Assembly (NCBI RefSeq): GCF_032714495.1
Contig: NZ_JAWDKB010000004.1
Location: forward strand, 1 to 64,000
Reading direction: 5' to 3'
DNA length: 64,000 nt
Origin: Methanorbis rubei
GTDB lineage: Archaea > Halobacteriota > Methanomicrobia > Methanomicrobiales > Methanocorpusculaceae
Shown: in pieces, positions 1 through 64,000 of the stretch
Numbering within the stretch: position 1 is the first letter of the stretch
Layout: every line of letters starts with the position of its first letter
Notes under the pieces: generated by a model
The model's database searches: none
What the model was told of the DNA's origin: nothing
The model's input: only the letters and a program-made list of their open reading frames with translations
Program-made: the position numbers and the translations under genes

Positions 1-111
1 GCCGCGCTGGCACGGCTGGACATCACAAATCTTGCCGTCTTTGACGACAAGGTTGAAGGTACAGCCTGCACCGCAGTAAGGACAGGTAGTGGTTACATAC
101 TTAATTTCCAT
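1..111 (-). CDS. fdhA: Formate dehydrogenase alpha subunit, N-terminal fragment
   Basis: Only the first 37 codons lie in the window; the gene continues beyond the left edge. The start reads [17 protein letters not shown], which is the typical beginning of the F420-dependent formate dehydrogenase catalytic subunit, with the first cysteines (C10, C13, C17) of its N-terminal [4Fe-4S] cluster. FdhA is a molybdopterin/tungstopterin enzyme that oxidises formate to CO2. In Methanomicrobiales it can feed electrons to HdrABC-MvhD, so its presence near the Hdr-Fwd operon at 7343-17279 fits. A cysteine desulfurase and FdhD, needed to sulfurate its cofactor, are encoded 1.3 kb away. Other members of the molybdopterin oxidoreductase family start similarly, so the exact substrate is inferred. 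Confidence 0.85.
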
Positions 112-244
112 GGATAAACCTCGGATACTATAAACTCTGTAAAGACGGCATAAATACCTATCCAGTTTTTTCAGTTTTTTGTGTATTAACGGTGGGTCTG
201 ATCAGAAAATGAAGGAAGCAAAATTCAATTTCTAAGATTGATTT

Positions 245-353
245 GATTTACTGGTTAAACACATCTACAGACATGGCGCGCATTTCATCGATTTTGATCA
301 CCATTTTAGATCACGATAGATTAGGTAAACCAAACACCATAACCAAGTAAATC
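245..353. promoter_or_regulatory. Spaced inverted repeat upstream of fdhA
   Basis: The 330-base gap between fdhA and the rubredoxin gene holds no gene that I can see. It contains GATTTACTGGTTA (245-257) and its near-exact inverse TAACCAAGTAAATC (340-353), which differ by one inserted base. It lies upstream of fdhA (minus strand) and could be a regulator binding region or chance; nothing else supports it. Confidence 0.2.
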
Positions 354-439
354 ATTTTTCAAAGTTGAGAAAAAATCAGTAACTGTACTGGTATCAGATG
401 AAAAAAAAGAATGCCGGAAAAAAAATTATTGAAAAAAAT

Positions 440-613
440 TTAGTCCTCGATCTTTTTGAAAAGACCGGGCTTGGTTTTTGGAATCATGCAGGTCGGACAC
501 TTCCAGGAGTTGGGAATATCCTCGTACTTTGTTCCAGCCGGGATACCATGCTTGGGGTCGCCCAGATCCTCATCATAGATGTATGCACAGAAAATGCACA
601 GATATTTTGCCAT
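440..613 (-). CDS. Rubredoxin
   Basis: A 57-residue protein whose two metal-binding knuckles are C6-I-F-C9 and C38-P-T-C41, with the usual aromatic and acidic stretch AYIYDEDLGDP between them and W36 before the second knuckle. Rubredoxins are small one-iron electron carriers, which in anaerobes serve oxygen or superoxide reduction and other redox enzymes. The length (52-60) is normal. The glycine that usually follows the last cysteine (CPxCG) is methionine here. The gene lies 48 bases downstream of the coiled-coil gene on the same strand and upstream of fdhA, so the three may be co-transcribed. Confidence 0.85.
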   Translation of the reverse strand: MAKYLCIFCAYIYDEDLGDPKHGIPAGTKYEDIPNSWKCPTCMIPKTKPGLFKKIED

Positions 614-661
614 GATCTCATATCTCCCAACGTCGATAAATATTCTGGGGTCAGGGCACCC

Positions 662-1228
662 TTAGCTCTTATCCTGCATTTCTTCGCGGATTTCGCTGAT
701 ATGCATAATATCATCGTAATTTTTGCCGCACAGACAGTAGTCATGCTTGTCAACCGCATAGACCGGATAACGAACAACATCTTCAGGGACAGGATTGACA
801 GTCAGGCGATTCATATTGAGCAGATCCTCAGGCCGGTAACCGATCGTCTTACAGACATGATTGAAGTCGCGGATCCATCCGCGAAGGTCACGCACATCAT
901 TCATATCCCATTTGAAGATCTGGTAGAGCAGCATGTAGGCATCGCGTTCAAGAATCACCTGGGAAAGTTCCTGGCTCTGGGTGAAGTAGAAGTCTAAGAA
1001 AGATCGCACGTCACGCACCTGCTGGGCTGACTCGTACGTTGCCGCACGCATCTCGCGGGCGGTCTCAAGACGATCCTGATCATCAATTTTTCCGCCGAGG
1101 CGCCCGACCTCTTTGGAAATATCCTTGAGATCGACCTCGATATTCTCCAGATCACCGAGGACATCTTCGAACTTCTTATACAGCTCGACGCCGAAGAATG
1201 CCTCCATGTATTCACCGTTCTTTGTCAT
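662..1228 (-). CDS. Conserved coiled-coil protein of unknown function
   Basis: A 188-residue acidic, soluble protein that I cannot assign to a named family. Residues about 15-60 (KKFEDVLGDLENIEVDLKD and onward) have heptad-like spacing typical of a coiled coil. The C-terminal third carries a CLCG motif (HDYCLCG) that could bind metal. I start it at ATG 1228 because GTTTATATTA (1251-1260, complement) sits about 26 bases upstream, the archaeal TATA distance for a leaderless transcript. It precedes the rubredoxin gene, so a redox role is possible but is only inference. Confidence 0.7.
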   Translation of the reverse strand: MTKNGEYMEAFFGVELYKKFEDVLGDLENIEVDLKDISKEVGRLGGKIDDQDRLETAREMRAATYESAQQVRDVRSFLDFYFTQSQELSQVILERDAYMLLYQIFKWDMNDVRDLRGWIRDFNHVCKTIGYRPEDLLNMNRLTVNPVPEDVVRYPVYAVDKHDYCLCGKNYDDIMHISEIREEMQDKS

Positions 1229-1250
1229 TGGTACAATATTTGTCAGCAAC

Positions 1251-1260
1251 TAATATAAAC
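1251..1260 (-). promoter_or_regulatory. TATA box of the minus-strand coiled-coil/rubredoxin unit
   Basis: GTTTATATTA on the minus strand, centred about 27 bases before the ATG at 1228. This spacing predicts transcription starting at or next to the start codon (leaderless mRNA), common in archaea. Confidence 0.4.
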
Positions 1261-1370
1261 AATTAGTTCGAGAATGTCGAAATTATTAAATATCTGAATA
1301 ATGTCCATTTATCTATATTTAAAAGAAGATGTAACCTTTATTAGTGAGAAAAACAAAACTCAACCAACCA

Positions 1371-2579
1371 ATGGCAGCATTCGACCCTGAACTCATACGC
1401 GGCGACTTCCCGATTCTGCAAAAACTGATCTATCTTGACAACGCCGCAACCTCTCTTTCCCCACGTCAGGTAGTCGAAGCACAGAATGATGCCGAGTATA
1501 ACTACCGCGCCAACGTCGGCCGCGGCATTCACCGTCTCTCCCGCATCGCAACCCATCAGTATCTGGAAGCGCACGAGATACTCAAACGGTTCTTCGGCGG
1601 AGAAAACGGAACGCTGGCCTTCACGAAAAACACAACCGAAGCAATAAACACCGTTTCGCTCGGACTTCGCTGGAACAAAACCGACCGGATTGTTACAACC
1701 ATCCAGGACCATCACTCCAATCTTCTTCCCTGGTATCGGCTGTACAATGAGGGAAGGGTTGCAGGAGTTGACGTAGCCAGAGGTCTCTCCGGCGTGATTT
1801 TGCCTGAGGATGTTGAGGCATGCATCACGAAGGACACGCGGCTTGTTGCGATCGGTCATGCCTCCAATGTGTTTGGAACGATTACTGAGGCAGAAGAGAT
1901 TGCAAAGATCTGCAAGGATTACGGTGTTCTCCTGCTGCTTGACGGAGCACAGACTGCGCCTCATCTGCCCCTTAACTTGGAGAAGCTTGCTTGCGACTTC
2001 TTCTGTTTCTCAGGCCACAAGATGCTCGGCCCCATGGGAACCGGAGGACTTTGGATAAGCCCGGATGTCGCAGAGCCGGACATTCCGGCACCGCTCTTCG
2101 CCGGCGGAGGAATGGTTGCACAGGTAGATGGAACCTCGTTTACCTGCGTCGAAGGGCATGCACGCTTTGAGGCAGGAACCCAGAATGTTATCGGAGCGGT
2201 CGGTCTTGCAGAAGCCGCACGGTATCTAATGCGGCTTGGCATGGAAAATGTCGCAAGCCACAGTGCAGCTCTTGCGAGGAGAATGATCTCAGGACTCTCG
2301 GAGATTCCCGGAGTTCACATCTACACACCAAGCGGCGTGCCTTTAATCGGAACGGTTTCGTTTACGCTTGAAGGCGTGCATCCTCACGAGGTCGCCTATC
2401 TTCTTGACGAGGCGGCAGGCATCATGGTAAGATCAGGAGAACACTGCTGCCAGCCATTGATGAAAGGCCTCGGTCTTGCGGGCGGAACAGTGAGGGCGAG
2501 TGCCTACTGCTACAACAGCGAGGATGACATCGATATGCTGACTGCAACGGTCGAAGAGATTGCAGGGATGGTGAAGTAA
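1371..2579 (+). CDS. Cysteine desulfurase, SufS/CsdA-type class V aminotransferase
   Basis: A 402-residue PLP enzyme that removes sulfur from cysteine to form a protein persulfide for Fe-S clusters or molybdopterin sulfuration. Visible features are the N-terminal YLDNAATSLSP, the TKNTTEAIN stretch, the DGAQ aspartate motif, the PLP lysine K217 in FSGHKMLGP, and the active cysteine C359 in RSGEHCCQP. Length matches SufS (about 405). I use ATG 1371; a GTG at 1344 in frame would add nine residues and is less conserved-looking. The next gene, fdhD, follows after two bases. IscS-type desulfurases hand sulfur to FdhD, which passes it to formate dehydrogenase, so the pair most likely serves the FdhA encoded at the left edge. 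Confidence 0.9.
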   Translation: MAAFDPELIRGDFPILQKLIYLDNAATSLSPRQVVEAQNDAEYNYRANVGRGIHRLSRIATHQYLEAHEILKRFFGGENGTLAFTKNTTEAINTVSLGLRWNKTDRIVTTIQDHHSNLLPWYRLYNEGRVAGVDVARGLSGVILPEDVEACITKDTRLVAIGHASNVFGTITEAEEIAKICKDYGVLLLLDGAQTAPHLPLNLEKLACDFFCFSGHKMLGPMGTGGLWISPDVAEPDIPAPLFAGGGMVAQVDGTSFTCVEGHARFEAGTQNVIGAVGLAEAARYLMRLGMENVASHSAALARRMISGLSEIPGVHIYTPSGVPLIGTVSFTLEGVHPHEVAYLLDEAAGIMVRSGEHCCQPLMKGLGLAGGTVRASAYCYNSEDDIDMLTATVEEIAGMVK

Positions 2580-2581
2580 GA

Positions 2582-3217
2582 ATGACAAAATCTATGAAAG
2601 AAAAACCTGTGCAGATTATTATCAACGGCCGAGCCGCAATGACGCTCATGACATCAGCAGAAGATCCCAAGGATCTTGTGACCGGCCATATTTTTACAGA
2701 ACGTGTGGTGGAGACGTATGCAGATATTACGTCCATACACCGCGACGGAAGCCAGGTCAGTGTGGTGACGTCAAAGCCATTTGGAATTTTGCTCTCCCGA
2801 AAGACCGTGCTTGCCGGATGCGGAGGGGCTTCGTCGTTTCTTGATTCAGGAAGGCTTGGACAACTGACTGCCGGTTTTACTCCTTCAAAGGAAGAGATTT
2901 CCCGCAGTTTTGATCAGCTCCCAACGTCATCCTGGTACAGCGGCGGACTTTTTGCAAAAGATGGTGCCCTGCTCGCAGCAGTCGAGGATGTCAGCTCCCA
3001 GAATGTTCTCGACCGGCTTATCGGTCACGGACTTTCGCTTGGAACAGTGTTTTCCGAGACCTATGTTGTCCTCACCGGCAATCTGGTGACTGAAACGGTC
3101 CGAAAAGCGATTATTGCAAAAATTCCCTTCATCGCAGTTTCTGGTGATGTTACCGCGACCGCTGCAAAGACTGCAAAAGAGGCAAACCTTACGCTTGTTC
3201 GCGTGGATAATCGGTAA
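2582..3217 (+). CDS. fdhD: FdhD-family formate dehydrogenase sulfurtransferase
   Basis: A 211-residue member of the FdhD family, which relays sulfur from a cysteine desulfurase to the molybdenum/tungsten cofactor of formate dehydrogenase. Family signs are the start EKPVQIIINGRAAMTLM, the AEDPKDLVTGHIFTE segment and the late FIAVSGDVTATA region. The sulfur-carrying loop, CxxC in E. coli FdhD, reads LAGCGGASS here, leaving a single cysteine (C80). The protein is also shorter than the usual 260-280 residues. Archaeal FdhDs vary, so this may be functional with one cysteine. It is coupled to the desulfurase gene two bases upstream. Confidence 0.8.
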   Translation: MTKSMKEKPVQIIINGRAAMTLMTSAEDPKDLVTGHIFTERVVETYADITSIHRDGSQVSVVTSKPFGILLSRKTVLAGCGGASSFLDSGRLGQLTAGFTPSKEEISRSFDQLPTSSWYSGGLFAKDGALLAAVEDVSSQNVLDRLIGHGLSLGTVFSETYVVLTGNLVTETVRKAIIAKIPFIAVSGDVTATAAKTAKEANLTLVRVDNR

Positions 3218-3225
3218 TATTTTTT

Positions 3226-3555
3226 CAAATTGGAGTTACGCGATGAATCTCATTGTTTGGGATTTTTCTGTCCTTGGTCTCGCTTGGAGTAACCACGGAA
3301 AACACTGAACACACGGAAAAAACACAGAATACCGCTTTGCTTACGGAAAACACAGAAAGCCTAAGGAAGTTGGCATCTCAAAACAGTGACAAATACACAT
3401 ACCCGTACACTTAGGCTTTCTGTCTTTTCCGTAAGCGAAGCGGTATTCTGTGTTTTTTCCGTGTGTTCAGTGTTTTCCGTGGTTACTCCAAATAAAACCA
3501 AAAAAAAGGAACTTTTTTCCTTATGCTATTTCATACCGCGTAAGCCCTATTCAAA
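3226..3555. repeat. Dispersed repeat family A, long copy with 80-base hairpin arms
   Basis: The outer ends are a terminal inverted repeat (left about 3226-3262, right about 3520-3555) resembling the ends of the copies at 7143-7313 and 29512-29860, with core TAGGACTTAC. Inside, bases 3286-3365 and 3410-3489 are inverted copies agreeing at 78 of 80 positions by my count, around a 44-base loop that is also conserved in the 29512 copy. A truncated second left end follows at about 3550-3620. No coding sequence is present. This looks like a non-autonomous, MITE-like element. Confidence 0.75.
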
Positions 3556-3617
3556 ATAGAAGTTCTGCGATGAATTTCATCGTCTGAGATTTTTCTGTCC
3601 TTGGCTTCACTTGGAGT

Positions 3618-3869
3618 AGCTTCTGTTTATTTTGATGCTAGATGCTAGATACCACTTCTCACAATGTTTGGAAGAGGAGAGGAGTTGATGATTTTTCCTA
3701 CCCAGACAATACACACATTTATATACTTTTAGAAAGAAATATGTGACACGAGAGTACTTACGGAGCACTATCTATTGTTTTGAAAGTCTGCGGATTTTTT
3801 TTGGTTTGTGTTGGTCTGATGTTTTTCGATTGAGAAGTGGTATCAAGCATCAAAATAGCAGGAGTGGCT
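3618..3869. repeat. Inverted-repeat element, about 250 bases
   Basis: The left arm (about 3618-3662) contains TTTTGATGCT, a repeated GATGCTA and ATACCACTTCTCA. The right arm (about 3831-3869) is its inverse, TGAGAAGTGGTAT followed by AGCATCAAAATA. The left arm carries an extra tandem GATGCTA. The roughly 170 bases between hold no convincing gene. It abuts the family A copy, so the 3218-3997 gap is essentially all repeats plus the promoter of the next operon. Confidence 0.55.
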
Positions 3870-3901
3870 AAACAAATATAAAAATACATATGCTATATTA
3901 A

Positions 3902-3943
3902 TATATGTGAATAATTAATTTTTTTCAAAAATAATCACATATA
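3902..3943. promoter_or_regulatory. Promoter region with TATATGTGA inverted repeat before the sulfur cluster
   Basis: TATATGTGA (3902-3910) and TCACATATA (3935-3943) form a perfect 9-base inverted repeat separated by 24 bases, 55-95 bases before the start of the transporter gene at 3998. Several TATA-like strings surround it. It may be an operator for the 3998-6091 gene set. Confidence 0.35.
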
Positions 3944-3997
3944 AAAATATACCCAATAACATTAATAAACAAAAACTACCAAAGAAAGATCATACAC

Positions 3998-4531
3998 ATG
4001 GTAACAGATATTTCTGAAAAAAAGAAAGGAGTGGACACCTATCTCAAGATACCACTTCTGGGTGGAGCCGTCATCGGTTTTGCCGCAGCACTCATTCAGG
4101 CGCTTTTGTTCGCCGCAGGCGGACCGCAAGCTTACGGATTTTGTGTCGCATGCCACAGCCGTGACTTAATCAACTACATAACAAACTCCCTCACCGGAAG
4201 CAACCTCTTCCTTGCACCCTTCTCCGCAAACGCTGTTGCCGCAGGAACCCTGCCGGTCTTAACCATCATCGGCGTATTAGTCGGAGCTGCAGGAGCAGCG
4301 CTTCTCTACAAAGAGTTCAGAGTCAAGAAAGGCGACGCAAAGAGTTACGCTGTCTATGGAGTCGGCGGAATCCTCTTCATGATCTTCGCACTCTGTATGG
4401 GAGCATGCCCGTACCGCCTTGCACTCAGAATCGGTTACGGCGACCTCGTCGCAGTCTTCGGACTCATCGCACTCATCGTTGGAGTATTCATCGGTATCAA
4501 AATCGCCATGAAAAGAATGGAGGGAAAATAA
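3998..4531 (+). CDS. YeeE/YedE-family membrane transporter half, first subunit
   Basis: A 177-residue membrane protein with about four hydrophobic helices. It carries the signature cysteines of the YeeE/YedE (DUF395) family: GFCVACHSRDLIN near residue 50 and MGACPYRLALRIGYGD near 130. Bacterial relatives such as TsuA import thiosulfate, and YedE is linked to selenium or sulfur supply. Full-length YeeE proteins are about 350 residues; here the fold is split into this gene and the next, one base apart. A TusA-like carrier follows. Sulfur compound uptake is thus the likely role; the substrate is unknown. Confidence 0.8.
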   Translation: MVTDISEKKKGVDTYLKIPLLGGAVIGFAAALIQALLFAAGGPQAYGFCVACHSRDLINYITNSLTGSNLFLAPFSANAVAAGTLPVLTIIGVLVGAAGAALLYKEFRVKKGDAKSYAVYGVGGILFMIFALCMGACPYRLALRIGYGDLVAVFGLIALIVGVFIGIKIAMKRMEGK

Positions 4532-4532
4532 C

Positions 4533-5054
4533 ATGGTTGACGGATTCTTAATTCCCAAAGAAACAGCAGTACTTCTTGTACCAATCGCAACGATCATCCT
4601 CGGACTTGTCATCGGCTGGCTTGGTCAGAGAAGCGGATTTTGTTCAATTGGCGGTATTCGCGACTACATGCTCTTCCGCCAGACCCGTCTCCTCAAAGGA
4701 TACGTCGCACTCATCATCTCAGCATTTGTCTTCTACTTCATCTTCTCCTTAATCGTTCCCGCAGCAATTCCCAAATTCTTCTGGTGTCTCCAGGAAGGAC
4801 AGCTCTTCACCGCAATTGGCGGAGCGCCGGCAGTTGGTACCGTAGGAGTCATCATCCTCATGATCATCGGTGGAATTTTCGTTGGAATTATTGGAACACT
4901 CCTTGGCGGATGCCCGCTGCGTCAGCTGGTAATGACCTCGGAAGGAAACATGAAATCCCTGATCTTCGTGATCGGCATGCTTGCAGGTGCAGTCATCTTC
5001 ACCGCACTTCTCTCACCATGGATCGTACAAGCGTTTACCGCAATAGGACTCTGA
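4533..5054 (+). CDS. YeeE/YedE-family membrane transporter half, second subunit
   Basis: A 173-residue membrane protein with about five hydrophobic segments and the family motifs GFCSIGGIRDYMLFR (near residue 35) and LLGGCPLRQLVMTSEGN (near 125). These correspond to the conserved cysteine-bearing loops of the other half. It starts one base after the previous stop, so the two halves are probably translated together and assemble as a pseudo-dimer transporter for a sulfur or selenium species. Its ends match a natural half-protein; I see no sign of a frameshifted single gene. Confidence 0.8.
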   Translation: MVDGFLIPKETAVLLVPIATIILGLVIGWLGQRSGFCSIGGIRDYMLFRQTRLLKGYVALIISAFVFYFIFSLIVPAAIPKFFWCLQEGQLFTAIGGAPAVGTVGVIILMIIGGIFVGIIGTLLGGCPLRQLVMTSEGNMKSLIFVIGMLAGAVIFTALLSPWIVQAFTAIGL

Positions 5055-5064
5055 AGGAAAAATC

Positions 5065-5289
5065 ATGACAGAAAAATTAGACATCACTGGAAAAGTCTGT
5101 CCGTTCTGCGTCTTATCCGTAGACCAGAAACTCAAAACCATGCAGACAGGGGACACCCTTACTGTACTCTGCGATCACGGATCAGCAGCTACCGGCTCAA
5201 TTCCTGAATATGCCGAAATGAAAGGATGGAAAAGTTCCGTGAAACTCATCGAACATGGTCTCTGGGAGATCATCATTACTAAGAGCTGA
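5065..5289 (+). CDS. TusA/SirA/YedF-like sulfur carrier protein
   Basis: A 74-residue protein of the TusA (SirA-like) fold: DITGKVCPFCVL at the N terminus, then LTVLCDHGSAATGSIPEYAEMKGW. TusA proteins carry persulfide on the first cysteine of a CPxP motif. Here the motif reads CPFC, so a second cysteine replaces the second proline. Together with the YeeE/YedE pair directly upstream it matches the common yedE-yedF arrangement, in which the carrier receives imported sulfur or selenium. The spacing to the upstream gene (10 bases) suggests one transcript. Confidence 0.8.
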   Translation: MTEKLDITGKVCPFCVLSVDQKLKTMQTGDTLTVLCDHGSAATGSIPEYAEMKGWKSSVKLIEHGLWEIIITKS

Positions 5290-5311
5290 CGCAACCAAAC
5301 AGATAGCGACA

Positions 5312-5530
5312 ATGATCCCGGACTACCGTGAAGAATCCTGCACCTACCTGATGCTCAGATTAAAGGTCGCGCTCAAAAAGCATGACCAAAAAACCCCTTT
5401 CAGCTTCTATGGAACGGCGACGCAGGTAAAGACGGTGGAAGGATCGTTTCCTGCAAGCGGTTATACGGTTGCCTCCTCAAAAGAAGGAGACGACTGCTAT
5501 CTTATCACGTTGTCATCAGCAGAAACCTGA
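5312..5530 (+). CDS. Small protein of unknown function in the sulfur operon
   Basis: A 72-residue protein that I do not recognise. It has a CTYLMLRLKVALKKH stretch followed by a short beta-rich half ending in CYLITLSSAE, a size and pattern compatible with another small alpha/beta sulfur carrier fold, but the CPxP motif is absent. ATG 5312 lies 22 bases after the TusA-like stop codon; an upstream in-frame extension would overlap that gene and is unlikely. Placement between tusA-like and osmC suggests a role in sulfur handling. Confidence 0.5.
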   Translation: MIPDYREESCTYLMLRLKVALKKHDQKTPFSFYGTATQVKTVEGSFPASGYTVASSKEGDDCYLITLSSAET

Positions 5531-5569
5531 AATCATCACACCTACAAAAAATATTTGGAGAATATATTC

Positions 5570-6091
5570 ATGTCACTCAATAATATCGATATAGCACAGG
5601 TAAAACAGTACGAAGCAGACATCAAAGCAGATGGTGAAGAAGCAAAGTTCACCACAAAGATGCAAGGGACCTGGCTCTTTGACGAGAGCGGGCCGCAATT
5701 TACTGCAACCGCAAAGACCAAAGGTGAACCTGTCGTATTCACGCTATCCCATCCGAACTTTGACGGGCCCGGCGTCAGCCCTTCACCAATGTCATTTGGT
5801 CTGTTCTGGATTGCAGGCTGTGCATCTGCAACCCTGATGACGTCGGCTGAAAAGAAAGGGATCAAGATCGATGCTCTCTCAACCTGTATTGAAGCAGATC
5901 TCGACTATCATGCACAGTTCAAACTTGGCGACCAGCCACTGGTTGGCGAGTACCGGATCAACTTCATCATCAGTTCCAAAGCCTCGGATGCAGAAGTTGA
6001 GCAGTTGAAGGCTGATGCTCTTGCCGGATGCATGGCAATGTACACCGTGAAGAACGCCATTCCGCTCAAAGTTACCCACACACGGGCATAA
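5570..6091 (+). CDS. OsmC family protein
   Basis: A 173-residue protein of the OsmC/Ohr fold: an antiparallel N-terminal half ending in LSHPNFDGPG, then the central helix with FGLFWIAGCASATLMTSAEKKGI, and a C-terminal half with LAGCMAMYTVKNA. OsmC/Ohr proteins use two cysteines to reduce organic hydroperoxides, and OsmC relatives beside TusA genes may deal with persulfides. The cysteines at about 87 and 157 may be the pair, though the surrounding residues differ from classical Ohr. ATG 5570 is preferred because TTGGAG lies nine bases before it. Confidence 0.8.
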   Translation: MSLNNIDIAQVKQYEADIKADGEEAKFTTKMQGTWLFDESGPQFTATAKTKGEPVVFTLSHPNFDGPGVSPSPMSFGLFWIAGCASATLMTSAEKKGIKIDALSTCIEADLDYHAQFKLGDQPLVGEYRINFIISSKASDAEVEQLKADALAGCMAMYTVKNAIPLKVTHTRA

Positions 6092-6160
6092 ATTTTCATT
6101 CTTTTTTTAAATGCAGTAAAGACAATTCTTTTATCATTCCCTCTCCAATATCGAGGTACA

Positions 6161-7060
6161 ATGGCTGATCCGAATCTCTACTTAAAAGGCGGCGTTATCC
6201 CGGAACGGGACAACGAGCATTATATCATCCGGCTTCGTGTTCCGGCAGGAATGCTTGACGTCGAGGCTCTTGCAGGCATCGCAAAGATTGCAAAAAAATA
6301 TGGAATAACCAATACCCATCTCACCACCCGCCAGACGATCGAACTGCTTCAGGTAGGTCCTGAAGTCCTTGATGATCTTCTTGCCGACCTTGAAAAGAAC
6401 GGCACCCCGATCGGTGCCGAACGTAACGAAGTAGTCAACATAACTTCATGTCTCGGCAACGCGAACTGCAAGTTCTCGGTGATTGATACCCTCTCTCTTG
6501 CCAAGAGGCTTGATGAGAAACATTTCGGCAAAGAGATGCCGGTGAAAGTTCGTATCGCTATCTCGGGCTGTCCGAACGGATGCACCAGCGAGCGGCTGAA
6601 TGAGATCGGCATCACGGGTCTCCGACGTCCGGTCCGAAACGAAGGACTCTGTACCGGATGCGGAACCTGCGGCTACTACTGTAAGGAAGACGCAATTCTG
6701 ATCGAGAACGGAAAACTCAAACTCAATCAGGGTGACTGCATGCTGTGCGGATTCTGTATTCATGCATGTCCCTTCCAGTACATCAACTTCGATGACCCGC
6801 TCTACTTAATTACGCTCGGCGGCAGACGCGGACGCCATCCAAAGATCGGCAGAACATTTTACATCGCAAAGTCAGAGGATGACGTGGTTGAAATCGTGGG
6901 AAAAATTATCTACTGGATCTTCCGCAGCATTGCCTCAGACAAAATGCTTCCCGAACAGCTGACCGACGAAGAGTTCATCGAGTTCCGCGAAAAAGTAAAG
7001 AAGAGTCTCAAGCCGCTTGGCATCGAAGGCATCGACCCAACCAACGCGTACTGCATCTGA
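6161..7060 (+). CDS. Small dissimilatory-sulfite-reductase-like protein (siroheme Fe-S protein)
   Basis: A 299-residue protein of the nitrite/sulfite reductase family. An N-terminal ferredoxin-like half domain (residues 1-75) is followed by the siroheme-[4Fe-4S] ligand motifs CLGNANC (Cx5C, near 95) and CPNGC (Cx3C, near 138). An inserted two-cluster ferredoxin domain follows (CTGCGTCGYYC near 165 and CMLCGFCIHACP near 195). It matches the short group I DsrLP proteins common in methanogens, whose function is not settled; sulfite, nitrite or sulfur assimilation roles have been discussed. The sulfur genes just upstream support a sulfur role. A T-rich run after the stop is a likely terminator. 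Confidence 0.85.
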   Translation: MADPNLYLKGGVIPERDNEHYIIRLRVPAGMLDVEALAGIAKIAKKYGITNTHLTTRQTIELLQVGPEVLDDLLADLEKNGTPIGAERNEVVNITSCLGNANCKFSVIDTLSLAKRLDEKHFGKEMPVKVRIAISGCPNGCTSERLNEIGITGLRRPVRNEGLCTGCGTCGYYCKEDAILIENGKLKLNQGDCMLCGFCIHACPFQYINFDDPLYLITLGGRRGRHPKIGRTFYIAKSEDDVVEIVGKIIYWIFRSIASDKMLPEQLTDEEFIEFREKVKKSLKPLGIEGIDPTNAYCI

Positions 7061-7142
7061 ATAATTTTTTTTCTTTTTTTGTTTTGAAAATTTTTTTCAG
7101 AAAAAAAATTCTAACGAAAAAATATTTTTCACAAAAATTTTG

Positions 7143-7313
7143 TTCAAATAGGACCTACTCGGTGATGAATTTCATAGTTTGGGATTTTTCTGTAGGTGGT
7201 CTCGCTTGGAGTAACCACGGAACACACTGAACACACGGAATTCCACGGAAAAAATCAAGGACAGAAAATTCCTTTTCCTTATGCTATTTCACACCGCGTA
7301 AGTCCTATTCAAA
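7143..7313. repeat. Dispersed repeat family A, short copy
   Basis: A 171-base copy without the long hairpin centre. The left end TTCAAATAGGACCTAC and right end GTAAGTCCTATTCAAA form the terminal inverted repeat. The interior keeps the shared TTTGGGATTTTTCTG segment, the GGAGTAACCACGGA block and the CCTTATGCTATTTCACACC right-hand block. It lies between the convergent sulfite-reductase-like gene and fwdC. Confidence 0.75.
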
Positions 7314-7342
7314 GAATTTTCAAAAAAAAGAAAAAGAAGGAT

Positions 7343-8149
7343 TTACTCCTTCAGAGTGTAGAGGTGGCCGTAAACGACCTCGCCCTTGCTCTTTGAGTGG
7401 CGTTCGCCAAGATCGCCGATGAACACATTGAAGACCTGCTTCTCACCGTCAACCTCGATCTCCCGCTCCTCAATCTTTCTGAAACCGGGCATCATCACAT
7501 CGCAGCCCTGGAAGACGTAGATCTCGCCTTTTACCATCTGGCCGCCGACACGGCGGTGAGCCTTGCCTTTGACAATGATTGTTCCGCCTTCAGCGTGAGT
7601 ACCGATGTGGATATCCACGTTACCTTCAACGATGATCGTTCCACCGTTCATGAAAGTACCAAGGTCAGAGCCTGCATCACCCTTAATACGGATGAGACCG
7701 CCCTGCATTCCACGCCAGTCGCCGCGGTATGCTGCGCCGAGATAGTTCCAGGCACGGCCGTCAACCAGCATCTCTCCGCCCTTCATCTGAAGGCCGGAGA
7801 AGGAGCGGACATCTCCCTTAACGTGGAGCTTGCCGCCGGTCATCCAGGAACCCGTGAACATATCTGCGGTTCCGTTGACAACAACTTCGCCTGCGCTCAT
7901 CCATGCACCGAAGTACTTGCACTTCGAAGTTCCTGGGCCATAGACATCGATCTTCGTCTCTTCTGCGGTTGCACCGGCAGATCCGGAGATCTCGAACCAG
8001 TCGCCGAGCTTGTAGTTGGACTTACCTTCCGAACACGGAAGTGCTGCAATCGCCTCAAGCGACTTTCCGGCAAACTTGTCCGGAGTAACACTCTCGCATT
8101 CGAGGTAGAGGGTCGGGACTTTCTTTAACTTAATGGTTACCGTCTTCAT
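7343..8149 (-). CDS. fwdC: Formylmethanofuran dehydrogenase subunit C
   Basis: A 268-residue subunit of the complex that reduces CO2 with methanofuran to formylmethanofuran. It is built of repeated GxGxxxG-type turns (for example MKGGEML, MNGGTIIVEG, AEGGTIIVKG) forming a right-handed beta-helix like the C-terminal domain of glutamate synthase. FwdC scaffolds FwdA and FwdB. It is the last gene of the ten-gene minus-strand operon and is three bases from fwdA. A T-rich terminator-like run follows its stop codon. Tungsten (Fwd) and molybdenum (Fmd) isozymes cannot be told apart from this subunit. Confidence 0.93.
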   Translation of the reverse strand: MKTVTIKLKKVPTLYLECESVTPDKFAGKSLEAIAALPCSEGKSNYKLGDWFEISGSAGATAEETKIDVYGPGTSKCKYFGAWMSAGEVVVNGTADMFTGSWMTGGKLHVKGDVRSFSGLQMKGGEMLVDGRAWNYLGAAYRGDWRGMQGGLIRIKGDAGSDLGTFMNGGTIIVEGNVDIHIGTHAEGGTIIVKGKAHRRVGGQMVKGEIYVFQGCDVMMPGFRKIEEREIEVDGEKQVFNVFIGDLGERHSKSKGEVVYGHLYTLKE

Positions 8150-8152
8150 GTC

Positions 8153-9862
8153 TTACACCTCGATAATCTCCTGGTGCGGAACATAGTGATCAATAACCTC
8201 GTAGTTGTCAAGGTTGACACTGTAGTACTTCAGGAACTTCTCGTTGATATCGTGCATGACCTGCTTGTTCTCAGGTACCTTTGCATTGACCCAGTAGGTC
8301 TTCTTAACGACCGGATCAGCATCGAGAACGACACCGTTCTCAACGACCTTGACGCCGTCCTTGAAGAAGTATGCAGATCTTGCAAATGCATTCTCAAGCT
8401 CAATACCCTTCTGCATATTGTCAGGGTTGATGTTGTAGATTGCAACGTTTGCATTCATGCCTGGTGCGAGACCGCCCATAGAGCCGGACAGACCAAGAAC
8501 CTGTGCAGGTCCTGCACGGGTCATCTGGGAAAGTTCGTAGAGGCTGATCTCACGGTCGATTTCTGCAAGGTAGGTTGCGTCGATGACTTTGGTTGCGTAC
8601 TTGAAGCTGTTCAGGAGATCGTCACGATACTTCTTGTCCATCAGCCATGCGTAGAGACGCGGGTAGCGGGTGAACGGACCTGCATTCGGGTGGTCGGTTG
8701 TGATCATTGTCCGCATCGGATCTGCTGCGAACAGTGGAACCTCAAGACCGATTGCCCACTGAATGTCACAGACCTTTACCTTCGGGTCGTAGACATATGG
8801 AACGACACCAGAAGAGGTCTCAAGCTCGACATCAACGTTACCCCACTTCAGGTGGTTCAGGGCACCAAGGTGGTACTCGAACGGACCGTCGGCAGTCATC
8901 GTCGTGGTCTCGTCAAGGGTGACGCTACCAGAGTCGATAGAGATCTGCGGAGTCTTGTTCACATAATCCATGACTTCCTTGGACTTGGACTCAAAGTCGC
9001 CCCATCCGGTTCCGCCGTAGGAGTGGAACTGAATGTGGGTGTGGTGCAGAACAGTCTTACGGCCGAAGTTGTTGTTCGGCTTAAAGTCCTCTGCGATCTT
9101 CAGAGAGTCAAGGGTCGTCGTGTAGTTTCCGGGGTTACCCAGGTTGTTGGAGTGAAGGTGGACGGAGTGCGGCAGGTGCAGCTCTTCGTTCGTGGTGATA
9201 AGACCTGCAATGATCTCTTTGGGCGTAATTTCAAAGTACGGCACCGGATCATTGACGGTCATACAGTTCAGACCCCAGGCCCATGCCTCGGATCCTCCCG
9301 GATTCACACACTTAATACCGTATCCTTTGGTCTGGCGGAGCATCCATGCAACATATGCTGCTGCATTGTCGATCTCGCCGTTCTTCAGGTACTCGAACAT
9401 GAACCAGTTGTTACCGAAAACCGGCATTGCTGCTTCATCAACGATCGGGGTGTCGCGAATCTCCTCGTGCGTGTGGCGCGAGTAAAGTGGCGGCATTGCT
9501 GCTTCCATCAGGAAGGCAAAACCCATACGTGCGTACTCGTATCCGGTCTTGTAGACGGTCGGAATAGAAAATCCACCCTCGATCTTTGTCTTCGGGTCGA
9601 TCTTTGCAGAGCAGCGCTCGCCAAGGCGGAACTTGTCCTCCGGGCGGTACCAGCGGCCGAGGTTGACCTTCGGACCTGCAACGTGGGTGTGCACATCGAG
9701 TGCACCGCCCATGACGGTCTTGCCGGTTGCGTCAATGACGGTTGCGGAGTTGCTGACTTTGTCAACAATCTTGCCGTCTTTCATGCAGACGTCAGCGACG
9801 TCGCCTTTGTGACCGGTTACTGCATCGAACACGTGACCGTTTTTAATGATATATTCTGTCAT
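8153..9862 (-). CDS. fwdA: Formylmethanofuran dehydrogenase subunit A, amidohydrolase
   Basis: A 569-residue amidohydrolase-family protein with a binuclear metal centre; it condenses formate, made by FwdB from CO2 and passed through an internal tunnel, with methanofuran. The first metal motif is H58-T-H60 in ALDVHTHVAGP, and further metal histidines are visible in HSVHLHSNN and VLHHTHIQFHSYG. The late ITTDHPNAGP segment supplies the conserved aspartate. Length and start agree with FwdA of other methanogens. It is separated from fwdB by two bases and from fwdC by three. Confidence 0.95.
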   Translation of the reverse strand: MTEYIIKNGHVFDAVTGHKGDVADVCMKDGKIVDKVSNSATVIDATGKTVMGGALDVHTHVAGPKVNLGRWYRPEDKFRLGERCSAKIDPKTKIEGGFSIPTVYKTGYEYARMGFAFLMEAAMPPLYSRHTHEEIRDTPIVDEAAMPVFGNNWFMFEYLKNGEIDNAAAYVAWMLRQTKGYGIKCVNPGGSEAWAWGLNCMTVNDPVPYFEITPKEIIAGLITTNEELHLPHSVHLHSNNLGNPGNYTTTLDSLKIAEDFKPNNNFGRKTVLHHTHIQFHSYGGTGWGDFESKSKEVMDYVNKTPQISIDSGSVTLDETTTMTADGPFEYHLGALNHLKWGNVDVELETSSGVVPYVYDPKVKVCDIQWAIGLEVPLFAADPMRTMITTDHPNAGPFTRYPRLYAWLMDKKYRDDLLNSFKYATKVIDATYLAEIDREISLYELSQMTRAGPAQVLGLSGSMGGLAPGMNANVAIYNINPDNMQKGIELENAFARSAYFFKDGVKVVENGVVLDADPVVKKTYWVNAKVPENKQVMHDINEKFLKYYSVNLDNYEVIDHYVPHQEIIEV

Positions 9863-9864
9863 AT

Positions 9865-11232
9865 TTAGGTCTCCTGTTCAAGCTTTGCAAGATACTCAGA
9901 TGCGTCCTTTACACCGTTCTCTGCGAGAATCTCGTCGACTCTCTTCGTGATGCGGTTGAAGAGTTCTTCATCTTCAAGGACACCTTCGGGTGCATCGACA
10001 CATTTGCGGGTCTCGATTGGGACGTTGTCCATACGGTAGCAGCATCCGCCGACTTCAACGCCGACGATTGCGACTGGGATATGGAGGTCCGAGAGTTCTG
10101 TCGACATGCTGATGTGCGGGTCGATGGTAATCGTTGGAATGCTTGCCATAACTCTGGTTGCCTCGAACGGGAAGTGGGCGGCAAGGTCGCTTGCAATGAC
10201 TACACAGGCGTCAACTTCGTGACGGACGAGTAAGTCCACAGAGGTGGTCTCTCCCGGGTTGTGGCGTGCCATTGTCAGTCTTGACAGATCGCATGCGAAC
10301 GGGTAACCATACTGCCATCCGAGAACCTGACCGGCACCGGTAACGTTGTAGTGACCGCGCATTGCAATGAGCACTGCTTTGGTGTAGTCGTTTAAGTCGC
10401 GGATGAAGTTGATTGCTTCGTCGATGTTGTGGTTTCTTCCGAGCGTGTGGGTAAGTCCCATACCGAAGAAGAGGGTCACGAAACGACCGGACTTGAGGAT
10501 CTCAATGACTTCTTTAATCTTCTCTGCTGGAACTCCGCCGACTTCGGCAGGGATCTCTTCACCGCGAAGAACGGTTCTGAATGCATCGATGATTTCGTAG
10601 TCGTAGCTCTGTTTGATGCGAACAAAGGTGTCTGCAACTTTTGCAGTGTCGGTTTCACGGCAGTCAACACAGATGATCTTTCTTCCTTTCTGTCCCTTTG
10701 CGGTGAAGAATCCGCGGGGGAAGATAGAGTATCTGGACATGTGACGGGGGTGAGCGTGTGCAGGGTTGCATCCCCAGAAGATGATACGGTCAGCACGGTT
10801 CTTGACCTCACCAAGGGTACAGGATGGTACTCCGGTATCCTGAATTGCGAGGAGAGAGGATCCATGGCAGACGGTTGCACAGTTATCGATGACACCGCCG
10901 GTCTTCTCTGCAAGTACGTTACCTGCGGAGATTGCTTCACAGTTGGTGGATGACCATCCGTAGAACAACGGCTTCTTTGCTTTGAGAAGTGTCTTTGCAG
11001 TGAAGTCGATTGCTTCGTCGTAGGAGATGTCCTTGTAGGTTCCGTCAGCCTGACGCATACGTGGAACAACGACACGACCCGGGTTGCCAACGTGAAGATA
11101 TTTTTCTGCTCCGATCGCACAGGCGTTTCTTACCTGCAGGATCTTCTTTCCGTCGTCGGTGACGTCGACTTCAAGATCATCGCAAAGTGTACCGCAGAAT
11201 GTACAGATTACGTTTTTGATTGTTTTAGTCAT
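9865..11232 (-). CDS. fwdB: Formylmethanofuran dehydrogenase subunit B, molybdo/tungstopterin catalytic subunit
   Basis: A 455-residue formate-dehydrogenase-like subunit that reduces CO2 to formate at a bis-pterin tungsten or molybdenum site. The N-terminal [4Fe-4S] cluster is held by C10, C13, C17 and C38 (VICTFCGTLC and RNACAIG). The metal ligand is the cysteine in ATVCHGSS (C122), the position taken by selenocysteine in some methanogens; here it is an ordinary cysteine codon. Whether the metal is W or Mo cannot be read from the sequence. The start overlaps the end of fwdD by eight bases, implying translational coupling. Confidence 0.95.
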   Translation of the reverse strand: MTKTIKNVICTFCGTLCDDLEVDVTDDGKKILQVRNACAIGAEKYLHVGNPGRVVVPRMRQADGTYKDISYDEAIDFTAKTLLKAKKPLFYGWSSTNCEAISAGNVLAEKTGGVIDNCATVCHGSSLLAIQDTGVPSCTLGEVKNRADRIIFWGCNPAHAHPRHMSRYSIFPRGFFTAKGQKGRKIICVDCRETDTAKVADTFVRIKQSYDYEIIDAFRTVLRGEEIPAEVGGVPAEKIKEVIEILKSGRFVTLFFGMGLTHTLGRNHNIDEAINFIRDLNDYTKAVLIAMRGHYNVTGAGQVLGWQYGYPFACDLSRLTMARHNPGETTSVDLLVRHEVDACVVIASDLAAHFPFEATRVMASIPTITIDPHISMSTELSDLHIPVAIVGVEVGGCCYRMDNVPIETRKCVDAPEGVLEDEELFNRITKRVDEILAENGVKDASEYLAKLEQET

Positions 11233-11797
11233 AGTGCGGGTCTCCTACATATTTCAGACCACATTTATCGTGCATCATCTTTACAGCTTTCTCAATCTTT
11301 TCCTGCGGAGCTGGTTCGATGAGACAGTCAAATCCACAGAAGCATGGCTCACCGGTTGAGTACGTGTATGATGGAACAAGGATGTTTGCCCACGGTCCCA
11401 TTGGGATGTGGCCCAGTCCTGGATACAGACTCTGGGTTGCGGTAACTGCCTTGAGGATAACACTTCCTGCTGCGCTGGTGACTCTGACGTTGGTGTTTTG
11501 GTTGATTCCGAGTGCTTTGAAGTCTTCTTCGTGGAGTTCAATGAGTGAACATGCGTCGAAGTACTTCTGAGATGTCTTTCCGGTTTCGATTGCAACACCC
11601 TGCTTGATTTCTGTGCAGGTGACGACACTGACGATGATACCGTTGCCGTATTTTCTCAGTCCTCCTTCCTTCATTGCCTGAAGTTTGAGAGCTGAGGAGT
11701 ATTCGGTGGTTCCGCCGACGAGGTGTGGCTTGGACCAGTCTCCGAAGTTTTCCTTCTGAAAAAGGTTTGGTAGGGGGGAGTATTCTCCTTCTGCCAT
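11225..11797 (-). CDS. fwdD: Formylmethanofuran dehydrogenase subunit D, pterin dinucleotide binding
   Basis: A 190-residue protein matching the C-terminal molybdopterin-dinucleotide-binding domain of formate dehydrogenases (residues about 50-135, with ALGINQNTNVRVTSAAGSV), which in this complex is a separate subunit capping FwdB. ATG 11797 is chosen because GAGGT lies just upstream; an in-frame extension would run into mvhD. The C-terminal part GEPCFCGFDCLIEP is rich in cysteine. It lies between mvhD and fwdB and overlaps fwdB. Confidence 0.9.
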   Translation of the reverse strand: MAEGEYSPLPNLFQKENFGDWSKPHLVGGTTEYSSALKLQAMKEGGLRKYGNGIIVSVVTCTEIKQGVAIETGKTSQKYFDACSLIELHEEDFKALGINQNTNVRVTSAAGSVILKAVTATQSLYPGLGHIPMGPWANILVPSYTYSTGEPCFCGFDCLIEPAPQEKIEKAVKMMHDKCGLKYVGDPHYD

Positions 11798-11798
11798 T

Positions 11799-12233
11799 TT
11801 AAAGACCTCTTCTCTTTCTTTCTGCTGCAATGGGGCTTGGTCCGATCTCTTTCACGGTGTTGATAACATCGTTGATGACGACTGCCCACTTTGCACCTTC
11901 TGATGCGGACACAAAGGTCATTCTGAAACGTTTGTGTTCCAGACCCATGTTCTGCATAACACTCTTTACGAGGAACATTCTCTTTGCTGCCTTGTAGTTT
12001 CCTGCAAGGTAGTGGCAGTCACCGAAGTGACAGCCGGAAACGAGAACACCGTCTGCTCCGTCAGCGAATGCTTTCAGGACAAAGAGCGTGTCGATACGTC
12101 CGGTACACATCACACGGACAATTCTTACGTCCGGCGGGTACTGAGTACGGGCTGAGCCCGCACCGTCTGCTCCGGCATAGGAACACCAGTTGCAGATGAT
12201 ACCGATAATCTTGGGTTTCCACTCGTCAGCCAT
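11799..12233 (-). CDS. mvhD: MvhD, iron-sulfur electron transfer subunit linking to heterodisulfide reductase
   Basis: A 144-residue protein of the MvhD family, a [2Fe-2S] protein that passes electrons from a hydrogenase or formate dehydrogenase to HdrA. Conserved cysteines are in CNWCSYAGADGAG (near residue 15), RVMCTGRID (near 42) and GCHFGDCHY (near 67). The hydrogenase genes mvhA and mvhG that normally accompany it are not in this operon, which points to formate dehydrogenase or an Mvh encoded elsewhere as partner. The ATG overlaps the hdrA stop codon by one base. Confidence 0.93.
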   Translation of the reverse strand: MADEWKPKIIGIICNWCSYAGADGAGSARTQYPPDVRIVRVMCTGRIDTLFVLKAFADGADGVLVSGCHFGDCHYLAGNYKAAKRMFLVKSVMQNMGLEHKRFRMTFVSASEGAKWAVVINDVINTVKEIGPSPIAAERKRRGL

Positions 12234-14278
12234 TACTGCTCACCTCCCAGGAAGAATGCATCAATCTGGGCAAGAATCTGCGGGCTCGTGAAGTGCTGCA
12301 TGCGGATTGCTCCGCCTGGGCAGAATCCACCACAGGTACCGCAGCCCTTACATTTTGCTGCAGTGACGGTCATGACCGTGCGACCATCGTCAGCGACGAT
12401 CATCGACAGAGCAGAGTACGGGCACTGGCCAACGCACATTCCACAGCCTGCACAGAGCTTTTCCACGCACTGGGCGTAGTACGGCTCAAGTTCAACCTGA
12501 CCGGAATGGATTGGGATGGATGCTGCGGACGCGGCACCTTCTGCCTGTGCTACAGTGTCAGGAATGTCTTTTGGACCCTGACAGACACCTGCAAGATAGA
12601 CACCGGCAGTAGTAGTTCCGCACGGGTCAAGTTTCGGGTGGGCTTCAAGTAGCCATTTGTCTGCAGAGCAGGAGACACCAAAGAGTCTGCGGACGACTTC
12701 GGTCTCTGCGGTCGGCTGGACAGCTGCTGCGAGGACAACAAGGTCGACTTCGATCTCGACCGGCATACCAAGGAGCGTGTCTTCGGCAACGACGAGAAGG
12801 TTCTTGTTCGGCAGTTCCTGAATCTGAGCGACACGTCCACGGATGAACTTTGCACCCTCTTCCTGAATACGGTAGTAGAACTCCTCGTATGCCTTACCGA
12901 AGGAACGGATGTCCATGTAGAAGATGTATGCTCTACATCCCGGAATCTTTTCAATGACCTGGTGGGCGTGTTTCAGCGAGTACATGCAGCAGAATCTGGA
13001 GCAGTACGGTTTGCCGATACCGGTGTTGTCACGGGAACCTGCACAAAGCACGAATCCAACGGATTTCGGTGTCTCGCCGTCGGACGGACGGATAAGGTGA
13101 CCGATGGTGGGTCCGGATGCACAGATTAAACGCTCGAACTCAAGAGAGGAGATGACGTTGTCGTAGAGTTTGTAACCCCACTCAGACTTCTCTTCGATCG
13201 GGAAGGTTTCGTAACCGGTTGCAAGAATGACAGTTCCGACCTTGATGGTGAAGAGCTCGTCTTCCATGTTGAGGTCGATTGCTTTCTTGGTACCACACGC
13301 GGTCTCACAAAGACCACATTTCACACATGCATCGAAGTCGATCGTGTAGATAAGCGGAACGACCTGAGCGTGCTGGATGTAGATTGCCTTACGCGGAGCC
13401 ATGCCGAATTCCCAAGAGTTCGGTCTTACGACAGGACAAACCTGTGAACAGTCGCCACAACCAGTACATCCTCCACCAACGATTCCCCTTGCTGCTGCCT
13501 CGTCCGGAGTGAGAACACCGCGGGCGTGACGGCGGATGGTAACGTCGAATGCGCCGATGTAACCTTCAACTGCTTCAACCTCTGCGAGGGTGTAGAGTTT
13601 GATGCCCGGCATACGTCCGGCTTCTGCCATCTTCGGAGACAGAATGCACTGGGAGCAGTCGAGGGTCGGGAAGGTTTTGTCGAGCTGGGACATGCGGCCG
13701 CCGATGGTCGGTTCCTTCTCAATGAGATAGGTTTCGATACCGGCTTTTGCAAGGTCCATGGAGGTCTGAATACCGGCAACACCGGCACCGATAACCATTG
13801 CACGGTGTTCAACCGGAACTGCCATCGGGTAGAGGTCCTCGAGCATGGTTGCTTTTGCAACAGCGATGCGGACTGCGTCTTTGGCCTTTTCGGTTCCACC
13901 GTCCCAGTCGTGCATGTGAACCCAGGATCCCTGGTCACGGATGTTTGCCATCTCGAACCGGAACGGGTTGAGTCCGCCGTTTGCAGTTGCCGTACGGAAG
14001 GTAGGCTCGTGAAGACGGGGGGTACATGCTGCGACGACGATACCGGTGAGGTGATCTTTTTCGATAGCGTCGTGGATCATGTTCTGACCAGGGGTCGAAC
14101 ACATGTATGCGTAGTTTTCAGAGACGACGACGTGCGGGAGAGTCAGAGCGTATTCTTTGACAGCAATGACATCCAGGGAGCCGGCGATGTTCGTTCCGCA
14201 GTGGCAGATGAACACACCGATTCTCGGTTCAACTGGCGCTTCGTTTGATTCAGAAGCTTTCTTACCAGAGTATACCAT
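12233..14278 (-). CDS. hdrA: Heterodisulfide reductase subunit A, flavin bifurcating
   Basis: A 681-residue iron-sulfur flavoprotein at the centre of electron bifurcation: it splits electron pairs between CoM-S-S-CoB and ferredoxin. Visible parts are the N-terminal GVFICHCGTN, the FAD dinucleotide fold MVIGAGVAGIQ (near residue 140), the flavin-domain cysteines LDCSQCILSP, two central clusters (CTGCGDCSQVCP, CVKCGLCETACG) and two C-terminal clusters (CAGCGMCVGQCP, CKGCGTCGGFCPGG). I start at ATG 14278; the in-frame extension upstream overlaps hdrB and lacks similarity. Length is normal for HdrA without extra domains. Confidence 0.95.
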   Translation of the reverse strand: MVYSGKKASESNEAPVEPRIGVFICHCGTNIAGSLDVIAVKEYALTLPHVVVSENYAYMCSTPGQNMIHDAIEKDHLTGIVVAACTPRLHEPTFRTATANGGLNPFRFEMANIRDQGSWVHMHDWDGGTEKAKDAVRIAVAKATMLEDLYPMAVPVEHRAMVIGAGVAGIQTSMDLAKAGIETYLIEKEPTIGGRMSQLDKTFPTLDCSQCILSPKMAEAGRMPGIKLYTLAEVEAVEGYIGAFDVTIRRHARGVLTPDEAAARGIVGGGCTGCGDCSQVCPVVRPNSWEFGMAPRKAIYIQHAQVVPLIYTIDFDACVKCGLCETACGTKKAIDLNMEDELFTIKVGTVILATGYETFPIEEKSEWGYKLYDNVISSLEFERLICASGPTIGHLIRPSDGETPKSVGFVLCAGSRDNTGIGKPYCSRFCCMYSLKHAHQVIEKIPGCRAYIFYMDIRSFGKAYEEFYYRIQEEGAKFIRGRVAQIQELPNKNLLVVAEDTLLGMPVEIEVDLVVLAAAVQPTAETEVVRRLFGVSCSADKWLLEAHPKLDPCGTTTAGVYLAGVCQGPKDIPDTVAQAEGAASAASIPIHSGQVELEPYYAQCVEKLCAGCGMCVGQCPYSALSMIVADDGRTVMTVTAAKCKGCGTCGGFCPGGAIRMQHFTSPQILAQIDAFFLGGEQ

Positions 14279-14279
14279 G

Positions 14280-15206
14280 TTACTGACCTCCGTTAATCTT
14301 GTCAAGGAATGGTTTGCAGGAGATCTGGTGCAGGTCAAGGCCGAGTTCAACCGGGCTCATGCCCTGAGCGAGTCCGAGCATTTCACAGAAGTGAAGAACC
14401 GGCAGGTTCCATTCGACACCGAACTTCTCCTGAATCTCATACTGACCGCGGTCGAACTGCAGTTGGCAGAACGGACAGGTGTCAACGATTGCCTCAGCAC
14501 CTGCGTCGGTCATGTTGATCAGCTTTTCGTTGGTGATGTCAAGGGCATGAGCGATGTCATAGCCGCGGACACCTCCGCCGGCACCACAGCACTCCATTTT
14601 GTTGCGGTATTCAACAGCATCTGCACCAAGGGCATCGACAAGCTCTTCGAACCAGGTCGGGTGCTCGGTGTCGCCGATGACGTCGCCGGCAAACTCACGA
14701 TCCTTTCTTGGTTTCAGCAGGTGACAGCCGTAGTGGCAGGCAACTTTGACACCGGTAAGGGGCGTGTTGACACTGTCTTTCAGTTTGGCGAGTCCGCAGA
14801 TTTCGTCGTTGTAGTAGAGTTCGGCAAGGTGGTACACGTTGATGGTGCCCTTGTATTCCATGTCGACTTCTTTTAAGACTTCGTTGACGGCGTCGCGGAG
14901 TTCTGCGTTGTGTTTTAATTTGTGGTTGACTTCCCAGATGGACTTGTAACAGCCGTTGCAAATCAATGCAATGTCCATGCCCATCTGTTCGGCAAGAACC
15001 AGGTTACGGGCTGCCATGGCGTACCAGACGTTCAGATCGATGGATCCGAATGCGCCGGGAGCCGGACAGCAAGATGCACCCTTTAAGGGAACAAGGTCGA
15101 TGTCGAGCTTTTTGCCGGTGCGGATTGCAGCAGACTCAATACCAGGGTATCGGTTTGGTGCAATGCAGCCGAGGAAGAATGCGAATTGATGATTGTTGCC
15201 TGACAT
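14280..15206 (-). CDS. hdrB: Heterodisulfide reductase subunit B, catalytic
   Basis: A 308-residue subunit with two CCG domains that hold the noncubane [4Fe-4S] clusters where CoM-S-S-CoB is cleaved. Cysteine sites are FLGCIAP, GASCCPAPG, CNGCYKS in the first half and CHYGCHLLKP, ECCGAGGG, TCPFCQLQ in the second. The start is one base after the hdrC stop region, and hdrA follows directly. Soluble HdrABC of this type is cytoplasmic. Confidence 0.95.
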   Translation of the reverse strand: MSGNNHQFAFFLGCIAPNRYPGIESAAIRTGKKLDIDLVPLKGASCCPAPGAFGSIDLNVWYAMAARNLVLAEQMGMDIALICNGCYKSIWEVNHKLKHNAELRDAVNEVLKEVDMEYKGTINVYHLAELYYNDEICGLAKLKDSVNTPLTGVKVACHYGCHLLKPRKDREFAGDVIGDTEHPTWFEELVDALGADAVEYRNKMECCGAGGGVRGYDIAHALDITNEKLINMTDAGAEAIVDTCPFCQLQFDRGQYEIQEKFGVEWNLPVLHFCEMLGLAQGMSPVELGLDLHQISCKPFLDKINGGQ

Positions 15207-15790
15207 TACTGACCCTCCGCAAGGACTTTGTCTGCGAGCTGTTTGGTTCCGTAGGCTTCAAGGATCTTACGGATGGCCGGCAGATATTCTGGGTATTTGG
15301 AGGTAGTTTCCGGCTCGGGTTCGAGACCGAGTTTGACTCTTGCGGCACGGTTGCCGTCAGAGTTTGGAACACCGTGGCCGGTCTGGTAGATGAAGTTGAC
15401 CGTGCCGAGCATGTTCTTCGGGAGAACGCCCTGGGCAGCTGCCATGTTGCGCATTGCCATGATGACGTCGGTCGGGATCAGGTCTCTCGGACAGCGGTCA
15501 CTGCAGGTGTAGCACGTCGTGCACAGCCACAGGTCCGGGTCGTTAAGACTGACTTCCTTTAAGCCAAGGTTGGTTCGCCGCATGAAGTTCCGGATACGGT
15601 AGCTGCTGCGGGGTGCAGACGGACAGGAACCGGTACAGGTACCACACTGGTAACAGAGGTGGGCTGTCGTACCGCTGATTCTTTCGACGTCGCCGACGAA
15701 GGTCGGGTCAGAGTCCAGAGCAGGGCGGTAAGACCGGTCTGCAAGGCGTTTGGATAACGCTGCATCTTTGTATGCTTTTGCACTTGCCAT
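15206..15790 (-). CDS. hdrC: Heterodisulfide reductase subunit C
   Basis: A 194-residue ferredoxin-like subunit with two [4Fe-4S] clusters, CYQCGTCTGSCPS (near residue 42) and CTTCYTCSDRCPRD (near 90), which carry electrons from HdrA to HdrB. The order hdrC-hdrB-hdrA within one operon and the one-base overlap with hdrB are as expected. The gene follows the polyferredoxin gene with a nine-base gap. Confidence 0.95.
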   Translation of the reverse strand: MASAKAYKDAALSKRLADRSYRPALDSDPTFVGDVERISGTTAHLCYQCGTCTGSCPSAPRSSYRIRNFMRRTNLGLKEVSLNDPDLWLCTTCYTCSDRCPRDLIPTDVIMAMRNMAAAQGVLPKNMLGTVNFIYQTGHGVPNSDGNRAARVKLGLEPEPETTSKYPEYLPAIRKILEAYGTKQLADKVLAEGQ

Positions 15791-15799
15791 TCTTTCTCC

Positions 15800-16969
15800 T
15801 CACTCCAGAGATTTTAATTCAACCTGGCCGAACTTGTCTTCGCGGACTTTGGAGGAACGCGGGACACACAGCTTGGCAACGATGGTCTTGTACAGGTCGG
15901 TCTCAGGACCCTTGACATGGATGCCGGTACGTTTGATGGTAATGACATCTTCCGACGGGCATGCGTTGACACAGGCACCGCACAGAATGCAGAGGTCTTT
16001 GTTGACAGCGATATTCGCTTCGATACCGTTCTTCTTCAGCTGAAGAGCAGGAACAGGGGTCGGCAGATAGATCGCATTGCACGGGCAGATGTCAACGCAG
16101 GTGGAACATCCTCCCGGACATTTGTCAGGGTTGAAGATGATGTCGCCGTCGAAGAATTTCTTAATAGTAACAGCTTCTTCTGGGCAAACTTTCTCACACC
16201 AGCTGCAGGTAATGCAGAGGTCCTGGTCGATGACAACGTAACCTGGGAGTTTGCTCTCAGCTTTTACCACGCGTTCAACGGTGATAGCGTCATCAGGACA
16301 GGCGGTTGCGCAAATCTGGCATGCGTCGCAGAGGGATTTGTCCCAGACGACTTCACCGGCGGAACCGACATGCTCAGCGGTAAACGGAACCCGCTTAATC
16401 TTCAGTGCCGGACAGAGGGAGGCGCAGATACCACAAACACTGCACTTTTCCTTGTCGACAACAAGAGTGGTCACAGCGTCAAGAGCTGCCTGGCGTTTGA
16501 CACCGTCAGCAACCTCGCCCTCATAGATCGGGGTGTTGCGAACGATAGCATCGCTCGGGCATGCTTCACTGCAGGTTGTGCAGCGGACGCATTTATTTTC
16601 ATCAATCTCAGCGGTGAAGTCATACTCCGGGAAACCTTCCTGCTCCTTAATGGGAAGGCTCGGTTCACCGTCAACTCTGACCTCAAGGGCGTCAAACGGA
16701 CACATAATCGTACAGACACCGCAGTAGGAACACTTTACGGGGTCAACGGAGATTGCGGCTTCGTCTTCGACTGCGCCGCGGCAGACTGCACCGACCAGGC
16801 CAAGAACGATTGCGTCCTTGGGACAGACTTCAGAACAGATACCGCATCCGGTACATTTGGTCGTGTTTAACACGAGGTTGGACACCTTACTCAGGAGGCG
16901 CTGCTCCATGATGACGGTGTCATTCTCCATCTTCGTGGAGTATTTTGGATACATTGTGCTCATTGCCAT
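15800..16969 (-). CDS. fwdF: Polyferredoxin with eight [4Fe-4S] clusters
   Basis: A 389-residue chain of ferredoxin repeats: I count eight cluster motifs, from CTGCGICSEVCP near residue 39 to CILCGACVNACP near 340, one with an extra residue (CPGGCSTCVDIC). Polyferredoxins with this organisation connect FwdAB with Hdr and store or distribute low-potential electrons. Location beside fwdG and hdrC, in an operon with the other fwd genes, favours FwdF over the related MvhB. A second ATG two codons downstream is an alternative start. Confidence 0.9.
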   Translation of the reverse strand: MAMSTMYPKYSTKMENDTVIMEQRLLSKVSNLVLNTTKCTGCGICSEVCPKDAIVLGLVGAVCRGAVEDEAAISVDPVKCSYCGVCTIMCPFDALEVRVDGEPSLPIKEQEGFPEYDFTAEIDENKCVRCTTCSEACPSDAIVRNTPIYEGEVADGVKRQAALDAVTTLVVDKEKCSVCGICASLCPALKIKRVPFTAEHVGSAGEVVWDKSLCDACQICATACPDDAITVERVVKAESKLPGYVVIDQDLCITCSWCEKVCPEEAVTIKKFFDGDIIFNPDKCPGGCSTCVDICPCNAIYLPTPVPALQLKKNGIEANIAVNKDLCILCGACVNACPSEDVITIKRTGIHVKGPETDLYKTIVAKLCVPRSSKVREDKFGQVELKSLE

Positions 16970-16997
16970 GTATGAATCCTCGGTTCTCCAATCTTAC

Positions 16998-17279
16998 TTA
17001 GTGGGTGGCTCCAGAGACAGCTTTCGCTGCAACAGGTCCATCCTGCGGTCCTACCAGTCTAATAACATCATATGGGCATGCTTCGACGCATACACCGCAA
17101 CCAGCACACAGCTCGTGATCAATGTCAAGGATCATTGCCTTGCCATTCTGTACGAGATAGATCTTGTCAGTTGAGGCAGGATCTACTGTGTTAAGTTCCA
17201 GTGCGTTCACCGGGCAGGCGACCACACAATTGTTACAACCGGTACATCGCTCCATGTTGATATGCATTGCAAATGCCAT
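16998..17279 (-). CDS. fwdG: Two-cluster ferredoxin of formylmethanofuran dehydrogenase
   Basis: A 93-residue ferredoxin with motifs CTGCNNCVVACPVNAL (near residue 12) and CAGCGVCVEACPYDVI (near 58), separated by a 40-residue insertion rich in beta-type residues. It is the first gene of the operon, where FwdG/FmdG often lies, and probably passes electrons from the polyferredoxin to FwdB. Ferredoxins are hard to assign by sequence alone; the name rests on context. Confidence 0.8.
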   Translation of the reverse strand: MAFAMHINMERCTGCNNCVVACPVNALELNTVDPASTDKIYLVQNGKAMILDIDHELCAGCGVCVEACPYDVIRLVGPQDGPVAAKAVSGATH

Positions 17280-17280
17280 T

Positions 17281-17801
17281 GCTTATATGCACCAGCCTAT
17301 ATCGATCGAAATCGATTACTGAAATGGTTGTGGTAGAATATAGATAAAGTTTCTTAATACAATGCAGGCCGAATACGGGCGTATTTCGACATAAGTAAAC
17401 GTAATTATATTGATAACATCATATTGTAAATATAAATCCCCGTGACAAGCCCCGAAAGAATCCCCGGAAACCTAATATGACCGTGCGCAAAGGATAACAT
17501 CTGGATTTCAATATAAACCAAGTAAATGGGAAATAATCCGAGAATATCTCATTTGCGCGCGTATTTATAGATGAACACAGGGCGTGAGAGTAGTTGAATA
17601 GATCAACATATCAACAATCTTTGATTATCCGGTGGACGTGGGATTATCAGTGGGTTGTGAGAGGCACTGAATGATCTATTATTATAGTGAAAATTATGAC
17701 CCGAAAAGTTCAGATATCGATTACCTCTTATACTCTCACCACCGATATTTTTGTTACCGAAAATTCCGGTGACAACCACCGGAGACTACTCAAGGATACC
17801 C
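17281..17801. promoter_or_regulatory. Divergent promoter region between the fwd-hdr operon and the mmp11 operon
   Basis: A gene-free 521-base region. Reading towards fwdG, a TATA-like CTTTATCTATATT lies near 17340-17353. Upstream of it is a near-perfect inverted repeat, CGAATACG and CGTATTTCG (17370-17389), a possible binding site for an operon regulator. Closer to fwdG the palindrome ATCGAT occurs twice within 17301-17316. Several AT-rich TATA-like strings serve the opposite strand. No small gene is convincing here. Confidence 0.45.
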
Positions 17802-18755
17802 ATGATTACTCTATATCCGGAACAGGTAAAAGAGCGGTTCGGACCGCTGTTCTGCCGCCGACTGCTGGTGATGACCGACGAAAAGGAAGGAGTCGCCGAA
17901 CTTCACGAACAGTGTCATGCCCGCGGCCCCATTGAATGGGATCACATGAACCGCCGCAGGGCAGGAGGCGCACTCATTTCTGCAAAGACCGAAGGAACCA
18001 CCATGACCATGACTGCGAGGATTGGATCCTATCCAATCCGGTTCGGTCCCTCGGACACTGAACTCGGCGGCCAGGCATTGGAAGCAGTCATCGTGAATGG
18101 AGATGAAGTCGCAACCAAATGGGCGGGAGCGGCAGGAGCCGGAGTCGGCATCGCCGCATGCCTTGCTCAGGCACCAGGAGTCATCAGAACCGAGTACAAC
18201 TCAGAAGAGGATCTCCATGTGGGCGGAGCACACATCTGCCGAAGCACGATCGTTTTGCCAAAATATGAAAAGATCACCTTCGGCATCGACGACACCGACA
18301 CCAAAGAGAGCGGAGCAACATGGGTCCTCGCCATGAAATGCGGCGAGGCCTGCACACTTGACGGAGTAATCTTTCTTGGCATGAGAATTATCCAGCTCAA
18401 TCCGAAAGCTCCGGAAAAAACCACGAACTGTACGGGTTCAGTCATCACCTTTGCAGTGCGACCGGACAAAAAAGAGGAACTCATAACGTTCGTCAAAAAA
18501 TTTGTCGAAGAGAGATCAGTCAGCCCTGACACCGGCATCTGCTACTGGCCGGGAATCAAACTGCCGGAATCATCCTACGCAAAACGGATCAAAACCGAAC
18601 TGCTGACAAAGGATGAAGCAAACAAAGAAGCAGAAAAACTTGGTGTGTCATTCATCGACTCAGCAAACGGCAAGGGAAGAATAGGTGCTCTTGGAGCACT
18701 CCTGTGGGCAAACGGAGGTGTAGAAGTTGCAGGGCTATATGGCGAAACTCCATGA
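17802..18755 (+). CDS. Methanogenesis marker protein 11 paralogue
   Basis: A 317-residue protein related to the next gene: both have a glycine-rich first half (GAAGAGVGIAACLAQAPG here, GGGGVGASICRAGARG there) and a second half with GIDDTDTKESGATWVLA. The GIDDTDT motif is also found in the TiaS/DUF1743 nucleotide-binding domain that makes agmatidine in tRNA. Conserved NCTG (near residue 210) matches NCVA in the paralogue. I take ATG 17802. Function is unknown. It overlaps the next gene by 17 bases, so the two are coupled. Confidence 0.75.
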   Translation: MITLYPEQVKERFGPLFCRRLLVMTDEKEGVAELHEQCHARGPIEWDHMNRRRAGGALISAKTEGTTMTMTARIGSYPIRFGPSDTELGGQALEAVIVNGDEVATKWAGAAGAGVGIAACLAQAPGVIRTEYNSEEDLHVGGAHICRSTIVLPKYEKITFGIDDTDTKESGATWVLAMKCGEACTLDGVIFLGMRIIQLNPKAPEKTTNCTGSVITFAVRPDKKEELITFVKKFVEERSVSPDTGICYWPGIKLPESSYAKRIKTELLTKDEANKEAEKLGVSFIDSANGKGRIGALGALLWANGGVEVAGLYGETP

Positions 18756-19626
18756 TCCGTATCAGGCTCCGTATCAGGAGATCATCGCTGTCGCATCAAG
18801 CGACGGCAAACAAATCGAACTCATCGAATGCTTCGACTGCATCGGCGGAGGAATGTGGGTCGCAAAACATTACGCCCAAAGTCCGCTGGTCAACAGCGTT
18901 CGAAAAGTGGGAACCACAATCCGGTACCACATAACTCCAGGATCTGCAGAACTGCATCTGGTGGGATCAAAGTTTCCCGCAGGAATTGCGGGAGCTGCGG
19001 TTACTGACAACGAAATTGCCATCTCATACCTCGGCATGGGCGGAGGAGGAGTCGGCGCGTCCATCTGTCGGGCAGGAGCAAGAGGCGTCCTTCGTGCGGA
19101 AACGACACCATGCGGCGGAGGAAAACTCGCCGGCTCAACTTTGCATCTGAAAAGAATGGAACGTGTCATTATCGGCATTGACGACACCGACACGCCGGAA
19201 GTTGGAGCAACATGGGCACTGACCCACAACATTGCCCGCGAAGTGGAAGATGAAAACTCCCGCTACCTCTCCCACACCATCACCCAGCTCTTCCCGGTAG
19301 CACAGCGGACGAAGAACTGTGTCGCAGTCGCGATCGAGTTTGCCACAACCGAGCCTGAGACCTTGATCACAAACGTCCAGAAACTTGTGGAGAAGTACAC
19401 GCTCTCCGACAAAACCGGCATGGTGGTCTTCCGCGGATTTGATCCGTCACCGCTCGAAGAGTACGCATGGATGGTCAAGCGCGGTGAGATCACACTGGAT
19501 CAGATGGAAGCGATCAAAAAATACATCGAGATTCGCATCGGCGGGCCGGGAATTATCGGGGCGGCCGCAGCAATTCCGCTCTACACCAGATTTGAAGAGG
19601 CACTGTTACTATGTGGACATCTCTGA
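18739..19626 (+). CDS. Methanogenesis marker protein 11
   Basis: A 295-residue protein whose pattern (IELIECFDCIGGGMWVAKHY, then GGGGVGASICRAG, then RVIIGIDDTDTPEVGATWAL and the late GRGIIGA-like GGPGIIGAAAAI) fits methanogenesis marker protein 11, a family found in methanogens but with no established activity. The GIDDTDT segment suggests nucleotide binding as in TiaS. Start ATG 18739 avoids a longer TTG start. It is flanked by its paralogue upstream and a radical SAM gene overlapping its 3' end by 16 bases, suggesting a shared modification pathway. Confidence 0.8.
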   Translation: MAKLHDPYQAPYQEIIAVASSDGKQIELIECFDCIGGGMWVAKHYAQSPLVNSVRKVGTTIRYHITPGSAELHLVGSKFPAGIAGAAVTDNEIAISYLGMGGGGVGASICRAGARGVLRAETTPCGGGKLAGSTLHLKRMERVIIGIDDTDTPEVGATWALTHNIAREVEDENSRYLSHTITQLFPVAQRTKNCVAVAIEFATTEPETLITNVQKLVEKYTLSDKTGMVVFRGFDPSPLEEYAWMVKRGEITLDQMEAIKKYIEIRIGGPGIIGAAAAIPLYTRFEEALLLCGHL

Positions 19627-20570
19627 AAGCCCAACTGCTTGAGGTTGGCACGGTGAAACTCACCGGAGCTGACGCGACCGAGTACGAATCAAAGTCAACC
19701 GCAGGACCGGGAGCAGGAGGTCGCGGTTCGGTGTTCTTCAGCTACGAAGGACACCGCGTGCGGCTCGCGGTCGCCGAAGACTCACCGATCACCATCCGCC
19801 ACATCGGCGGTGGAACCGTGATGCTGACTTACGGATGCATCGAGGTTTTGGGAAAACTCGAAAAGCCGGGAAGCCACTGCCCGGGCCAGGCCTACATCAC
19901 CATTAGCGGCTCATGCATCTACCACTGCAGATACTGTCCGGTCCCGGGCAATGCAGCGCCGACAAAATCCATTGACGAGATCGTCACGCTCGTGAAAAAT
20001 GCCGGCGACATTCATGCGATATCACTCACAAGCGGCGTTGTCGGAACTGTTGAAGAGGAAGAGAAGCGTGCTCTTGATGCAGTATTAGCCTTGAAACAGT
20101 TCAACCTCCCGATCGGAGTTTCCATTTATCCGGTTGCGGGAACCGCACAGAGACTCCATGAAGCAGGAGCAGGCGAAGTAAAATTCAATCTTGAAACCGC
20201 AACTCCCGAACTCTTCAAAGAGATGTGCCCAGGTATGGACCGCGACCTCATCAACGCAGAACTTGATGAGGCCGTGACGCTGTTTGGAAAAAATCATGTC
20301 TTCACCAATCTCATCTTCGGACTCGGCGAGACCGATGATGAGATGAAGGCAGCAATCGATGAGGTATGCAGACGCGGCATTATTCCAACACTTCGTCCAT
20401 TCTCTCCCGCAGCAGATCTGAAGGACCTCCCCCGTCCGGGATTCAAGCGGTTCATGAATCTCTACAAACACCATCGTGCGGCCCTTGCGGCAAACGGACT
20501 TGACACCGCCAAGGCAGAAACCATGTGCATCGCCTGCACCGGATGCGATATGGTGCCGGGCCTTGACTAA
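19611..20570 (+). CDS. Radical SAM protein, partner of Mmp11 genes
   Basis: A 319-residue radical SAM enzyme. An N-terminal beta-rich extension (residues 1-95) is followed by the cluster motif CIYHCRYCPVPG (Cx3Cx2C, near residue 103), a TSGVVGT glycine segment, and conserved NLETATPELF and FGLGETDDE loops of the TIM barrel. The C terminus ends with CIACTGCDM, which could bind a second metal centre. It is not Mmp10 (arginine methylase), which has a different N terminus. Substrate unknown; tight overlap with mmp11 suggests they act together. Confidence 0.8.
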   Translation: MWTSLKAQLLEVGTVKLTGADATEYESKSTAGPGAGGRGSVFFSYEGHRVRLAVAEDSPITIRHIGGGTVMLTYGCIEVLGKLEKPGSHCPGQAYITISGSCIYHCRYCPVPGNAAPTKSIDEIVTLVKNAGDIHAISLTSGVVGTVEEEEKRALDAVLALKQFNLPIGVSIYPVAGTAQRLHEAGAGEVKFNLETATPELFKEMCPGMDRDLINAELDEAVTLFGKNHVFTNLIFGLGETDDEMKAAIDEVCRRGIIPTLRPFSPAADLKDLPRPGFKRFMNLYKHHRAALAANGLDTAKAETMCIACTGCDMVPGLD

Positions 20571-20618
20571 CCCGATAGTCGCATTTAACACTCCAGATGA
20601 CATAAGTAGAGTAGCTCT

Positions 20619-21434
20619 ATGATCTTCCCCAGCGAATGCAAATACATCGGCAGTGCGGCGACAAAACCGCACGGAGACACCGTGTATTTCCTGACAAAAT
20701 ATCTGATACATCCAGTACCGGAAGGGTTTGAAATTCTGGAAGTGGAACATGCTGGGGAAAGCGGATACATGAGACCGGTAAAGTCGGTCAGACAGCTGGT
20801 CGGCCCAAATGATATTGCAGTTTGGGAAGGGCCAATCACCCCCCACGACAGAGTTGGTCTCATCAGAAAAGCACTCTCGACCGGCAAGCGGTGCACGATT
20901 TTTGGAGCACAGGACGAACATATGACGTTCGTGCTGGATCCGGATTTTGCAGGGCTTGAAACAGTGCATGTCTATGACATCAAGCCGCCGCGTCCGAACC
21001 TTTCGGCAACGATTCACATTCTCGAAGACTTAGGATTCTTCGGCCAGCAAAATATTATGTTCGACCATCACGTCCGCGACATCTCCGAAATTCCGGCTGA
21101 TGTGTATCCATGCAGAGCCGGAGGGTTTCCCAAAACCCTTGACCGCGACGAGCTGCAGGGCGGCGAGCATATTGCCTGCTGTGTAACCGGCCGCCACATC
21201 TGCAGCGAGTGTTATGAGGATGAGTTTGTCTATGAAGACACCTGTCCGCTTTCGCAGATTGCAGAAGAGCCCTTCATCGCACGATGCTGTCGTGCCGACC
21301 GAAGCGGAATCGGTATCTACAATGGAAAGTTCGGGGCAGTGGTTCACTGGGGTTCATCTCCGAGAACGATGCTCGAAGCGGTTGACGCGATGCTTGAGGA
21401 GTGGCATAAGAGAAAGGAGGAGACGCATGGTTAA
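20619..21434 (+). CDS. Cysteine-rich protein of unknown function
   Basis: A 271-residue soluble protein that I do not recognise. The N-terminal two thirds look like an alpha/beta domain; residues about 165-245 hold many cysteines (YPCRAGG, HIACCVTGRHICSECYED, DTCPLS, ARCCRADRSG), suggesting a metal or Fe-S site. It follows the radical SAM gene by 48 bases and overlaps endonuclease IV by eight bases, so it belongs to the same transcript. It may be a methanogen-specific family. Confidence 0.65.
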   Translation: MIFPSECKYIGSAATKPHGDTVYFLTKYLIHPVPEGFEILEVEHAGESGYMRPVKSVRQLVGPNDIAVWEGPITPHDRVGLIRKALSTGKRCTIFGAQDEHMTFVLDPDFAGLETVHVYDIKPPRPNLSATIHILEDLGFFGQQNIMFDHHVRDISEIPADVYPCRAGGFPKTLDRDELQGGEHIACCVTGRHICSECYEDEFVYEDTCPLSQIAEEPFIARCCRADRSGIGIYNGKFGAVVHWGSSPRTMLEAVDAMLEEWHKRKEETHG

Positions 21435-22272
21435 GCTTGGACTGCATGTTTCGATTGCCGGGGCAATGGCGAATTCTGTTGAGCGGGCGCAGGCGCTTGG
21501 CTGTGATACATTTCAGATATTTACACGGAGTCCGCGGGTCTGGGCGGCAAAGCCGATCGAACCTTCAGTGGCAAATGCTTTCGTCACAGCTCTTGCCGCG
21601 TCCGGTATCGGCCCCGTGGTGGATCACATGCCGTACCTGCCAAACCCTGCGGCAGAAAAACCGGAGATTTACGATCGGTCGATTGCAACGCTCACCGAGG
21701 AGCTGAATCGGTGTGCGATGCTGAAGATCCCCTATCTTGTGACCCATCTCGGCCATCACGGCGAAGAGGGGCATAAGAAAGGACAGGAGAGAGTGATTGC
21801 TGCGATCGGCCAGGCGCTTGACAATGCTGAAGGCGACACGATGATTCTTCTTGAAAATACGGCGAACGAAAAAAATACGGTTGGCGGAACGTTCACGGAT
21901 GTCGGTGTTATTGCTGATGGGCTTGGTCGCGAGCCAAGAGTTGGTTTTTGTTTTGACACCTGCCATGCGGCAGCGGCAGGATATGATCTCAAAGGTCATG
22001 GTGCGGCAACGGTTTTCGGCTGGTTTGCTGATGAGGCGGGTGATCTTTTGCGTCTCAAAGTGATTCACTTAAACGATATGAAGGGAGGCGTGGGCTCACA
22101 TCTCGACCGCCACGAACATATCGGTCTTGGGTCGCTCGGCGAGGAAACAATTCGCGATGTGCTGACGCTCCCAAAAATTTCCCACTGCTCTTTCATCATG
22201 GAGACACCGTCAGATGATCGCCGTGATGATGCAGGAAACATGGCCGTCGCACGAAAACTTGCCGGGATGTGA
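21427..22272 (+). CDS. nfo: Endonuclease IV, AP endonuclease
   Basis: A 281-residue TIM-barrel enzyme that cuts DNA 5' of abasic sites in base excision repair. It starts LGLHVSIAGAMANSVERA and has the metal-binding family motifs: THLGHHGEEG near residue 100, LLENTANEKNTVGG near 140, GFCFDTCHAAAAGYD near 175 and VIHLNDMKGGVGSHLDRHEHIGLG near 210-235. ATG 21427 lies within the previous gene, an eight-base overlap. Length is normal. Confidence 0.93.
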   Translation: MVKLGLHVSIAGAMANSVERAQALGCDTFQIFTRSPRVWAAKPIEPSVANAFVTALAASGIGPVVDHMPYLPNPAAEKPEIYDRSIATLTEELNRCAMLKIPYLVTHLGHHGEEGHKKGQERVIAAIGQALDNAEGDTMILLENTANEKNTVGGTFTDVGVIADGLGREPRVGFCFDTCHAAAAGYDLKGHGAATVFGWFADEAGDLLRLKVIHLNDMKGGVGSHLDRHEHIGLGSLGEETIRDVLTLPKISHCSFIMETPSDDRRDDAGNMAVARKLAGM

Positions 22273-22544
22273 TGGGAGTGGAAACCGCAGCTTCAGAGGA
22301 GTTGATCGCGGGTCTCTCAAAACTTCACACAACCAAACTTGGTGCGGAAAGAATCAGAAGAAATCTTTCGCTTGAGTCGGAGGATGATGTGGTAGGCTGG
22401 TGCAGGGAACAAATTACAAATCCGGATGTGAAAATTTCGAGGAAAGGAAAAAACTTCTATGTTTATCTTGACGGCTGCGAGATAACGATTCATGCCCGCA
22501 GTTGTAGTATCATCACTGCACATGTCGTTTTTAAACGCGAATAG
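22272..22544 (+). CDS. DUF3781 family protein
   Basis: A 90-residue protein resembling DUF3781: LHTTKLGAERIRRNLSL near the start, then a basic KGKNFYVYLDGCEITIHARSCSIITAH core typical of a small beta sheet. Function is unknown. ATG 22272 overlaps the nfo stop codon by one base. Its last three codons and stop (22533-22544) lie inside the start of a dispersed repeat, so the natural C terminus may have been replaced or slightly trimmed by the repeat. Confidence 0.7.
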   Translation: MGVETAASEELIAGLSKLHTTKLGAERIRRNLSLESEDDVVGWCREQITNPDVKISRKGKNFYVYLDGCEITIHARSCSIITAHVVFKRE

Positions 22545-22776
22545 CACGAATCGCATGCCTTCGGCCTGCTCACCGCTTCGCGGAATAAAAAATCGCCAAT
22601 GGCGATTTTTCAAAATAGAAAAAATGATCTATGTTCCTCTAAATAGGTAGATCTGTATAAAAAAATAATTTTAGTAAGCTATTCAAAATCACCATTGGCG
22701 ATTTTTTTAATTCGCGCTATTCCGCGAAGCGGTGAGCAGGCCGAAGGCATGCGATTCGTGCCATTCGCGTTTTTTT
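22533..22776. repeat. Dispersed repeat family C, inverted copy pair
   Basis: The left arm (about 22533-22610) has AAACGCGAATAG, GCATGCCTTCGGCCTGCTC, ACCGCTTCGCGGAAT and the small palindrome ATCGCCAATGGCGAT. The right arm (about 22685-22776) repeats these in reverse order on the other strand. About 75 AT-rich bases separate them. The unit recurs at 34456-34646, and a fragment (GAAACGCGAATAAAAAATC) occurs near 32546. Part of its text (GCATGCnTTCGGCCTGC) also appears inside family B at about 24130, so the families exchange modules. Confidence 0.7.
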
Positions 22777-22805
22777 CCAAATACTTTTTTCACGACATTA
22801 CCCAT

Positions 22806-23624
22806 TCAAAATAACAGCGCCAGCAACTCCTCACTGCTTCTCACCACTTCCGCATCCGTCTCAAGCATCAGATTCACGAGCTCCCTCTCACTGTACTTTC
22901 GGAAATCCGTCCGGACAGCAATCACCCGTTTGCCAAGAGCGGTTGCATACCCCATCTCCCATGCGGTACCGGAGTCAACGTCGGACCCATCAATTACCGC
23001 AACCACAATATCGCTGTTCCGCACACCGGAAAGATTCTGGCGATAGATGAATTCCTCACGTTTTTCACCACGCGACTCACCGGTATCAAGTTCCTGTGGC
23101 AGGTGAACTTCACAATAACACCGTGAGGAGATCAGATCCGCAAGAGCCTGATTGTAAACTCGCTGTGCCTCGGAAAATAATGGTGCCGCAAGATAAATCC
23201 GGTACTGCGCAAACTGCCTTACATCAATCAGCGGAATATCGGAAAATCGCTTCAGAAATACTCCGGGCCCTGCGGACTTCTCATCGCTGTAATAGGTCGT
23301 CGTAACACCACATGTCGGTGAAGAGTTCACGCCAATAATCGCAAGCGGGGCTTCGACTCTCTCTGCAATAAGAGATCTCACCTCAGCCTCAAGCCGATCA
23401 AGAAGCAGAGAAAACTCCGGTACATTCAACCGATCAAGAAAAGATCCGGGAGTACGGGGCACACCAAGAAACAAAGTCTCTGGACACGGAAGCGGAACAA
23501 TCTCGATGTTGAATTTCTCGCATCTCCTGGCAGCCGCTGCCCAGTCAGTACGGTCTGCGTCAGTAGTGATTCCTTCAGCACGAAGTTTTTCATTCTGAAT
23601 GCAGGGCGAGGCAAGAACGTACAT
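22806..23624 (-). CDS. TudS-like (DUF523) domain fused to nucleoside 2-deoxyribosyltransferase
   Basis: A 272-residue two-domain protein. Residues 1-130 resemble DUF523/TudS, a [4Fe-4S] thiouracil desulfurase: cysteines fall at C8 (LASPC), C47 (LPCPE followed by LGVPRTPG) and C105 (SSPTCGV), close to the three cluster ligands of TudS. Residues about 142-272 are a nucleoside 2-deoxyribosyltransferase: RIYLAAPLFSEAQRVYN at the start, then DGSDVDSGTAWEMGYA with the catalytic glutamate. Together they suggest salvage or removal of thiolated or other unusual nucleobases and nucleosides. Roles are inferred from the two families. It stands alone between repeats. Confidence 0.75.
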   Translation of the reverse strand: MYVLASPCIQNEKLRAEGITTDADRTDWAAAARRCEKFNIEIVPLPCPETLFLGVPRTPGSFLDRLNVPEFSLLLDRLEAEVRSLIAERVEAPLAIIGVNSSPTCGVTTTYYSDEKSAGPGVFLKRFSDIPLIDVRQFAQYRIYLAAPLFSEAQRVYNQALADLISSRCYCEVHLPQELDTGESRGEKREEFIYRQNLSGVRNSDIVVAVIDGSDVDSGTAWEMGYATALGKRVIAVRTDFRKYSERELVNLMLETDAEVVRSSEELLALLF

Positions 23625-23707
23625 TAATTACTTTCATAGGAAGTCATGAGGGATAAAATTCGCGGGAGGGTATGTTGGTATTATTTTCTGTTTGTCCATT
23701 ACGTTCT

Positions 23708-24170
23708 GCTCCGCCCACGGAACACACTGACCACACGGAATAGGCACGGAAAAAAACATCACGGAGTAGACGTGAACATCACGGAACTCTCATTCAAAAA
23801 AATATTTTTTCAGGCTCTCACGAAATAATTTTTGAAATTATTTTTTCAGAAATATTTTGTGAACGAGATCGACCAGAAAATTTCGCAGAAAAAAAAACAT
23901 CACGGAACTTTCACTCAAAAAATATTTTTCAGGCTCTCACGAAATAATTTTTGAAATTTTTTTCAGAAATATTTTGTGAATGTAATCGGTCACATAACTT
24001 CACTCAAAAAAATATATTCGTACTTTCAGAAAATAATTTTTAAAATTTTTTTTGAAAATTTCCGTGATGTTCACGTCTGCTCCGTGATGTTTTCTGTGAA
24101 ACTCCGTGTGTTCCCGCGAAGCGGTAAGCAGACCGAAGGCATGCGTCTCGTGTTTTCCGTGGGCGGAGCT
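23708..24170. repeat. Dispersed repeat family B, longest copy
   Basis: Outer arms are GCTCCGCCCACGGAA (from 23708) and its inverse TTCCGTGGGCGGAGC (to 24170), followed inward by paired CACGGAGTAGACGTGAACATC and its inverse (near 24070). The centre holds three tandem-like degenerate units of about 90-125 bases beginning CATCACGGAACT or CACTCAAAAAAATAT and ending AAATATTTTGTGAA. No gene is evident. The whole 23625-24250 gap is filled by it. Confidence 0.7.
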
Positions 24171-24250
24171 GAAGCTACAACACCACGACAGACACAAAAC
24201 TTATCCGCATTTCATACAGACACAGTACCGCAAATAGCAGAGAAGAGATC

Positions 24251-24967
24251 ATGATAGAAACACAGAGCTGGATGAACGAATTCACCGCAAAACTGCTCTC
24301 GCAGTTTGGCGAAAGGCTCATCTTCGCAGGACTTCAGGGAAGCTACCTGAGAGAAGAAGCAACCGAAGAAAGCGACATCGACGTCATGATCGTCCTTGAC
24401 CAGCTTGCGCTCGCAGACCTTGCCGCATACAAAACAATCGTTGCGAAAATGCCTGAAGGAGAAAAGGCATGCGGATTTATCTGTGGGAAAGAAGAACTTC
24501 TCGCCTGGCCCAAACATGAACTCTTCCAGCTCGCCAAAGAAACAAAAAACTGGCACGGAGACCTTGCACAACTTCTTCCGCCGGTCACAAGAGAAGACAT
24601 CTGTGACAGCGTAAGAATTTCTGCGGCAAACCTCTATCATGAAGCATGCCACAGGTACCTCTATGACAAAGAAGACGACAGGGTCGAAAATCTTCAGAAT
24701 GCCTACAAAACCTCATCCTTCCTCCTCAAACTCGTACATTATCTCAGAACGTACGAGTACATCACCACCAGAAAAGATCTCCTGCCTACACTATTAGGAA
24801 CCGAGCAGGAGATACTCCTCTCGTTCATGAACTGGGACAACGAAGTTGCTGTCCGCCGTGAGAATCCTGACTTGTGGTATCAGCGCTTGATCTCTTTTGC
24901 CGGAGACCTTCTCAGAGAGATGCAGGACGCATCACCCGAAATCAGAATAACCGTACAGGCCCAATAA
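24251..24967 (+). CDS. Nucleotidyltransferase-fold protein
   Basis: A 238-residue protein with an N-terminal polymerase-beta-like nucleotidyltransferase domain: GLQGSYLREEATEESDIDVMIVL (residues about 28-50) gives the GS motif and the paired aspartates D43 and D45 expected to bind Mg. The remainder is mostly helical and could be substrate binding. Such proteins adenylylate small molecules, tRNA or proteins; nothing here decides which. It is followed after ten bases by tsr3. Confidence 0.75.
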   Translation: MIETQSWMNEFTAKLLSQFGERLIFAGLQGSYLREEATEESDIDVMIVLDQLALADLAAYKTIVAKMPEGEKACGFICGKEELLAWPKHELFQLAKETKNWHGDLAQLLPPVTREDICDSVRISAANLYHEACHRYLYDKEDDRVENLQNAYKTSSFLLKLVHYLRTYEYITTRKDLLPTLLGTEQEILLSFMNWDNEVAVRRENPDLWYQRLISFAGDLLREMQDASPEIRITVQAQ

Positions 24968-24977
24968 CATACAAACA

Positions 24978-25496
24978 ATGGCGGACCAAACACGGACAAA
25001 AGGAATACCTCTCATCGCATACCGCGACAACTCCTGCGATCCGAAAAAATGTACCATGAAAAAACTGGAACGGTTCGGCATGATGCGCATAGTCACCCGC
25101 ATCCAGGAAATTCCAAAAACCACACTTCTTCTGGACCCGACCGCAGATGTCATCTCGCCTGCCGACAGAAACTGGGTGCGGTCAATCACCGCTCTTGACT
25201 GTTCATGGGAAGTACTCGACACCGCAAACCTCAGCTCATGGAAAGGAAGGCGGGCGCTTCCCTTCCTCGTCGCCGCAAATCCGGTCAACTTCGGCAAACC
25301 CTTCACCCTCACCTCAGTCGAAGCAATCGCCGCAACCCTGCACATCCTCGGAGAAGCAGAACAGGCAAAAGCAGTGCTCGCAAAATTTCACTGGGGCTTA
25401 AACTTCCTTGCTCTCAACGCTGAACCGCTCGCCGAGTATGCACAGGCAAAGAACAGTGAAGAGGTACTAAAAATACAAAGCGAGTATATTGGATAA
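24978..25496 (+). CDS. tsr3: 16S rRNA aminocarboxypropyltransferase Tsr3
   Basis: A 172-residue DUF367/Tsr3 protein, which transfers the aminocarboxypropyl group from SAM to a hypermodified uridine in the decoding site of small-subunit rRNA. Family marks are DPKKCTMKKLERFG near residue 20, LLLDPTADVISPAD near 50, the ITALDCSW motif near 70 and GRRALPFLVAANPVNFGKPFTLTSVEA near 90-115. Length is typical of archaeal Tsr3. Confidence 0.9.
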   Translation: MADQTRTKGIPLIAYRDNSCDPKKCTMKKLERFGMMRIVTRIQEIPKTTLLLDPTADVISPADRNWVRSITALDCSWEVLDTANLSSWKGRRALPFLVAANPVNFGKPFTLTSVEAIAATLHILGEAEQAKAVLAKFHWGLNFLALNAEPLAEYAQAKNSEEVLKIQSEYIG

Positions 25497-25550
25497 AGCC
25501 GTCCCCACCGTGACTATTAACATCTGAAACGACTAAATAACACCTATACA

Positions 25551-27197
25551 ATGGCAAGCGTAAGCATCCGGAGATACGGACAAATTTTTGATGTACTGAT
25601 GAAGTACGGATTTTCCTACTATCTCAACGAACTTTTCCCGGGATTCATCAACACCAAGAAGTCATCGCAGGACGATTTCAGCTCATACTCGATATATGCA
25701 AGAGTCCGCATGGCCCTCGAAGAACTTGGTCCGACCTTTGTCAAGTTCGGCCAGCTGATGAGTACGAGAACCGAACTTTTCCCGCCCGAGATGATCGATG
25801 AGCTCTCCAAGCTGCAGGACAGAGTTGGTGTTGTTCCGTTCGATGAGGTTATCCCGACGCTGGATGAGTACATCCCTGACTGGCGTGATGTCTTCACCTC
25901 GCTTGATCCAAAACCGCTTGCCGCAGCATCCATCTCCCAGGTCTACCGGGCCGTCATGCAGGACGGAACCGAGCTTGCTCTGAAAATTCAGCGCCCCAAC
26001 ATTCAGGAGAGAATCGAGCAGGACATCGTACTTCTCAGATCCCTTGCCGAAAAAATTGAGGAGAAACGGCCTGACCTTCGTCTCTATAATCCGGTAACCC
26101 TTGTCGATGACTTTTCTGTTCAGATCAAAAAAGAGCTGGACTTTACCCGCGACGGTATGAATGCGGAACGGCTCGCACGAAATATGCGGGTCTCAGGTAT
26201 TCCCGGCATCAAGGTCCCGAAAATTTACTGGGAGTTCTCTGGAAAACGCCTGCTTGCAATGGAGTTCGTCTCAGGAGTCAGATGCGACGCGGTAGAGGAT
26301 ATCGTTGCGATGGGTATGGATCCAAAAGATCTCGCCAGCCGCGGACTGAAATCCTTCATGGTTCAGATCTTCCAGAACGGATTTTATCACGGCGATCCGC
26401 ATGCAGGAAACATTCGTGTCTCGCCGAAAGGTGATCTGGTTTTCCTTGACTTTGGTGTCTGCGGTGTTCTGATGAAGGACACGCGAAACAAGTTCATCTC
26501 TCTCATGCTTGCGCTGTTCTCTGCTGACACCGACATGACGATTCGTTATGTCAAAAATCTCGGTGTGAAAATTCCTGCATCAGGCATCGATGAGTTCCGC
26601 GGCGAACTGTATCTGGCTCTTCAGGACAGCAAAGACATGGGAGCCCAGATGAACTTCTCGGGACTCGTTGGCGCAATTCAGGAGCTGTTCCAGAGAAACA
26701 ATATTCGTGTTCCGCCAAATCTTATGCAACTTTTGAAGGCGCTGATGCTTGTTTCAAACATTGCGTTCACGCTTGACCCTGAGCTTGAGTTTGCCAAGGA
26801 AGCAGAGCCGTACTTAAAGAAGCTGATCGCTGAAGATGTCCGCGATCCAGAGAATGTGCAGAAGAAAATTCTTGACGCAAAAGTCAGACTCGAGGATCTT
26901 TCGCGTGTGCCGCAGCAGCTGTCTGCGGTTCTGGAGATGGCATCCGAAGGAAAACTCAGAATCGATGTGGCGGCAAAAGAGATCGGCGATCTCAGAGTTA
27001 CGCTTGAGAGTTCGATTGACAAGCTGGTTATTGGTCTGATGCTCTCGGCAATTGTGGTCGGTCTCTCACTTGTTCTGATGAGTCAGCCTGCTGAAGCCGG
27101 ATACTTCTCCCTGCTCTCTTATATTGCGGCAATCGTGGTGATTCTGATTGTCTTCTATAAGATGCAGACCCGCGGAAACAAATCCAAGAAGGATTAA
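25551..27197 (+). CDS. ABC1/UbiB family atypical kinase
   Basis: A 548-residue member of the AarF/UbiB/COQ8 family. It shows the family-specific KxGQ segment (FVKFGQLMSTRTELFPPEM, near residue 60), the alanine-rich loop AAASISQVYRA, the lysine of ALKIQRP, HGDPHAGNIRV and the metal aspartate in FLDFGVCG. Two hydrophobic helices lie at about 490-540. In other organisms these proteins support isoprenoid quinone or lipid biosynthesis; methanogens of this order are not known to make quinones, so the substrate is open. It is encoded alone. Confidence 0.9.
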   Translation: MASVSIRRYGQIFDVLMKYGFSYYLNELFPGFINTKKSSQDDFSSYSIYARVRMALEELGPTFVKFGQLMSTRTELFPPEMIDELSKLQDRVGVVPFDEVIPTLDEYIPDWRDVFTSLDPKPLAAASISQVYRAVMQDGTELALKIQRPNIQERIEQDIVLLRSLAEKIEEKRPDLRLYNPVTLVDDFSVQIKKELDFTRDGMNAERLARNMRVSGIPGIKVPKIYWEFSGKRLLAMEFVSGVRCDAVEDIVAMGMDPKDLASRGLKSFMVQIFQNGFYHGDPHAGNIRVSPKGDLVFLDFGVCGVLMKDTRNKFISLMLALFSADTDMTIRYVKNLGVKIPASGIDEFRGELYLALQDSKDMGAQMNFSGLVGAIQELFQRNNIRVPPNLMQLLKALMLVSNIAFTLDPELEFAKEAEPYLKKLIAEDVRDPENVQKKILDAKVRLEDLSRVPQQLSAVLEMASEGKLRIDVAAKEIGDLRVTLESSIDKLVIGLMLSAIVVGLSLVLMSQPAEAGYFSLLSYIAAIVVILIVFYKMQTRGNKSKKD

Positions 27198-27242
27198 TTT
27201 TTTTTCTATTCATTTTTTTATTTTTAGTGGTTTTTTCATTAA

Positions 27243-27592
27243 GTTCTGCCGCCCACGGAAAATCGGAAAACACGGAGCTTCACAGAAAAACATCACGGAG
27301 CAGACGTGAACATCACGGAACTCTCATTCAAAAAAATATTTTCTGACTCTCACAAAATAATTTTTAAAACTTTTTTCAGAAATATTTTGTGAATGTGGTA
27401 GGCCACAAAATCTCACTGAAAAAAATATCACGGAACTCTTACTCAAAAAAATATTTTCGGACTTTCACAAAATAATTTTTAAATTTTTTTTTGAAAATTT
27501 CCGTGATGTTCACGTCTACTCCGTGATGTTTTTTTTTCTGTGAAATTTCTGCGTGCTCCGTTTTTCCGTGGGAGGCAGAACGTACGTCTGTT
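27243..27592. repeat. Dispersed repeat family B, second copy
   Basis: Arms GTTCTGCCGCCCACGGAAAA (from 27243) and TTTTTCCGTGGGAGGCAGAAC (to about 27592, given here as its recognisable ends) are inverted. Inside are paired ATCACGGAGCAGACGTGAAC and its inverse, and two AT-rich units ending AATATTTTGTGAATG. It fills most of the 27198-27756 gap. The rest is a T-rich stretch after the UbiB gene and the promoter of the next gene. Confidence 0.7.
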
Positions 27593-27699
27593 TTTCCCGC
27601 GAAGCGGTGAGCACGCCGTTCCGTCGTGGGAATCGTGGGCTGAAACGCGAGTCAGCACCATCTTTAGTACTATCTCCAACTACATCTAATCAAAGACTC

Positions 27700-27756
27700 A
27701 TATACAGTAGTATCCGTTCGAACCCCTTTGAATGGAAAAACAGGAGATGAAAAAAA
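27700..27756 (+). promoter_or_regulatory. Promoter and ribosome binding site of the hybrid cluster protein gene
   Basis: CATATACAG near 27700 is TATA-like. The palindrome GTTCGAAC (27717-27724) follows within the presumed initiation region and could be an operator. AGGAGATG, eight to nine bases before the ATG at 27757, is a strong ribosome binding site. Confidence 0.4.
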
Positions 27757-29370
27757 ATGTTCTGCCAGCAATGTGAAGAGACCGCACGTGGTCTCGGCTG
27801 TACAGCAGGTGGCGTCTGCGGAAAAGACAACGACACTGCCTGTTATCAGGACGCAGTAAACTTTGCGCTTTCCGGCCTTGCGTACCGGAAAATCCACCAG
27901 CCTGCCGGGGCAAAAGTTCCGGCCAATACTGTTCAACAGGATAAAGATGTTGTCGCAATTTTGTTCTCGACCCTCACCAACGTCAACTTCGATAAAGAGC
28001 GGTTCAAAACATATCTGAAAACAATAATCAGCTACCGCGACGCATATCCGAAAATTTCCGGAGAGCCAAAACAATGTTCCTGGATTCCTGCATCCGAAGA
28101 GGACATCGTTCATCTTGAGGGAGGCATCGGGCTTCTTGCAATCGAAGACGAGAACGAGCGGTCGCTGTTCTCCCTGCTTCTCTTCGGACTGAAAGGAATG
28201 TGTGCCTACTACTCGCATGCCGAAGCTCTCGGGAAAACCGATGCAGATATTGTAGCATTCATCTACAAAGGCCTTGCATCAAGATTTGAGAAGCACAGCA
28301 TTGAGGAACGCACAGCACTGGTTCTTGAATGCGGAAAGATGGGAGTGAAGATGCTTGCACTGCTTGATGAAGCAAACAAGTACTACGGAACGACCGCTAT
28401 CACCAAAGTTCACTGCGGTGTTGGAACGAAACCGGGAATTCTCGTGACCGGCCATGATCTCAAAGACTTAGAGATGCTTCTTGAGCAGACGAAAGGGACC
28501 GGAGTCGATGTTTACACGCATGGTGAAATGCTGGTCGCCCACGCACATCCAGACTTTGCCAAGTATGATAATCTGATCGGCAACTACGGTACATCCTGGG
28601 CAAATCAGAAGGACGAGTTCCCGAAGTTTGGCGGACCGATTCTGTTTACCACAAACTGTCTGGTTCCCCCGCCCGAAGAGTACCGCAAGAAAATTTTCAC
28701 AACCGGTTCGGTCGGATTTGCCGGAGCAGTACATATTCCTGAGAAGGCTGACGGATCAAAAGACTTCTCTGAGATCATTGCGATGGCAAAGAAATGCAAA
28801 GCTCCGCAGGACCTTAAACTGACGGATGTCACAACAGGTGCCGGACACGACGCGGTTCTTGCGGCAGCACCAAAGATTCTGCAGCTGATCAAAGAGAAAA
28901 AGATCAGGCGCTTTGTCGTGATGGCAGGTTGTGACGGACGACACAAAGAGCGTGCCTACTACACCGAGTTTGCGAAGGCTCTCCCCAAAGATGTGATCAT
29001 TCTCACCGCAGGCTGTGCGAAATTCCGGTACAACCGTCTTGACCTCGGCGATATCGAAGGAATTCCCCGCGTGCTGGATGCCGGCCAGTGTAATGACTCG
29101 TACTCACTTGTCGTGATTGCGTTAGAGCTTGCAAAGGTGCTCAAGACCGATGTGAATGCTCTGCCTCTGTCGTTCAACATTGCCTGGTATGAGCAGAAGG
29201 CAATTCTTGTGTTCCTGACTCTGCTTTCCCTTGGCATCAAGGATATCATGATCGGTCCGAATTTACCGGCATGCGTCTCGCCTGATGTGCTGAACACGTT
29301 GGTGAAGCTGTTTGGCGTACAACCGAACAGCACCGTTGAAGCAGATCTGAAGAAACTCCACATCGTCTGA
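27757..29370 (+). CDS. hcp: Hybrid cluster protein (hydroxylamine reductase)
   Basis: A 537-residue Hcp. The N-terminal cluster is held by C3, C6, C15 and C21 (FCQQCEETARGLGC, GGVCG). Hybrid-cluster ligands are visible in CGVGTKPGILVTGHD, DVYTHGEMLVAH, FTTNCLVPP, TAGCAKFRYN and AGQCNDSYS regions. Hcp reduces hydroxylamine in vitro and protects cells from nitric oxide. The gene has a strong ribosome binding site and stands alone between repeat elements; no regulator gene is adjacent. Confidence 0.95.
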   Translation: MFCQQCEETARGLGCTAGGVCGKDNDTACYQDAVNFALSGLAYRKIHQPAGAKVPANTVQQDKDVVAILFSTLTNVNFDKERFKTYLKTIISYRDAYPKISGEPKQCSWIPASEEDIVHLEGGIGLLAIEDENERSLFSLLLFGLKGMCAYYSHAEALGKTDADIVAFIYKGLASRFEKHSIEERTALVLECGKMGVKMLALLDEANKYYGTTAITKVHCGVGTKPGILVTGHDLKDLEMLLEQTKGTGVDVYTHGEMLVAHAHPDFAKYDNLIGNYGTSWANQKDEFPKFGGPILFTTNCLVPPPEEYRKKIFTTGSVGFAGAVHIPEKADGSKDFSEIIAMAKKCKAPQDLKLTDVTTGAGHDAVLAAAPKILQLIKEKKIRRFVVMAGCDGRHKERAYYTEFAKALPKDVIILTAGCAKFRYNRLDLGDIEGIPRVLDAGQCNDSYSLVVIALELAKVLKTDVNALPLSFNIAWYEQKAILVFLTLLSLGIKDIMIGPNLPACVSPDVLNTLVKLFGVQPNSTVEADLKKLHIV

Positions 29371-29511
29371 ATCAGACGAGAAGATAGCTGGCATGAACGA
29401 TAGTTTGTGCGGTATCTTCAGCGACCGTGACAACCGCCGGATAATCTCCGGCGGCTTTGTCGATCGTGGATGAATTTGTTTTTTTGGATGATGTCGTGAA
29501 AAATTTCTTCG

Positions 29512-29860
29512 GATAGGACTTACATGGTGATGAGTTTCATTGTTTGGGATTTTTCTGTAGGTGGTCTCACTTGGAGTAACCACGGAACACACTGAACACA
29601 CGGAATACCACGGAAAAAAACACGAATAACGCCTGCGGCGCCGGAAAACACGGAAAGCCTAAGGAAGTTGGCATCTCAAAACGGTGACATATACCAATAC
29701 CCGCACTCTTAGTCTTTCCGTGTTTTCCGTAAGCGAAGCGGTATTCTGTGTTTTTTCCGTGGTATTCCGTGTGTTCAGTGTGTTCCGTGGTTGCCCCAAA
29801 TAAAACCAAGGACAGAGAATCCCTTTTCCTTATGCTATTTCACACCGCGTAAGTCCTACG
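29512..29860. repeat. Dispersed repeat family A, long copy
   Basis: The ends ATAGGACTTACATGG and CGTAAGTCCTACG are inverted. The interior matches the 3226-3555 copy: GGAGTAACCACGGA arm, the AGCCTAAGGAAGTTGGCATC centre and the returning arm TCCGTAAGCGAAGCGGTATTC. The left arm here is partly altered (ACGCCTGCGGCGCCGG), so the hairpin is less perfect. It lies between hcp and the cation efflux gene, which converge on it. Confidence 0.75.
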
Positions 29861-29874
29861 TAAAAAATAAAAAA

Positions 29875-30807
29875 TTATTTTTTCCGTTTGCATACAAACG
29901 AACACACATACTCGCTGCATCTTCCATCACATGGATCAAGATGCACAATCACCGTGACACGCGAAATTTCATTTTCAAGATCATGTTCGATCTCCTTCAG
30001 TACCGCATGCGCCTCTTTGAGAGGAGTCGCATGCGGCATCATCAGATGAAACTCAACAAACCGTCCGGGCCCGGAGCGGCGGGTCTTCAGACTGTGGAAG
30101 TTTGTGTACTCATTCGCATGCCGGCAGATGATCACCTCAATCTTCTCAATCTCCTCAGGTTCCAGACTTTGATCCATCAGATCCGCAAAACTTCTGCGGA
30201 TCAGGAAGTATGCCTCGCGAAGAATAAACAGCGCAACAATGATCGCAATAACCGAGTCAAGGAACACCAAGTGCGTCAGCTGAATCAGAATGAGTCCGGC
30301 AAGCACGCCTAATGACGTCAGAACATCAGCCCGCAGATGCCATGCATCGCTCTCAAGAGCGATTGACTCGGTCTCCTTTGCAACCCGCATCAGTTTCTGC
30401 GACACAAAGAAGTTCATCACCGCAGAAACTCCCATCACAATCATACCTGCATACAGCAGCTCAAACGAGATCAGATCTCCGCCGTGAATCAGCTTCTGCA
30501 CCGCTTCCCAGATGATGATGCCTGCCGCAAGAACAATTAAGAGAGCCTCAATCAGGCCTGATGCGTCCTCGTACTTCCCGTGACCGAACGCATGATCCGC
30601 GTCTGGGGGCTCAGAAGATTTTCGCACCGAAAAGTAGGCAACAAACGAAGCAAGAAGATCCATTCCTGAGTGAATGCCTTCCGAGATAATACTGACCGAG
30701 CCTATCAACAAACCGGTCACAATTTTTGCAATGGTGAGAAAAAGATTTGAAAATATGGACAACCGGACCGCGTTCTGTTTTTTTCGGTTATTCTCCTCGG
30801 TATCCAT
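29875..30807 (-). CDS. Cation diffusion facilitator family transporter
   Basis: A 310-residue CDF protein that exports divalent metal ions such as zinc, iron or manganese in exchange for protons. Six hydrophobic segments span residues about 15-210, with SEGIHSGMDLLASF in helix 2 and PDADHAFGHGKYED in the following loop, both family hallmarks, and ALESDAWHLRADVLTS giving the second metal-binding HxxxD pair. The cytoplasmic C-terminal domain (210-300) includes FVEFHLMMPHATPLKEAH. ATG 30807 is preferred over a GTG two codons upstream. It is divergent from the next gene. Confidence 0.9.
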   Translation of the reverse strand: MDTEENNRKKQNAVRLSIFSNLFLTIAKIVTGLLIGSVSIISEGIHSGMDLLASFVAYFSVRKSSEPPDADHAFGHGKYEDASGLIEALLIVLAAGIIIWEAVQKLIHGGDLISFELLYAGMIVMGVSAVMNFFVSQKLMRVAKETESIALESDAWHLRADVLTSLGVLAGLILIQLTHLVFLDSVIAIIVALFILREAYFLIRRSFADLMDQSLEPEEIEKIEVIICRHANEYTNFHSLKTRRSGPGRFVEFHLMMPHATPLKEAHAVLKEIEHDLENEISRVTVIVHLDPCDGRCSEYVCSFVCKRKK

Positions 30808-30871
30808 GATCACTATAGTAGAGATTATAGGTTCCAGTCACGTAAATAAGTTAAGCGGTCCGGATGAGAAC

Positions 30872-31978
30872 ATGATCACCAAAGATTTACTGATTACCCG
30901 CATCTCCAGTCAGATTCAAACTGAAGAAGAGTACGGCAGAACACTTGAGAAAGGAAAACTCAGACTTGCAAGAACAAAATACTGGGTGCCCATTCCTGCA
31001 GTAATTCTCATCATCTGGGGCCTCATCAGTGCAGCGAACGGCATCCCGCCAATCGATATTATGATGCTCTGGGTTGTCGGGAGCTTTTTCATCTACATGT
31101 TCTACTTCTTTTTGATGATGATCCCTTCCCTTGGCTCTGACTCAACGAGCAGCCTGTTTGACGGCAGCAGTTCAATACAGATCAGAGAGTTTCTGCGGCT
31201 CGCAAATCTTCTGCGAACCGTCAGAAAAAATAAGGTTACGTTTCTTGAAATATTCTGGAACGCATTTCTGATCAATGCCAAGCCGCTTGCCAAAGGATTT
31301 GCGGTAATTTATCTGACCGATCTCATCTGTGCAGGGATTCTCTACTTCTACCATGTGATCGACTTACATCTTCTGCTGATCATCATTGTTCAGATAGCAG
31401 TGATACTGATCTTTTATACAAAAATTGTGATGGCAGAGCCTGATACTCCCGGATTTTTCATCGGAAAATCCTTTTCAGCGAAAAAGAATGATGAGGGCGA
31501 GGTGGCAAAGCTGAAGATCTGGCTCTACATCAGCGGATTTGCTATGTTTACCGGACTGTTGATTGTCGGGGCAATGATGTTTCCGGGACTGACGCTTGGT
31601 CAGTATCTTGCTGAGATAACGATTCTTCCAACAGAGTTCCCGATTATTCTCATCCTTGTGCTGGTAACCCAGGCGGTGATTGTCCGGTATTTGCAAGGGA
31701 TTGAGAGCAGAAAACTGATGGCTGAACTTAACAGCCGCCATCTTGCGGTGTTAGAGGATGATCTTCTGGTGAGGGTCAAAGCCGCAGAACCGGATCAGCT
31801 GGATGAGCTGCTGCGGGAGTTTCTGCTGCTCAAGATGAACAAGCTGATGGTGCAGGAGTTCTTCAAGCGGTTCCCTGCATATGCTCTGGTGCCGAACTTT
31901 TTGCTGATTGGCGACCCGACCGCACGCGAGGTGCTGAACACGACGGGGGACACCAAACGGATCAGGGAGCTGCTCTGA
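30872..31978 (+). CDS. Multi-pass membrane protein of unknown function
   Basis: A 368-residue protein with about six to seven hydrophobic segments (near residues 32-50, 55-77, 130-152, 155-178, 212-235, 242-262) flanked by charged soluble ends. The last 85 residues (after LQGIESRKLMAEL) are soluble and helical, with EPDQLDELLREFLLLKMNKL. I do not recognise the family. It starts at ATG 30872; upstream in-frame codons would overlap the divergent gene. It converges on the Nudix gene, whose stop is one base away. Confidence 0.7.
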   Translation: MITKDLLITRISSQIQTEEEYGRTLEKGKLRLARTKYWVPIPAVILIIWGLISAANGIPPIDIMMLWVVGSFFIYMFYFFLMMIPSLGSDSTSSLFDGSSSIQIREFLRLANLLRTVRKNKVTFLEIFWNAFLINAKPLAKGFAVIYLTDLICAGILYFYHVIDLHLLLIIIVQIAVILIFYTKIVMAEPDTPGFFIGKSFSAKKNDEGEVAKLKIWLYISGFAMFTGLLIVGAMMFPGLTLGQYLAEITILPTEFPIILILVLVTQAVIVRYLQGIESRKLMAELNSRHLAVLEDDLLVRVKAAEPDQLDELLREFLLLKMNKLMVQEFFKRFPAYALVPNFLLIGDPTAREVLNTTGDTKRIRELL

Positions 31979-31979
31979 G

Positions 31980-32480
31980 TTAGAGCAGACTCCGCGTTAT
32001 AAGCGCGATGGTTTTCGCGTCGCAGATGCGTCCGTCGATTACCATTTGTAAAGCCTCTTCTTTTTTCACGCGGACAACCTCGATGATCTCATCCTCGTCG
32101 CAGCAGAATGCATTGCATGAGGAAAGGCCGCGTGCCTCAAACAGCCAGAGTTTTTCCGTGCAGAATCCCGGCGACGAGTAGACAAAGCCACGCGGGATAA
32201 GTTCATCTGCAATCAGTTTCGCCTCTTCGGCGAGTTCACGTCGGGCGGCAATGACAGGATCAGTATCTTCAGGCTCCATGCCGCCTGCCGGAACCTCATA
32301 GATGTAGGAGTCGATCACCGCCCTGTACTGGCGGATAAGATACACGAAGTGTTCGTCGGTCGGAAGGATGCAGACCGCGGGAACCGGCTCGACAAATAAG
32401 TATTCACGATCAAAACCGTTCGGAAGATGTACAGGCTTTGTGGAAATTTTCAGGCGCGGGGTATCGTAAATGATCGGCAT
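31980..32480 (-). CDS. Nudix hydrolase, ADP-ribose pyrophosphatase-like
   Basis: A 166-residue Nudix protein. The Nudix box runs GGMEPEDTDPVIAARRELAEEAK (the span near residues 68-90), with the metal-binding REL-AEE core intact. The preceding YLIRQYRAVIDSYIYEVPAGG is typical of ADP-ribose/NDP-sugar pyrophosphatases, which cleave ADP-ribose to AMP and ribose phosphate. It is a single gene on the minus strand. Confidence 0.88.
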   Translation of the reverse strand: MPIIYDTPRLKISTKPVHLPNGFDREYLFVEPVPAVCILPTDEHFVYLIRQYRAVIDSYIYEVPAGGMEPEDTDPVIAARRELAEEAKLIADELIPRGFVYSSPGFCTEKLWLFEARGLSSCNAFCCDEDEIIEVVRVKKEEALQMVIDGRICDAKTIALITRSLL

Positions 32481-32616
32481 TACAGCATGCTCTCTGCTTG
32501 GTGAATTGGTTGCGAGATGATAAAAATCCTCAGGATGAGAATCTGAAACGCGAATAAAAAATCACATTAGTATATGAAATCTGCCGTCTCATGAGTAGTT
32601 ACGGAAAAATCTCGCC

Positions 32617-33621
32617 ATGAACATCAGTCTGCTTGAACCAATCGGCGTTTCAAAACACATCATCGATGAACTCGCCGGAGATCTGATAGCCCAGGGACAC
32701 CGTTTCACGTATTATGATACAAAAACTGTTGACGCGGGCGAGCTTGCAAAACGATCACAGGATCAGGACATTGTGATCATCGCAAACAATCCGTATCCGG
32801 CAGAAGTTATTCACACAGCAGAGCGGCTGAAGATGATCGATGTTTCATTTACCGGCATCGATCATGTTGATACAACGACCTGCAAAAGCCGCGGCATCAC
32901 CGTCTGCAATGCTGCAAACTACTCAAACGAAACGGTCGCAGAACTCGTCATTGGTCTGACGATTGCAGTTCTCAGAAAAATCCCGACAGGTGATATTGCC
33001 ACACGAGTCGGCAAAACAAGTCTCGGACTTACCGGCAGAGAGATTGCCGGAAGAACGGTTGGCATCATTGGCACCGGAAGGATTGGGACAGTCACCGCAC
33101 GACTGTTTGCCGCGTTCGGTGCCCGTGTGATTGCCTACTCGCGGACAAAATCCGCAGAGGCAGAGCGACTCGGCGTGACCTATGTAACGCTTGAAGAGCT
33201 GATGAAAGAAAGCGACATCATCTCGCTGCATGTTCCAAGCACAGCCGAGACAAAACATCTGATCAATGCAGAACGAATCAGTCTGATGAAGACTGACGCA
33301 ATTCTCATCAACTGTGCAAGAGGAGCGATTGTGGACAATGCAGCGCTCGCAGAAGCACTCAGACTGGGAAAAATTGCCGGTGCAGGCATTGATGTCTTTG
33401 ACATGGAGCCGCCACTACCGGAAAAATATCCTCTGCTTGATGCGCCAAACACCATCCTCACGCCGCACATCGCTTTTGCCTCAGAGGAGTCGATGAAGAG
33501 AAGGGCAGAGATCGTCTTTGAAAACATCCGTGCCTACCTGAATGGTACGCCGCAAAATATCTGTAAACTATGTTCATCAGACCAGAAACCCCAGAAGAGT
33601 TTGAAGAGCTCTATCAGCTGA
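32617..33621 (+). CDS. D-isomer 2-hydroxyacid dehydrogenase, NAD-binding
   Basis: A 334-residue D-2-hydroxyacid dehydrogenase. The NAD fold motif is GIIGTGRIGTVTARLFAAFGA (from about residue 149), the catalytic arginine is in INCARGAIVD, the glutamate in FDMEPPLP and the histidine in LTPHIAFAS. It could be a phosphoglycerate, glyoxylate or lactate-type dehydrogenase; the sequence does not decide. The end is odd: the last 17 codons lie inside the next gene. A TAA in another frame sits at 33564-33566, just before the next ATG, so a recent one-base frameshift may have extended the tail. Confidence 0.85.
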   Translation: MNISLLEPIGVSKHIIDELAGDLIAQGHRFTYYDTKTVDAGELAKRSQDQDIVIIANNPYPAEVIHTAERLKMIDVSFTGIDHVDTTTCKSRGITVCNAANYSNETVAELVIGLTIAVLRKIPTGDIATRVGKTSLGLTGREIAGRTVGIIGTGRIGTVTARLFAAFGARVIAYSRTKSAEAERLGVTYVTLEELMKESDIISLHVPSTAETKHLINAERISLMKTDAILINCARGAIVDNAALAEALRLGKIAGAGIDVFDMEPPLPEKYPLLDAPNTILTPHIAFASEESMKRRAEIVFENIRAYLNGTPQNICKLCSSDQKPQKSLKSSIS

Positions 33622-34082
33622 TTGAAACTGCGTTCAAAACCGCCGAGGTAGCATCCGGAACCGAGCAGGAGTTCGCGGACCGTCTTCGGGCCGGAGAAAA
33701 TTATGTTCCCGACCTCGCACTCGTTGCAGAGGCGGACGGAAAAATCATCGGCCATGTCATGTTCACGAAACTCCGGATTACTGGAGGCACATGGGAACAT
33801 ACAGTTCTGATTCTCGCACCAATCGCAGTGGTGAAAGAGTTCCGGAGTCAGGGTATCGGATCAGCCCTGATCCGTGAAGGTTTTGCCCGTGCAAAAGCTC
33901 TCGGATACGATGCGGTGATTCTCGTCGGCAGTCCCTTGTACTATGGCCGCTTCGGCTTCACCGAGCTTGCTGGTTTTGGCATCAGTCACTCGGAAGATTT
34001 TCCATCGATGTATGTTCTCGGAGTTGAACTGGTGCCCGGAGCTCTTGCAGGCATCAATGGATACGTGGAGTTTCCCGCATAG
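33570..34082 (+). CDS. GNAT family N-acetyltransferase (YhbS-like)
   Basis: A 170-residue acetyltransferase: the N-terminal FIRPETPEEFEELYQLIETAF, the beta-strand LALVAEADGKIIGHVMF, and the acetyl-CoA-binding loop VVKEFRSQGIGSALIREGFARAKALGY near residues 88-112, followed by GSPLYYGRFGF. YhbS-type proteins acetylate unknown small molecules or proteins. It overlaps the dehydrogenase gene by 52 bases, probably because of a tail extension there, and is followed by a small membrane protein gene after nine bases. Confidence 0.88.
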   Translation: MFIRPETPEEFEELYQLIETAFKTAEVASGTEQEFADRLRAGENYVPDLALVAEADGKIIGHVMFTKLRITGGTWEHTVLILAPIAVVKEFRSQGIGSALIREGFARAKALGYDAVILVGSPLYYGRFGFTELAGFGISHSEDFPSMYVLGVELVPGALAGINGYVEFPA

Positions 34083-34091
34083 GTGTACTGA

Positions 34092-34436
34092 ATGATTACC
34101 GAACTTGGCGCGGATTCGTTTATTATGGCATTCTGTTGCTGGATATGCGGATTCATTTTTTTATGCATCGGTATCTGGGCATACCGCAGCAAAAAACCGA
34201 TACACTTCTGGGCAGGCTCGACTGTTTCTCCGGCAGAAATTTCTGATGTTTCTGCATACAACAAAGCAAACGCAGTCCTTTGGACTGTCTACAGTATTCC
34301 GTACTTTGTTATCGGTGTTCTCGGCTTTTTCGTTGAGACCACCATCGCGGGAATTCTGCTGGTGATCGTTTGTGTTGGCGGACTGCCGGTGCTGGTTTTC
34401 GCGTACTTACGGATCTACAAGAAATATCATCAGTAA
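34092..34436 (+). CDS. Small membrane protein of unknown function
   Basis: A 114-residue protein with three hydrophobic helices (about 8-28, 63-84 and 86-106) and a polar loop carrying FWAGSTVSPAEISDVSAYNKANA. This loop pattern recurs in small DUF3784-like membrane proteins of Firmicutes and some archaea, but I am not certain of the family. No catalytic motif is seen. It probably shares a transcript with the GNAT gene. Confidence 0.65.
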   Translation: MITELGADSFIMAFCCWICGFIFLCIGIWAYRSKKPIHFWAGSTVSPAEISDVSAYNKANAVLWTVYSIPYFVIGVLGFFVETTIAGILLVIVCVGGLPVLVFAYLRIYKKYHQ

Positions 34437-34455
34437 TTTTCTGGAATGAGAATTT

Positions 34456-34646
34456 AAAACGCGAATCGCATGCCTACGGCCTGCTCACCTTTTCGCACGC
34501 CGTTTCGTCGTGCTCACTGCTTCGCAGCTTCGCGGAATAGCGCGAATAAAAAAAATCAATGTTTTTGCAAAACAGATAACCATCCAACATTAATAATTTT
34601 TAAAAATCGCCATTGGCGATTTTTTATTCGCGTTCTTCGCGTTTCA
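34456..34646. repeat. Dispersed repeat family C, second copy
   Basis: The left arm has AAAACGCGAATCGCATGCC, CGGCCTGCTCACC and CTTCGCGGAATAGCGCGAAT. The right end has the palindrome ATCGCCATTGGCGAT followed by ATTCGCGTTCTTCGCGTTT. A 35-base insertion (CACGCCGTTTCGTCGTGC area) interrupts the left arm. It fills the gap between convergent genes. Confidence 0.65.
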
Positions 34647-34651
34647 TTTAA

Positions 34652-35320
34652 TCAACGATTAGCGTACGGGATAGGATCCGCAATTCCCAGATCCGCAAAC
34701 GCCTTCAGCCGCGAGAGGCAGGAGCTGCACACACCGCACGCTGTATCCTCAGTATCATAACAGGACCAGGTATCCTCGTACTGCACACCGAGGCGCAGGC
34801 CCTCGCGGAGGATGTCGGTTTTGTTCATCGACACAAACGGCGTCAGCAGTTTGATCTCCTTTTCCGTCTGCGTTCCGATTCGGATAACATTCTGCATCGC
34901 CGCAATAAACTCAGGAGTGCAGTCAGGATACCCGATATGATCGCCTGACTGCACGCCGATAAACATCGCATCGCCATCACGCGACTCGCAGTACGATGTC
35001 GCGATCGAAATCAGATTCGCATTTCTGAACGGAACATACGTGTTCGGGCGGTCTGCTCTGCCGAGAGTTCCCTCTTCCACCGCGATATCCATGTCGGTCA
35101 GACTGCTCGTCCCAAACCTCGTAAAATAATCAAGCGAGATCTCAACAAAGTCCGCCGCATCGAGAGCTTCCGCAGCACGGCGGGCGCAGGCAAGTTCCTT
35201 ATTTTGCGTCCGCTGACCGTAATTCATGTGAAGCGCCAGAATATCATATCCCATATCCTTCGCAATATATGCGAGCGTGGTTGAGTCCATGCCGCCCGAC
35301 ATCAGACAGACTGCCTTCAC
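34652..35320 (-). CDS. queC: 7-cyano-7-deazaguanine synthase
   Basis: A 222-residue QueC, which turns 7-carboxy-7-deazaguanine into preQ0 using ATP and ammonia. The PP-loop motif is [14 protein letters not shown] at the N terminus, and the zinc site is formed by cysteines in [12 protein letters not shown] and DTWSCYD near the C terminus. In archaea preQ0 is inserted into tRNA to make archaeosine. The gene is third in queD-queE-queC and overlaps queE by four bases. Confidence 0.93.
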
Positions 35321-35934
35321 GGAATGTTCACCACTTTGTGCAGCTGAAGCTGGAATCTTACCGGAAGCTTCTCTGCAATGATCGTCTCAACCAGCCACTT
35401 CGTATCGGTCCCGTAAACCGGCGTGATGCAGACCGGAGCGCGAAGCTTCGGGTTCGCCGCAAGCACCTCAACCATATACAGATAATCAGCCTCATCACCG
35501 ATCACAAACTTCACCGTGTCAGTCTCGCGAAGAGAGGAAAGCAGCGACAGATCGCTCATCTCGCCGGATGACGGACACTTCACATCCATACAGATGGAAG
35601 CGTAATCCCGCAACTCAATGAAGGGAATCGTTCCGTTCGTCTCAATCTCCACGACGACTCCTGCTTCATGCATCGCTGCAATGAGGGGGGCGAGTTCTTC
35701 CTTTTGCAGAAGCGGTTCGCCGCCCGTGATGCAGACGTACGAAACTCCGGATGCGATTGCCGCTTCCATAATTTCCTCTGCGGTCGTCTCAACACCGATC
35801 GCATTGCCAAGAGCGTACTCTGTATCGCACCATGCACAGTGAAGATTACATCCTGCAAGCCGCACAAACATGCAGGGCATGCCCTGACGAAGCCCTTCGC
35901 CTTGGAGACTGACAAACGTCTCAGTTATCTTCAT
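35317..35934 (-). CDS. queE: 7-carboxy-7-deazaguanine synthase
   Basis: A 205-residue radical SAM enzyme that rearranges 6-carboxytetrahydropterin to 7-carboxy-7-deazaguanine. The start [25 protein letters not shown] is typical of QueE, and the cluster motif is C-N-L-H-C-A-W-C (near residue 33). [10 protein letters not shown] is the SAM-binding GGE motif. It overlaps both neighbours by four bases. Confidence 0.93.
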
Positions 35935-36338
35935 TCCGCATCAACCTCGGCGTAACAGCCGTCAGATTCCCAGACCCGGACCTTGGTTACCTGAGCGTCC
36001 ATACTATTCTCGCGGCAGAAACAGTTCAGCCGGTATCTGATATCCTCGGCAAGGAGCTCACTGGTTGGGTCGCCGTTCGTTAAGACCGGCTGCTGGAACG
36101 GTAAAATCGCCGCTGCCAGAGGATCATCCTTGTTCAGAATCACCTGATGATCGTACACCTCCACAACCTGCTTTACAATATTGTAATCGATCAGAATCTT
36201 GGAGGTCGCATCAATTATTCCTTCCATCCAGACCTCAACTCCCCAGCGGTGACCGTGCAAACGGGAGCATTTACCCTGATAATGCATCAGGCGGTGGGAT
36301 GCATCAAAATGTGTTTCTTTAAATATCCGGGTAGCCAT
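35931..36338 (-). CDS. queD: 6-carboxytetrahydropterin synthase
   Basis: A 135-residue member of the 6-pyruvoyltetrahydropterin synthase family. Zinc histidines are in HFDASHRL (near residue 9) and HGHRWGVEV (near 28), with the nearby cysteine in GKCSRLHGH as the expected catalytic residue. It starts the preQ0 pathway from dihydroneopterin triphosphate. ATG 36338 is chosen over an upstream codon three residues earlier. It is the first gene of the operon and divergent from the decarboxylase gene. Confidence 0.9.
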   Translation of the reverse strand: MATRIFKETHFDASHRLMHYQGKCSRLHGHRWGVEVWMEGIIDATSKILIDYNIVKQVVEVYDHQVILNKDDPLAAAILPFQQPVLTNGDPTSELLAEDIRYRLNCFCRENSMDAQVTKVRVWESDGCYAEVDAE

Positions 36339-36395
36339 AGCTCTCAATATATTGCCTTTGGTGAACTATAATAATAGAGGTAGAGTTCCTGTATC

Positions 36396-37535
36396 ATGAC
36401 CGCACCCCAGTACATCTATGACGGAAATATCGTTGGGAAAAAGATTGCCGAACTGAGAAACACACTGCCGGAGTTCGGGATTTTGTACTCGATTAAGGCA
36501 AACCCGTACGCGCCTCTCGTCGCCTATATTGCTTCGCAGAACGTGGGGGCAGACGCTGCCGCGAAGAAGGAGGTCCTGATCGCGGAGGCTGCCGGAGTTC
36601 CCGCGGAAAACATTTACTACTCAGGTCCCGGAAAAACCGCTGCAGACCTTGAGGAAACTTTTGACAAATGCATCATCATCGCCGACAGCTTTCATGAACT
36701 CGAACTCCTTGACAGTATCGCAAGTTCACGCCGCATAAAAAAATCCGTCGGCATCCGGATCAATCCATCTTTTTTTGGAACGCCAGGAAAGTTCGGCATC
36801 GATGAAGAGCTGTGCACGAGAGATGCCTTCTCTCGGTATCCACATCTTGTGATAGCAGGCATTCATGTGCATGTCAAATCTCAGGAGCTTGACTGGCAGA
36901 AGATTTACCAATACTATGAAAATGTATTTGCTCTCGCGGAAAAAATTCAGAACGAGCTTGGAGAAAAACTTTCTTTCATCAACTTCGGGAGCGGCATCGG
37001 TGTCCCTTACACCGCAGACGACAAACCTGTGGACCTCGCAAAACTCAGCACGGCATGCGGCCTCCTCGTGAGAAAATATCAATCGAAAATTCCGGCAAAA
37101 CTTCTCATCGAGTCAGGCAGGTTCATCGTCTGCGAGGCAGGGACTTACACAACCAAAGTTCTTGACATCAAAAAATCCCGGGGAAAGACGTACCTCATCG
37201 TTGCCGGAGGACTCAATGGATTTGCACGACCTGCGGTTGCAGCTCTTCTCGAAGAAGATCATGTAGCGACAGAGCCACTCTTCACCAAACATCATGCATG
37301 GACGATTACGCTTGACGGGAAGTCTGATGAAATGGAGATGGTCGACATCGTTGGAAACCTCTGTACCGCGTCTGACATTCTTGCAAAAGATTTTCTTTTG
37401 CCAAAGGCAGAGATAGGCGACCGCATCACCATCACCAACGCAGGAAGCTACGCCTGCACACTTTCCTTTCAGCAGTTTGGAGGTCAGCAAGCACCGGAGG
37501 AGACACTGATACTCCCGGAGGGGTCTTCCCATTAA
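36396..37535 (+). CDS. PLP-dependent decarboxylase of the diaminopimelate/ornithine decarboxylase family
   Basis: A 379-residue fold type III PLP enzyme. The PLP lysine is in YSIKANPYAPL (near residue 35), and the barrel continues with GIHVHVKSQ (near 160), INFGSGIGVP (near 195) and ESGRFIVCEAG (near 240). The C-terminal half has GNLCTASDILAKD and NAGSYACTLSFQQFGG, corresponding to the dimer-interface active-site loops. It is shorter and more divergent than LysA, so a different amino acid substrate is possible. It is read divergently from queD. Confidence 0.8.
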   Translation: MTAPQYIYDGNIVGKKIAELRNTLPEFGILYSIKANPYAPLVAYIASQNVGADAAAKKEVLIAEAAGVPAENIYYSGPGKTAADLEETFDKCIIIADSFHELELLDSIASSRRIKKSVGIRINPSFFGTPGKFGIDEELCTRDAFSRYPHLVIAGIHVHVKSQELDWQKIYQYYENVFALAEKIQNELGEKLSFINFGSGIGVPYTADDKPVDLAKLSTACGLLVRKYQSKIPAKLLIESGRFIVCEAGTYTTKVLDIKKSRGKTYLIVAGGLNGFARPAVAALLEEDHVATEPLFTKHHAWTITLDGKSDEMEMVDIVGNLCTASDILAKDFLLPKAEIGDRITITNAGSYACTLSFQQFGGQQAPEETLILPEGSSH

Positions 37536-37539
37536 GATT

Positions 37540-37737
37540 ATTAACACAGCCTGCTCATAAGTATAGGAACATACGAGGGTAAGGTATCCGTAAGGACTTA
37601 GGCCCCCGCATTCACAATATTCCAACAGAGGAATAGTTTCTCCAAACTACGTGCACGTTCTTTGGGGAACAAACCACGCAGGAAACTGCGTATAAAGATT
37701 CATCTATCCAAAAATCTACTTTAACAGAGGTAATTGA
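37540..37737 (+). promoter_or_regulatory. Structured leader upstream of rps12
   Basis: About 200 bases without a gene but with several perfect short hairpins in a row: GTAT-AGGAAC-ATAC (37561 area), TATTCC-AACAGA-GGAATA (37618 area), GTTC-TTTGGG-GAAC (37660 area) and ACGCAG-GAAA-CTGCGT (37677 area), the last capped by a GNRA-type GAAA loop. TATAAAG near 37692 could be the promoter, in which case the hairpins lie upstream as a separate RNA; otherwise they form a long 5' leader that might control ribosomal protein synthesis. AGAGGT precedes the start codon. Confidence 0.35.
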
Positions 37738-38166
37738 ATGGGACAGGGAAAATTCGCAGCAAGAAAGCTTGTTCGCTCCGCCAAGAAATTCCGGTGGAGT
37801 GACTCAGTGTATGCGCGCAGAGCGCTCAAACTGAAGCTGAAAGCAGATCCACTTGAAGGCGCACCGCTTGGACGTGCAATCGTTCTTGAAAAAGTTGGTG
37901 TTGAAGCAAAACAGCCGAACTCAGCAATCAGAAAGTGCGTTCGTGTTCAGCTGATCAAAAACGGTCGTCAGGTCACTGCATTCGCAGTGGGCGACGGTGC
38001 AATCAACTTCATCGATGAACACGATGAAGTCACTATCTGCGGTATCGGCGGTCGTGCAGGACGTTCCATGGGAGATATCCCCGGAGTCCGTTTCGTCGTT
38101 ATCGGCGTCAACGGTGTCACCCTCAATGAGCTTGTCATCGGACGCAAAGAGAAGTCACGGAGGTAA
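37738..38166 (+). CDS. rps12: 30S ribosomal protein S12
   Basis: A 142-residue archaeal S12, a protein at the decoding centre. It shows [37 protein letters not shown] (the span near residues 38-75), with the KQPNSA signature, and the C-terminal [18 protein letters not shown]. It begins the rps12-rps7-fusA set, the archaeal version of the str operon. An AGAGGT ribosome binding site precedes the ATG. Confidence 0.96.
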
Positions 38167-38171
38167 ATAAT

Positions 38172-38759
38172 ATGACAGAAGAACAGGCTGCAACCAGCAA
38201 AATCCTGCTGTTCAACAAGTGGGATACCAGCGAAGTTGTGGTAAAAGATGCGGGTCTTATCCGCTACGTCACGGTTACCTCAACCGAGGTCCCGAGCTCC
38301 TGCGGCAGACTGACCCAGCAGCAGTTCACCAAAAGCCAGATGGCAATTGTTGAGCGGCTTATCAACCGTCTGATGCAGAAAGAGGGCAACACCGGCAAGA
38401 AACAGATGTGCACCCGTATGGTTATGGATGCCTTCGATGAGATCAACAAGAAGACCAAGCAGAACCCGCTTCAGGTCCTTGTTGATGCAATCGCCAACGC
38501 CGGCCCACGCGAAGAAACCGTTCGTCTGAAGTACGGCGGTATCAACGTCCCGAAATCCGTGGACTCCGCTCCAATTCGTCGTGTCAACACAGCACTCCGC
38601 TACATTGCCATGGCAACCTGGAAAGGTTCCCACAAAACCAAGAAACCGGCATCACAGGTGCTCGCCAATGAGCTGATCATGGCAGCAAAAGGAGATGCAA
38701 AATGCTTCTCGGTCGGAAGGAAGGAAGAAGTCGAGCGGATTGCGAAGTCGGCTCGGTAA
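38172..38759 (+). CDS. rps7: 30S ribosomal protein S7
   Basis: A 195-residue archaeal S7, a primary 16S rRNA-binding protein of the small subunit head. Key stretches are [10 protein letters not shown] at the N terminus, [24 protein letters not shown] in the middle and [26 protein letters not shown]. It begins five bases after rps12 and precedes fusA by 32 bases. Confidence 0.96.
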
Positions 38760-38791
38760 ACAAATATTAATTCTTTTTTTAATGGTGTATA

Positions 38792-40990
38792 ATGTCACGC
38801 GGAAAGAAGATGGTTGAAAAGATTACTGAGCTCATGAACGAGCCCCAGTACATCCGTAATATCGGTATCGTTGCACACATTGACCACGGAAAGACCACCC
38901 TTTCTGACAACCTCCTCTCCGGAGCAGGAATGATCAGCGAGGAACTTTCCGGCAAGGCATGCTGGATGGACTCTGACGAGGAAGAACAGGCGCGTGGAAT
39001 CACAATTGATGCATCCAACGTGTCCATGGTTCACACCATCGGCGACCACGAGTACCTCATCAACATGATTGATACTCCCGGTCACGTTGACTTCGGTGGG
39101 GACGTTACCCGTGCAATGCGTGCGGTTGACGGCGCTGTCGTTGTCGTCGACTCTGTTGAGGGGCCGATGCCGCAGACCGAGACGGTTCTGCGTCAGGCAC
39201 TCAAAGAGGGTGTCCACCCGGTTCTGTTCATCAACAAGGTTGACCGCCTTATCAATGAACTGAAAGTTGACCCGCAGGAGATGATGATCCGCCTTGGCAA
39301 GGTTATTGACAAGGTTAACAAGCTCATTAAAGGAATGAACGAGGATCTCTACAACAACGGCGGATGGAAACTTGACCCGATGAAAGGAAACGTTGCATTC
39401 GGTTCCGCTCTCTACAACTGGGCAATCTCAATTCCGTACATGAAGAAGTCCGGTGTGAGCCTTCAGACGATCATCGACAAGTGTAACGAGGGAGATACAA
39501 AGTACTTAGCAAAGACCTCACCGCTGCACGCTGTTCTTCTTGACATGGTCGTTACCTTCCTGCCGAACCCGCTTCAGGCACAGGGTAAGAGATGCCACAT
39601 TATCTGGCACGGCGATGTTGAGTCTGAGATCGGTAAGGCAATGTATGCCTGCGATGCAAAGGGTCCGGCAGCAATGATGGTTACTGACATCTCTTTTGAC
39701 AAGCATGCAGGAGAGGTTGCAACCGGCAGACTGTTCTCGGGAACGCTGACCCGCGGTATGGAGGTCTACATCTCCGGTACTGCAGGCAAGCCGAACAGAC
39801 TTCAGCAGGTTGGTATCTTCATGGGCCCGACCCGTGTGGATGTCGACAAGGTTGTTGGAGGTAACATTGCCGCAGTTACTGGTATGAGCGATGCTATTGT
39901 TGGATCGACTGTTTCTTCCATTAAGGACATGACTCCGTTCGAGTCCCTGAAGCACTACTCTGAGCCGGTTATGACCGTTGCAGTCGAAGCAAAGAACACC
40001 AAAGATCTGCCAAAGCTGATCGAGGTTCTGCGCCAGGTTGCAAAGGAAGACCCAACTGTTCGTGTCAACATCAATGAGGAGACCGGAGAACACCTTATCG
40101 CAGGTATGGGCGAGCTTCACCTTGAGATCATTACTGGTCGTATCAAGAGAGACAAGGGTGTGGATATCGTTACCTCCCCGCCAATCGTTGTATACCGTGA
40201 GACTGTGTCCAAAGCACTTGACGGAACTGTTGAGGGTAAGTCCCCGAACAGACACAACAGATTCTTCCTGTCGGTTGAGCCGATGCCGGAGAACATTCTT
40301 GAGGCAATCCGATCCAGTGAGATCTCGATGAACATGGACAACATCGCACGCCGTGATGCGCTTTTCGCACTTGGTCTCGACAAGGATGAGGCAAAGAGCG
40401 TGAAGGATATCTATGGCTCGAACATGCTCATCGACTGCACGAAAGGTATTCAGTACCTGAATGAGACGATGGAGTTAGTCATCGATGGTATACACGAGGC
40501 ACTCGACGGCGGACCGCTCGCAGATGAGCAGGTGCAGAACGTTCTCATTAAGCTCCACGATGTGAAGCTGCACGAGGATGCTATCCACCGTGGTCCGGGA
40601 CAGGTTATTCCGGCAGTCCGTGGTGGTCTGAAGGCTGCTCTGTTAATGGCAGGCGACACACTGCTTGAGCCGATGCAGAAGATCCAGATCACTGTTCCGC
40701 AGGATCAGATGGGTGCGGCAATTTCCCAGATTCAGGGACGCCGCGGCCAGCTGTCCACGACCGAGGCTGAGGGTGACCAGATTGTGGTCAACGGCGAAGC
40801 ACCGGTTGCAGAGCTGTTCGGTTTCGCAGGCGACATCCGCTCTGCAACGGAAGGCCGCGCAATGTGGTCCACTGAGTTCGCAGGCTTCTCTCCGGTTCCG
40901 CAGGGTATGCTTTCTGAGATCGTTATCGGTATCAGAAAGAGAAAGGGTCTCAAAGATCAGATCCCAACTCCGAAAGATTACCTCGAGTAA
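38792..40990 (+). CDS. fusA: Translation elongation factor EF-2
   Basis: A 732-residue EF-2, the GTPase that drives ribosomal translocation. GTP-binding motifs are AHIDHGKTT (near residue 27), DTPGHVDF (near 96) and INKVD (near 150). The histidine to be converted to diphthamide lies in [17 protein letters not shown] (near 600), as in other archaea. Domain order and length are normal. A clear hairpin terminator follows. Confidence 0.97.
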
Positions 40991-41006
40991 TTTTTTCGGA
41001 CAAATT

Positions 41007-41066
41007 ACAGAGAATACTTCTCCCGGGAAATTCGGGAGTCAACCCCTTCCTCTGTTATCTTTTTTC
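41007..41066 (+). terminator. Terminator of the rps12-rps7-fusA operon
   Basis: Inner stem CTCCCG (41020-41025) pairs with CGGGAG (41033-41038) and outer stem ACAGAG (41007-41012) pairs with CTCTGT (41050-41055), followed by a T run at 41059-41066. It lies 17 bases after the fusA stop. Confidence 0.7.
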
Positions 41067-41190
41067 TTTGTTTTCGTTTGCGATACTGTGAGAGATTATT
41101 TTCATCACAACAGCAAATTACTCATATCTGGCGAGATTTTCAGAAAATAACAGCAAATAAACTCGTAGTTTACGGAAACGGTTTATCTTC

Positions 41191-41209
41191 AGCAAGGTAA
41201 TTACTTGCT
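41191..41209. promoter_or_regulatory. Palindrome abutting the chagasin-like gene start
   Basis: AGCAAGGTAATTACTTGCT is a near-perfect palindrome (one unpaired base) ending at the base before the ATG at 41210. A second short one, AAACT-CGT-AGTTT, lies about 20 bases upstream. They may be operators or block the ribosome binding site; no conventional one is visible. Confidence 0.35.
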
Positions 41210-41974
41210 ATGAAGAAAAACAGCATACTCTTCATTGGCCTCGTTCTTGCGGTGCTCGCAGTTTGCATTGTGGGAACGGCAATCGCGGCCAGTCATGAGC
41301 CGCAGAGCGGTAATACAACAGTATTGACTCCAGAACTCACGATTACGGTTGAAGAGGCCGCGACAGTTTCCGCAGGCGAGCAGGTGAAGTTCATCATTCC
41401 GTCAAACCCGACTACCGGCTATCAATGGATTGTGACGGATGCTGAAGGTCTGAACGTGACCGAGAAAGATTTCATCCAGGCAGAACACGAGGAAGGCATG
41501 GCCGGAACCGGAGGATGGCAGGTGTTTTCCCTGACCGCAGAGAAGGCAGGAACCTACACCTTCACCGCTGAGTACAAACGGTCGTGGGAAACTGATGCAG
41601 AACCAGTCTACACCTTTACACAAACCGTTGTCGTGAAGGAAGCTTCGAGCGAATCAGCAGAGGAGCCGGTGTATGTCGTCTCCTTTGACGGAACGATGAA
41701 TCCGCAGGTGAATGAAGTCGTAAAGATCACAATTCCGGGCAACCCGACGACAGGTTATGCATGGAACGCAGCCGCAGCAGAGGGCCTGACAATTCTGAAG
41801 TCAGAGTACCTTCCTTACGAACATGAGAGCGGCATGACCGGGTTCGGTGGAACCTATGTCTGGTACGTAACCGCAGAGAAGTCAGGAACCTACACCTTCA
41901 ACGCAGAATACAAGCGTTCATGGGATACGACTGCGGCTGAGCAGTTTGCCGTGAATCTGACCTTCATCGAATAA
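41210..41974 (+). CDS. Secreted tandem chagasin-family (I42) protease inhibitor
   Basis: A 254-residue exported protein. A signal peptide covers residues 1-27 (basic KKN start, long hydrophobic stretch, TAIAA-S cleavage-like site). Two copies of the chagasin/I42 domain follow, at about 40-143 and 152-253. Each has the inhibitory loops NPTTGY (SNPTTGYQW and GNPTTGYAW), GMAGTGGWQVF or GMTGFGGTYVW, and KRSWET/KRSWDT. Chagasins inhibit papain-type cysteine proteases. In this organism it might guard the cell surface against foreign or own proteases. Both repeats keep all three loops, so both could be active. Confidence 0.9.
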   Translation: MKKNSILFIGLVLAVLAVCIVGTAIAASHEPQSGNTTVLTPELTITVEEAATVSAGEQVKFIIPSNPTTGYQWIVTDAEGLNVTEKDFIQAEHEEGMAGTGGWQVFSLTAEKAGTYTFTAEYKRSWETDAEPVYTFTQTVVVKEASSESAEEPVYVVSFDGTMNPQVNEVVKITIPGNPTTGYAWNAAAAEGLTILKSEYLPYEHESGMTGFGGTYVWYVTAEKSGTYTFNAEYKRSWDTTAAEQFAVNLTFIE

Positions 41975-42093
41975 TCAATACAAAATCTCTTGGGAAAGCC
42001 GGGGAAACTCTCCGGTACTTTTTTTAATCACGGTTTTTGTTAGTCCCAGATAAACTACTTTTTCTTTTTCGCCAGCCAACATACAGAGCAGTT

Positions 42094-42930
42094 ATGTCCG
42101 GGTCAGTTCAGCATGCATCAGCTTGTCCGATCGTATTCAACGACGGCAGTGCATTTGACATGCATGTCCACACCAATCACTCCGATGGCTTCGTCCGCAT
42201 CCCCGAACTACTTGCCTACCTCAGGCGCAGAAACCTTTGTGCCGCAATCACGGATCACAATGTCATCACTGGTGTCTGTGAAGCCTACGAACATGAAGAT
42301 GCGGGCAACCTGATCATCCCGGGCATTGAGGTCTCTGCAGTTGACGGACCGCATATGCTGATCTATTTTGATACCGTTCGCGACCTGCAGTCCTACTACG
42401 AGTCATCAGTCCACGACCATCAGGGGGCATGCCCCCACATGGCAACCGATCTCACCACCGAACAAATTGTCATCGAAGCAAACGAAAGCGGCGGCTTCGT
42501 CGTCGCCGCACATCCGTACGGTTACGCCATGCTGGTCCGCGGAGCCCTGAAGGCAATTGATGTCGGCATCGTGTCTCCAATTATTCTCGACAGCATCGAC
42601 GGGCTTGAGGTCATCTGCGGCGGCCTCTCACACTCTCTCAACACACGCGCTGAAGCCTACGCTGCTCTGAACAACTTCTGCATGACCGGAGGCTCAGACG
42701 CCCACACGCTTCGCGAAGTAGGACGTGCCGTCACCGTTGCAGACGAAGTGCTTCCTGTGGAAGAATTTCTTGAAGCAGTCCGCCTCCAGAGAACTGATGT
42801 CATCGGCTGCGAACGGGGGCCTGTCAACAATCTCCTCATGGGCACGCAGGTCCTCGCCAAGTACGTGCCCTATCTCGGGCCGGGGCTTGCCGTGCATCTG
42901 CGGCAGGGAAAAATGCGGCTGAGAAAATAG
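42094..42930 (+). CDS. PHP-domain metal-dependent phosphoesterase
   Basis: A 278-residue PHP protein with the metal-binding motifs in order: DMHVHTNHSDG (near residue 22), ITDHNVI (near 50), PGIEVSA (near 75), AAHPYGYA (near 148) and GSDAHTLREVG (near 210). Stand-alone PHP proteins hydrolyse nucleotide or sugar phosphates; this one is closest to the TrpH/YciV-type, by motif pattern only. ATG 42094 is preferred because upstream codons lack similarity. Confidence 0.85.
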   Translation: MSGSVQHASACPIVFNDGSAFDMHVHTNHSDGFVRIPELLAYLRRRNLCAAITDHNVITGVCEAYEHEDAGNLIIPGIEVSAVDGPHMLIYFDTVRDLQSYYESSVHDHQGACPHMATDLTTEQIVIEANESGGFVVAAHPYGYAMLVRGALKAIDVGIVSPIILDSIDGLEVICGGLSHSLNTRAEAYAALNNFCMTGGSDAHTLREVGRAVTVADEVLPVEEFLEAVRLQRTDVIGCERGPVNNLLMGTQVLAKYVPYLGPGLAVHLRQGKMRLRK

Positions 42931-42938
42931 GATCACTT

Positions 42939-43181
42939 CGCAGCTCCGCCCACGGAAAAGTGGATCACACGGAAATTTCACAGAAAAACATCACGAAGCA
43001 GATGAGAGCTTCACGGAAATATAATTTCGTTGGTTTTTTTTCAACAGGAGAACTGAAAATTATTTTGCGAGAGTACATAAAAATAATTTTGAAGGAGAGT
43101 TCCGTGATGTTCACGTCTGCTCCGTGATGTTTTTTCCGTGCCTATTCTGTGTGTTCAGTGTGTTCCGTGGGCGGAGCTGCG
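42939..43181. repeat. Dispersed repeat family B, third copy
   Basis: The ends CGCAGCTCCGCCCACGGAA and TTCCGTGGGCGGAGCTGCG are exact inverses of each other, 19 bases long. Within lie CATCACGAAGCAGATGAGAG (degenerate) and the returning TGATGTTCACGTCTGCTCCG. The centre is AT-rich. It fills the gap between the PHP gene and convergent purC. Confidence 0.75.
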
Positions 43182-43215
43182 AATAAAGCCTACACACACC
43201 AACACATCGAAAAAA

Positions 43216-43929
43216 TTATTCGCTGCAGATGCGTTTTGCAACAGCAGCGTACGTCTCCATCACATCGCCCAGCTCTTTGCGGTAGACATCCTTGTCAAGC
43301 GATGCCCCGACAGAGCCGTGATCCCACAGCCGCATCGAGTCCATACTGATCTCATCCCCTAACCGAATCACGCCGCATGCATCCCTGCCGAACTCAAACT
43401 TCATGTCGATAAGATCCAGATCCTTTTTCGCAAGATTCTCGCGGAGGAGAGCGTTCACCGCAAGAGCGAGCCTCTTAATCTCCCGAAGCTCTCCAGCAGT
43501 TGCAATACCAAGAGCCAGAACAATATCATCGTTCACCATCGGGTCATGACGGGAGTCATCCTTCATGTCAAGAACGATCACCGGCGGGAAAAGCAGCTGC
43601 CCCTCGGTAAATCCATAGTTTTTCACAAGAGAGCCTGCCGCACGGTTGCGGACAATGACCTCCAGCGGAATCATGGAGAGTTTTCTGACCAGATGAGTGT
43701 TTTCTGACACCGCAGAGAAAAAATGCGTTGGAATATTTGCGGCCTCAAGCAGCGGATAAAAATACGCAGTGACTTCTGCATTGTAGGCCCCCTTTCCCGA
43801 CAGGACGTTCTTTTTCTGCCCATCAAACGCCGTAATATCATCGCGAAACACCACCAGAAGTTCATTGGGATTGTCGGTCAGATACACGGACTTTGCCTTA
43901 CCCACATAGAGAAGATCGCCCTGCTTCAT
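43216..43929 (-). CDS. purC: Phosphoribosylaminoimidazole-succinocarboxamide synthase
   Basis: A 237-residue PurC (SAICAR synthetase), which joins aspartate to CAIR in purine biosynthesis. Motifs are YVGKAKSVYLTDNP and FRDDITAFDG at the N terminus, EVIVRNRAAGSLVKNYG (near residue 90), LIDMKFEFG (near 175) and DEISMDSMRLWD (near 195). Length is typical. It is read alone on the minus strand. Confidence 0.95.
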   Translation of the reverse strand: MKQGDLLYVGKAKSVYLTDNPNELLVVFRDDITAFDGQKKNVLSGKGAYNAEVTAYFYPLLEAANIPTHFFSAVSENTHLVRKLSMIPLEVIVRNRAAGSLVKNYGFTEGQLLFPPVIVLDMKDDSRHDPMVNDDIVLALGIATAGELREIKRLALAVNALLRENLAKKDLDLIDMKFEFGRDACGVIRLGDEISMDSMRLWDHGSVGASLDKDVYRKELGDVMETYAAVAKRICSE

Positions 43930-43972
43930 ATCCCATATATTTCACGGGAGTTGTGATAAGTGTTAGCACACA

Positions 43973-44947
43973 TCACAGATCATACGTTTGCTTCGAAAGG
44001 CTCTGGACCAGCGGCAGAAGCTCAGGAGAAACCCATTCCGCGTTGCAGTACTGCGGGTAGACGCACAGCCGTTCACGCAGTTCATATCCTGATGCGATGC
44101 CGCGGAGGGCGTCCAGTGCCGGCCAGGGATGTTCGGGGTTGATGTAATCGATCGTCACCGGAGACACGCCGCCCAGATCTCTCACGCCACAGGAGAGCAG
44201 AGCTGACGCGTCCGCTAAGTTCGGCGGGATCTGAATCGAGATGCTTTTTGGAAGAATCTCAGCAGCCATTATCAGTGTCTCGCGAATGGAGTTTGCGGTC
44301 GCACCCGGCGTATCCGCCATCTCGGTTCCCGGTTTTGGACAGAAGTTCTGGATGATGACCTCCTGAATGTGGCCGTACTGTTTCTGCAAGTCCCGGATCA
44401 CCATAAGCGACTCCTCACGGTCCGCAGCGGTCTCGCCGACGCCAAGCAGAAGACCGGTTGTAAACGGAATCTTCAGCTTGCCTGCATCAGCAATCATTTG
44501 AATCCGGACCGCAGGGTCTTTTCCCGGACTGTGGCGGTGAGCAGGAACTTCAGCGGTTGTTTCAAGCATCAGCCCCATACTTGCGTTCACCGTGCGCAGC
44601 CGCTCCATCTCTTCATACGTCAGGATACCTGCGTTGGTGTGCGGCAACATTCCAAGGTCAATGGCGGCCCGACTCATCGCCATGCAGTAGGACAAAATAT
44701 CCGGGTATCCGATTTTTTCAATGTGCTGCCCGAACCCGGGTTCGTTTTCCGGCCGCTCCCCGAATGTGAACAGCGCTTCCGTGCAGCCGAACTCGCTGCC
44801 GCGCCTGAGTGTTGCAAGAACCTCAGACTCCGGCATCACGCAACCGTCCCTGACGGGCGATTTAAACGAACAGTAGCCGCAGGCATTCGCACACACATTG
44901 GTTAACGGGAGAAACACGTTGCGGGAAAACGTAATCGTTTGGGCCAT
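43973..44947 (-). CDS. cofG: 7,8-didemethyl-8-hydroxy-5-deazariboflavin synthase subunit CofG
   Basis: A 324-residue radical SAM protein of the CofG family, half of FO synthase, which makes the chromophore of coenzyme F420. The cluster motif is CANACGYCSF (near residue 20), followed by FTFGERPENEPG and the typical GLLLGVGETAADREESL. Its partner CofH is not in the window. ATG 44947 is chosen; a start eight codons upstream is possible. F420 is the electron carrier of formate dehydrogenase and of the methanogenesis pathway. Confidence 0.93.
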   Translation of the reverse strand: MAQTITFSRNVFLPLTNVCANACGYCSFKSPVRDGCVMPESEVLATLRRGSEFGCTEALFTFGERPENEPGFGQHIEKIGYPDILSYCMAMSRAAIDLGMLPHTNAGILTYEEMERLRTVNASMGLMLETTAEVPAHRHSPGKDPAVRIQMIADAGKLKIPFTTGLLLGVGETAADREESLMVIRDLQKQYGHIQEVIIQNFCPKPGTEMADTPGATANSIRETLIMAAEILPKSISIQIPPNLADASALLSCGVRDLGGVSPVTIDYINPEHPWPALDALRGIASGYELRERLCVYPQYCNAEWVSPELLPLVQSLSKQTYDL

Positions 44948-45017
44948 AGCTCTTCTAAGATTGGGTTGCAAGGGGATATTAATCTGATCGGTTGTCTGGA
45001 GTGGGGAGAGGAAGTAT

Positions 45018-45215
45018 TCACTCAGAAAACTTCTGCATAATTCGTCCCATTACCAGAAACACCACCGCAAGCACCAGTAAAATTGCCGCACACTGATACA
45101 GAACAATCACCCAGTCGCCGTCGCCAAGCAGCAAACCTGCCACCGCCGCAATAATCGCTGCAACGAGCAGTCCCTTGCCCCAGAGTAGACAAAACTGTTT
45201 GTAGGAAAGTGTCAT
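45018..45215 (-). CDS. Small two-helix membrane protein
   Basis: A 65-residue protein with two hydrophobic segments (about 11-31 and 35-57) joined by GDGDW and ending in a basic tail (GRIMQKFSE). A ribosome binding site (GGTGAG) lies eight bases before the ATG. It is divergent from the cardiolipin synthase gene. Function unknown. Confidence 0.6.
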   Translation of the reverse strand: MTLSYKQFCLLWGKGLLVAAIIAAVAGLLLGDGDWVIVLYQCAAILLVLAVVFLVMGRIMQKFSE

Positions 45216-45278
45216 CGATATCTCACCAGCCGTGTGTGTAAAATATATCTCTCTGGACATATAACTACAAAGTATCTC

Positions 45279-46781
45279 ATGATTGATATTCTCTGGAATC
45301 TTATCGGGGAAGGAGTCGTATGGTTTGTCGCAATCATCGTCATCCTCGTGAATATCGGGGCCATTGTAACCCTGCTCTTTCTTGAACGGCGAAACCCGCA
45401 GGTGGTCGCCGGCTGGCTGCTGCTCATCCTGCTCGTTCCGATAATCGGATTCGTCGTCTATTTGTTCTTTGGCAGACACCTGTATGGAGAACACATCTTC
45501 AGCAAAAAGACCCTCGCCGACGAAGGTTTCGCAGAGATCGCCCAGTACCAGTACAAACAGATTCAGGAAAAAACTCTGAAACTTCCCTCTGAGGTTGAGC
45601 GCTTCGACAGTACCATCGCACTCCTCCTCAACTTGGACGATGCCGCATACTCTGACAACAACAAAGTTGACGTCTACATTCACGGCGAAGACAAGTTCGC
45701 CGCATTCAAAGAGGCGATCAAATCCGCAGAGCATCACATCCACATGGAGTATTACATTCTCCGTGCTGACGCACTCGGACGGGAGATCATCGACCTTCTC
45801 GCAGAACGTGCCGCAGCAGGTGTTGAGGTGCGGGTGCTCTTTGACGCGGTCGGTGTCCAGAAGGTCAAAAAAGAGTTCTATGCAAATCTCACCAAAGCAG
45901 GCGGACAGGTCGCGATCTTTTTCCCGCTGAAAATTCCGTTCCTCAATACCCGCATCAACTTCCGTAACCACCGAAAAATTCTCGTGGTTGACGGAAAAAC
46001 CGGATTCATCGGCGGCTTCAACATCGGTGATGAGTATCTCGGCAAAGGCCCCCTGGGCTACTGGCGCGACACACACCTGCGGATTCACGGAGCATCAGTC
46101 GCGTCGTTGCAGACGCGGTTCATTATGGACTGGAACTACACTATGCCGAACGCTCCGGTAGTTCTCGAAGTCGACAGAGACGACAACAACCGGTACTACC
46201 CGATAAAGGAGCTTCTTGCACCGCACGGAACCTCAGGAGTCCAGATTGCGTCGTCCGGTCCGGACAGTGCAGGCAGGGCAATTTATTCAGGGTTTGTGAG
46301 CCTCATCGGCCATGCGAGAAAATCGATCTATATTCACACGCCGTACTTCATTCCTGACGAGACAATCTTCACCGCACTTCTGCTTGCGATCCGTGCAGGA
46401 ATCGATGTGCGGATTGTGATTCCCTGCAAGCCGGATCATCCGTTCGTCTACTGGGCAAGCTACTCGTACTTGGGCGACCTCGTTCGTGCGGGAGCAAAGG
46501 GCTACACTTATGACAACGGGTTCATCCACAGCAAAACAGCAATCATCGACGGGGTTGCATCAACGATCGGCACGGCAAACTGGGATATCCGCAGTTTCAA
46601 ACTGAACTTTGAGACGAATGCTTTCGTCTATGACGAAACATTCGGACAGATGATGAATGAGATCATGACCAAAGAGATGGAAGAGAAGTGCACGCTGGTG
46701 ACAGCTGAGATCTACAACAACCGGCCTACCTGGATCAAGTTCAAGGAAGGCATCTGCCGGCTGGTCTCTCCACTGCTCTAA
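45279..46781 (+). CDS. cls: Cardiolipin synthase, phospholipase D family
   Basis: A 500-residue membrane enzyme. Two N-terminal transmembrane helices (about 8-30 and 38-60) precede two phospholipase D domains with HKD motifs: FRNHRKILVVDG (near residue 230) and FIHSKTAIIDG (near 410). Bacterial Cls joins two phosphatidylglycerols; an archaeal homologue from Methanospirillum has been reported to make glycerocardiolipins from archaeal lipids, so the same is likely here. ATG 45279 gives the usual first transmembrane helix directly. Confidence 0.9.
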   Translation: MIDILWNLIGEGVVWFVAIIVILVNIGAIVTLLFLERRNPQVVAGWLLLILLVPIIGFVVYLFFGRHLYGEHIFSKKTLADEGFAEIAQYQYKQIQEKTLKLPSEVERFDSTIALLLNLDDAAYSDNNKVDVYIHGEDKFAAFKEAIKSAEHHIHMEYYILRADALGREIIDLLAERAAAGVEVRVLFDAVGVQKVKKEFYANLTKAGGQVAIFFPLKIPFLNTRINFRNHRKILVVDGKTGFIGGFNIGDEYLGKGPLGYWRDTHLRIHGASVASLQTRFIMDWNYTMPNAPVVLEVDRDDNNRYYPIKELLAPHGTSGVQIASSGPDSAGRAIYSGFVSLIGHARKSIYIHTPYFIPDETIFTALLLAIRAGIDVRIVIPCKPDHPFVYWASYSYLGDLVRAGAKGYTYDNGFIHSKTAIIDGVASTIGTANWDIRSFKLNFETNAFVYDETFGQMMNEIMTKEMEEKCTLVTAEIYNNRPTWIKFKEGICRLVSPLL

Positions 46782-46831
46782 ATTATCTCTATTCATTCCT
46801 TTTTTGTAGAGCAAGAGAGCATATAGTAGCA

Positions 46832-47488
46832 ATGAAAGTTCTTGCGTTCAATGGAAGTCCGAGAAAGTCCTGGAACACGGCAACCCTGCTGAAGAATGCT
46901 CTGGAGGGAGCGGAGGCAATAGGGGCGGAGACCGAGTTGATTCATCTGTATGATCTGAATTTTAAGGGATGCAAAAGCTGTTTTGCCTGCAAAATGATCG
47001 GAGGAAAAAGTTACGGAAGATGTGCGGTGCAGGACGATCTTCAGGAGATTTTTACGAAAGTGGAGGAGGCAGATGCGCTTGTCTTCGGGTCTCCGATCTA
47101 TCTGGGCCGCGTGTCCGGCGAGATGGCGGCATTTTTGGACCGGCTGGTGTTTCAGTATCTGGAGTACGGACCAAAGCAGACGCTGTTCCCGAAAAAGATG
47201 CAGAGTGGATTCATCTATACGATGAATATTACAGAAGAACAGATGAAACAGTCAGGACTTGAGTCGCATTTTGCGTTCAACACGAGAATTTTAGAGAGAA
47301 CGTTCGGGCCGACCGAGTTGCTGACAAGCTGCAATACCTATCAGTTTGCAGATTATGCCAAAGTGGTTTCGTCGTCATGGAATGTTCCGGAAAAGACGAA
47401 ACAGCGTGAGGAGGTGTTCCCTCTTGACTGCAAAAAGGCGTTTGAGTTAGGAGCACGTCTTGCGGCAGCTTCGCATGTATCTGAGTGA
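46832..47488 (+). CDS. Flavodoxin-like NAD(P)H-dependent FMN reductase / iron-sulfur flavoprotein
   Basis: A 218-residue flavodoxin-fold protein. FMN-binding loops are FNGSPRKSWNTATLL at the N terminus and FGSPIYLGRVSGEMAAFLDR near residue 90. A cysteine set CKSCFACKMIGGKSYGRC (near 47-64) resembles the compact [4Fe-4S] site of archaeal iron-sulfur flavoproteins (Isf), though the last spacing is longer. Isf-type proteins shuttle electrons or detoxify oxygen species. It is read alone after cls. Confidence 0.85.
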   Translation: MKVLAFNGSPRKSWNTATLLKNALEGAEAIGAETELIHLYDLNFKGCKSCFACKMIGGKSYGRCAVQDDLQEIFTKVEEADALVFGSPIYLGRVSGEMAAFLDRLVFQYLEYGPKQTLFPKKMQSGFIYTMNITEEQMKQSGLESHFAFNTRILERTFGPTELLTSCNTYQFADYAKVVSSSWNVPEKTKQREEVFPLDCKKAFELGARLAAASHVSE

Positions 47489-47956
47489 AAAAGACAAATA
47501 ACTTTTTTTGAGGTTTAGATCAGGAATGTGAGCGATGTTTGTGGTTTATTTGAATGTTCATAATGTTACTAACGAGACTTTGGTCAGAGAACATATATAC
47601 TCCTTCGTACAGTGATGCAGGGTTGTGGGGATAATTTCCTTGAATCACAGCTTGGTTGAGGAAAAATAGTGTTGTTGAATGAAAAAATTCGGTGGGGATG
47701 TGTGTGAGGCGGGGAGTGAGCGCTATTGAATGAAGCAGAATTTGAGATTCACGTTTGGTTAGAATTTGTTTTCGAAATTTGCAGGAAATTTACATGGTGG
47801 CTTTCAGAAAGTCCTGCGAAACGCGATGAACTTGAAAAATACTCCTGTAAATTGATTGAATGGAAAATATCCGCAGAAACAAAAACTTTCGCGAAACGAC
47901 GTCAGAACATCAATCTCCCACTCTGTTGAAAGCAGAGTATCCTCATAATCGGGGAA
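47489..47956. other. Gap with a degenerate copy of the ileS 3' end
   Basis: An AT-rich stretch of 468 bases with no convincing gene. Bases about 47897-47943 closely match the ileS 3' segment at about 48651-48700: read on the minus strand they encode LLSTEWEIDVL against LLSMEWEIDEL in IleS. The remnant lies on the far side of the broken acetyltransferase gene, so that gene seems to have been inserted next to, or recombined into, the ileS end. ACATATATAC near 47590 is TATA-like but drives nothing obvious. Confidence 0.45.
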
Positions 47957-48605
47957 TTACAACTCAGATGGTTTCACCTTTTTCACCATCATTTCAAATT
48001 TCTTTTGCATCGGGGTGTCGTGAATGACTTCTTTGAACGGAAACAGTGTATCAAACTCCGAAACGAGACTTTCCGCCACATTGTAAATGTCATCTTCAAA
48101 ATAGCGCCCCCTGGCACTGGTAAGTGCGCCCTCGTACAGTTCACATCCATGGAGCGCATCGGCGTACATATTTTCAGCATTTCGAATACCAAAACTCTCA
48201 GCGACGACAAATCCTTGACGAGTGTAATAATCAGTGTCTCCGAAAAGCAAAATACCTCGAAAACCTTGGCCCTTTGCAATTTTTTTGGTATGTGCAATCA
48301 GCATACCACCAATACCTTTCCCCTGATACTCCGGCAAAACACCGATCGGACCAAGGCTGATTACCTCGTACTGTTTTCCGTCGTCACCGGCAATAGAGGA
48401 TTTCAGGCACATCACATTACCTACAATTTTGTTCACCATCTGTTGCCACAAGGTCAAGTTCCGGAATAAAAGTCAGACAATCCCGCATTATGTGAATCAA
48501 ATAGTGTTCGGCACAAGCAGGAGAATAATGATTCCAAAACGCTTCCCGTATAACATTTTCAGTTTCAAAATAATCTTCCGGTGTTTCCTCTCTTAATCGA
48601 ATCAT
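47957..48605 (-). pseudogene. GNAT acetyltransferase broken by a frameshift
   Basis: The N-terminal part starts at ATG 48605 (MIRLREETPEDYFETENVIREAF) and reads to TDGEQNC before a stop; the rest continues in another frame from about 48436 as NKIVGNVMCLKSS to the end at 47957. Joined, they form a complete YhbS-like acetyltransferase of about 215 residues, with the acetyl-CoA loop GVLPEYQGKGIGGMLI and FGDTDYYTRQGF intact. A single missing or two extra bases near 48430-48440 would explain it. It is either a recent pseudogene, a sequencing error or, less likely, programmed frameshifting. Confidence 0.8.
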
Positions 48606-48627
48606 ATCTACCGAAAAAAGAAAAAGA

Positions 48628-51600
48628 TCAGTTTGCCTTCGCAATACTGATCGACAGCTTCAGCTCATCAATCTCCCACTCCATTGAAAGCAGGGCATGC
48701 TCGGCAACACAACACGAACACGGCTTCTCCTCAGGCGACCGGATCTTCAGACACGACGAGCGAACCTCATCAGCAATCAGATCATGCTTCGCATCAACGA
48801 GTTTCGTAACACGGTCGTCCATCACCACAACCTCGCACGAAATCTTCGCATCCACCGCAAGATCAGCCTGCTTGCGCATCTCCTGAATTCTGCGGATAAC
48901 CTCGCGGGCATATCCTTCAGACTCAAGCTCAGCAGTCAGCGTCACATCCACATACACCATACTGCCGTCACCAAGCGGAGACGAGAACACATTCTCCGGC
49001 ATCCGTTCTTCGAATGTCATATGCTCATCAGTAAGCTCTGTCGCAAAACCATCCTTCTCCATCGCAACCTTACCGGAAGCAGCGAGGGCTGCCCTCAGGG
49101 CTGTTCCATCCGACTCCTCGATGAATGCCTTCACCTTCGGACCATCGCGACCGAACTGTTTGCCGATAACCTTCATCACCGGCAGAGCAGTCCACTCCAC
49201 GCGGTCCCAGATGCCGGAAACCGCACGCACCGACCGTGCATTCGCACGGTCGCAACAGAGATCGTTCATCACCAACACCGCATTCGCAACCGCCGGCGAC
49301 GCAGCAGCAACCACAACCTCACCGACCGGCCAGCGCCCTTTGCGCTTACCATTCTGCCGGGCATTGGCCACCGCCTCATCAAACTCCTGCACAATCGTCA
49401 TCTCCTCCTCAAGAGCAGAATCGATCAGCTGCGGAACACCGGAGAACCAGTCCTGCATATGAACCGAAGGAGAGTCGCCGGAACACTTCAGATTCTGATA
49501 CATCTCTTCTGTGATATGCGGGGCGAACGGCGCAAAAATCGTCATCAGTCTCCGCAGCACGTAGTACATCGTATCATACGCCTGACGCTTCGAAACTGAA
49601 TCCTCCTCAAGCCACATCCGCGGACGCACAAGCTGCACATACCAGCGCGACAGCTCATCAAGCACGAACGTCGCAATCGGACGCGTTGCACGGTGCAGAT
49701 TGCAGACCTCCATCTCTTTTGTAACTGCTTCTGCAAGAGAGTTCACGCGGCTGACCAGCCAGCGGTCCTCACGACCGAACTCTGCGATATGATCCTCGAC
49801 CACAGACGGATCCCAGACTCCTGCCGCAGTCGTCGCCGGAGTGTAGCCGTCCAGCTGCATATACGGCAGCGGGAACCGGTAAACATTCCACAGCACATTG
49901 AACATCCGGTGCACCGTCTTCACGCCCTCCATCGAGAACCGCAGATCATCCCACGGCGCACTCGCCGAAAGAATATACTGGCGAAGAACATCCACACCAA
50001 ACTGGGCAACAACCTCCTCGGGAGTGATAACATTCCCCAGGCTTTTGCTCATCTTCTTGCCGTTTGAGTCCAGCGAAAATCCGTGCATCAGCACAGACTT
50101 ATACGGAGCCTTGCCGAACGCAATCGTTGACAGTGCCAGCTGCGAATAGAACCAGCCGCGGGTCTGATCCTGCCCCTCAAGAATGAACTCAGCCGGCCAG
50201 GAGTTCTCAAACGCCTCGGTCTCATGCGGGAAATGCAGGGTTGCCCAGGACGCAACACCGGAATCATACCAGACATCAAAGATGTCGGGCACACGCCGCA
50301 TCGCACCGCCGCATTCGCAGGGAATCGTGATATCATCCACATACGGTCGGTGCGGATCGGTCATCTTCTGACCAGACATCTGTTCAAGCTCTGCATATCT
50401 GCCGATCACATGATACTTGTTGCAGACCGGACAGACCCAGACCGGAATCGGGATACCCCAGTACCGCTGTCTGGAGATACACCAGTCGCGTACCTCCTCA
50501 ATCCAGTCATGGAACCGGGCAGAACCTGCCCACTCCGGATACCAAGTGACCTCGTCAGCGATCTCGGCAAGCATCTTGTCGCGTGCCTCTTTGACTCTGA
50601 GGAACCACTGCGAGGTTGCGCGGTAGATGATCGGGGTCTTGCACCGCCAGCAGTGTCCGTACCGGTGGGTGATCTTGCGTTTTGCAAGCATTGCAGTGCC
50701 GAGCACCTCGATTACTGCGTTGTTGGTCTCTTCATCCTTGACATATTTGCCTGCAAAGACGCCTGCATCAGCGGTGAAATTGCCGTTGCCGTCAACCGGA
50801 CAGATGATCGGAAGGTTCTCACGGAGACCGACAAGATAGTCGTCCCAGCCGTGACCGGGCGCGATGTGGACCATTCCGGTGTTTTCGAGCGCGACGTAGT
50901 CTGCAATGACGACGCGGTGTTCTACCTGCTGCTGGACCGGAACATGCTCTGCGAGCGGGGAGGTGTATTTGGTTCCGGCAAGTTCAGCGCCGGTCTTGGT
51001 TTCAATAATCGAGTAGTCCTGATATTTTCCGTATTTGAGGATCTGCTCGGCAAGGTCTTTGGCGATCCAGAGGTCTTCGGAAACACCGTCTTTGACTGCG
51101 CGGACTTTGGCGTAGACGAAGTCAGCGCCAACAGCGACTGCGACGTTTGCCGGAAGGGTCCAGGGAGTGGTTGTCCAGATGACGAGGTATTCGTTTTCGC
51201 GGCCGGTAATCGGGAATTTGACGAAGATGGAGGGGTCAGTTTCGTCCCAGTATTCGACTTCGGCGTCGGCGATGGCGGTTCCGCAGCGGGGACACCAGTT
51301 GACGACGCGGCTGCCGCGTTCCAGCATTTTTTCTTCTTCGCACCGTTTCAGGGTGTACCAGGCAGCTTCGATGTAGCCGGAGTCGACCGTCTGGTAGGGG
51401 TCGTCGAAGTCCATCCAGACGCCGAGGTTTTTGAACTGCTCGGACATGAGGTCTTTGTGGGTGAGAGCAAAGGTGCGGCATTCTTCGATGAAGTTTGCGA
51501 CGCCGTGTTTTTCGATGTCGGCTTTGTTTTTGAAGCCGAGTTTTTCTTCGACTTTGACCTCGATCGGGAGGCCGTGCATGTCGTAGCCTGCACGTTCCAC

Positions 51601-51834
51601 GACGTTTTTGCCGGTCATGGAGTGGTAGCGGAGAATGCTGTCTTTGAGGATTTTGTTCCAGGCGGTGCCTAAGTGGATGTAGCCGGTGGTGTAGGGCGGG
51701 CCGTCGACGAACAGCCAGGGTTTTCCTCCGGAACGGAGTTCACGGGTTTTTCGATAGGTGTTGTTGGCGTCCCAGTAGGTGCGGACGCCGCTTTCTACGT
51801 TTGCAGGGACGTAGCTTTCGGTGATTTCTTTCAC
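48628..51834 (-). CDS. ileS: Isoleucyl-tRNA synthetase
   Basis: A 1068-residue class I aminoacyl-tRNA synthetase. The HIGH signature appears as TTGYIHLGTAWNK (near residue 50) and the KMSKS as GKKMSKSLGN (near 600). The editing domain and WCISRQRYWGIP are present, as is a C-terminal anticodon-binding region ending with a CSCC cluster near residue 1040. The length fits archaeal and eukaryotic-type IleRS. It is followed by the broken GNAT gene 23 bases downstream. Confidence 0.96.
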   Translation of the reverse strand: MKEITESYVPANVESGVRTYWDANNTYRKTRELRSGGKPWLFVDGPPYTTGYIHLGTAWNKILKDSILRYHSMTGKNVVERAGYDMHGLPIEVKVEEKLGFKNKADIEKHGVANFIEECRTFALTHKDLMSEQFKNLGVWMDFDDPYQTVDSGYIEAAWYTLKRCEEEKMLERGSRVVNWCPRCGTAIADAEVEYWDETDPSIFVKFPITGRENEYLVIWTTTPWTLPANVAVAVGADFVYAKVRAVKDGVSEDLWIAKDLAEQILKYGKYQDYSIIETKTGAELAGTKYTSPLAEHVPVQQQVEHRVVIADYVALENTGMVHIAPGHGWDDYLVGLRENLPIICPVDGNGNFTADAGVFAGKYVKDEETNNAVIEVLGTAMLAKRKITHRYGHCWRCKTPIIYRATSQWFLRVKEARDKMLAEIADEVTWYPEWAGSARFHDWIEEVRDWCISRQRYWGIPIPVWVCPVCNKYHVIGRYAELEQMSGQKMTDPHRPYVDDITIPCECGGAMRRVPDIFDVWYDSGVASWATLHFPHETEAFENSWPAEFILEGQDQTRGWFYSQLALSTIAFGKAPYKSVLMHGFSLDSNGKKMSKSLGNVITPEEVVAQFGVDVLRQYILSASAPWDDLRFSMEGVKTVHRMFNVLWNVYRFPLPYMQLDGYTPATTAAGVWDPSVVEDHIAEFGREDRWLVSRVNSLAEAVTKEMEVCNLHRATRPIATFVLDELSRWYVQLVRPRMWLEEDSVSKRQAYDTMYYVLRRLMTIFAPFAPHITEEMYQNLKCSGDSPSVHMQDWFSGVPQLIDSALEEEMTIVQEFDEAVANARQNGKRKGRWPVGEVVVAAASPAVANAVLVMNDLCCDRANARSVRAVSGIWDRVEWTALPVMKVIGKQFGRDGPKVKAFIEESDGTALRAALAASGKVAMEKDGFATELTDEHMTFEERMPENVFSSPLGDGSMVYVDVTLTAELESEGYAREVIRRIQEMRKQADLAVDAKISCEVVVMDDRVTKLVDAKHDLIADEVRSSCLKIRSPEEKPCSCCVAEHALLSMEWEIDELKLSISIAKAN

Positions 51835-51922
51835 GGTATTGTTCCCTCAGGTATAGTGTCTGTATAAGTTGGCGGTGATGATAGATAGTGATTTGGGAAA
51901 GATTTGTCAAAAAAAAGATAAG

Positions 51923-53893
51923 TTACCACTTTTCGGTGATGAAACGTTGACCATCTGTTTTGGGAACGTAATATGCCTGATTGATGCTGTTTGGTTTATC
52001 GGGAACAGTCTGAGCCACTTTTCCGATCGTAACCAGTGGTTTCAACGATTTTTTTGCCCAATCCCGAGTTTTTCCAAAAATAATGCTGAGCTCTGCGGCA
52101 GTCGTTTCGCTTCGTGAAGAGCAGATTTTCAGGATGAGTTCCTCTTTTTTTTCCGGAGTGATTCTTTGCCCGAGATTGAAAATTTCTTCTCTGAGAGATT
52201 CGGGTAAGGTTCTAAAGAGTTGCTGTCGTTCGCTATCTCCATCTTCCCCTAACAACTGGATGCGTTGTGGTAGTAACTGGGGTGATAAGCCGAAATCAGC
52301 GTTATTATCTACTTGCAACTGGATGCGTTGTGGCGATAACTGGGGTGATAAGCTGAAATCAGTGTTATTATCCAGATGTCGTTGTGGGAGAGTGTAGTAG
52401 GTTGCAGAACCATGAGAATGCTGAACGAGCAGTCCTTTCTCTCTAAGTTTTTTCAGAATGTTACTGGCTTTGAGAGTGTCATGCCCAGTGATATCCCGAC
52501 AGATTTCATTGGAAACATAGTCATATTTTTTCGCATACACCAAAATGCGGGACTCTTCGCTGGACAAATTTGCATCTTTAAAATGTTCCAGCCATTTCAT
52601 TGCATCTTCGTCCATGAGTTGATGAAGATACAGAATAGCACTAAAGGTGTTTTCAAATCTGTCTGATTGAAACACAGGAGGATCCTGATTGGCTTTTTTC
52701 ATGAAATCGCGAATTTTAGCAATACCAGTCCCCTTGTTTTCAGCGTATTCTGTTTCGTGTAAAACATCGGCAATGTTCGGATTTCGTGTTTTAGAACCAG
52801 GAGTTCCTATTTTGTCCAGAGACTTCAGTGAATACCCAGGATTATGAAATTCGATTCTATCCGCGAATCGGATGACAAGGGTTGGCCCTGAAACTTCGTA
52901 ATCCCGATGCATGACAGTATTAACCAAAACTTCACGAATAGCTTCGTAGGGGATAGGAGTCTGTTCAGATCGCGTGAGAGAACCCGATGGAAAAGAAAAC
53001 TCCCGTATCATGTCATCCATAATGGCAACTTCTGCCTTGGGGAGGAGAGTCATGAGCCCTTCACGCAGCTCAAGTGTGTAGTATTCACTCATTTCTTCTC
53101 CCCATTCACGCCCTTTTACTCGTAGATAATCCAATCGAGTCATGGGAAAATATTTTTTCAGAGCTTTTTCTGTTCCAAACAGGATGAGTCCAGAAACAGT
53201 TGGTCGTACTACTCCGTCAACAATTTTCGTGCAATGCAGTGCATCAAGAAGATCGCTGTCATTCAGCTGCAGTTCAGATGCGTTGGGTTTTCGTTTTGCT
53301 CGCAGCCTGCGATATTCGCTTATTGCATGAGGCTCAATATCCGCAAACGAGGTCCCTGAGATGATTGTTTCGTCGTAGGGCCGCATTTTGCGAAGGGTGT
53401 ATAAATACGCAGTATCAGTGTCAGTACAGAGTATGTCTCCTGAAGCATTCCGGCGATAGGCGGCAGTAATGATTTTTGGGTGGCTTTTCCCTCCAATTTT
53501 TTTCTCGAATGATATTGGTTTCAATCCATCAGGAGCTTCTTCAATAAAGACATCGATTACTACTTTTCCGTCAATTATGGTAGTTGCAACCTGAGGGCGA
53601 ATCTGGGAGGAGAAGATATTTGCACAGAGACTGTTGAGGTCATTTTGAAGTTTGTCAGGTTCGTTTACACCGGATGGATAGTATGCAGGTTTTTCAGGAT
53701 CATTCTGATGAGATACGCCAAGGAGGATATAGCCGCCACCGAGTCCTGGTTCATTGGAAAAAGCGCTTATGGTCTCTTTTATGGATTCTCCCAGTTGGTT
53801 GGTAACGCTTTTTGCTTCGATGCGGGTATGTTCGTCAAGAGTGTTGAGTTCTTCGAAGAGTTGCTGAATATCTGTGTCCCGAATATATCCCAT
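51923..53893 (-). CDS. AlbA_2/Schlafen-like DNA-binding protein with GHKL-type ATPase region
   Basis: A 656-residue protein. The N-terminal 150 residues form an AlbA_2 (Schlafen AAA_4) domain: EARIEAKSVTNQLG-like start (HTRIEAKSV), YILLGVSHQND and AAYRRNASGD. Residues about 305-420 resemble the RecG-like/HATPase_c_4 region (YEAIREVLVNTVMHRDY, NKGTGIAKIRDFMKKAN). The C-terminal part is winged-helix-like, including KASNILKKLREKGLL. A 63-base tandem duplication near residues 505-546 repeats NNTDFSLSPQLSPQRIQLQ as NNADFGLSPQLLPQRIQLL. Such proteins are scattered in accessory regions and are suspected transcription regulators or defence proteins. Confidence 0.8.
   Translation of the reverse strand: MGYIRDTDIQQLFEELNTLDEHTRIEAKSVTNQLGESIKETISAFSNEPGLGGGYILLGVSHQNDPEKPAYYPSGVNEPDKLQNDLNSLCANIFSSQIRPQVATTIIDGKVVIDVFIEEAPDGLKPISFEKKIGGKSHPKIITAAYRRNASGDILCTDTDTAYLYTLRKMRPYDETIISGTSFADIEPHAISEYRRLRAKRKPNASELQLNDSDLLDALHCTKIVDGVVRPTVSGLILFGTEKALKKYFPMTRLDYLRVKGREWGEEMSEYYTLELREGLMTLLPKAEVAIMDDMIREFSFPSGSLTRSEQTPIPYEAIREVLVNTVMHRDYEVSGPTLVIRFADRIEFHNPGYSLKSLDKIGTPGSKTRNPNIADVLHETEYAENKGTGIAKIRDFMKKANQDPPVFQSDRFENTFSAILYLHQLMDEDAMKWLEHFKDANLSSEESRILVYAKKYDYVSNEICRDITGHDTLKASNILKKLREKGLLVQHSHGSATYYTLPQRHLDNNTDFSLSPQLSPQRIQLQVDNNADFGLSPQLLPQRIQLLGEDGDSERQQLFRTLPESLREEIFNLGQRITPEKKEELILKICSSRSETTAAELSIIFGKTRDWAKKSLKPLVTIGKVAQTVPDKPNSINQAYYVPKTDGQRFITEKW
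52253..52378. repeat. Tandem 63-base duplication inside the AlbA_2 gene
   Basis: Units 52253-52315 and 52316-52378 start CAACTGGATGCGTTGTGG and differ at several positions. The unit is a multiple of three, so the reading frame is kept and 21 residues are doubled. Confidence 0.85.
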
Positions 53894-53946
53894 CGAAAAA
53901 TATCCTCCTATTTATGTAAAAGATGGTTGGGTTCTCTATATAATGA

Positions 53947-54612
53947 TTATTGCTTTTGAACAGAAGTCTGTTCAAGTATTTTCCATATCCCCTCCACATC
54001 CTCCACCGCTCCTTCCTCGCCCGCCTCGAACGATCCGTACACCGCATGCACAGCACGCATGCCGACTTCCCGGGCCGGAATTACGTCGCGGTCAAGCCGG
54101 TCGCCAATCATGACTGCTTCATCAGCAGAAACACCAAGCAGTTCAAGGGTTTTCTGATAGACAAGCGGGTTTGGTTTTTTGACGCCGAAGGTCTCAGGAG
54201 CGATGACTGCGGTAAAGTATTCGAGGAGTCCGAGCGTTTTCAGCCGGTCAAGGGCATCAACTTCTTTGGAGTTGGTGATGACGGCGAGCCGGACTTCGGC
54301 GCTGCGCAGGGCAGAGAGGAGTTCGGCGATGCCGGAAAAGGGTTCCAGACAGTTTCGTTCAACGGCAAAGTAGAGCCAGCTGCAGGTGGTGAGCAGGTCG
54401 TCGGAGAGGTTGTCACGCTCCGTAAGATAGGGTGTGAGGGTGTCGGTGACGAGTGTTGGTTTGTCGCCGTTCAAAAACCGCAAGGTGAGTTCGCCCAAAG
54501 GGTCGTCGAGATGGATTGCCAGGACTTCTGCTGCACGGATGCGGGCAAGGAGGAGGCTGTGCAGGGTGTTGTCGAGGTCGAAGATGACGGCTTTGGGGAA
54601 GGAGGCGGGCAT
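53947..54612 (-). CDS. HAD-family hydrolase
   Basis: A 221-residue haloacid dehalogenase-type phosphatase. Motif I is VIFDLDNTLH with the nucleophile aspartate, motif II is LAVITNSK, the lysine motif is GVKKPNPLVYQKTLELLG and motif IV is AVMIGDRLDRDV. The cap domain (residues about 18-85) is helical, as in phosphoglycolate phosphatase relatives. The substrate is not predictable. It is read alone on the minus strand. Confidence 0.88.
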   Translation of the reverse strand: MPASFPKAVIFDLDNTLHSLLLARIRAAEVLAIHLDDPLGELTLRFLNGDKPTLVTDTLTPYLTERDNLSDDLLTTCSWLYFAVERNCLEPFSGIAELLSALRSAEVRLAVITNSKEVDALDRLKTLGLLEYFTAVIAPETFGVKKPNPLVYQKTLELLGVSADEAVMIGDRLDRDVIPAREVGMRAVHAVYGSFEAGEEGAVEDVEGIWKILEQTSVQKQ

Positions 54613-54733
54613 AGATCAGATATCTCATTATACTTAGACAGCAGGCGGGATGAAGATATCCGAGTGCCTCAGCACTCCCTACAATCAACTATAAATGTCA
54701 TACAAATACTATACATAACAGGTACAAAAGTCC

Positions 54734-55009
54734 ATGACGAAAACCTCCTCACTCAGCATTCGCGTCGAGACGGAAACAAAAGACAAAGCCGAAGCCGTAT
54801 GCAAAGAGCTGGGAACAAATCTGTCCAACGCGGTCAACATCTTCCTCGCCTCACTCGTCCGCTGCAATGGATTTCCCTTTGAACTCAAAATAGAAACGTC
54901 CAATGAGGAAACCATGCAGGCGATGCAGGAAGCGCGAAAAATTTCCCGCGAAAGATCTGCAAAACGATACAAAAATGCGGATGACCTGATCAAAGACCTG
55001 CTGGACTGA
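54734..55009 (+). CDS. RelB/DinJ-family antitoxin
   Basis: A 91-residue protein. The N-terminal half SLSIRVETETKDKAEAVCKELGTNLSNAVNIFL is a ribbon-helix-helix DNA-binding domain of the RelB/DinJ type; the C-terminal half (about 50-91) is charged and helical and would wrap the toxin. It lies three bases before the YafQ-like toxin, the usual antitoxin-first order. Upstream TATA-like sequence (ACTATACATAAC near 54710) provides a promoter that the complex would repress. Confidence 0.88.
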   Translation: MTKTSSLSIRVETETKDKAEAVCKELGTNLSNAVNIFLASLVRCNGFPFELKIETSNEETMQAMQEARKISRERSAKRYKNADDLIKDLLD

Positions 55010-55012
55010 CGC

Positions 55013-55285
55013 ATGTATGAAATAACGGTAACCAGCAGATTCAAAAAAGATATAAAAAATCTCAGAAAACGCGGATACGACATCTCTCTTCTGAAAAATG
55101 TCATAGAGATTCTCGCACTGGGAGAGAAACTTCCGAAAAACTACTATGATCACGGGCTGAACGGTGAATGGTCGGACTTTCGCGAGTGCCACATTCAGCC
55201 TGACTGGATACTCATCTATCGGATAGACGAGGAGATTCTCATTCTCGCACTGACAAGGACCGGCACCCACAGCGATCTTTTTTGA
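55013..55285 (+). CDS. YafQ-family type II toxin, mRNA interferase
   Basis: A 90-residue RelE-superfamily toxin: SRFKKDIKNLRKRGYD near the N terminus, then NYYDHGLNGEWSDFRECHIQPDWILIYRID and the end TRTGTHSDLF. Residues expected for YafQ catalysis are present: H in YYDHGL, H in RECHIQPDW with D and W, and H in TGTHSDLF. These toxins cut mRNA on the ribosome. Paired with the antitoxin three bases upstream. Confidence 0.9.
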   Translation: MYEITVTSRFKKDIKNLRKRGYDISLLKNVIEILALGEKLPKNYYDHGLNGEWSDFRECHIQPDWILIYRIDEEILILALTRTGTHSDLF

Positions 55286-55292
55286 AACTCTG

Positions 55293-55460
55293 CCAACTAT
55301 ACGCAACTGTTTGCCGCAGCAGAAAGACCAGAATAACCATTTAACTTCATACTGAGCGAGCTCGTATACACGTATAGTGAAAACGAAAACTCACCTCATA
55401 TCTAAATATAATATGGTAGCCCTAAGAAAATCCAGACAAAACACACTCCAACTATACGCA
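55293..55460. repeat. Short repeats CCAACTATACGCA and inverse in the gap after the toxin
   Basis: CCAACTATACGCA occurs at 55293-55305 and again at 55448-55460. The inverse core CGTATAGTG, with CGTATAC close by, occurs near 55365-55380. The 263-base gap is otherwise AT-rich and gene-free. Such repeats could be binding sites of a replication protein or regulator, or a direct repeat left by an element. Confidence 0.35.
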
Positions 55461-55547
55461 GTATACGAAATACCCATAAAAAGTCATAAAAATTAAAAAT
55501 ACGAAAAAAATGAGGGAATTGTTGGTGTCCCAACATTGCGCACAACC

Positions 55548-57233
55548 TTACGCAATCGTTGCCTGCCGCTCGACCGGCAGCAGAGAATACATCTTGAAGT
55601 TGCCGGAACGGGTTTCTGACTTCTCCAGATACCACTCTGCTCCTGCAAACCGTGTGCCTACATACTCTTTCAGCCACATTCCCACCTTCACCGAAGAGAG
55701 CGTCCCCGAAACCGCGGACCGGATCATCACTTCATCCGCATAATTCAGCAGACCCTCATGCCCGGTCCCGCTTTTTCGGGCTGCCCCTTCCGCAACCAGA
55801 ATCTTCAACAGTGCCTTCGCCGAAAACGCTCTCTCGCCAAACGTTGCATACAGTGCCTCAATCAGTTCAGTCCCCTCAACATCCGCCTCGTTCTCCTCGC
55901 TCTGCATCTCGCCCTGATTGGCAAGAATCGCAGACCATCCGGCATGCGCAAGAGCGCCGCCCACCACATGCAGCCACTCAGGAAACTCAGACAGATTCCC
56001 GGACACAAGCCTGAATGCAGGCTCGCCTGCGTTGCGCCAGCTGCGGAGCAGCACCGCAACGCCCCACACCGCCTGCGGATGCATCGCGGATGCCGGTTCC
56101 AGCAGCTCGGTCTTCGTGCGGGAGAAACGAATCTCCTGCCAGGCCTTCGGTGCAGCCAGCCGCACCAGAAACATTCTGCCGGTCACGTCAGCCCGGATAC
56201 TCATATGCACCCCGTTCACCACAAAAAACGCCGGGTTTTTTCCGGTAAACGAAGAGTAGGTCCCCATGTTTCGGGACATCACCCGTCCTGACCCGGAAGT
56301 CGCCGAAAGCAGAACTTCAGGCGTCCAGTCGGTTCCGGCAACCACATTGTCCAGAACAACGTATCCGAGATTCTCGCGGACGGTCATCCGCACAATCTTC
56401 TCCATCTCATCGCGACGCCTGCTCGCCGCATGCACGAACGGAACCTCGCCGTGCGCAAGCGCACCTACCGCGAGGGCCAGAAGACTCCCGCCGGCACGCG
56501 GCGTGTTCTTGTCGATCGCCCAGATGGGAACCGGACCCTGCATGGTCGGACGAAGAACGGCAGTCATCAGCGCTGCAATCGCGTTCGCTGCATCCGCAGG
56601 GCCTGCAAACAAAAATTCGCCGAAGATGTTGGCAAACATCTCGCGGACGAACTCTACGTCAGATTCGGTCGGATGCTCAGGCACCGGCGGAAGCGTGTGC
56701 GATGCGGTCAGAAAAAATCCTGACGCTGCATCAAACCCTGCCGTGCATGCAACCGTTCCGTCGGCTCTAAGCAGAACGCCGGAGTGCAGACCGGCAAGCG
56801 CAGGAATCAGCCGATACCGCTCCGAAGGAGCGGCGATCGCTGTGTCCAGCAGGGCATTGTGCGGCTCGACAATGACGTCCTTCAAAAAACGTTTCCATGT
56901 GCCGGCTTCTGAGAGGATCAGGCGAAGCCGGTTGCGGTCCAGCGGGACAACAGCGTAGCTACCGTCTTCGTTTTGAACGACACGGACAAGATGTCCGTCC
57001 TGCCGGAATACGCTCGGACCCTGGCCCGAGGCATTGAACCGCGCGAGTGCAAGATGCACCTGTTTGACTGAATCAGTGATCTTTTCATGAAGATAGAACA
57101 CGGCGGGAAACACCGGAGAGTCTTCGGAAGAAGAGTAGGCGTCTTGGCTGTGTTCAAACGGGGTCAGAAAATCGGCAAGGTTGCCGGAGTCCTGACCAGT
57201 GTCAGGGGGGAGGATTTGTTCGCTGTTTGGCAT
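55548..57233 (-). CDS. Mobile-element primase/helicase-like ATPase
   Basis: A 561-residue protein resembling the large replication proteins of plasmids and integrated elements that carry a primase-associated helicase. A glycine-rich loop TPRAGGSLLALAVGALAHG (near residue 255) is in the Walker A position but lacks the usual GKS/T lysine. YVVLDNVVAGTDW (near 300) is a Walker B-like strand, followed by VMSRNMGTYSSFTGKNPAFFVVNG and TGRMFLVRLAAP arginine-containing motifs. The C terminus has a small DNA-binding-like domain. ATG 57233 is chosen; upstream codons lie in the promoter region. Loss of the lysine and the absence of an integrase suggest a decaying element. Confidence 0.65.
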   Translation of the reverse strand: MPNSEQILPPDTGQDSGNLADFLTPFEHSQDAYSSSEDSPVFPAVFYLHEKITDSVKQVHLALARFNASGQGPSVFRQDGHLVRVVQNEDGSYAVVPLDRNRLRLILSEAGTWKRFLKDVIVEPHNALLDTAIAAPSERYRLIPALAGLHSGVLLRADGTVACTAGFDAASGFFLTASHTLPPVPEHPTESDVEFVREMFANIFGEFLFAGPADAANAIAALMTAVLRPTMQGPVPIWAIDKNTPRAGGSLLALAVGALAHGEVPFVHAASRRRDEMEKIVRMTVRENLGYVVLDNVVAGTDWTPEVLLSATSGSGRVMSRNMGTYSSFTGKNPAFFVVNGVHMSIRADVTGRMFLVRLAAPKAWQEIRFSRTKTELLEPASAMHPQAVWGVAVLLRSWRNAGEPAFRLVSGNLSEFPEWLHVVGGALAHAGWSAILANQGEMQSEENEADVEGTELIEALYATFGERAFSAKALLKILVAEGAARKSGTGHEGLLNYADEVMIRSAVSGTLSSVKVGMWLKEYVGTRFAGAEWYLEKSETRSGNFKMYSLLPVERQATIA

Positions 57234-57403
57234 GAATATCACCTTGGGAGTGGGTGAATGGGGATGAGGGAATGGTTCCGCTTCGGTATGCTGGCGGGAG
57301 TTCTGCGGGTCAGAACCCGGATCTATATATAGCGCTCTCTGAGATGATAATTGTATATTTTTGGTTGTTGTTGTACTATTATTTTTGAGATGTCCACGGG
57401 GTG

Positions 57404-57966
57404 TGTGATACCACGAAAAGATTTGATCCGTTTTTTCTGAAAATGTAAGCGGGTTAGTGGTGAGCGTGGTTTCGCTTGAAAAAAAACCGCAAATCCACGC
57501 AAATCTCGCTCGCTGATGCTCGCTCCGCAAATCGCGTTTGCTATTTCGTCGCTCTCATCCCGCCGGATTCCGGCGGGCTCGTTGCTATCGCAACCGCGAC
57601 GGCAAACGCTGGACGACGCGATTCGCGCGTCGCCTGTTGTTTATCGATAATATTCATGGTGTGTCACTGCGTGAAATGTCGTTACGTCAAAAATTTTTAG
57701 ATCGTTCTACACTTCGGAGGCGATCCATTCAACCCATGGCGGCGCCCGACAGGCGCCGTCCAGCATTTGCAGTCGCGGTTGCGATAGCAACGAGCCCGCC
57801 GGAATCCGGCGGGATGAGAGCGATGGTTCGCAAATGCGATTTGTGGAGCCCGAATGGCGAGATTTGCGTGGATTTGCGGTTTTCTTTTTCTCATCATGCC
57901 CACTCACCACTAACCCACTTACTTTTTTTCCAGAAAAAATCGACTAAATCTTTTCGTGGTATCACA
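57404..57966. repeat. Giant imperfect inverted repeat with 210-base arms
   Basis: The left arm (about 57404-57615) and right arm (about 57757-57966) are inverted copies: TGTGATACCACGAAAAGATTT, GGGTTAGTGGTGAG, CCGCAAATCCACGCAAATC, CTCTCATCCCGCCGGATTCC and GCTATCGCAACCGCGAC occur in order on the left and return in reverse on the right. The loop of about 140 bases has further small hairpins. Agreement is roughly 80 percent by eye. It holds no gene and lies between the primase-like gene and the deformylase gene. A fragment of a family A right end follows at 57973-57991. Confidence 0.8.
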
Positions 57967-58052
57967 ACTTGCCACCGCATAAGTCCTATTTTATCAGAAA
58001 TATTCCCCAAAACAAAGTGTTCATGATTTCTGCCGTTCAATATATCCCATAC

Positions 58053-58544
58053 ATGCGGGTCTATATATACGGAGAAACGGTCCTGTCCGCCGGATGCACG
58101 CCGGTCGATGCAATAACGCCGGAACTGCTGCTGCAGCTGGAAGAGATGGTACCTTTCATGCGAAACAGCCGCGGCGTCGGACTTGCCGCACCGCAGGTCG
58201 GCGTCCCTCAACGGTTTTTTGTGATGGATGCAGGCGACAAACTCCGCAAAGTGATCAATCCCGAGATACTTTCATCCGGCAACTCCACATCTGAGATGGA
58301 GGAGGGATGTCTCTCGATACCGGGCGTTCACAAGAAAGTCAGACGGCCGAAGCGGATCATGGTTCGGTATCAGAACGAGACAGGGGAGACGGTCGAAGAG
58401 GAGCTGAAGGATTTTCCGGCACGGGTGTTTCAGCATGAGTACGATCATCTGGACGGGGTTCTGTTCGTCGACCGGCTGACGCCGATCGCACGCAAGATGG
58501 TAGCCCGCGATCTGGAGCGGCTTGCCGGGGAGAAGACCGAATGA
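58053..58544 (+). CDS. def: Peptide deformylase
   Basis: A 163-residue metallo-hydrolase that removes the formyl group from N-terminal formylmethionine. All three family motifs are intact: GVGLAAPQ (residues 41-48), EGCLS (84-88, metal ligand C86) and HEYDH (128-132, metal ligands H128 and H132 and catalytic E129). ATG 58053 gives the standard start MRVYIYGETVLSAGCTPV. Peptide deformylase is a bacterial and organellar enzyme, and archaea normally initiate with unformylated methionine, so this is unusual. It overlaps fmt by four bases, so both are made from one transcript. Confidence 0.93.
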   Translation: MRVYIYGETVLSAGCTPVDAITPELLLQLEEMVPFMRNSRGVGLAAPQVGVPQRFFVMDAGDKLRKVINPEILSSGNSTSEMEEGCLSIPGVHKKVRRPKRIMVRYQNETGETVEEELKDFPARVFQHEYDHLDGVLFVDRLTPIARKMVARDLERLAGEKTE

Positions 58545-59473
58545 GAGTTCTGTTTATGGGGACGCCTGCGTATGCGGTTCCGGCTCTTGAGGCGGTCGCG
58601 GCTGATCATGAGATTGTCGGAGTGGTGACAAGGGTGGACAAGCCGAACCGACGCGGGAACAAGATTGTTTTTTCGCCGGTGAAGGAATATGCGCTCGCGC
58701 ATGATATTCCAATCTTTCAGCCTGAGTCGATGAGGGATCCGCAGTTATTCACGGATCTTGCGGCGCTGCATGCTGATATCGGCGTGGTGGTGGCGTTTGG
58801 CATGATGATTCCTGATGAGATCATCAATCTGCCGCCGCAGAAGATCATCAATATTCACGGCTCTCTGCTGCCCCGCTACCGCGGCGCTGCACCGATGCAG
58901 TACTCGGTGCTGAACGGGGATGAGGAGGCGGGAGTGTCGATCATGTACATCACAAAGGACCTGGATGCAGGGGACGTGATTCTCTCAAAGTCCCTTGCAG
59001 TAGGAGATGATGAGACGTTTGGGGAGCTGCATGACCGGCTTGCTGCCCTCGGGGCCGAAGCGCTGATTGAGGCGCTGGAGAGAGTTTCGTCCGGGGAGGT
59101 TTGCGCAACGCCGCAGGATCATGCGAAGGCGACGTTTGCTCCGTCGATCACAAAGGAGGAGTGTGTGATTGACTGGTTGATGCCTGCAAGGATGATTCAT
59201 AACCGGATTCGCGGACTGTCACCGGCACCGTGTGCGAACACGAGGCTTCCTGACGGAAAACGGCTGCTGGTCTACCGGAGCGAGCGAGTGTTCGGGGAGT
59301 ATGCAGGGGAGCCCGGGCAGGTGGTGGACGCTCTGAAACGAAAGGGACCGGTGGTGATGACCGGAGACGGGGCTTTGTGTATTCTGTCGGCGAAACCGGA
59401 AGGAAAGAAGGAGATGCCCGGGTTTGAACTGGTGAACGGGCATTACCTGAGTGTCGGGGACAGATTTGGGTAA
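58541..59473 (+). CDS. fmt: Methionyl-tRNA formyltransferase
   Basis: A 310-residue full-length Fmt, which formylates initiator methionyl-tRNA. The catalytic set is N104 and H106 (INIHGSLLPRYRGAAP) and D142 (LDAGD). The loop VVTRVDKPNRRGNKIVFSPVK (residues about 28-48) matches the basic tRNA-recognition loop of E. coli Fmt. The C-terminal tRNA-binding domain is present from about 205 (ITKEECVIDWLMPA, HNRIRGLSPAP). The usual donor, 10-formyl-tetrahydrofolate, is not the main C1 carrier of methanogens, so the donor is an open question. It is coupled to def by an ATGA overlap. Confidence 0.92.
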   Translation: MRVLFMGTPAYAVPALEAVAADHEIVGVVTRVDKPNRRGNKIVFSPVKEYALAHDIPIFQPESMRDPQLFTDLAALHADIGVVVAFGMMIPDEIINLPPQKIINIHGSLLPRYRGAAPMQYSVLNGDEEAGVSIMYITKDLDAGDVILSKSLAVGDDETFGELHDRLAALGAEALIEALERVSSGEVCATPQDHAKATFAPSITKEECVIDWLMPARMIHNRIRGLSPAPCANTRLPDGKRLLVYRSERVFGEYAGEPGQVVDALKRKGPVVMTGDGALCILSAKPEGKKEMPGFELVNGHYLSVGDRFG

Positions 59474-59506
59474 AAGTTCTGTGGTGTTTCAGTTTTGTTT
59501 CTGAGT

Positions 59507-59672
59507 CGCCCACGGAAAAACGGAACACACGGAGTCCCACAGAAAAAAATATCACGGAGCAGACGTGAACATCACGGAAATGAATTGTTTTCGGATTCCG
59601 TGATGTTTTTATTTCTGTGTTTTCCTGCGAAGCAGTAAACAGGCCAAGGGCATGCGTTCCGCTTTTCCGTGA
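59507..59672. repeat. Dispersed repeat family B, fourth copy
   Basis: Begins CGCCCACGGAAAAACGGAAC and contains ATCACGGAGCAGACGTGAAC, then the returning ATTCCGTGATGTT and CTGCGAAGCAGTAAACAGGCC with GGCATGCGTTCCG, ending CTTTTCCGTG. It is short, lacking the AT-rich centre. It fills the gap between the convergent fmt and fpg genes. Confidence 0.65.
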
Positions 59673-59697
59673 AATGCAGTATCGTCTTACGCACGCA

Positions 59698-60537
59698 TCA
59701 TATACCTTCTGTCTCCCCCTGACACGTAGGGCAATAGACACAGCTCCGTCCTGCAATTACAGTTTTACAAAGAAGCTCTCCGCATATCGGACAAGGCTTA
59801 TCATCATTTCCATAAACACGTAGGAACGGTGTGTTGCGGTACTCCTGTCCCTTGCCTTGCAAGTACTCTTCCGGCGTGACGGCATTTTTCTCGATGAAAT
59901 AGATCAGTACTTCCGAAATTTTTGAAATCAACCGCTGCCATTCATCGATGATCAGAGTGTTTGCCGGACGTTTGGGGAGCAACTTTGCAGCAAACAGAAT
60001 TTCATCAGAATAAATGTTGCCAATGCCAGCTATTGCACTTTGATCAAGCAGACATTCTTTGATGGACTTTCTCCTTGTACCAAAACGATCTTTCAAATAT
60101 TCGGAGGTAAGACGGCGGTCAAACGGCTCAAGCCCCAATTTATCTATGCCGCTGTAGCTGTCTGTTTCTCCATTTTGGAAAAACCAAAAACGTCCAAAAC
60201 GGCGTGTATCGGAAAATCGGATTTCGTTGCCGTTATCAAGCTCAAAGACGATATGCGTGTGTTTCTCTGCCGGATAATCAGACGGAGTGACCAATAAGCA
60301 ACCTGTCATACGCAGATGCAGCGTGAAACTATCACCGCTCTCCAAAAGAACGGTCAAAAATTTTCCACGCCGGTTCACATCACATATTTTTTGTCCGGCA
60401 AGCCGTTTACAAAACTCGCCAGCTGTCGGATACGCGATGACTTCGGGACGCTTGACGGTCAGCGTCTTAATCGTCGCATCTTTCATCTGCGGCAGAAGAA
60501 CACGTTTAATTGTTTCAATCTCCGGCAGCTCGGGCAT
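59698..60537 (-). CDS. mutM: Formamidopyrimidine-DNA glycosylase
   Basis: A 279-residue Fpg/MutM, a bifunctional glycosylase and AP lyase that removes oxidised purines. The start PELPEIETIKRVL supplies the catalytic proline (after Met removal) and glutamate; LLDQSAIAGIGNIYSDEILF is the helix-two-turn-helix; CPICGELLCKTVIAGRSC and CPTCQ form the zinc finger. ATG 60537 overlaps the upstream gene by 23 bases. Fpg is uncommon in archaea, and codon choice and neighbours suggest acquisition from Clostridia-like bacteria. Confidence 0.92.
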   Translation of the reverse strand: MPELPEIETIKRVLLPQMKDATIKTLTVKRPEVIAYPTAGEFCKRLAGQKICDVNRRGKFLTVLLESGDSFTLHLRMTGCLLVTPSDYPAEKHTHIVFELDNGNEIRFSDTRRFGRFWFFQNGETDSYSGIDKLGLEPFDRRLTSEYLKDRFGTRRKSIKECLLDQSAIAGIGNIYSDEILFAAKLLPKRPANTLIIDEWQRLISKISEVLIYFIEKNAVTPEEYLQGKGQEYRNTPFLRVYGNDDKPCPICGELLCKTVIAGRSCVYCPTCQGETEGI

Positions 60538-61426
60538 GGCGTTCCCCCTCCTTTCTCGCAGATTTTTTGATTTGTTCATGATAAAAGAAATTGACGATAA
60601 CAGGCGGAACATCAATGGTTCTTGTCATGCTGTCGTCATTTGTCACATAGTCAAGCCCGATTTCAGCAGCATATGCTTGTAACTCGGCATCAAGAAGCTT
60701 CCAGTATCGATGATCATTTTGATTGTAGATTTCCCGATATAAAGGCAGAAGTTTAGGATATTTTTGCTGAATATACTCCATAATGACTGACTTGTAGCTA
60801 CCGCGCAGATTAAGATTCTCCAGCCAAATAAGATTACATTGCCCCTTAACCTGCACAATGATCTCCTTTACATCGGTGATTCCCGGAAATATCGGGGAAA
60901 TGAAACAGGTGGTGCGTATGCCTGCGGAGTGAAATGCTTTCATAGCGGCGAGCCGCCTCTCAATGGAAACGGCTTCATCCATATCTGACTGAAAATTTTC
61001 GTCCAGTGTGTTGATTGACCATGAAACACGGGCATCAGGAAACGATTTGATCAGTTCCAAATCCCGCAGCACCAAATCCGATTTGGTGGCTATGCTGATT
61101 TTTGCCCCGCTGCCGACAAGCTGCTCCAGCAGTGCCCTTGTGCGCCCGTACTGTTCTTCATAGGGGTGATAAGGGTCAGTTACCGAGCCGATGAAAATTT
61201 CCTTGCCTGCATATTTTTGCGGGTTTTTGATTTCGGGCCAGTGTTTCACATCAAGAAAGCTGCCCCACGGCTCAGGGTGATGCGTGAACCGTTTCATAAA
61301 AGAGGCATAACAGTATTTGCAGGCATGGGGGCAGCCGACATAAGGGTTGGCCGAGTAGTCGCACACCGGCAGATTGGACTTGGATATCACATCCTTGGTT
61401 TCGATGGGCTTGATCTCCATATCCAT
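60515..61426 (-). CDS. Radical SAM protein of the spore photoproduct lyase-like (SPL) family
   Basis: A 303-residue radical SAM protein. The cluster motif is GCPHACKYCYASFM (near residue 31), preceded by VCDYSANPYVG; later FIGSVTDPYHPYEEQYGRTR and ISIATKSDLVLRDLELI follow. This matches the SPL-related group often annotated as Rv2578c-like, which has no proven substrate. In the cluster it sits between DUF1848 and Fpg, so DNA repair is an attractive but unproven idea. A second ATG two codons downstream is an alternative start. Confidence 0.85.
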   Translation of the reverse strand: MDMEIKPIETKDVISKSNLPVCDYSANPYVGCPHACKYCYASFMKRFTHHPEPWGSFLDVKHWPEIKNPQKYAGKEIFIGSVTDPYHPYEEQYGRTRALLEQLVGSGAKISIATKSDLVLRDLELIKSFPDARVSWSINTLDENFQSDMDEAVSIERRLAAMKAFHSAGIRTTCFISPIFPGITDVKEIIVQVKGQCNLIWLENLNLRGSYKSVIMEYIQQKYPKLLPLYREIYNQNDHRYWKLLDAELQAYAAEIGLDYVTNDDSMTRTIDVPPVIVNFFYHEQIKKSARKEGERHARAAGD

Positions 61427-61429
61427 CGC

Positions 61430-62356
61430 CTATCTCCGGGAATCGTTTTGCAGATAGCTTTTCTGGTTACCCTGCTGAATGATGTCGGTGGATTTCACAT
61501 GACCCAGCAGTAAGGGGGAATCTGAATCATGTAGCTTATAATTGTCGCGGGCTTTTTGCGGGTTTTTGTTGGCATAACAATATTTGCATCCGTTGAGGCA
61601 GGTGTCGTAGGCACCGATGTCCCGGCTTTCGATGCAGTGGCAACCTTCCCGCATACCTTTGTGTTTGAGGCTGCGAAACCGAACATTGTTGGCGCTGCCG
61701 AGAGTATCCAGCGTCATACAGCCGGAGGTTTGTATTCCATACCGGGTGTAATCTCCATTGGTGCCGCATGTCTGAATGAGCAGGCCGTTTTGTCCCGCAA
61801 TCCGGCCCAATCCCTCTGCCAGCCTCTCCCGATCATTTTCAGTCAGGGAAATCAGTTCCGGCATATTGGTTTCCAGTTTTTTGTACATCTCCACAAAGCT
61901 GAAAATGCAGTGGTCAACATGGGGTGCAAGCCGCTCTGTCATGTAGGCGAAGGTGTCGAGGTGTTTTTCCACCGTGTAGGTTTCGGTCAACAGTACCGGA
62001 TCGTAACGCCAAGTAACGCGTTTTTTGCCGACAATTTCAGATAATCGGACAAGCGTGTCCATGCTCTCGTCAATAGAAGGAACGCCCGGCTCCACATCCT
62101 TGCCATAGGCGGTGATGGTGTAGTGGAAGTACGTATGGAACCGGTCGGCAATCGTTCTGATATACGGCAGAATGGGTGTGTAATCTTTGGAGCAGAACAC
62201 CATGCAGTCCACCGCATCCGGCGTCAGCTCATAGCGCGTGACTTTGTTCGGGAATAGCGGATTGCGGGATAGGACATATCTCTCCTCAATCCGTTTCAGC
62301 AGCCATTTTGTATAGTATTGAACGGTGTCTGTCCGTCCGCCGGTATTGAGTATCAT
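61430..62356 (-). CDS. DUF1848 family protein
   Basis: A 308-residue protein of the DUF1848 family: it starts MILNTGGRTDTVQYYTKWLL, has DCMVFCSKDYTPI and WRYDPVLLTETYTVEKH, and ends with a radical-SAM-like cysteine set CLNGCKYCYANKNPQKA near residue 263, plus CHCIESRDIGAYDTC just before. The C-terminal location of the cysteines is characteristic of the family. The function is unknown. Its ATG overlaps the stop codon of the DUF123 gene, and the SPL-like gene follows after three bases. Confidence 0.85.
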   Translation of the reverse strand: MILNTGGRTDTVQYYTKWLLKRIEERYVLSRNPLFPNKVTRYELTPDAVDCMVFCSKDYTPILPYIRTIADRFHTYFHYTITAYGKDVEPGVPSIDESMDTLVRLSEIVGKKRVTWRYDPVLLTETYTVEKHLDTFAYMTERLAPHVDHCIFSFVEMYKKLETNMPELISLTENDRERLAEGLGRIAGQNGLLIQTCGTNGDYTRYGIQTSGCMTLDTLGSANNVRFRSLKHKGMREGCHCIESRDIGAYDTCLNGCKYCYANKNPQKARDNYKLHDSDSPLLLGHVKSTDIIQQGNQKSYLQNDSRR

Positions 62357-62856
62357 CGATTATGCTCCTTATTGTGTGTCGTGATGTTTAATTTTTCTGT
62401 GTGCTCCGTGTTTTCCGTGGGAGGCAGGACGTCATGCACCACCCCGCACAGCCCTGTTCTCTCAAACGCCGCAAGAACCTCAGCCTCCGGCATCTCTTCG
62501 CGATAAAACAGATGCGTTGCACAGTCGCAGTCCGAACAGCCGAAGGAAGGAACCCCGTCCCCTCCAAGAGAAGCCGCAAGCACACACTCGAGATCCGACT
62601 CAGTCTTTGCACAGACCGTCCTACAGAGCCGGACCTCAGGCGACGCCAGAAGATAATCGATATGCCACTTCGGTCTTCGGTACTGCTCGCGATAGAACCG
62701 AACATGGCGGCTCACCCGCAAGAGACCGCCGCTCCCAAGGGCCGAGCCTGCATACAAATACCAGCCTGAGGGAAAATCCAGTTCCCCAAGAGCACCGACC
62801 CGCACCGTCTGCGGAGCAGTGCACTCAAGAATCAGACAGTAAATCCCCTTATCCAT
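62353..62856 (-). CDS. DUF123 (GIY-YIG-type) protein with a repeat-derived tail
   Basis: A 167-residue protein. Residues 1-140 match DUF123: GIYCLILEC at the start, LDFPSGWYLYAGSALG, RRPKWHIDYLLA and FGCSDCDCATHLFY. The fold is related to GIY-YIG nucleases and the function in archaea is unclear. The last 26 or so codons (after DVLP) read TENTEHTEKLN, which is the translation of a family B repeat fragment, so the native C terminus has been overwritten. It overlaps the MBL gene start side by eight bases and the DUF1848 ATG by four. Confidence 0.8.
   Translation of the reverse strand: MDKGIYCLILECTAPQTVRVGALGELDFPSGWYLYAGSALGSGGLLRVSRHVRFYREQYRRPKWHIDYLLASPEVRLCRTVCAKTESDLECVLAASLGGDGVPSFGCSDCDCATHLFYREEMPEAEVLAAFERTGLCGVVHDVLPPTENTEHTEKLNITTHNKEHNR
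62380..62431. repeat. Family B repeat fragment inside the DUF123 3' end
   Basis: CGTGATGTTTAATTTTTCTG followed by TGCTCCGTGTTTTCCGTGG and GAGGCAGGACG matches the right end of the family B copy at 27243-27592 (CGTGCTCCGTTTTTCCGTGG, GAGGCAGAACG). Only this end is present. Confidence 0.6.
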
Positions 62857-63451
62857 ACTTCGGAACTTCCGCCTGAGACAGGAGAACATCACGCATCGCA
62901 CCGGACGGAACAGGCATATCATGACCGCACCAGAGCGACTCAATGCGCAGACCTGCAAGCCGGTTCACGGAAGTGACGAGATCAGGATGATTGCCGGTCG
63001 GAAGATCGGTTCTGCCGAACGAACCGTGCGGGAACAGCGTATCCCCTGCGATTAATGCGCCGTCCTCCTCGCGGTAGAGACAGATGCTGCCGCGGGTGTG
63101 ACCCGGGGTATTGATGACCACGAACTCACCGATGCGGTCTCCATCGTTCAGCGGGGTTGCTGAAATGCCTGGGGCATGTTCGCCGAAATGTGTTGAGAGG
63201 CAGAGCGAGTCGTCCGAGAGAAACGCCAGATCGCCTGCACCCACACAGACCTCTGCATCGCAGAGGTCTGCAAGAGCACGGACATTTGCCATATGATCAT
63301 AATGGCCGTGGGTTAAGACGATCGTGGTTATCTGGTCTTTATAGGGGGCGACTGCCGTCACCGGTTGGGAAGCATCGACAAGAATGCTGCCGCATACATA
63401 GGAGTTGGAACGCCAGCCTATCTCACGCAGCCAGCGAATGGGTTCACTCAT
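62849..63451 (-). CDS. MBL-fold metallo-hydrolase
   Basis: A 200-residue metallo-beta-lactamase-fold protein of the glyoxalase II-like size class. Metal motifs are LTHGHYDHMA (HxHxDH, near residue 48), TPGHTRGSICLY (near 115), AGDTLFPHGSFGRTD (near 135) and the final histidine in LWCGHDMPVP. Substrates in this class are thioesters or persulfides; none can be assigned. It overlaps the DUF123 gene by eight bases and is divergent from thiC. Confidence 0.88.
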   Translation of the reverse strand: MSEPIRWLREIGWRSNSYVCGSILVDASQPVTAVAPYKDQITTIVLTHGHYDHMANVRALADLCDAEVCVGAGDLAFLSDDSLCLSTHFGEHAPGISATPLNDGDRIGEFVVINTPGHTRGSICLYREEDGALIAGDTLFPHGSFGRTDLPTGNHPDLVTSVNRLAGLRIESLWCGHDMPVPSGAMRDVLLSQAEVPKYG

Positions 63452-63489
63452 ATATTATAATGAGTCGTGAGGACAAATGATATATTCGA

Positions 63490-64000
63490 ATGCACTCAAT
63501 TCTTCGTGACTGCCGAAACGGTGACCTTGCTGGTCTGATGGAGGCAGCAAAGGCCGAGGGCATGACGCCTGAGGCGCTTGCCGGAAATATTGCCGCGGGC
63601 AGAACAATTCTTCTGAAGAATGCCCGCCGTCCCTACACTCCTTGCGTGATAGGCGAAGGGGCGAGGGTGAAGATCAATGTAAATATCGGAACGTCGGGTC
63701 AGCGATGCGATCCGGCGATGGAAATAGAGAAAGCGAACGCAGCGATTGCGAACGGTGCGGACGCGATTATGGATCTCTCTACCGGCGGCGATCTTGCGGC
63801 GATGCGTAAGGAGATCTTGAAGCTCCCGATTCCGGTCGGAACGGTGCCAATCTACGAGGCGGTCCGGCGTGCGGGCAATGTGATTGATTTGTCTGCTGAT
63901 CTGCTGTTCAAGGTTATCCGCGAGCAGGCTGAGCAGGGTGTGGATTTTATGACGCTGCACTGCGGGGTAAATCTTGAGGTGGTGGAGACGCTGCGTCTGG
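63490..64000 (+). CDS. thiC: Phosphomethylpyrimidine synthase ThiC, N-terminal fragment
   Basis: The first 170 codons lie in the window; the gene runs off the right edge. The start (HSILRDCRNGDLAGLMEAAKAEG), then GRTILLKNARRPYTPCVIGEG, VKINVNIGTSGQRCD and GADAIMDLSTGGD, are typical of archaeal ThiC, the radical SAM enzyme that turns aminoimidazole ribotide into the thiamin pyrimidine. The C-terminal cluster motif is outside. No TPP riboswitch is visible in the short 38-base leader shared with the divergent MBL gene. Confidence 0.92.
   Translation, partial: MHSILRDCRNGDLAGLMEAAKAEGMTPEALAGNIAAGRTILLKNARRPYTPCVIGEGARVKINVNIGTSGQRCDPAMEIEKANAAIANGADAIMDLSTGGDLAAMRKEILKLPIPVGTVPIYEAVRRAGNVIDLSADLLFKVIREQAEQGVDFMTLHCGVNLEVVETLRL

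Follow-up and report, generated by a model that had tools for sequence, protein, structure and literature searches.

A bacterial-type peptide deformylase and formyltransferase gene pair kept by the archaeal family Methanocorpusculaceae

The window, a stretch of 64,000 nucleotides on a 260,580-base contig of a Methanorbis rubei genome (1.83 Mb in total), contains the gene of a canonical peptide deformylase (Def1) and, overlapping its end, that of a methionyl-tRNA formyltransferase (Fmt) (Table 1). The two form an operon, likely with translational coupling through the overlap.

Table 1. Features of the def1-fmt locus (window positions)
Feature	Position	Strand	Details
def1, canonical peptide deformylase, 163 aa	58053..58544	+	codons 58053-58541, stop 58542-58544; motifs GVGLAAPQ / EGCLS / HEYDH
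fmt, methionyl-tRNA formyltransferase, 310 aa	58541..59473	+	N104/H106/D142, tRNA-loop R38, C-terminal tRNA-binding domain ~203-301
ATGA overlap, def1 stop and fmt start	58541..58544	+	sequence

Regarding the identity of the two proteins, Def1 scored 169 bits against PF01327 (cut-off 22.8) and 142.6 bits against TIGR00079 (cut-off 103.95), and Fmt reached 289.5 bits with the curated equivalog TIGR00460 (cut-off 201.5), with 133.8 bits for Formyl_trans_N and 76 bits for Formyl_trans_C (PF02911, residues 203-301). The next specific families for Fmt, the ArnA and sugar formyltransferase profiles, stayed far under their own cut-offs, and the closest solved structures were bacterial Fmts, at 201-232 bits, with ArnA at 123 bits; profile scores thus speak strongly for Fmt over the sugar formyltransferases, the Fmt tree having contained Fmts alone. 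R38 corresponds to the tRNA-loop arginine R42 of E. coli and is invariant across the genus alignment; the archaeal Fmt retains 32 of the 38 residues invariant in bacterial Fmts, and the archaeal Def1 set 24 of the 26 invariant in bacterial deformylases. A chance origin of the open reading frames is excluded because they are conserved over about 20 species. Profile scores, motifs and overlap all bear out the original prediction of an intact, overlapping pair with every catalytic motif. Gene pair, gene order and catalytic motifs are those of the bacterial def-fmt operon (E. coli, Clostridia), whose nearest Fmts have 37-44% identity to the archaeal one; here, instead, the host is an archaeon, the initiator tRNA carries an A1:U72 pair and the initiation factors are archaeal.

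As for the surroundings, a MutM-type formamidopyrimidine-DNA glycosylase gene lies beside fmt on the opposite strand (window 59698-60615); the window also encodes a Schlafen/AlbA_2 protein with a RecG-C-terminal-like part (51923-53893) and a RelB-type antitoxin with a YafQ-type toxin (54734-55285). Elsewhere, an ARAGORN tmRNA call at L053 1030-1575 ends on a tRNA-Val gene and is probably a false positive.

The host group, counted here as the genus, is Methanocorpusculaceae (Methanocorpusculum, Methanorbis and relatives), represented by the window genome and 24 others; 12 of these 25 genomes are at least 90% complete. Def occurs in 24 of the 25 and full-length Fmt in 22 of the 24 others, the two misses being genomes of 61% and 73% completeness; def and fmt are present in virtually all genomes of the group that are adequately complete, two single-contig ones (G015 and G017, 1.80 and 1.76 Mb) among them. 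Fmt at cut-off was found neither in the sister genus (8 genomes) nor in the remainder of the order, and in a sample of 393 genomes from a single phylum the 9 of this genus were the only ones above it. The control archaea (M. jannaschii, H. volcanii, S. acidocaldarius and M. acetivorans) had no Fmt over cut-off and no Def. The pair is also present in the rumen methanogen Methanomicrobium mobile BP, with 67% and 63% identity for def1 and fmt, on a contig that also bears mtrA/mtrH-like methanogen genes (named from a reading of the translations). The locus had been read as a possible local acquisition beside a decaying mobile element; the pair is instead genus-wide, old and shared with M. mobile.

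In the Fmt tree (84 rows), the archaeal genes form one clade (100/100) that adjoins Oscillospiraceae and other Clostridia (94/85), many of them from gut samples, and whose stem is long, 0.86 changes per site. This single clade beside Clostridia supports one old bacterial acquisition; a bacterial origin of the pair is well supported by these sequences, and the donor was probably clostridial. Between species, dN/dS was 0.01-0.14 for fmt and 0.03-0.16 for def1, and neither gene had internal stops; genus-wide presence, tree and low dN/dS together uphold the earlier view that the genes were acquired from bacteria and kept by selection. A transfer from Methanocorpusculaceae to M. mobile is one possible reading, as the M. 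mobile gene is nested within the Methanocorpusculaceae clade (95/94, then 97/95), but a sister position also passes the AU test (p 0.147).

A second deformylase, Def2, accompanies Def1: two deformylase matches occur in 21 of the 25 genus genomes, with def2 located away from def1-fmt (in the window genome at G000 C2:247779; L119). In Def2, motif II reads EGSPC in place of EGCLS, with replacement of the metal-binding Cys, in all 15 aligned genus copies; motif I carries two fixed changes (G to C and A to S) in the same 15 copies, and motif III retains HExDH. M. mobile has Def2 as well, also with EGSPC. Def1 and Def2 group as sister clades (98/92), which suggests that the second arose as a paralogue of the first, the acquired gene; with a between-species dN/dS of 0.04-0.14 and no internal stops, Def2 looks to have lost the canonical metal ligand and yet to remain under selection, and with its metal site altered it may have another catalytic role or none. 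Substitutions in motifs I and II are known from the type 3 peptide deformylases of archaea and protists (PMC12690207), which Def2 resembles in kind; it differs in being sister to the canonical archaeal Def1 and not to the stand-alone divergent deformylases of other families in the phylum. Such stand-alone homologues, with an altered motif II (e.g., WDSCYSF), were seen in G228, G287, G313, G159, G054 and G049 (L258-L261, L223, L224), and the sampled archaea that carry them had no Fmt over cut-off.

Regarding the formyl donor, formate-THF ligase (Fhs, PF01268) was over cut-off in 19 of the 25 genus genomes, among them each of the 12 with at least 90% completeness (in the window genome at G000 C9:28389-30047; L226), and in none of the 36 other genomes of the order, whereas for FolD (PF02882) the picture was inverted: all 36 passed the cut-off and none of the 25 did. 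The original prediction had set out from methanogens using tetrahydromethanopterin rather than folate as main C1 carrier; that premise needs restating, since this genus has formate-THF ligase and no FolD, opposite to the other members of the order. From this enzyme complement, formate appears to be the source of 10-formyl-THF in the genus. The swap is a clade-level correlation and may reflect one event. In M. mobile FolD is present and Fhs is lacking, which makes def-fmt independent of the swap and led to rejection of dependence on Fhs as a general rule; the pair, if it works, would work with either formyl supply.

The chromosomal initiator tRNA (L051) has A1:U72, G2:C71, C3:G70, G4:C69, A73 and three G:C pairs in the anticodon stem, besides G11:C24 (own numbering). 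It matches the initiator of nearly all Fmt-less relatives at 93-99%, and these too have A1:U72; an unpaired or mismatched 1:72, raised earlier as a mark to look for, was found in neither the genus nor its relatives. A bacterial-type chromosomal initiator was likewise rejected: of the genome's three CAT tRNA genes, all of them read, the initiator carries A1:U72, and no other tRNA gene has this anticodon. For E. coli Fmt the 1:72 mismatch is the major determinant, A73, G2:C71, C3:G70 and G4:C69 being minor ones (PMC9976931). All four minor determinants are present in the archaeal initiator. Initiators that carry A1:U72, from eukaryotes and from archaea, have been reported to be formylated by E. 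coli Fmt in vitro. The lack of formylation in archaea has been put down to the loss of tRNA recognition elements (PMC9976931). As for initiation factors, bacterial IF2 (TIGR00487) was over cut-off in none of 31 genomes, so any fMet-tRNAi would go through aIF2/aIF5B. Archaeal aIF2 favours A1-U72 and uses the esterified methionine for recognition (PMC6412873); because of this recognition of the methionyl group, fMet-tRNAi might be a poor ligand.

The best explanation, and a reasonably probable one, is a formylation cycle in which Fmt acts on part of the initiator Met-tRNA and Def1 deformylates the products. An ancestor of Methanocorpusculaceae would have gained the def-fmt operon from a bacterium, most likely a Clostridia-like one of the gut, and the pair would now be a fixed, selected part of the family's gene set, present also in M. 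mobile. Fmt would draw on 10-formyl-tetrahydrofolate, which comes from formate-THF ligase in the genus and through FolD in M. mobile, and with it formylate some of the initiator Met-tRNA, whose archaeal A1:U72 pair is retained; Def1 would then take the formyl group off nascent chains with release of formate, and methionine aminopeptidase would act as usual. That Met-tRNAi is formylated in the cell and that fMet-tRNAi passes through aIF2/aIF5B are steps that we infer, the second with least certainty. The whole picture has about an even chance of holding: part or all of the proteins of an archaeal family would begin with fMet on an unaltered A1:U72 tRNA through aIF2/aIF5B, a hybrid initiation in which Def1 and formate-THF ligase recycle formate and a Def paralogue lacking the canonical metal Cys has a new function.

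Doubt about formylation of Met-tRNAi arises because the major determinant, an unpaired 1:72, is absent and no bacterial IF2 is over cut-off. The main rival is a repurposed pair, in which Fmt would formylate another acceptor (another aminoacyl-tRNA, a peptide or a metabolite), Def1 would reverse or edit this modification and protein starts would stay unformylated Met. The unchanged A1:U72 initiator, the purely archaeal initiation factors, the long stem of the archaeal Fmt clade and the functional divergence that Def2 shows within the deformylase family all fit such a change; Fmt, however, retains N104/H106/D142, R38 and the C-terminal tRNA-binding domain, Def1 has kept nearly all of its invariant residues, and the pair is still an overlapping operon, as in bacteria. 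The conserved residues favour the ordinary function on Met-tRNAi over another substrate, and repurposing is judged unlikely.

Formylation could also be conditional or partial, occurring only in states set by stress or by how abundant formate or 10-formyl-THF is, and marking a protein subset or regulating initiation, which is a still less likely reading. The weak determinant set left by A1:U72 predicts slow formylation, and the genus-wide Fhs links formyl supply to formate; M. mobile, however, has def-fmt without Fhs, so the link to formate does not extend to all carriers of the pair. A review reports stress-induced, Fmt1/MTFMT-dependent fMet in the eukaryotic cytosol, where initiators also have A1:U72 (PMC13234167). 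That system likewise combines a bacterial-type Fmt, such an initiator and eIF2-type initiation; there, however, the enzyme is an organelle protein mislocalised under stress, and here it is the product of a resident gene with its own deformylase. Finally, contamination, misassembly or a recent neutral gain, suggested by the clearly bacterial type of the pair and by an upstream window ORF without a Pfam match, is ruled out for practical purposes by genus-wide presence, occurrence in complete genomes, low dN/dS and the mtrA/mtrH-like neighbours in M. mobile.

Archaea are described in a 2026 review as having no FMT and as starting with unmodified Met-tRNAi (PMC13234167). The enzymes themselves are known; what is new, against current reviews, is how settled they are in an archaeal family, which has long kept and selected both on an ordinary archaeal initiator tRNA. 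No paper pairing deformylase with Methanocorpusculum was found, the search having covered literature outside subscription, and within that literature the pair is not already well described in this genus. The family offers a natural experiment on three questions: can initiation by aIF2/aIF5B tolerate or use formylation, is a mismatch at 1:72 required, and do deformylase inhibitors affect these methanogens? Because they carry the enzyme pair under strong selection, these gut-dwelling methanogens are directly testable for formylated protein starts.

As a minor observation, some Fmt-bearing archaea have an extra initiator-like tRNA-Met(CAT) with U1:A72 in place of A1:U72 (L230/L271 and L231/L272 in G018, L232/L273 in G017). 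Similar matches in Fmt-less genera proved to be tRNA-Arg and tRNA-Lys, and one degenerate pattern for a viral U1:A72 initiator-like tRNA gave no match in IMG/VR. In two cases these tRNAs lie 2-3 nt from tRNA-Ser/Cys/Thr, and their surroundings include a phage packaging/terminase-family gene and, in L271, also an integrase-family gene; the U1:A72 variants are apparently provirus-borne.
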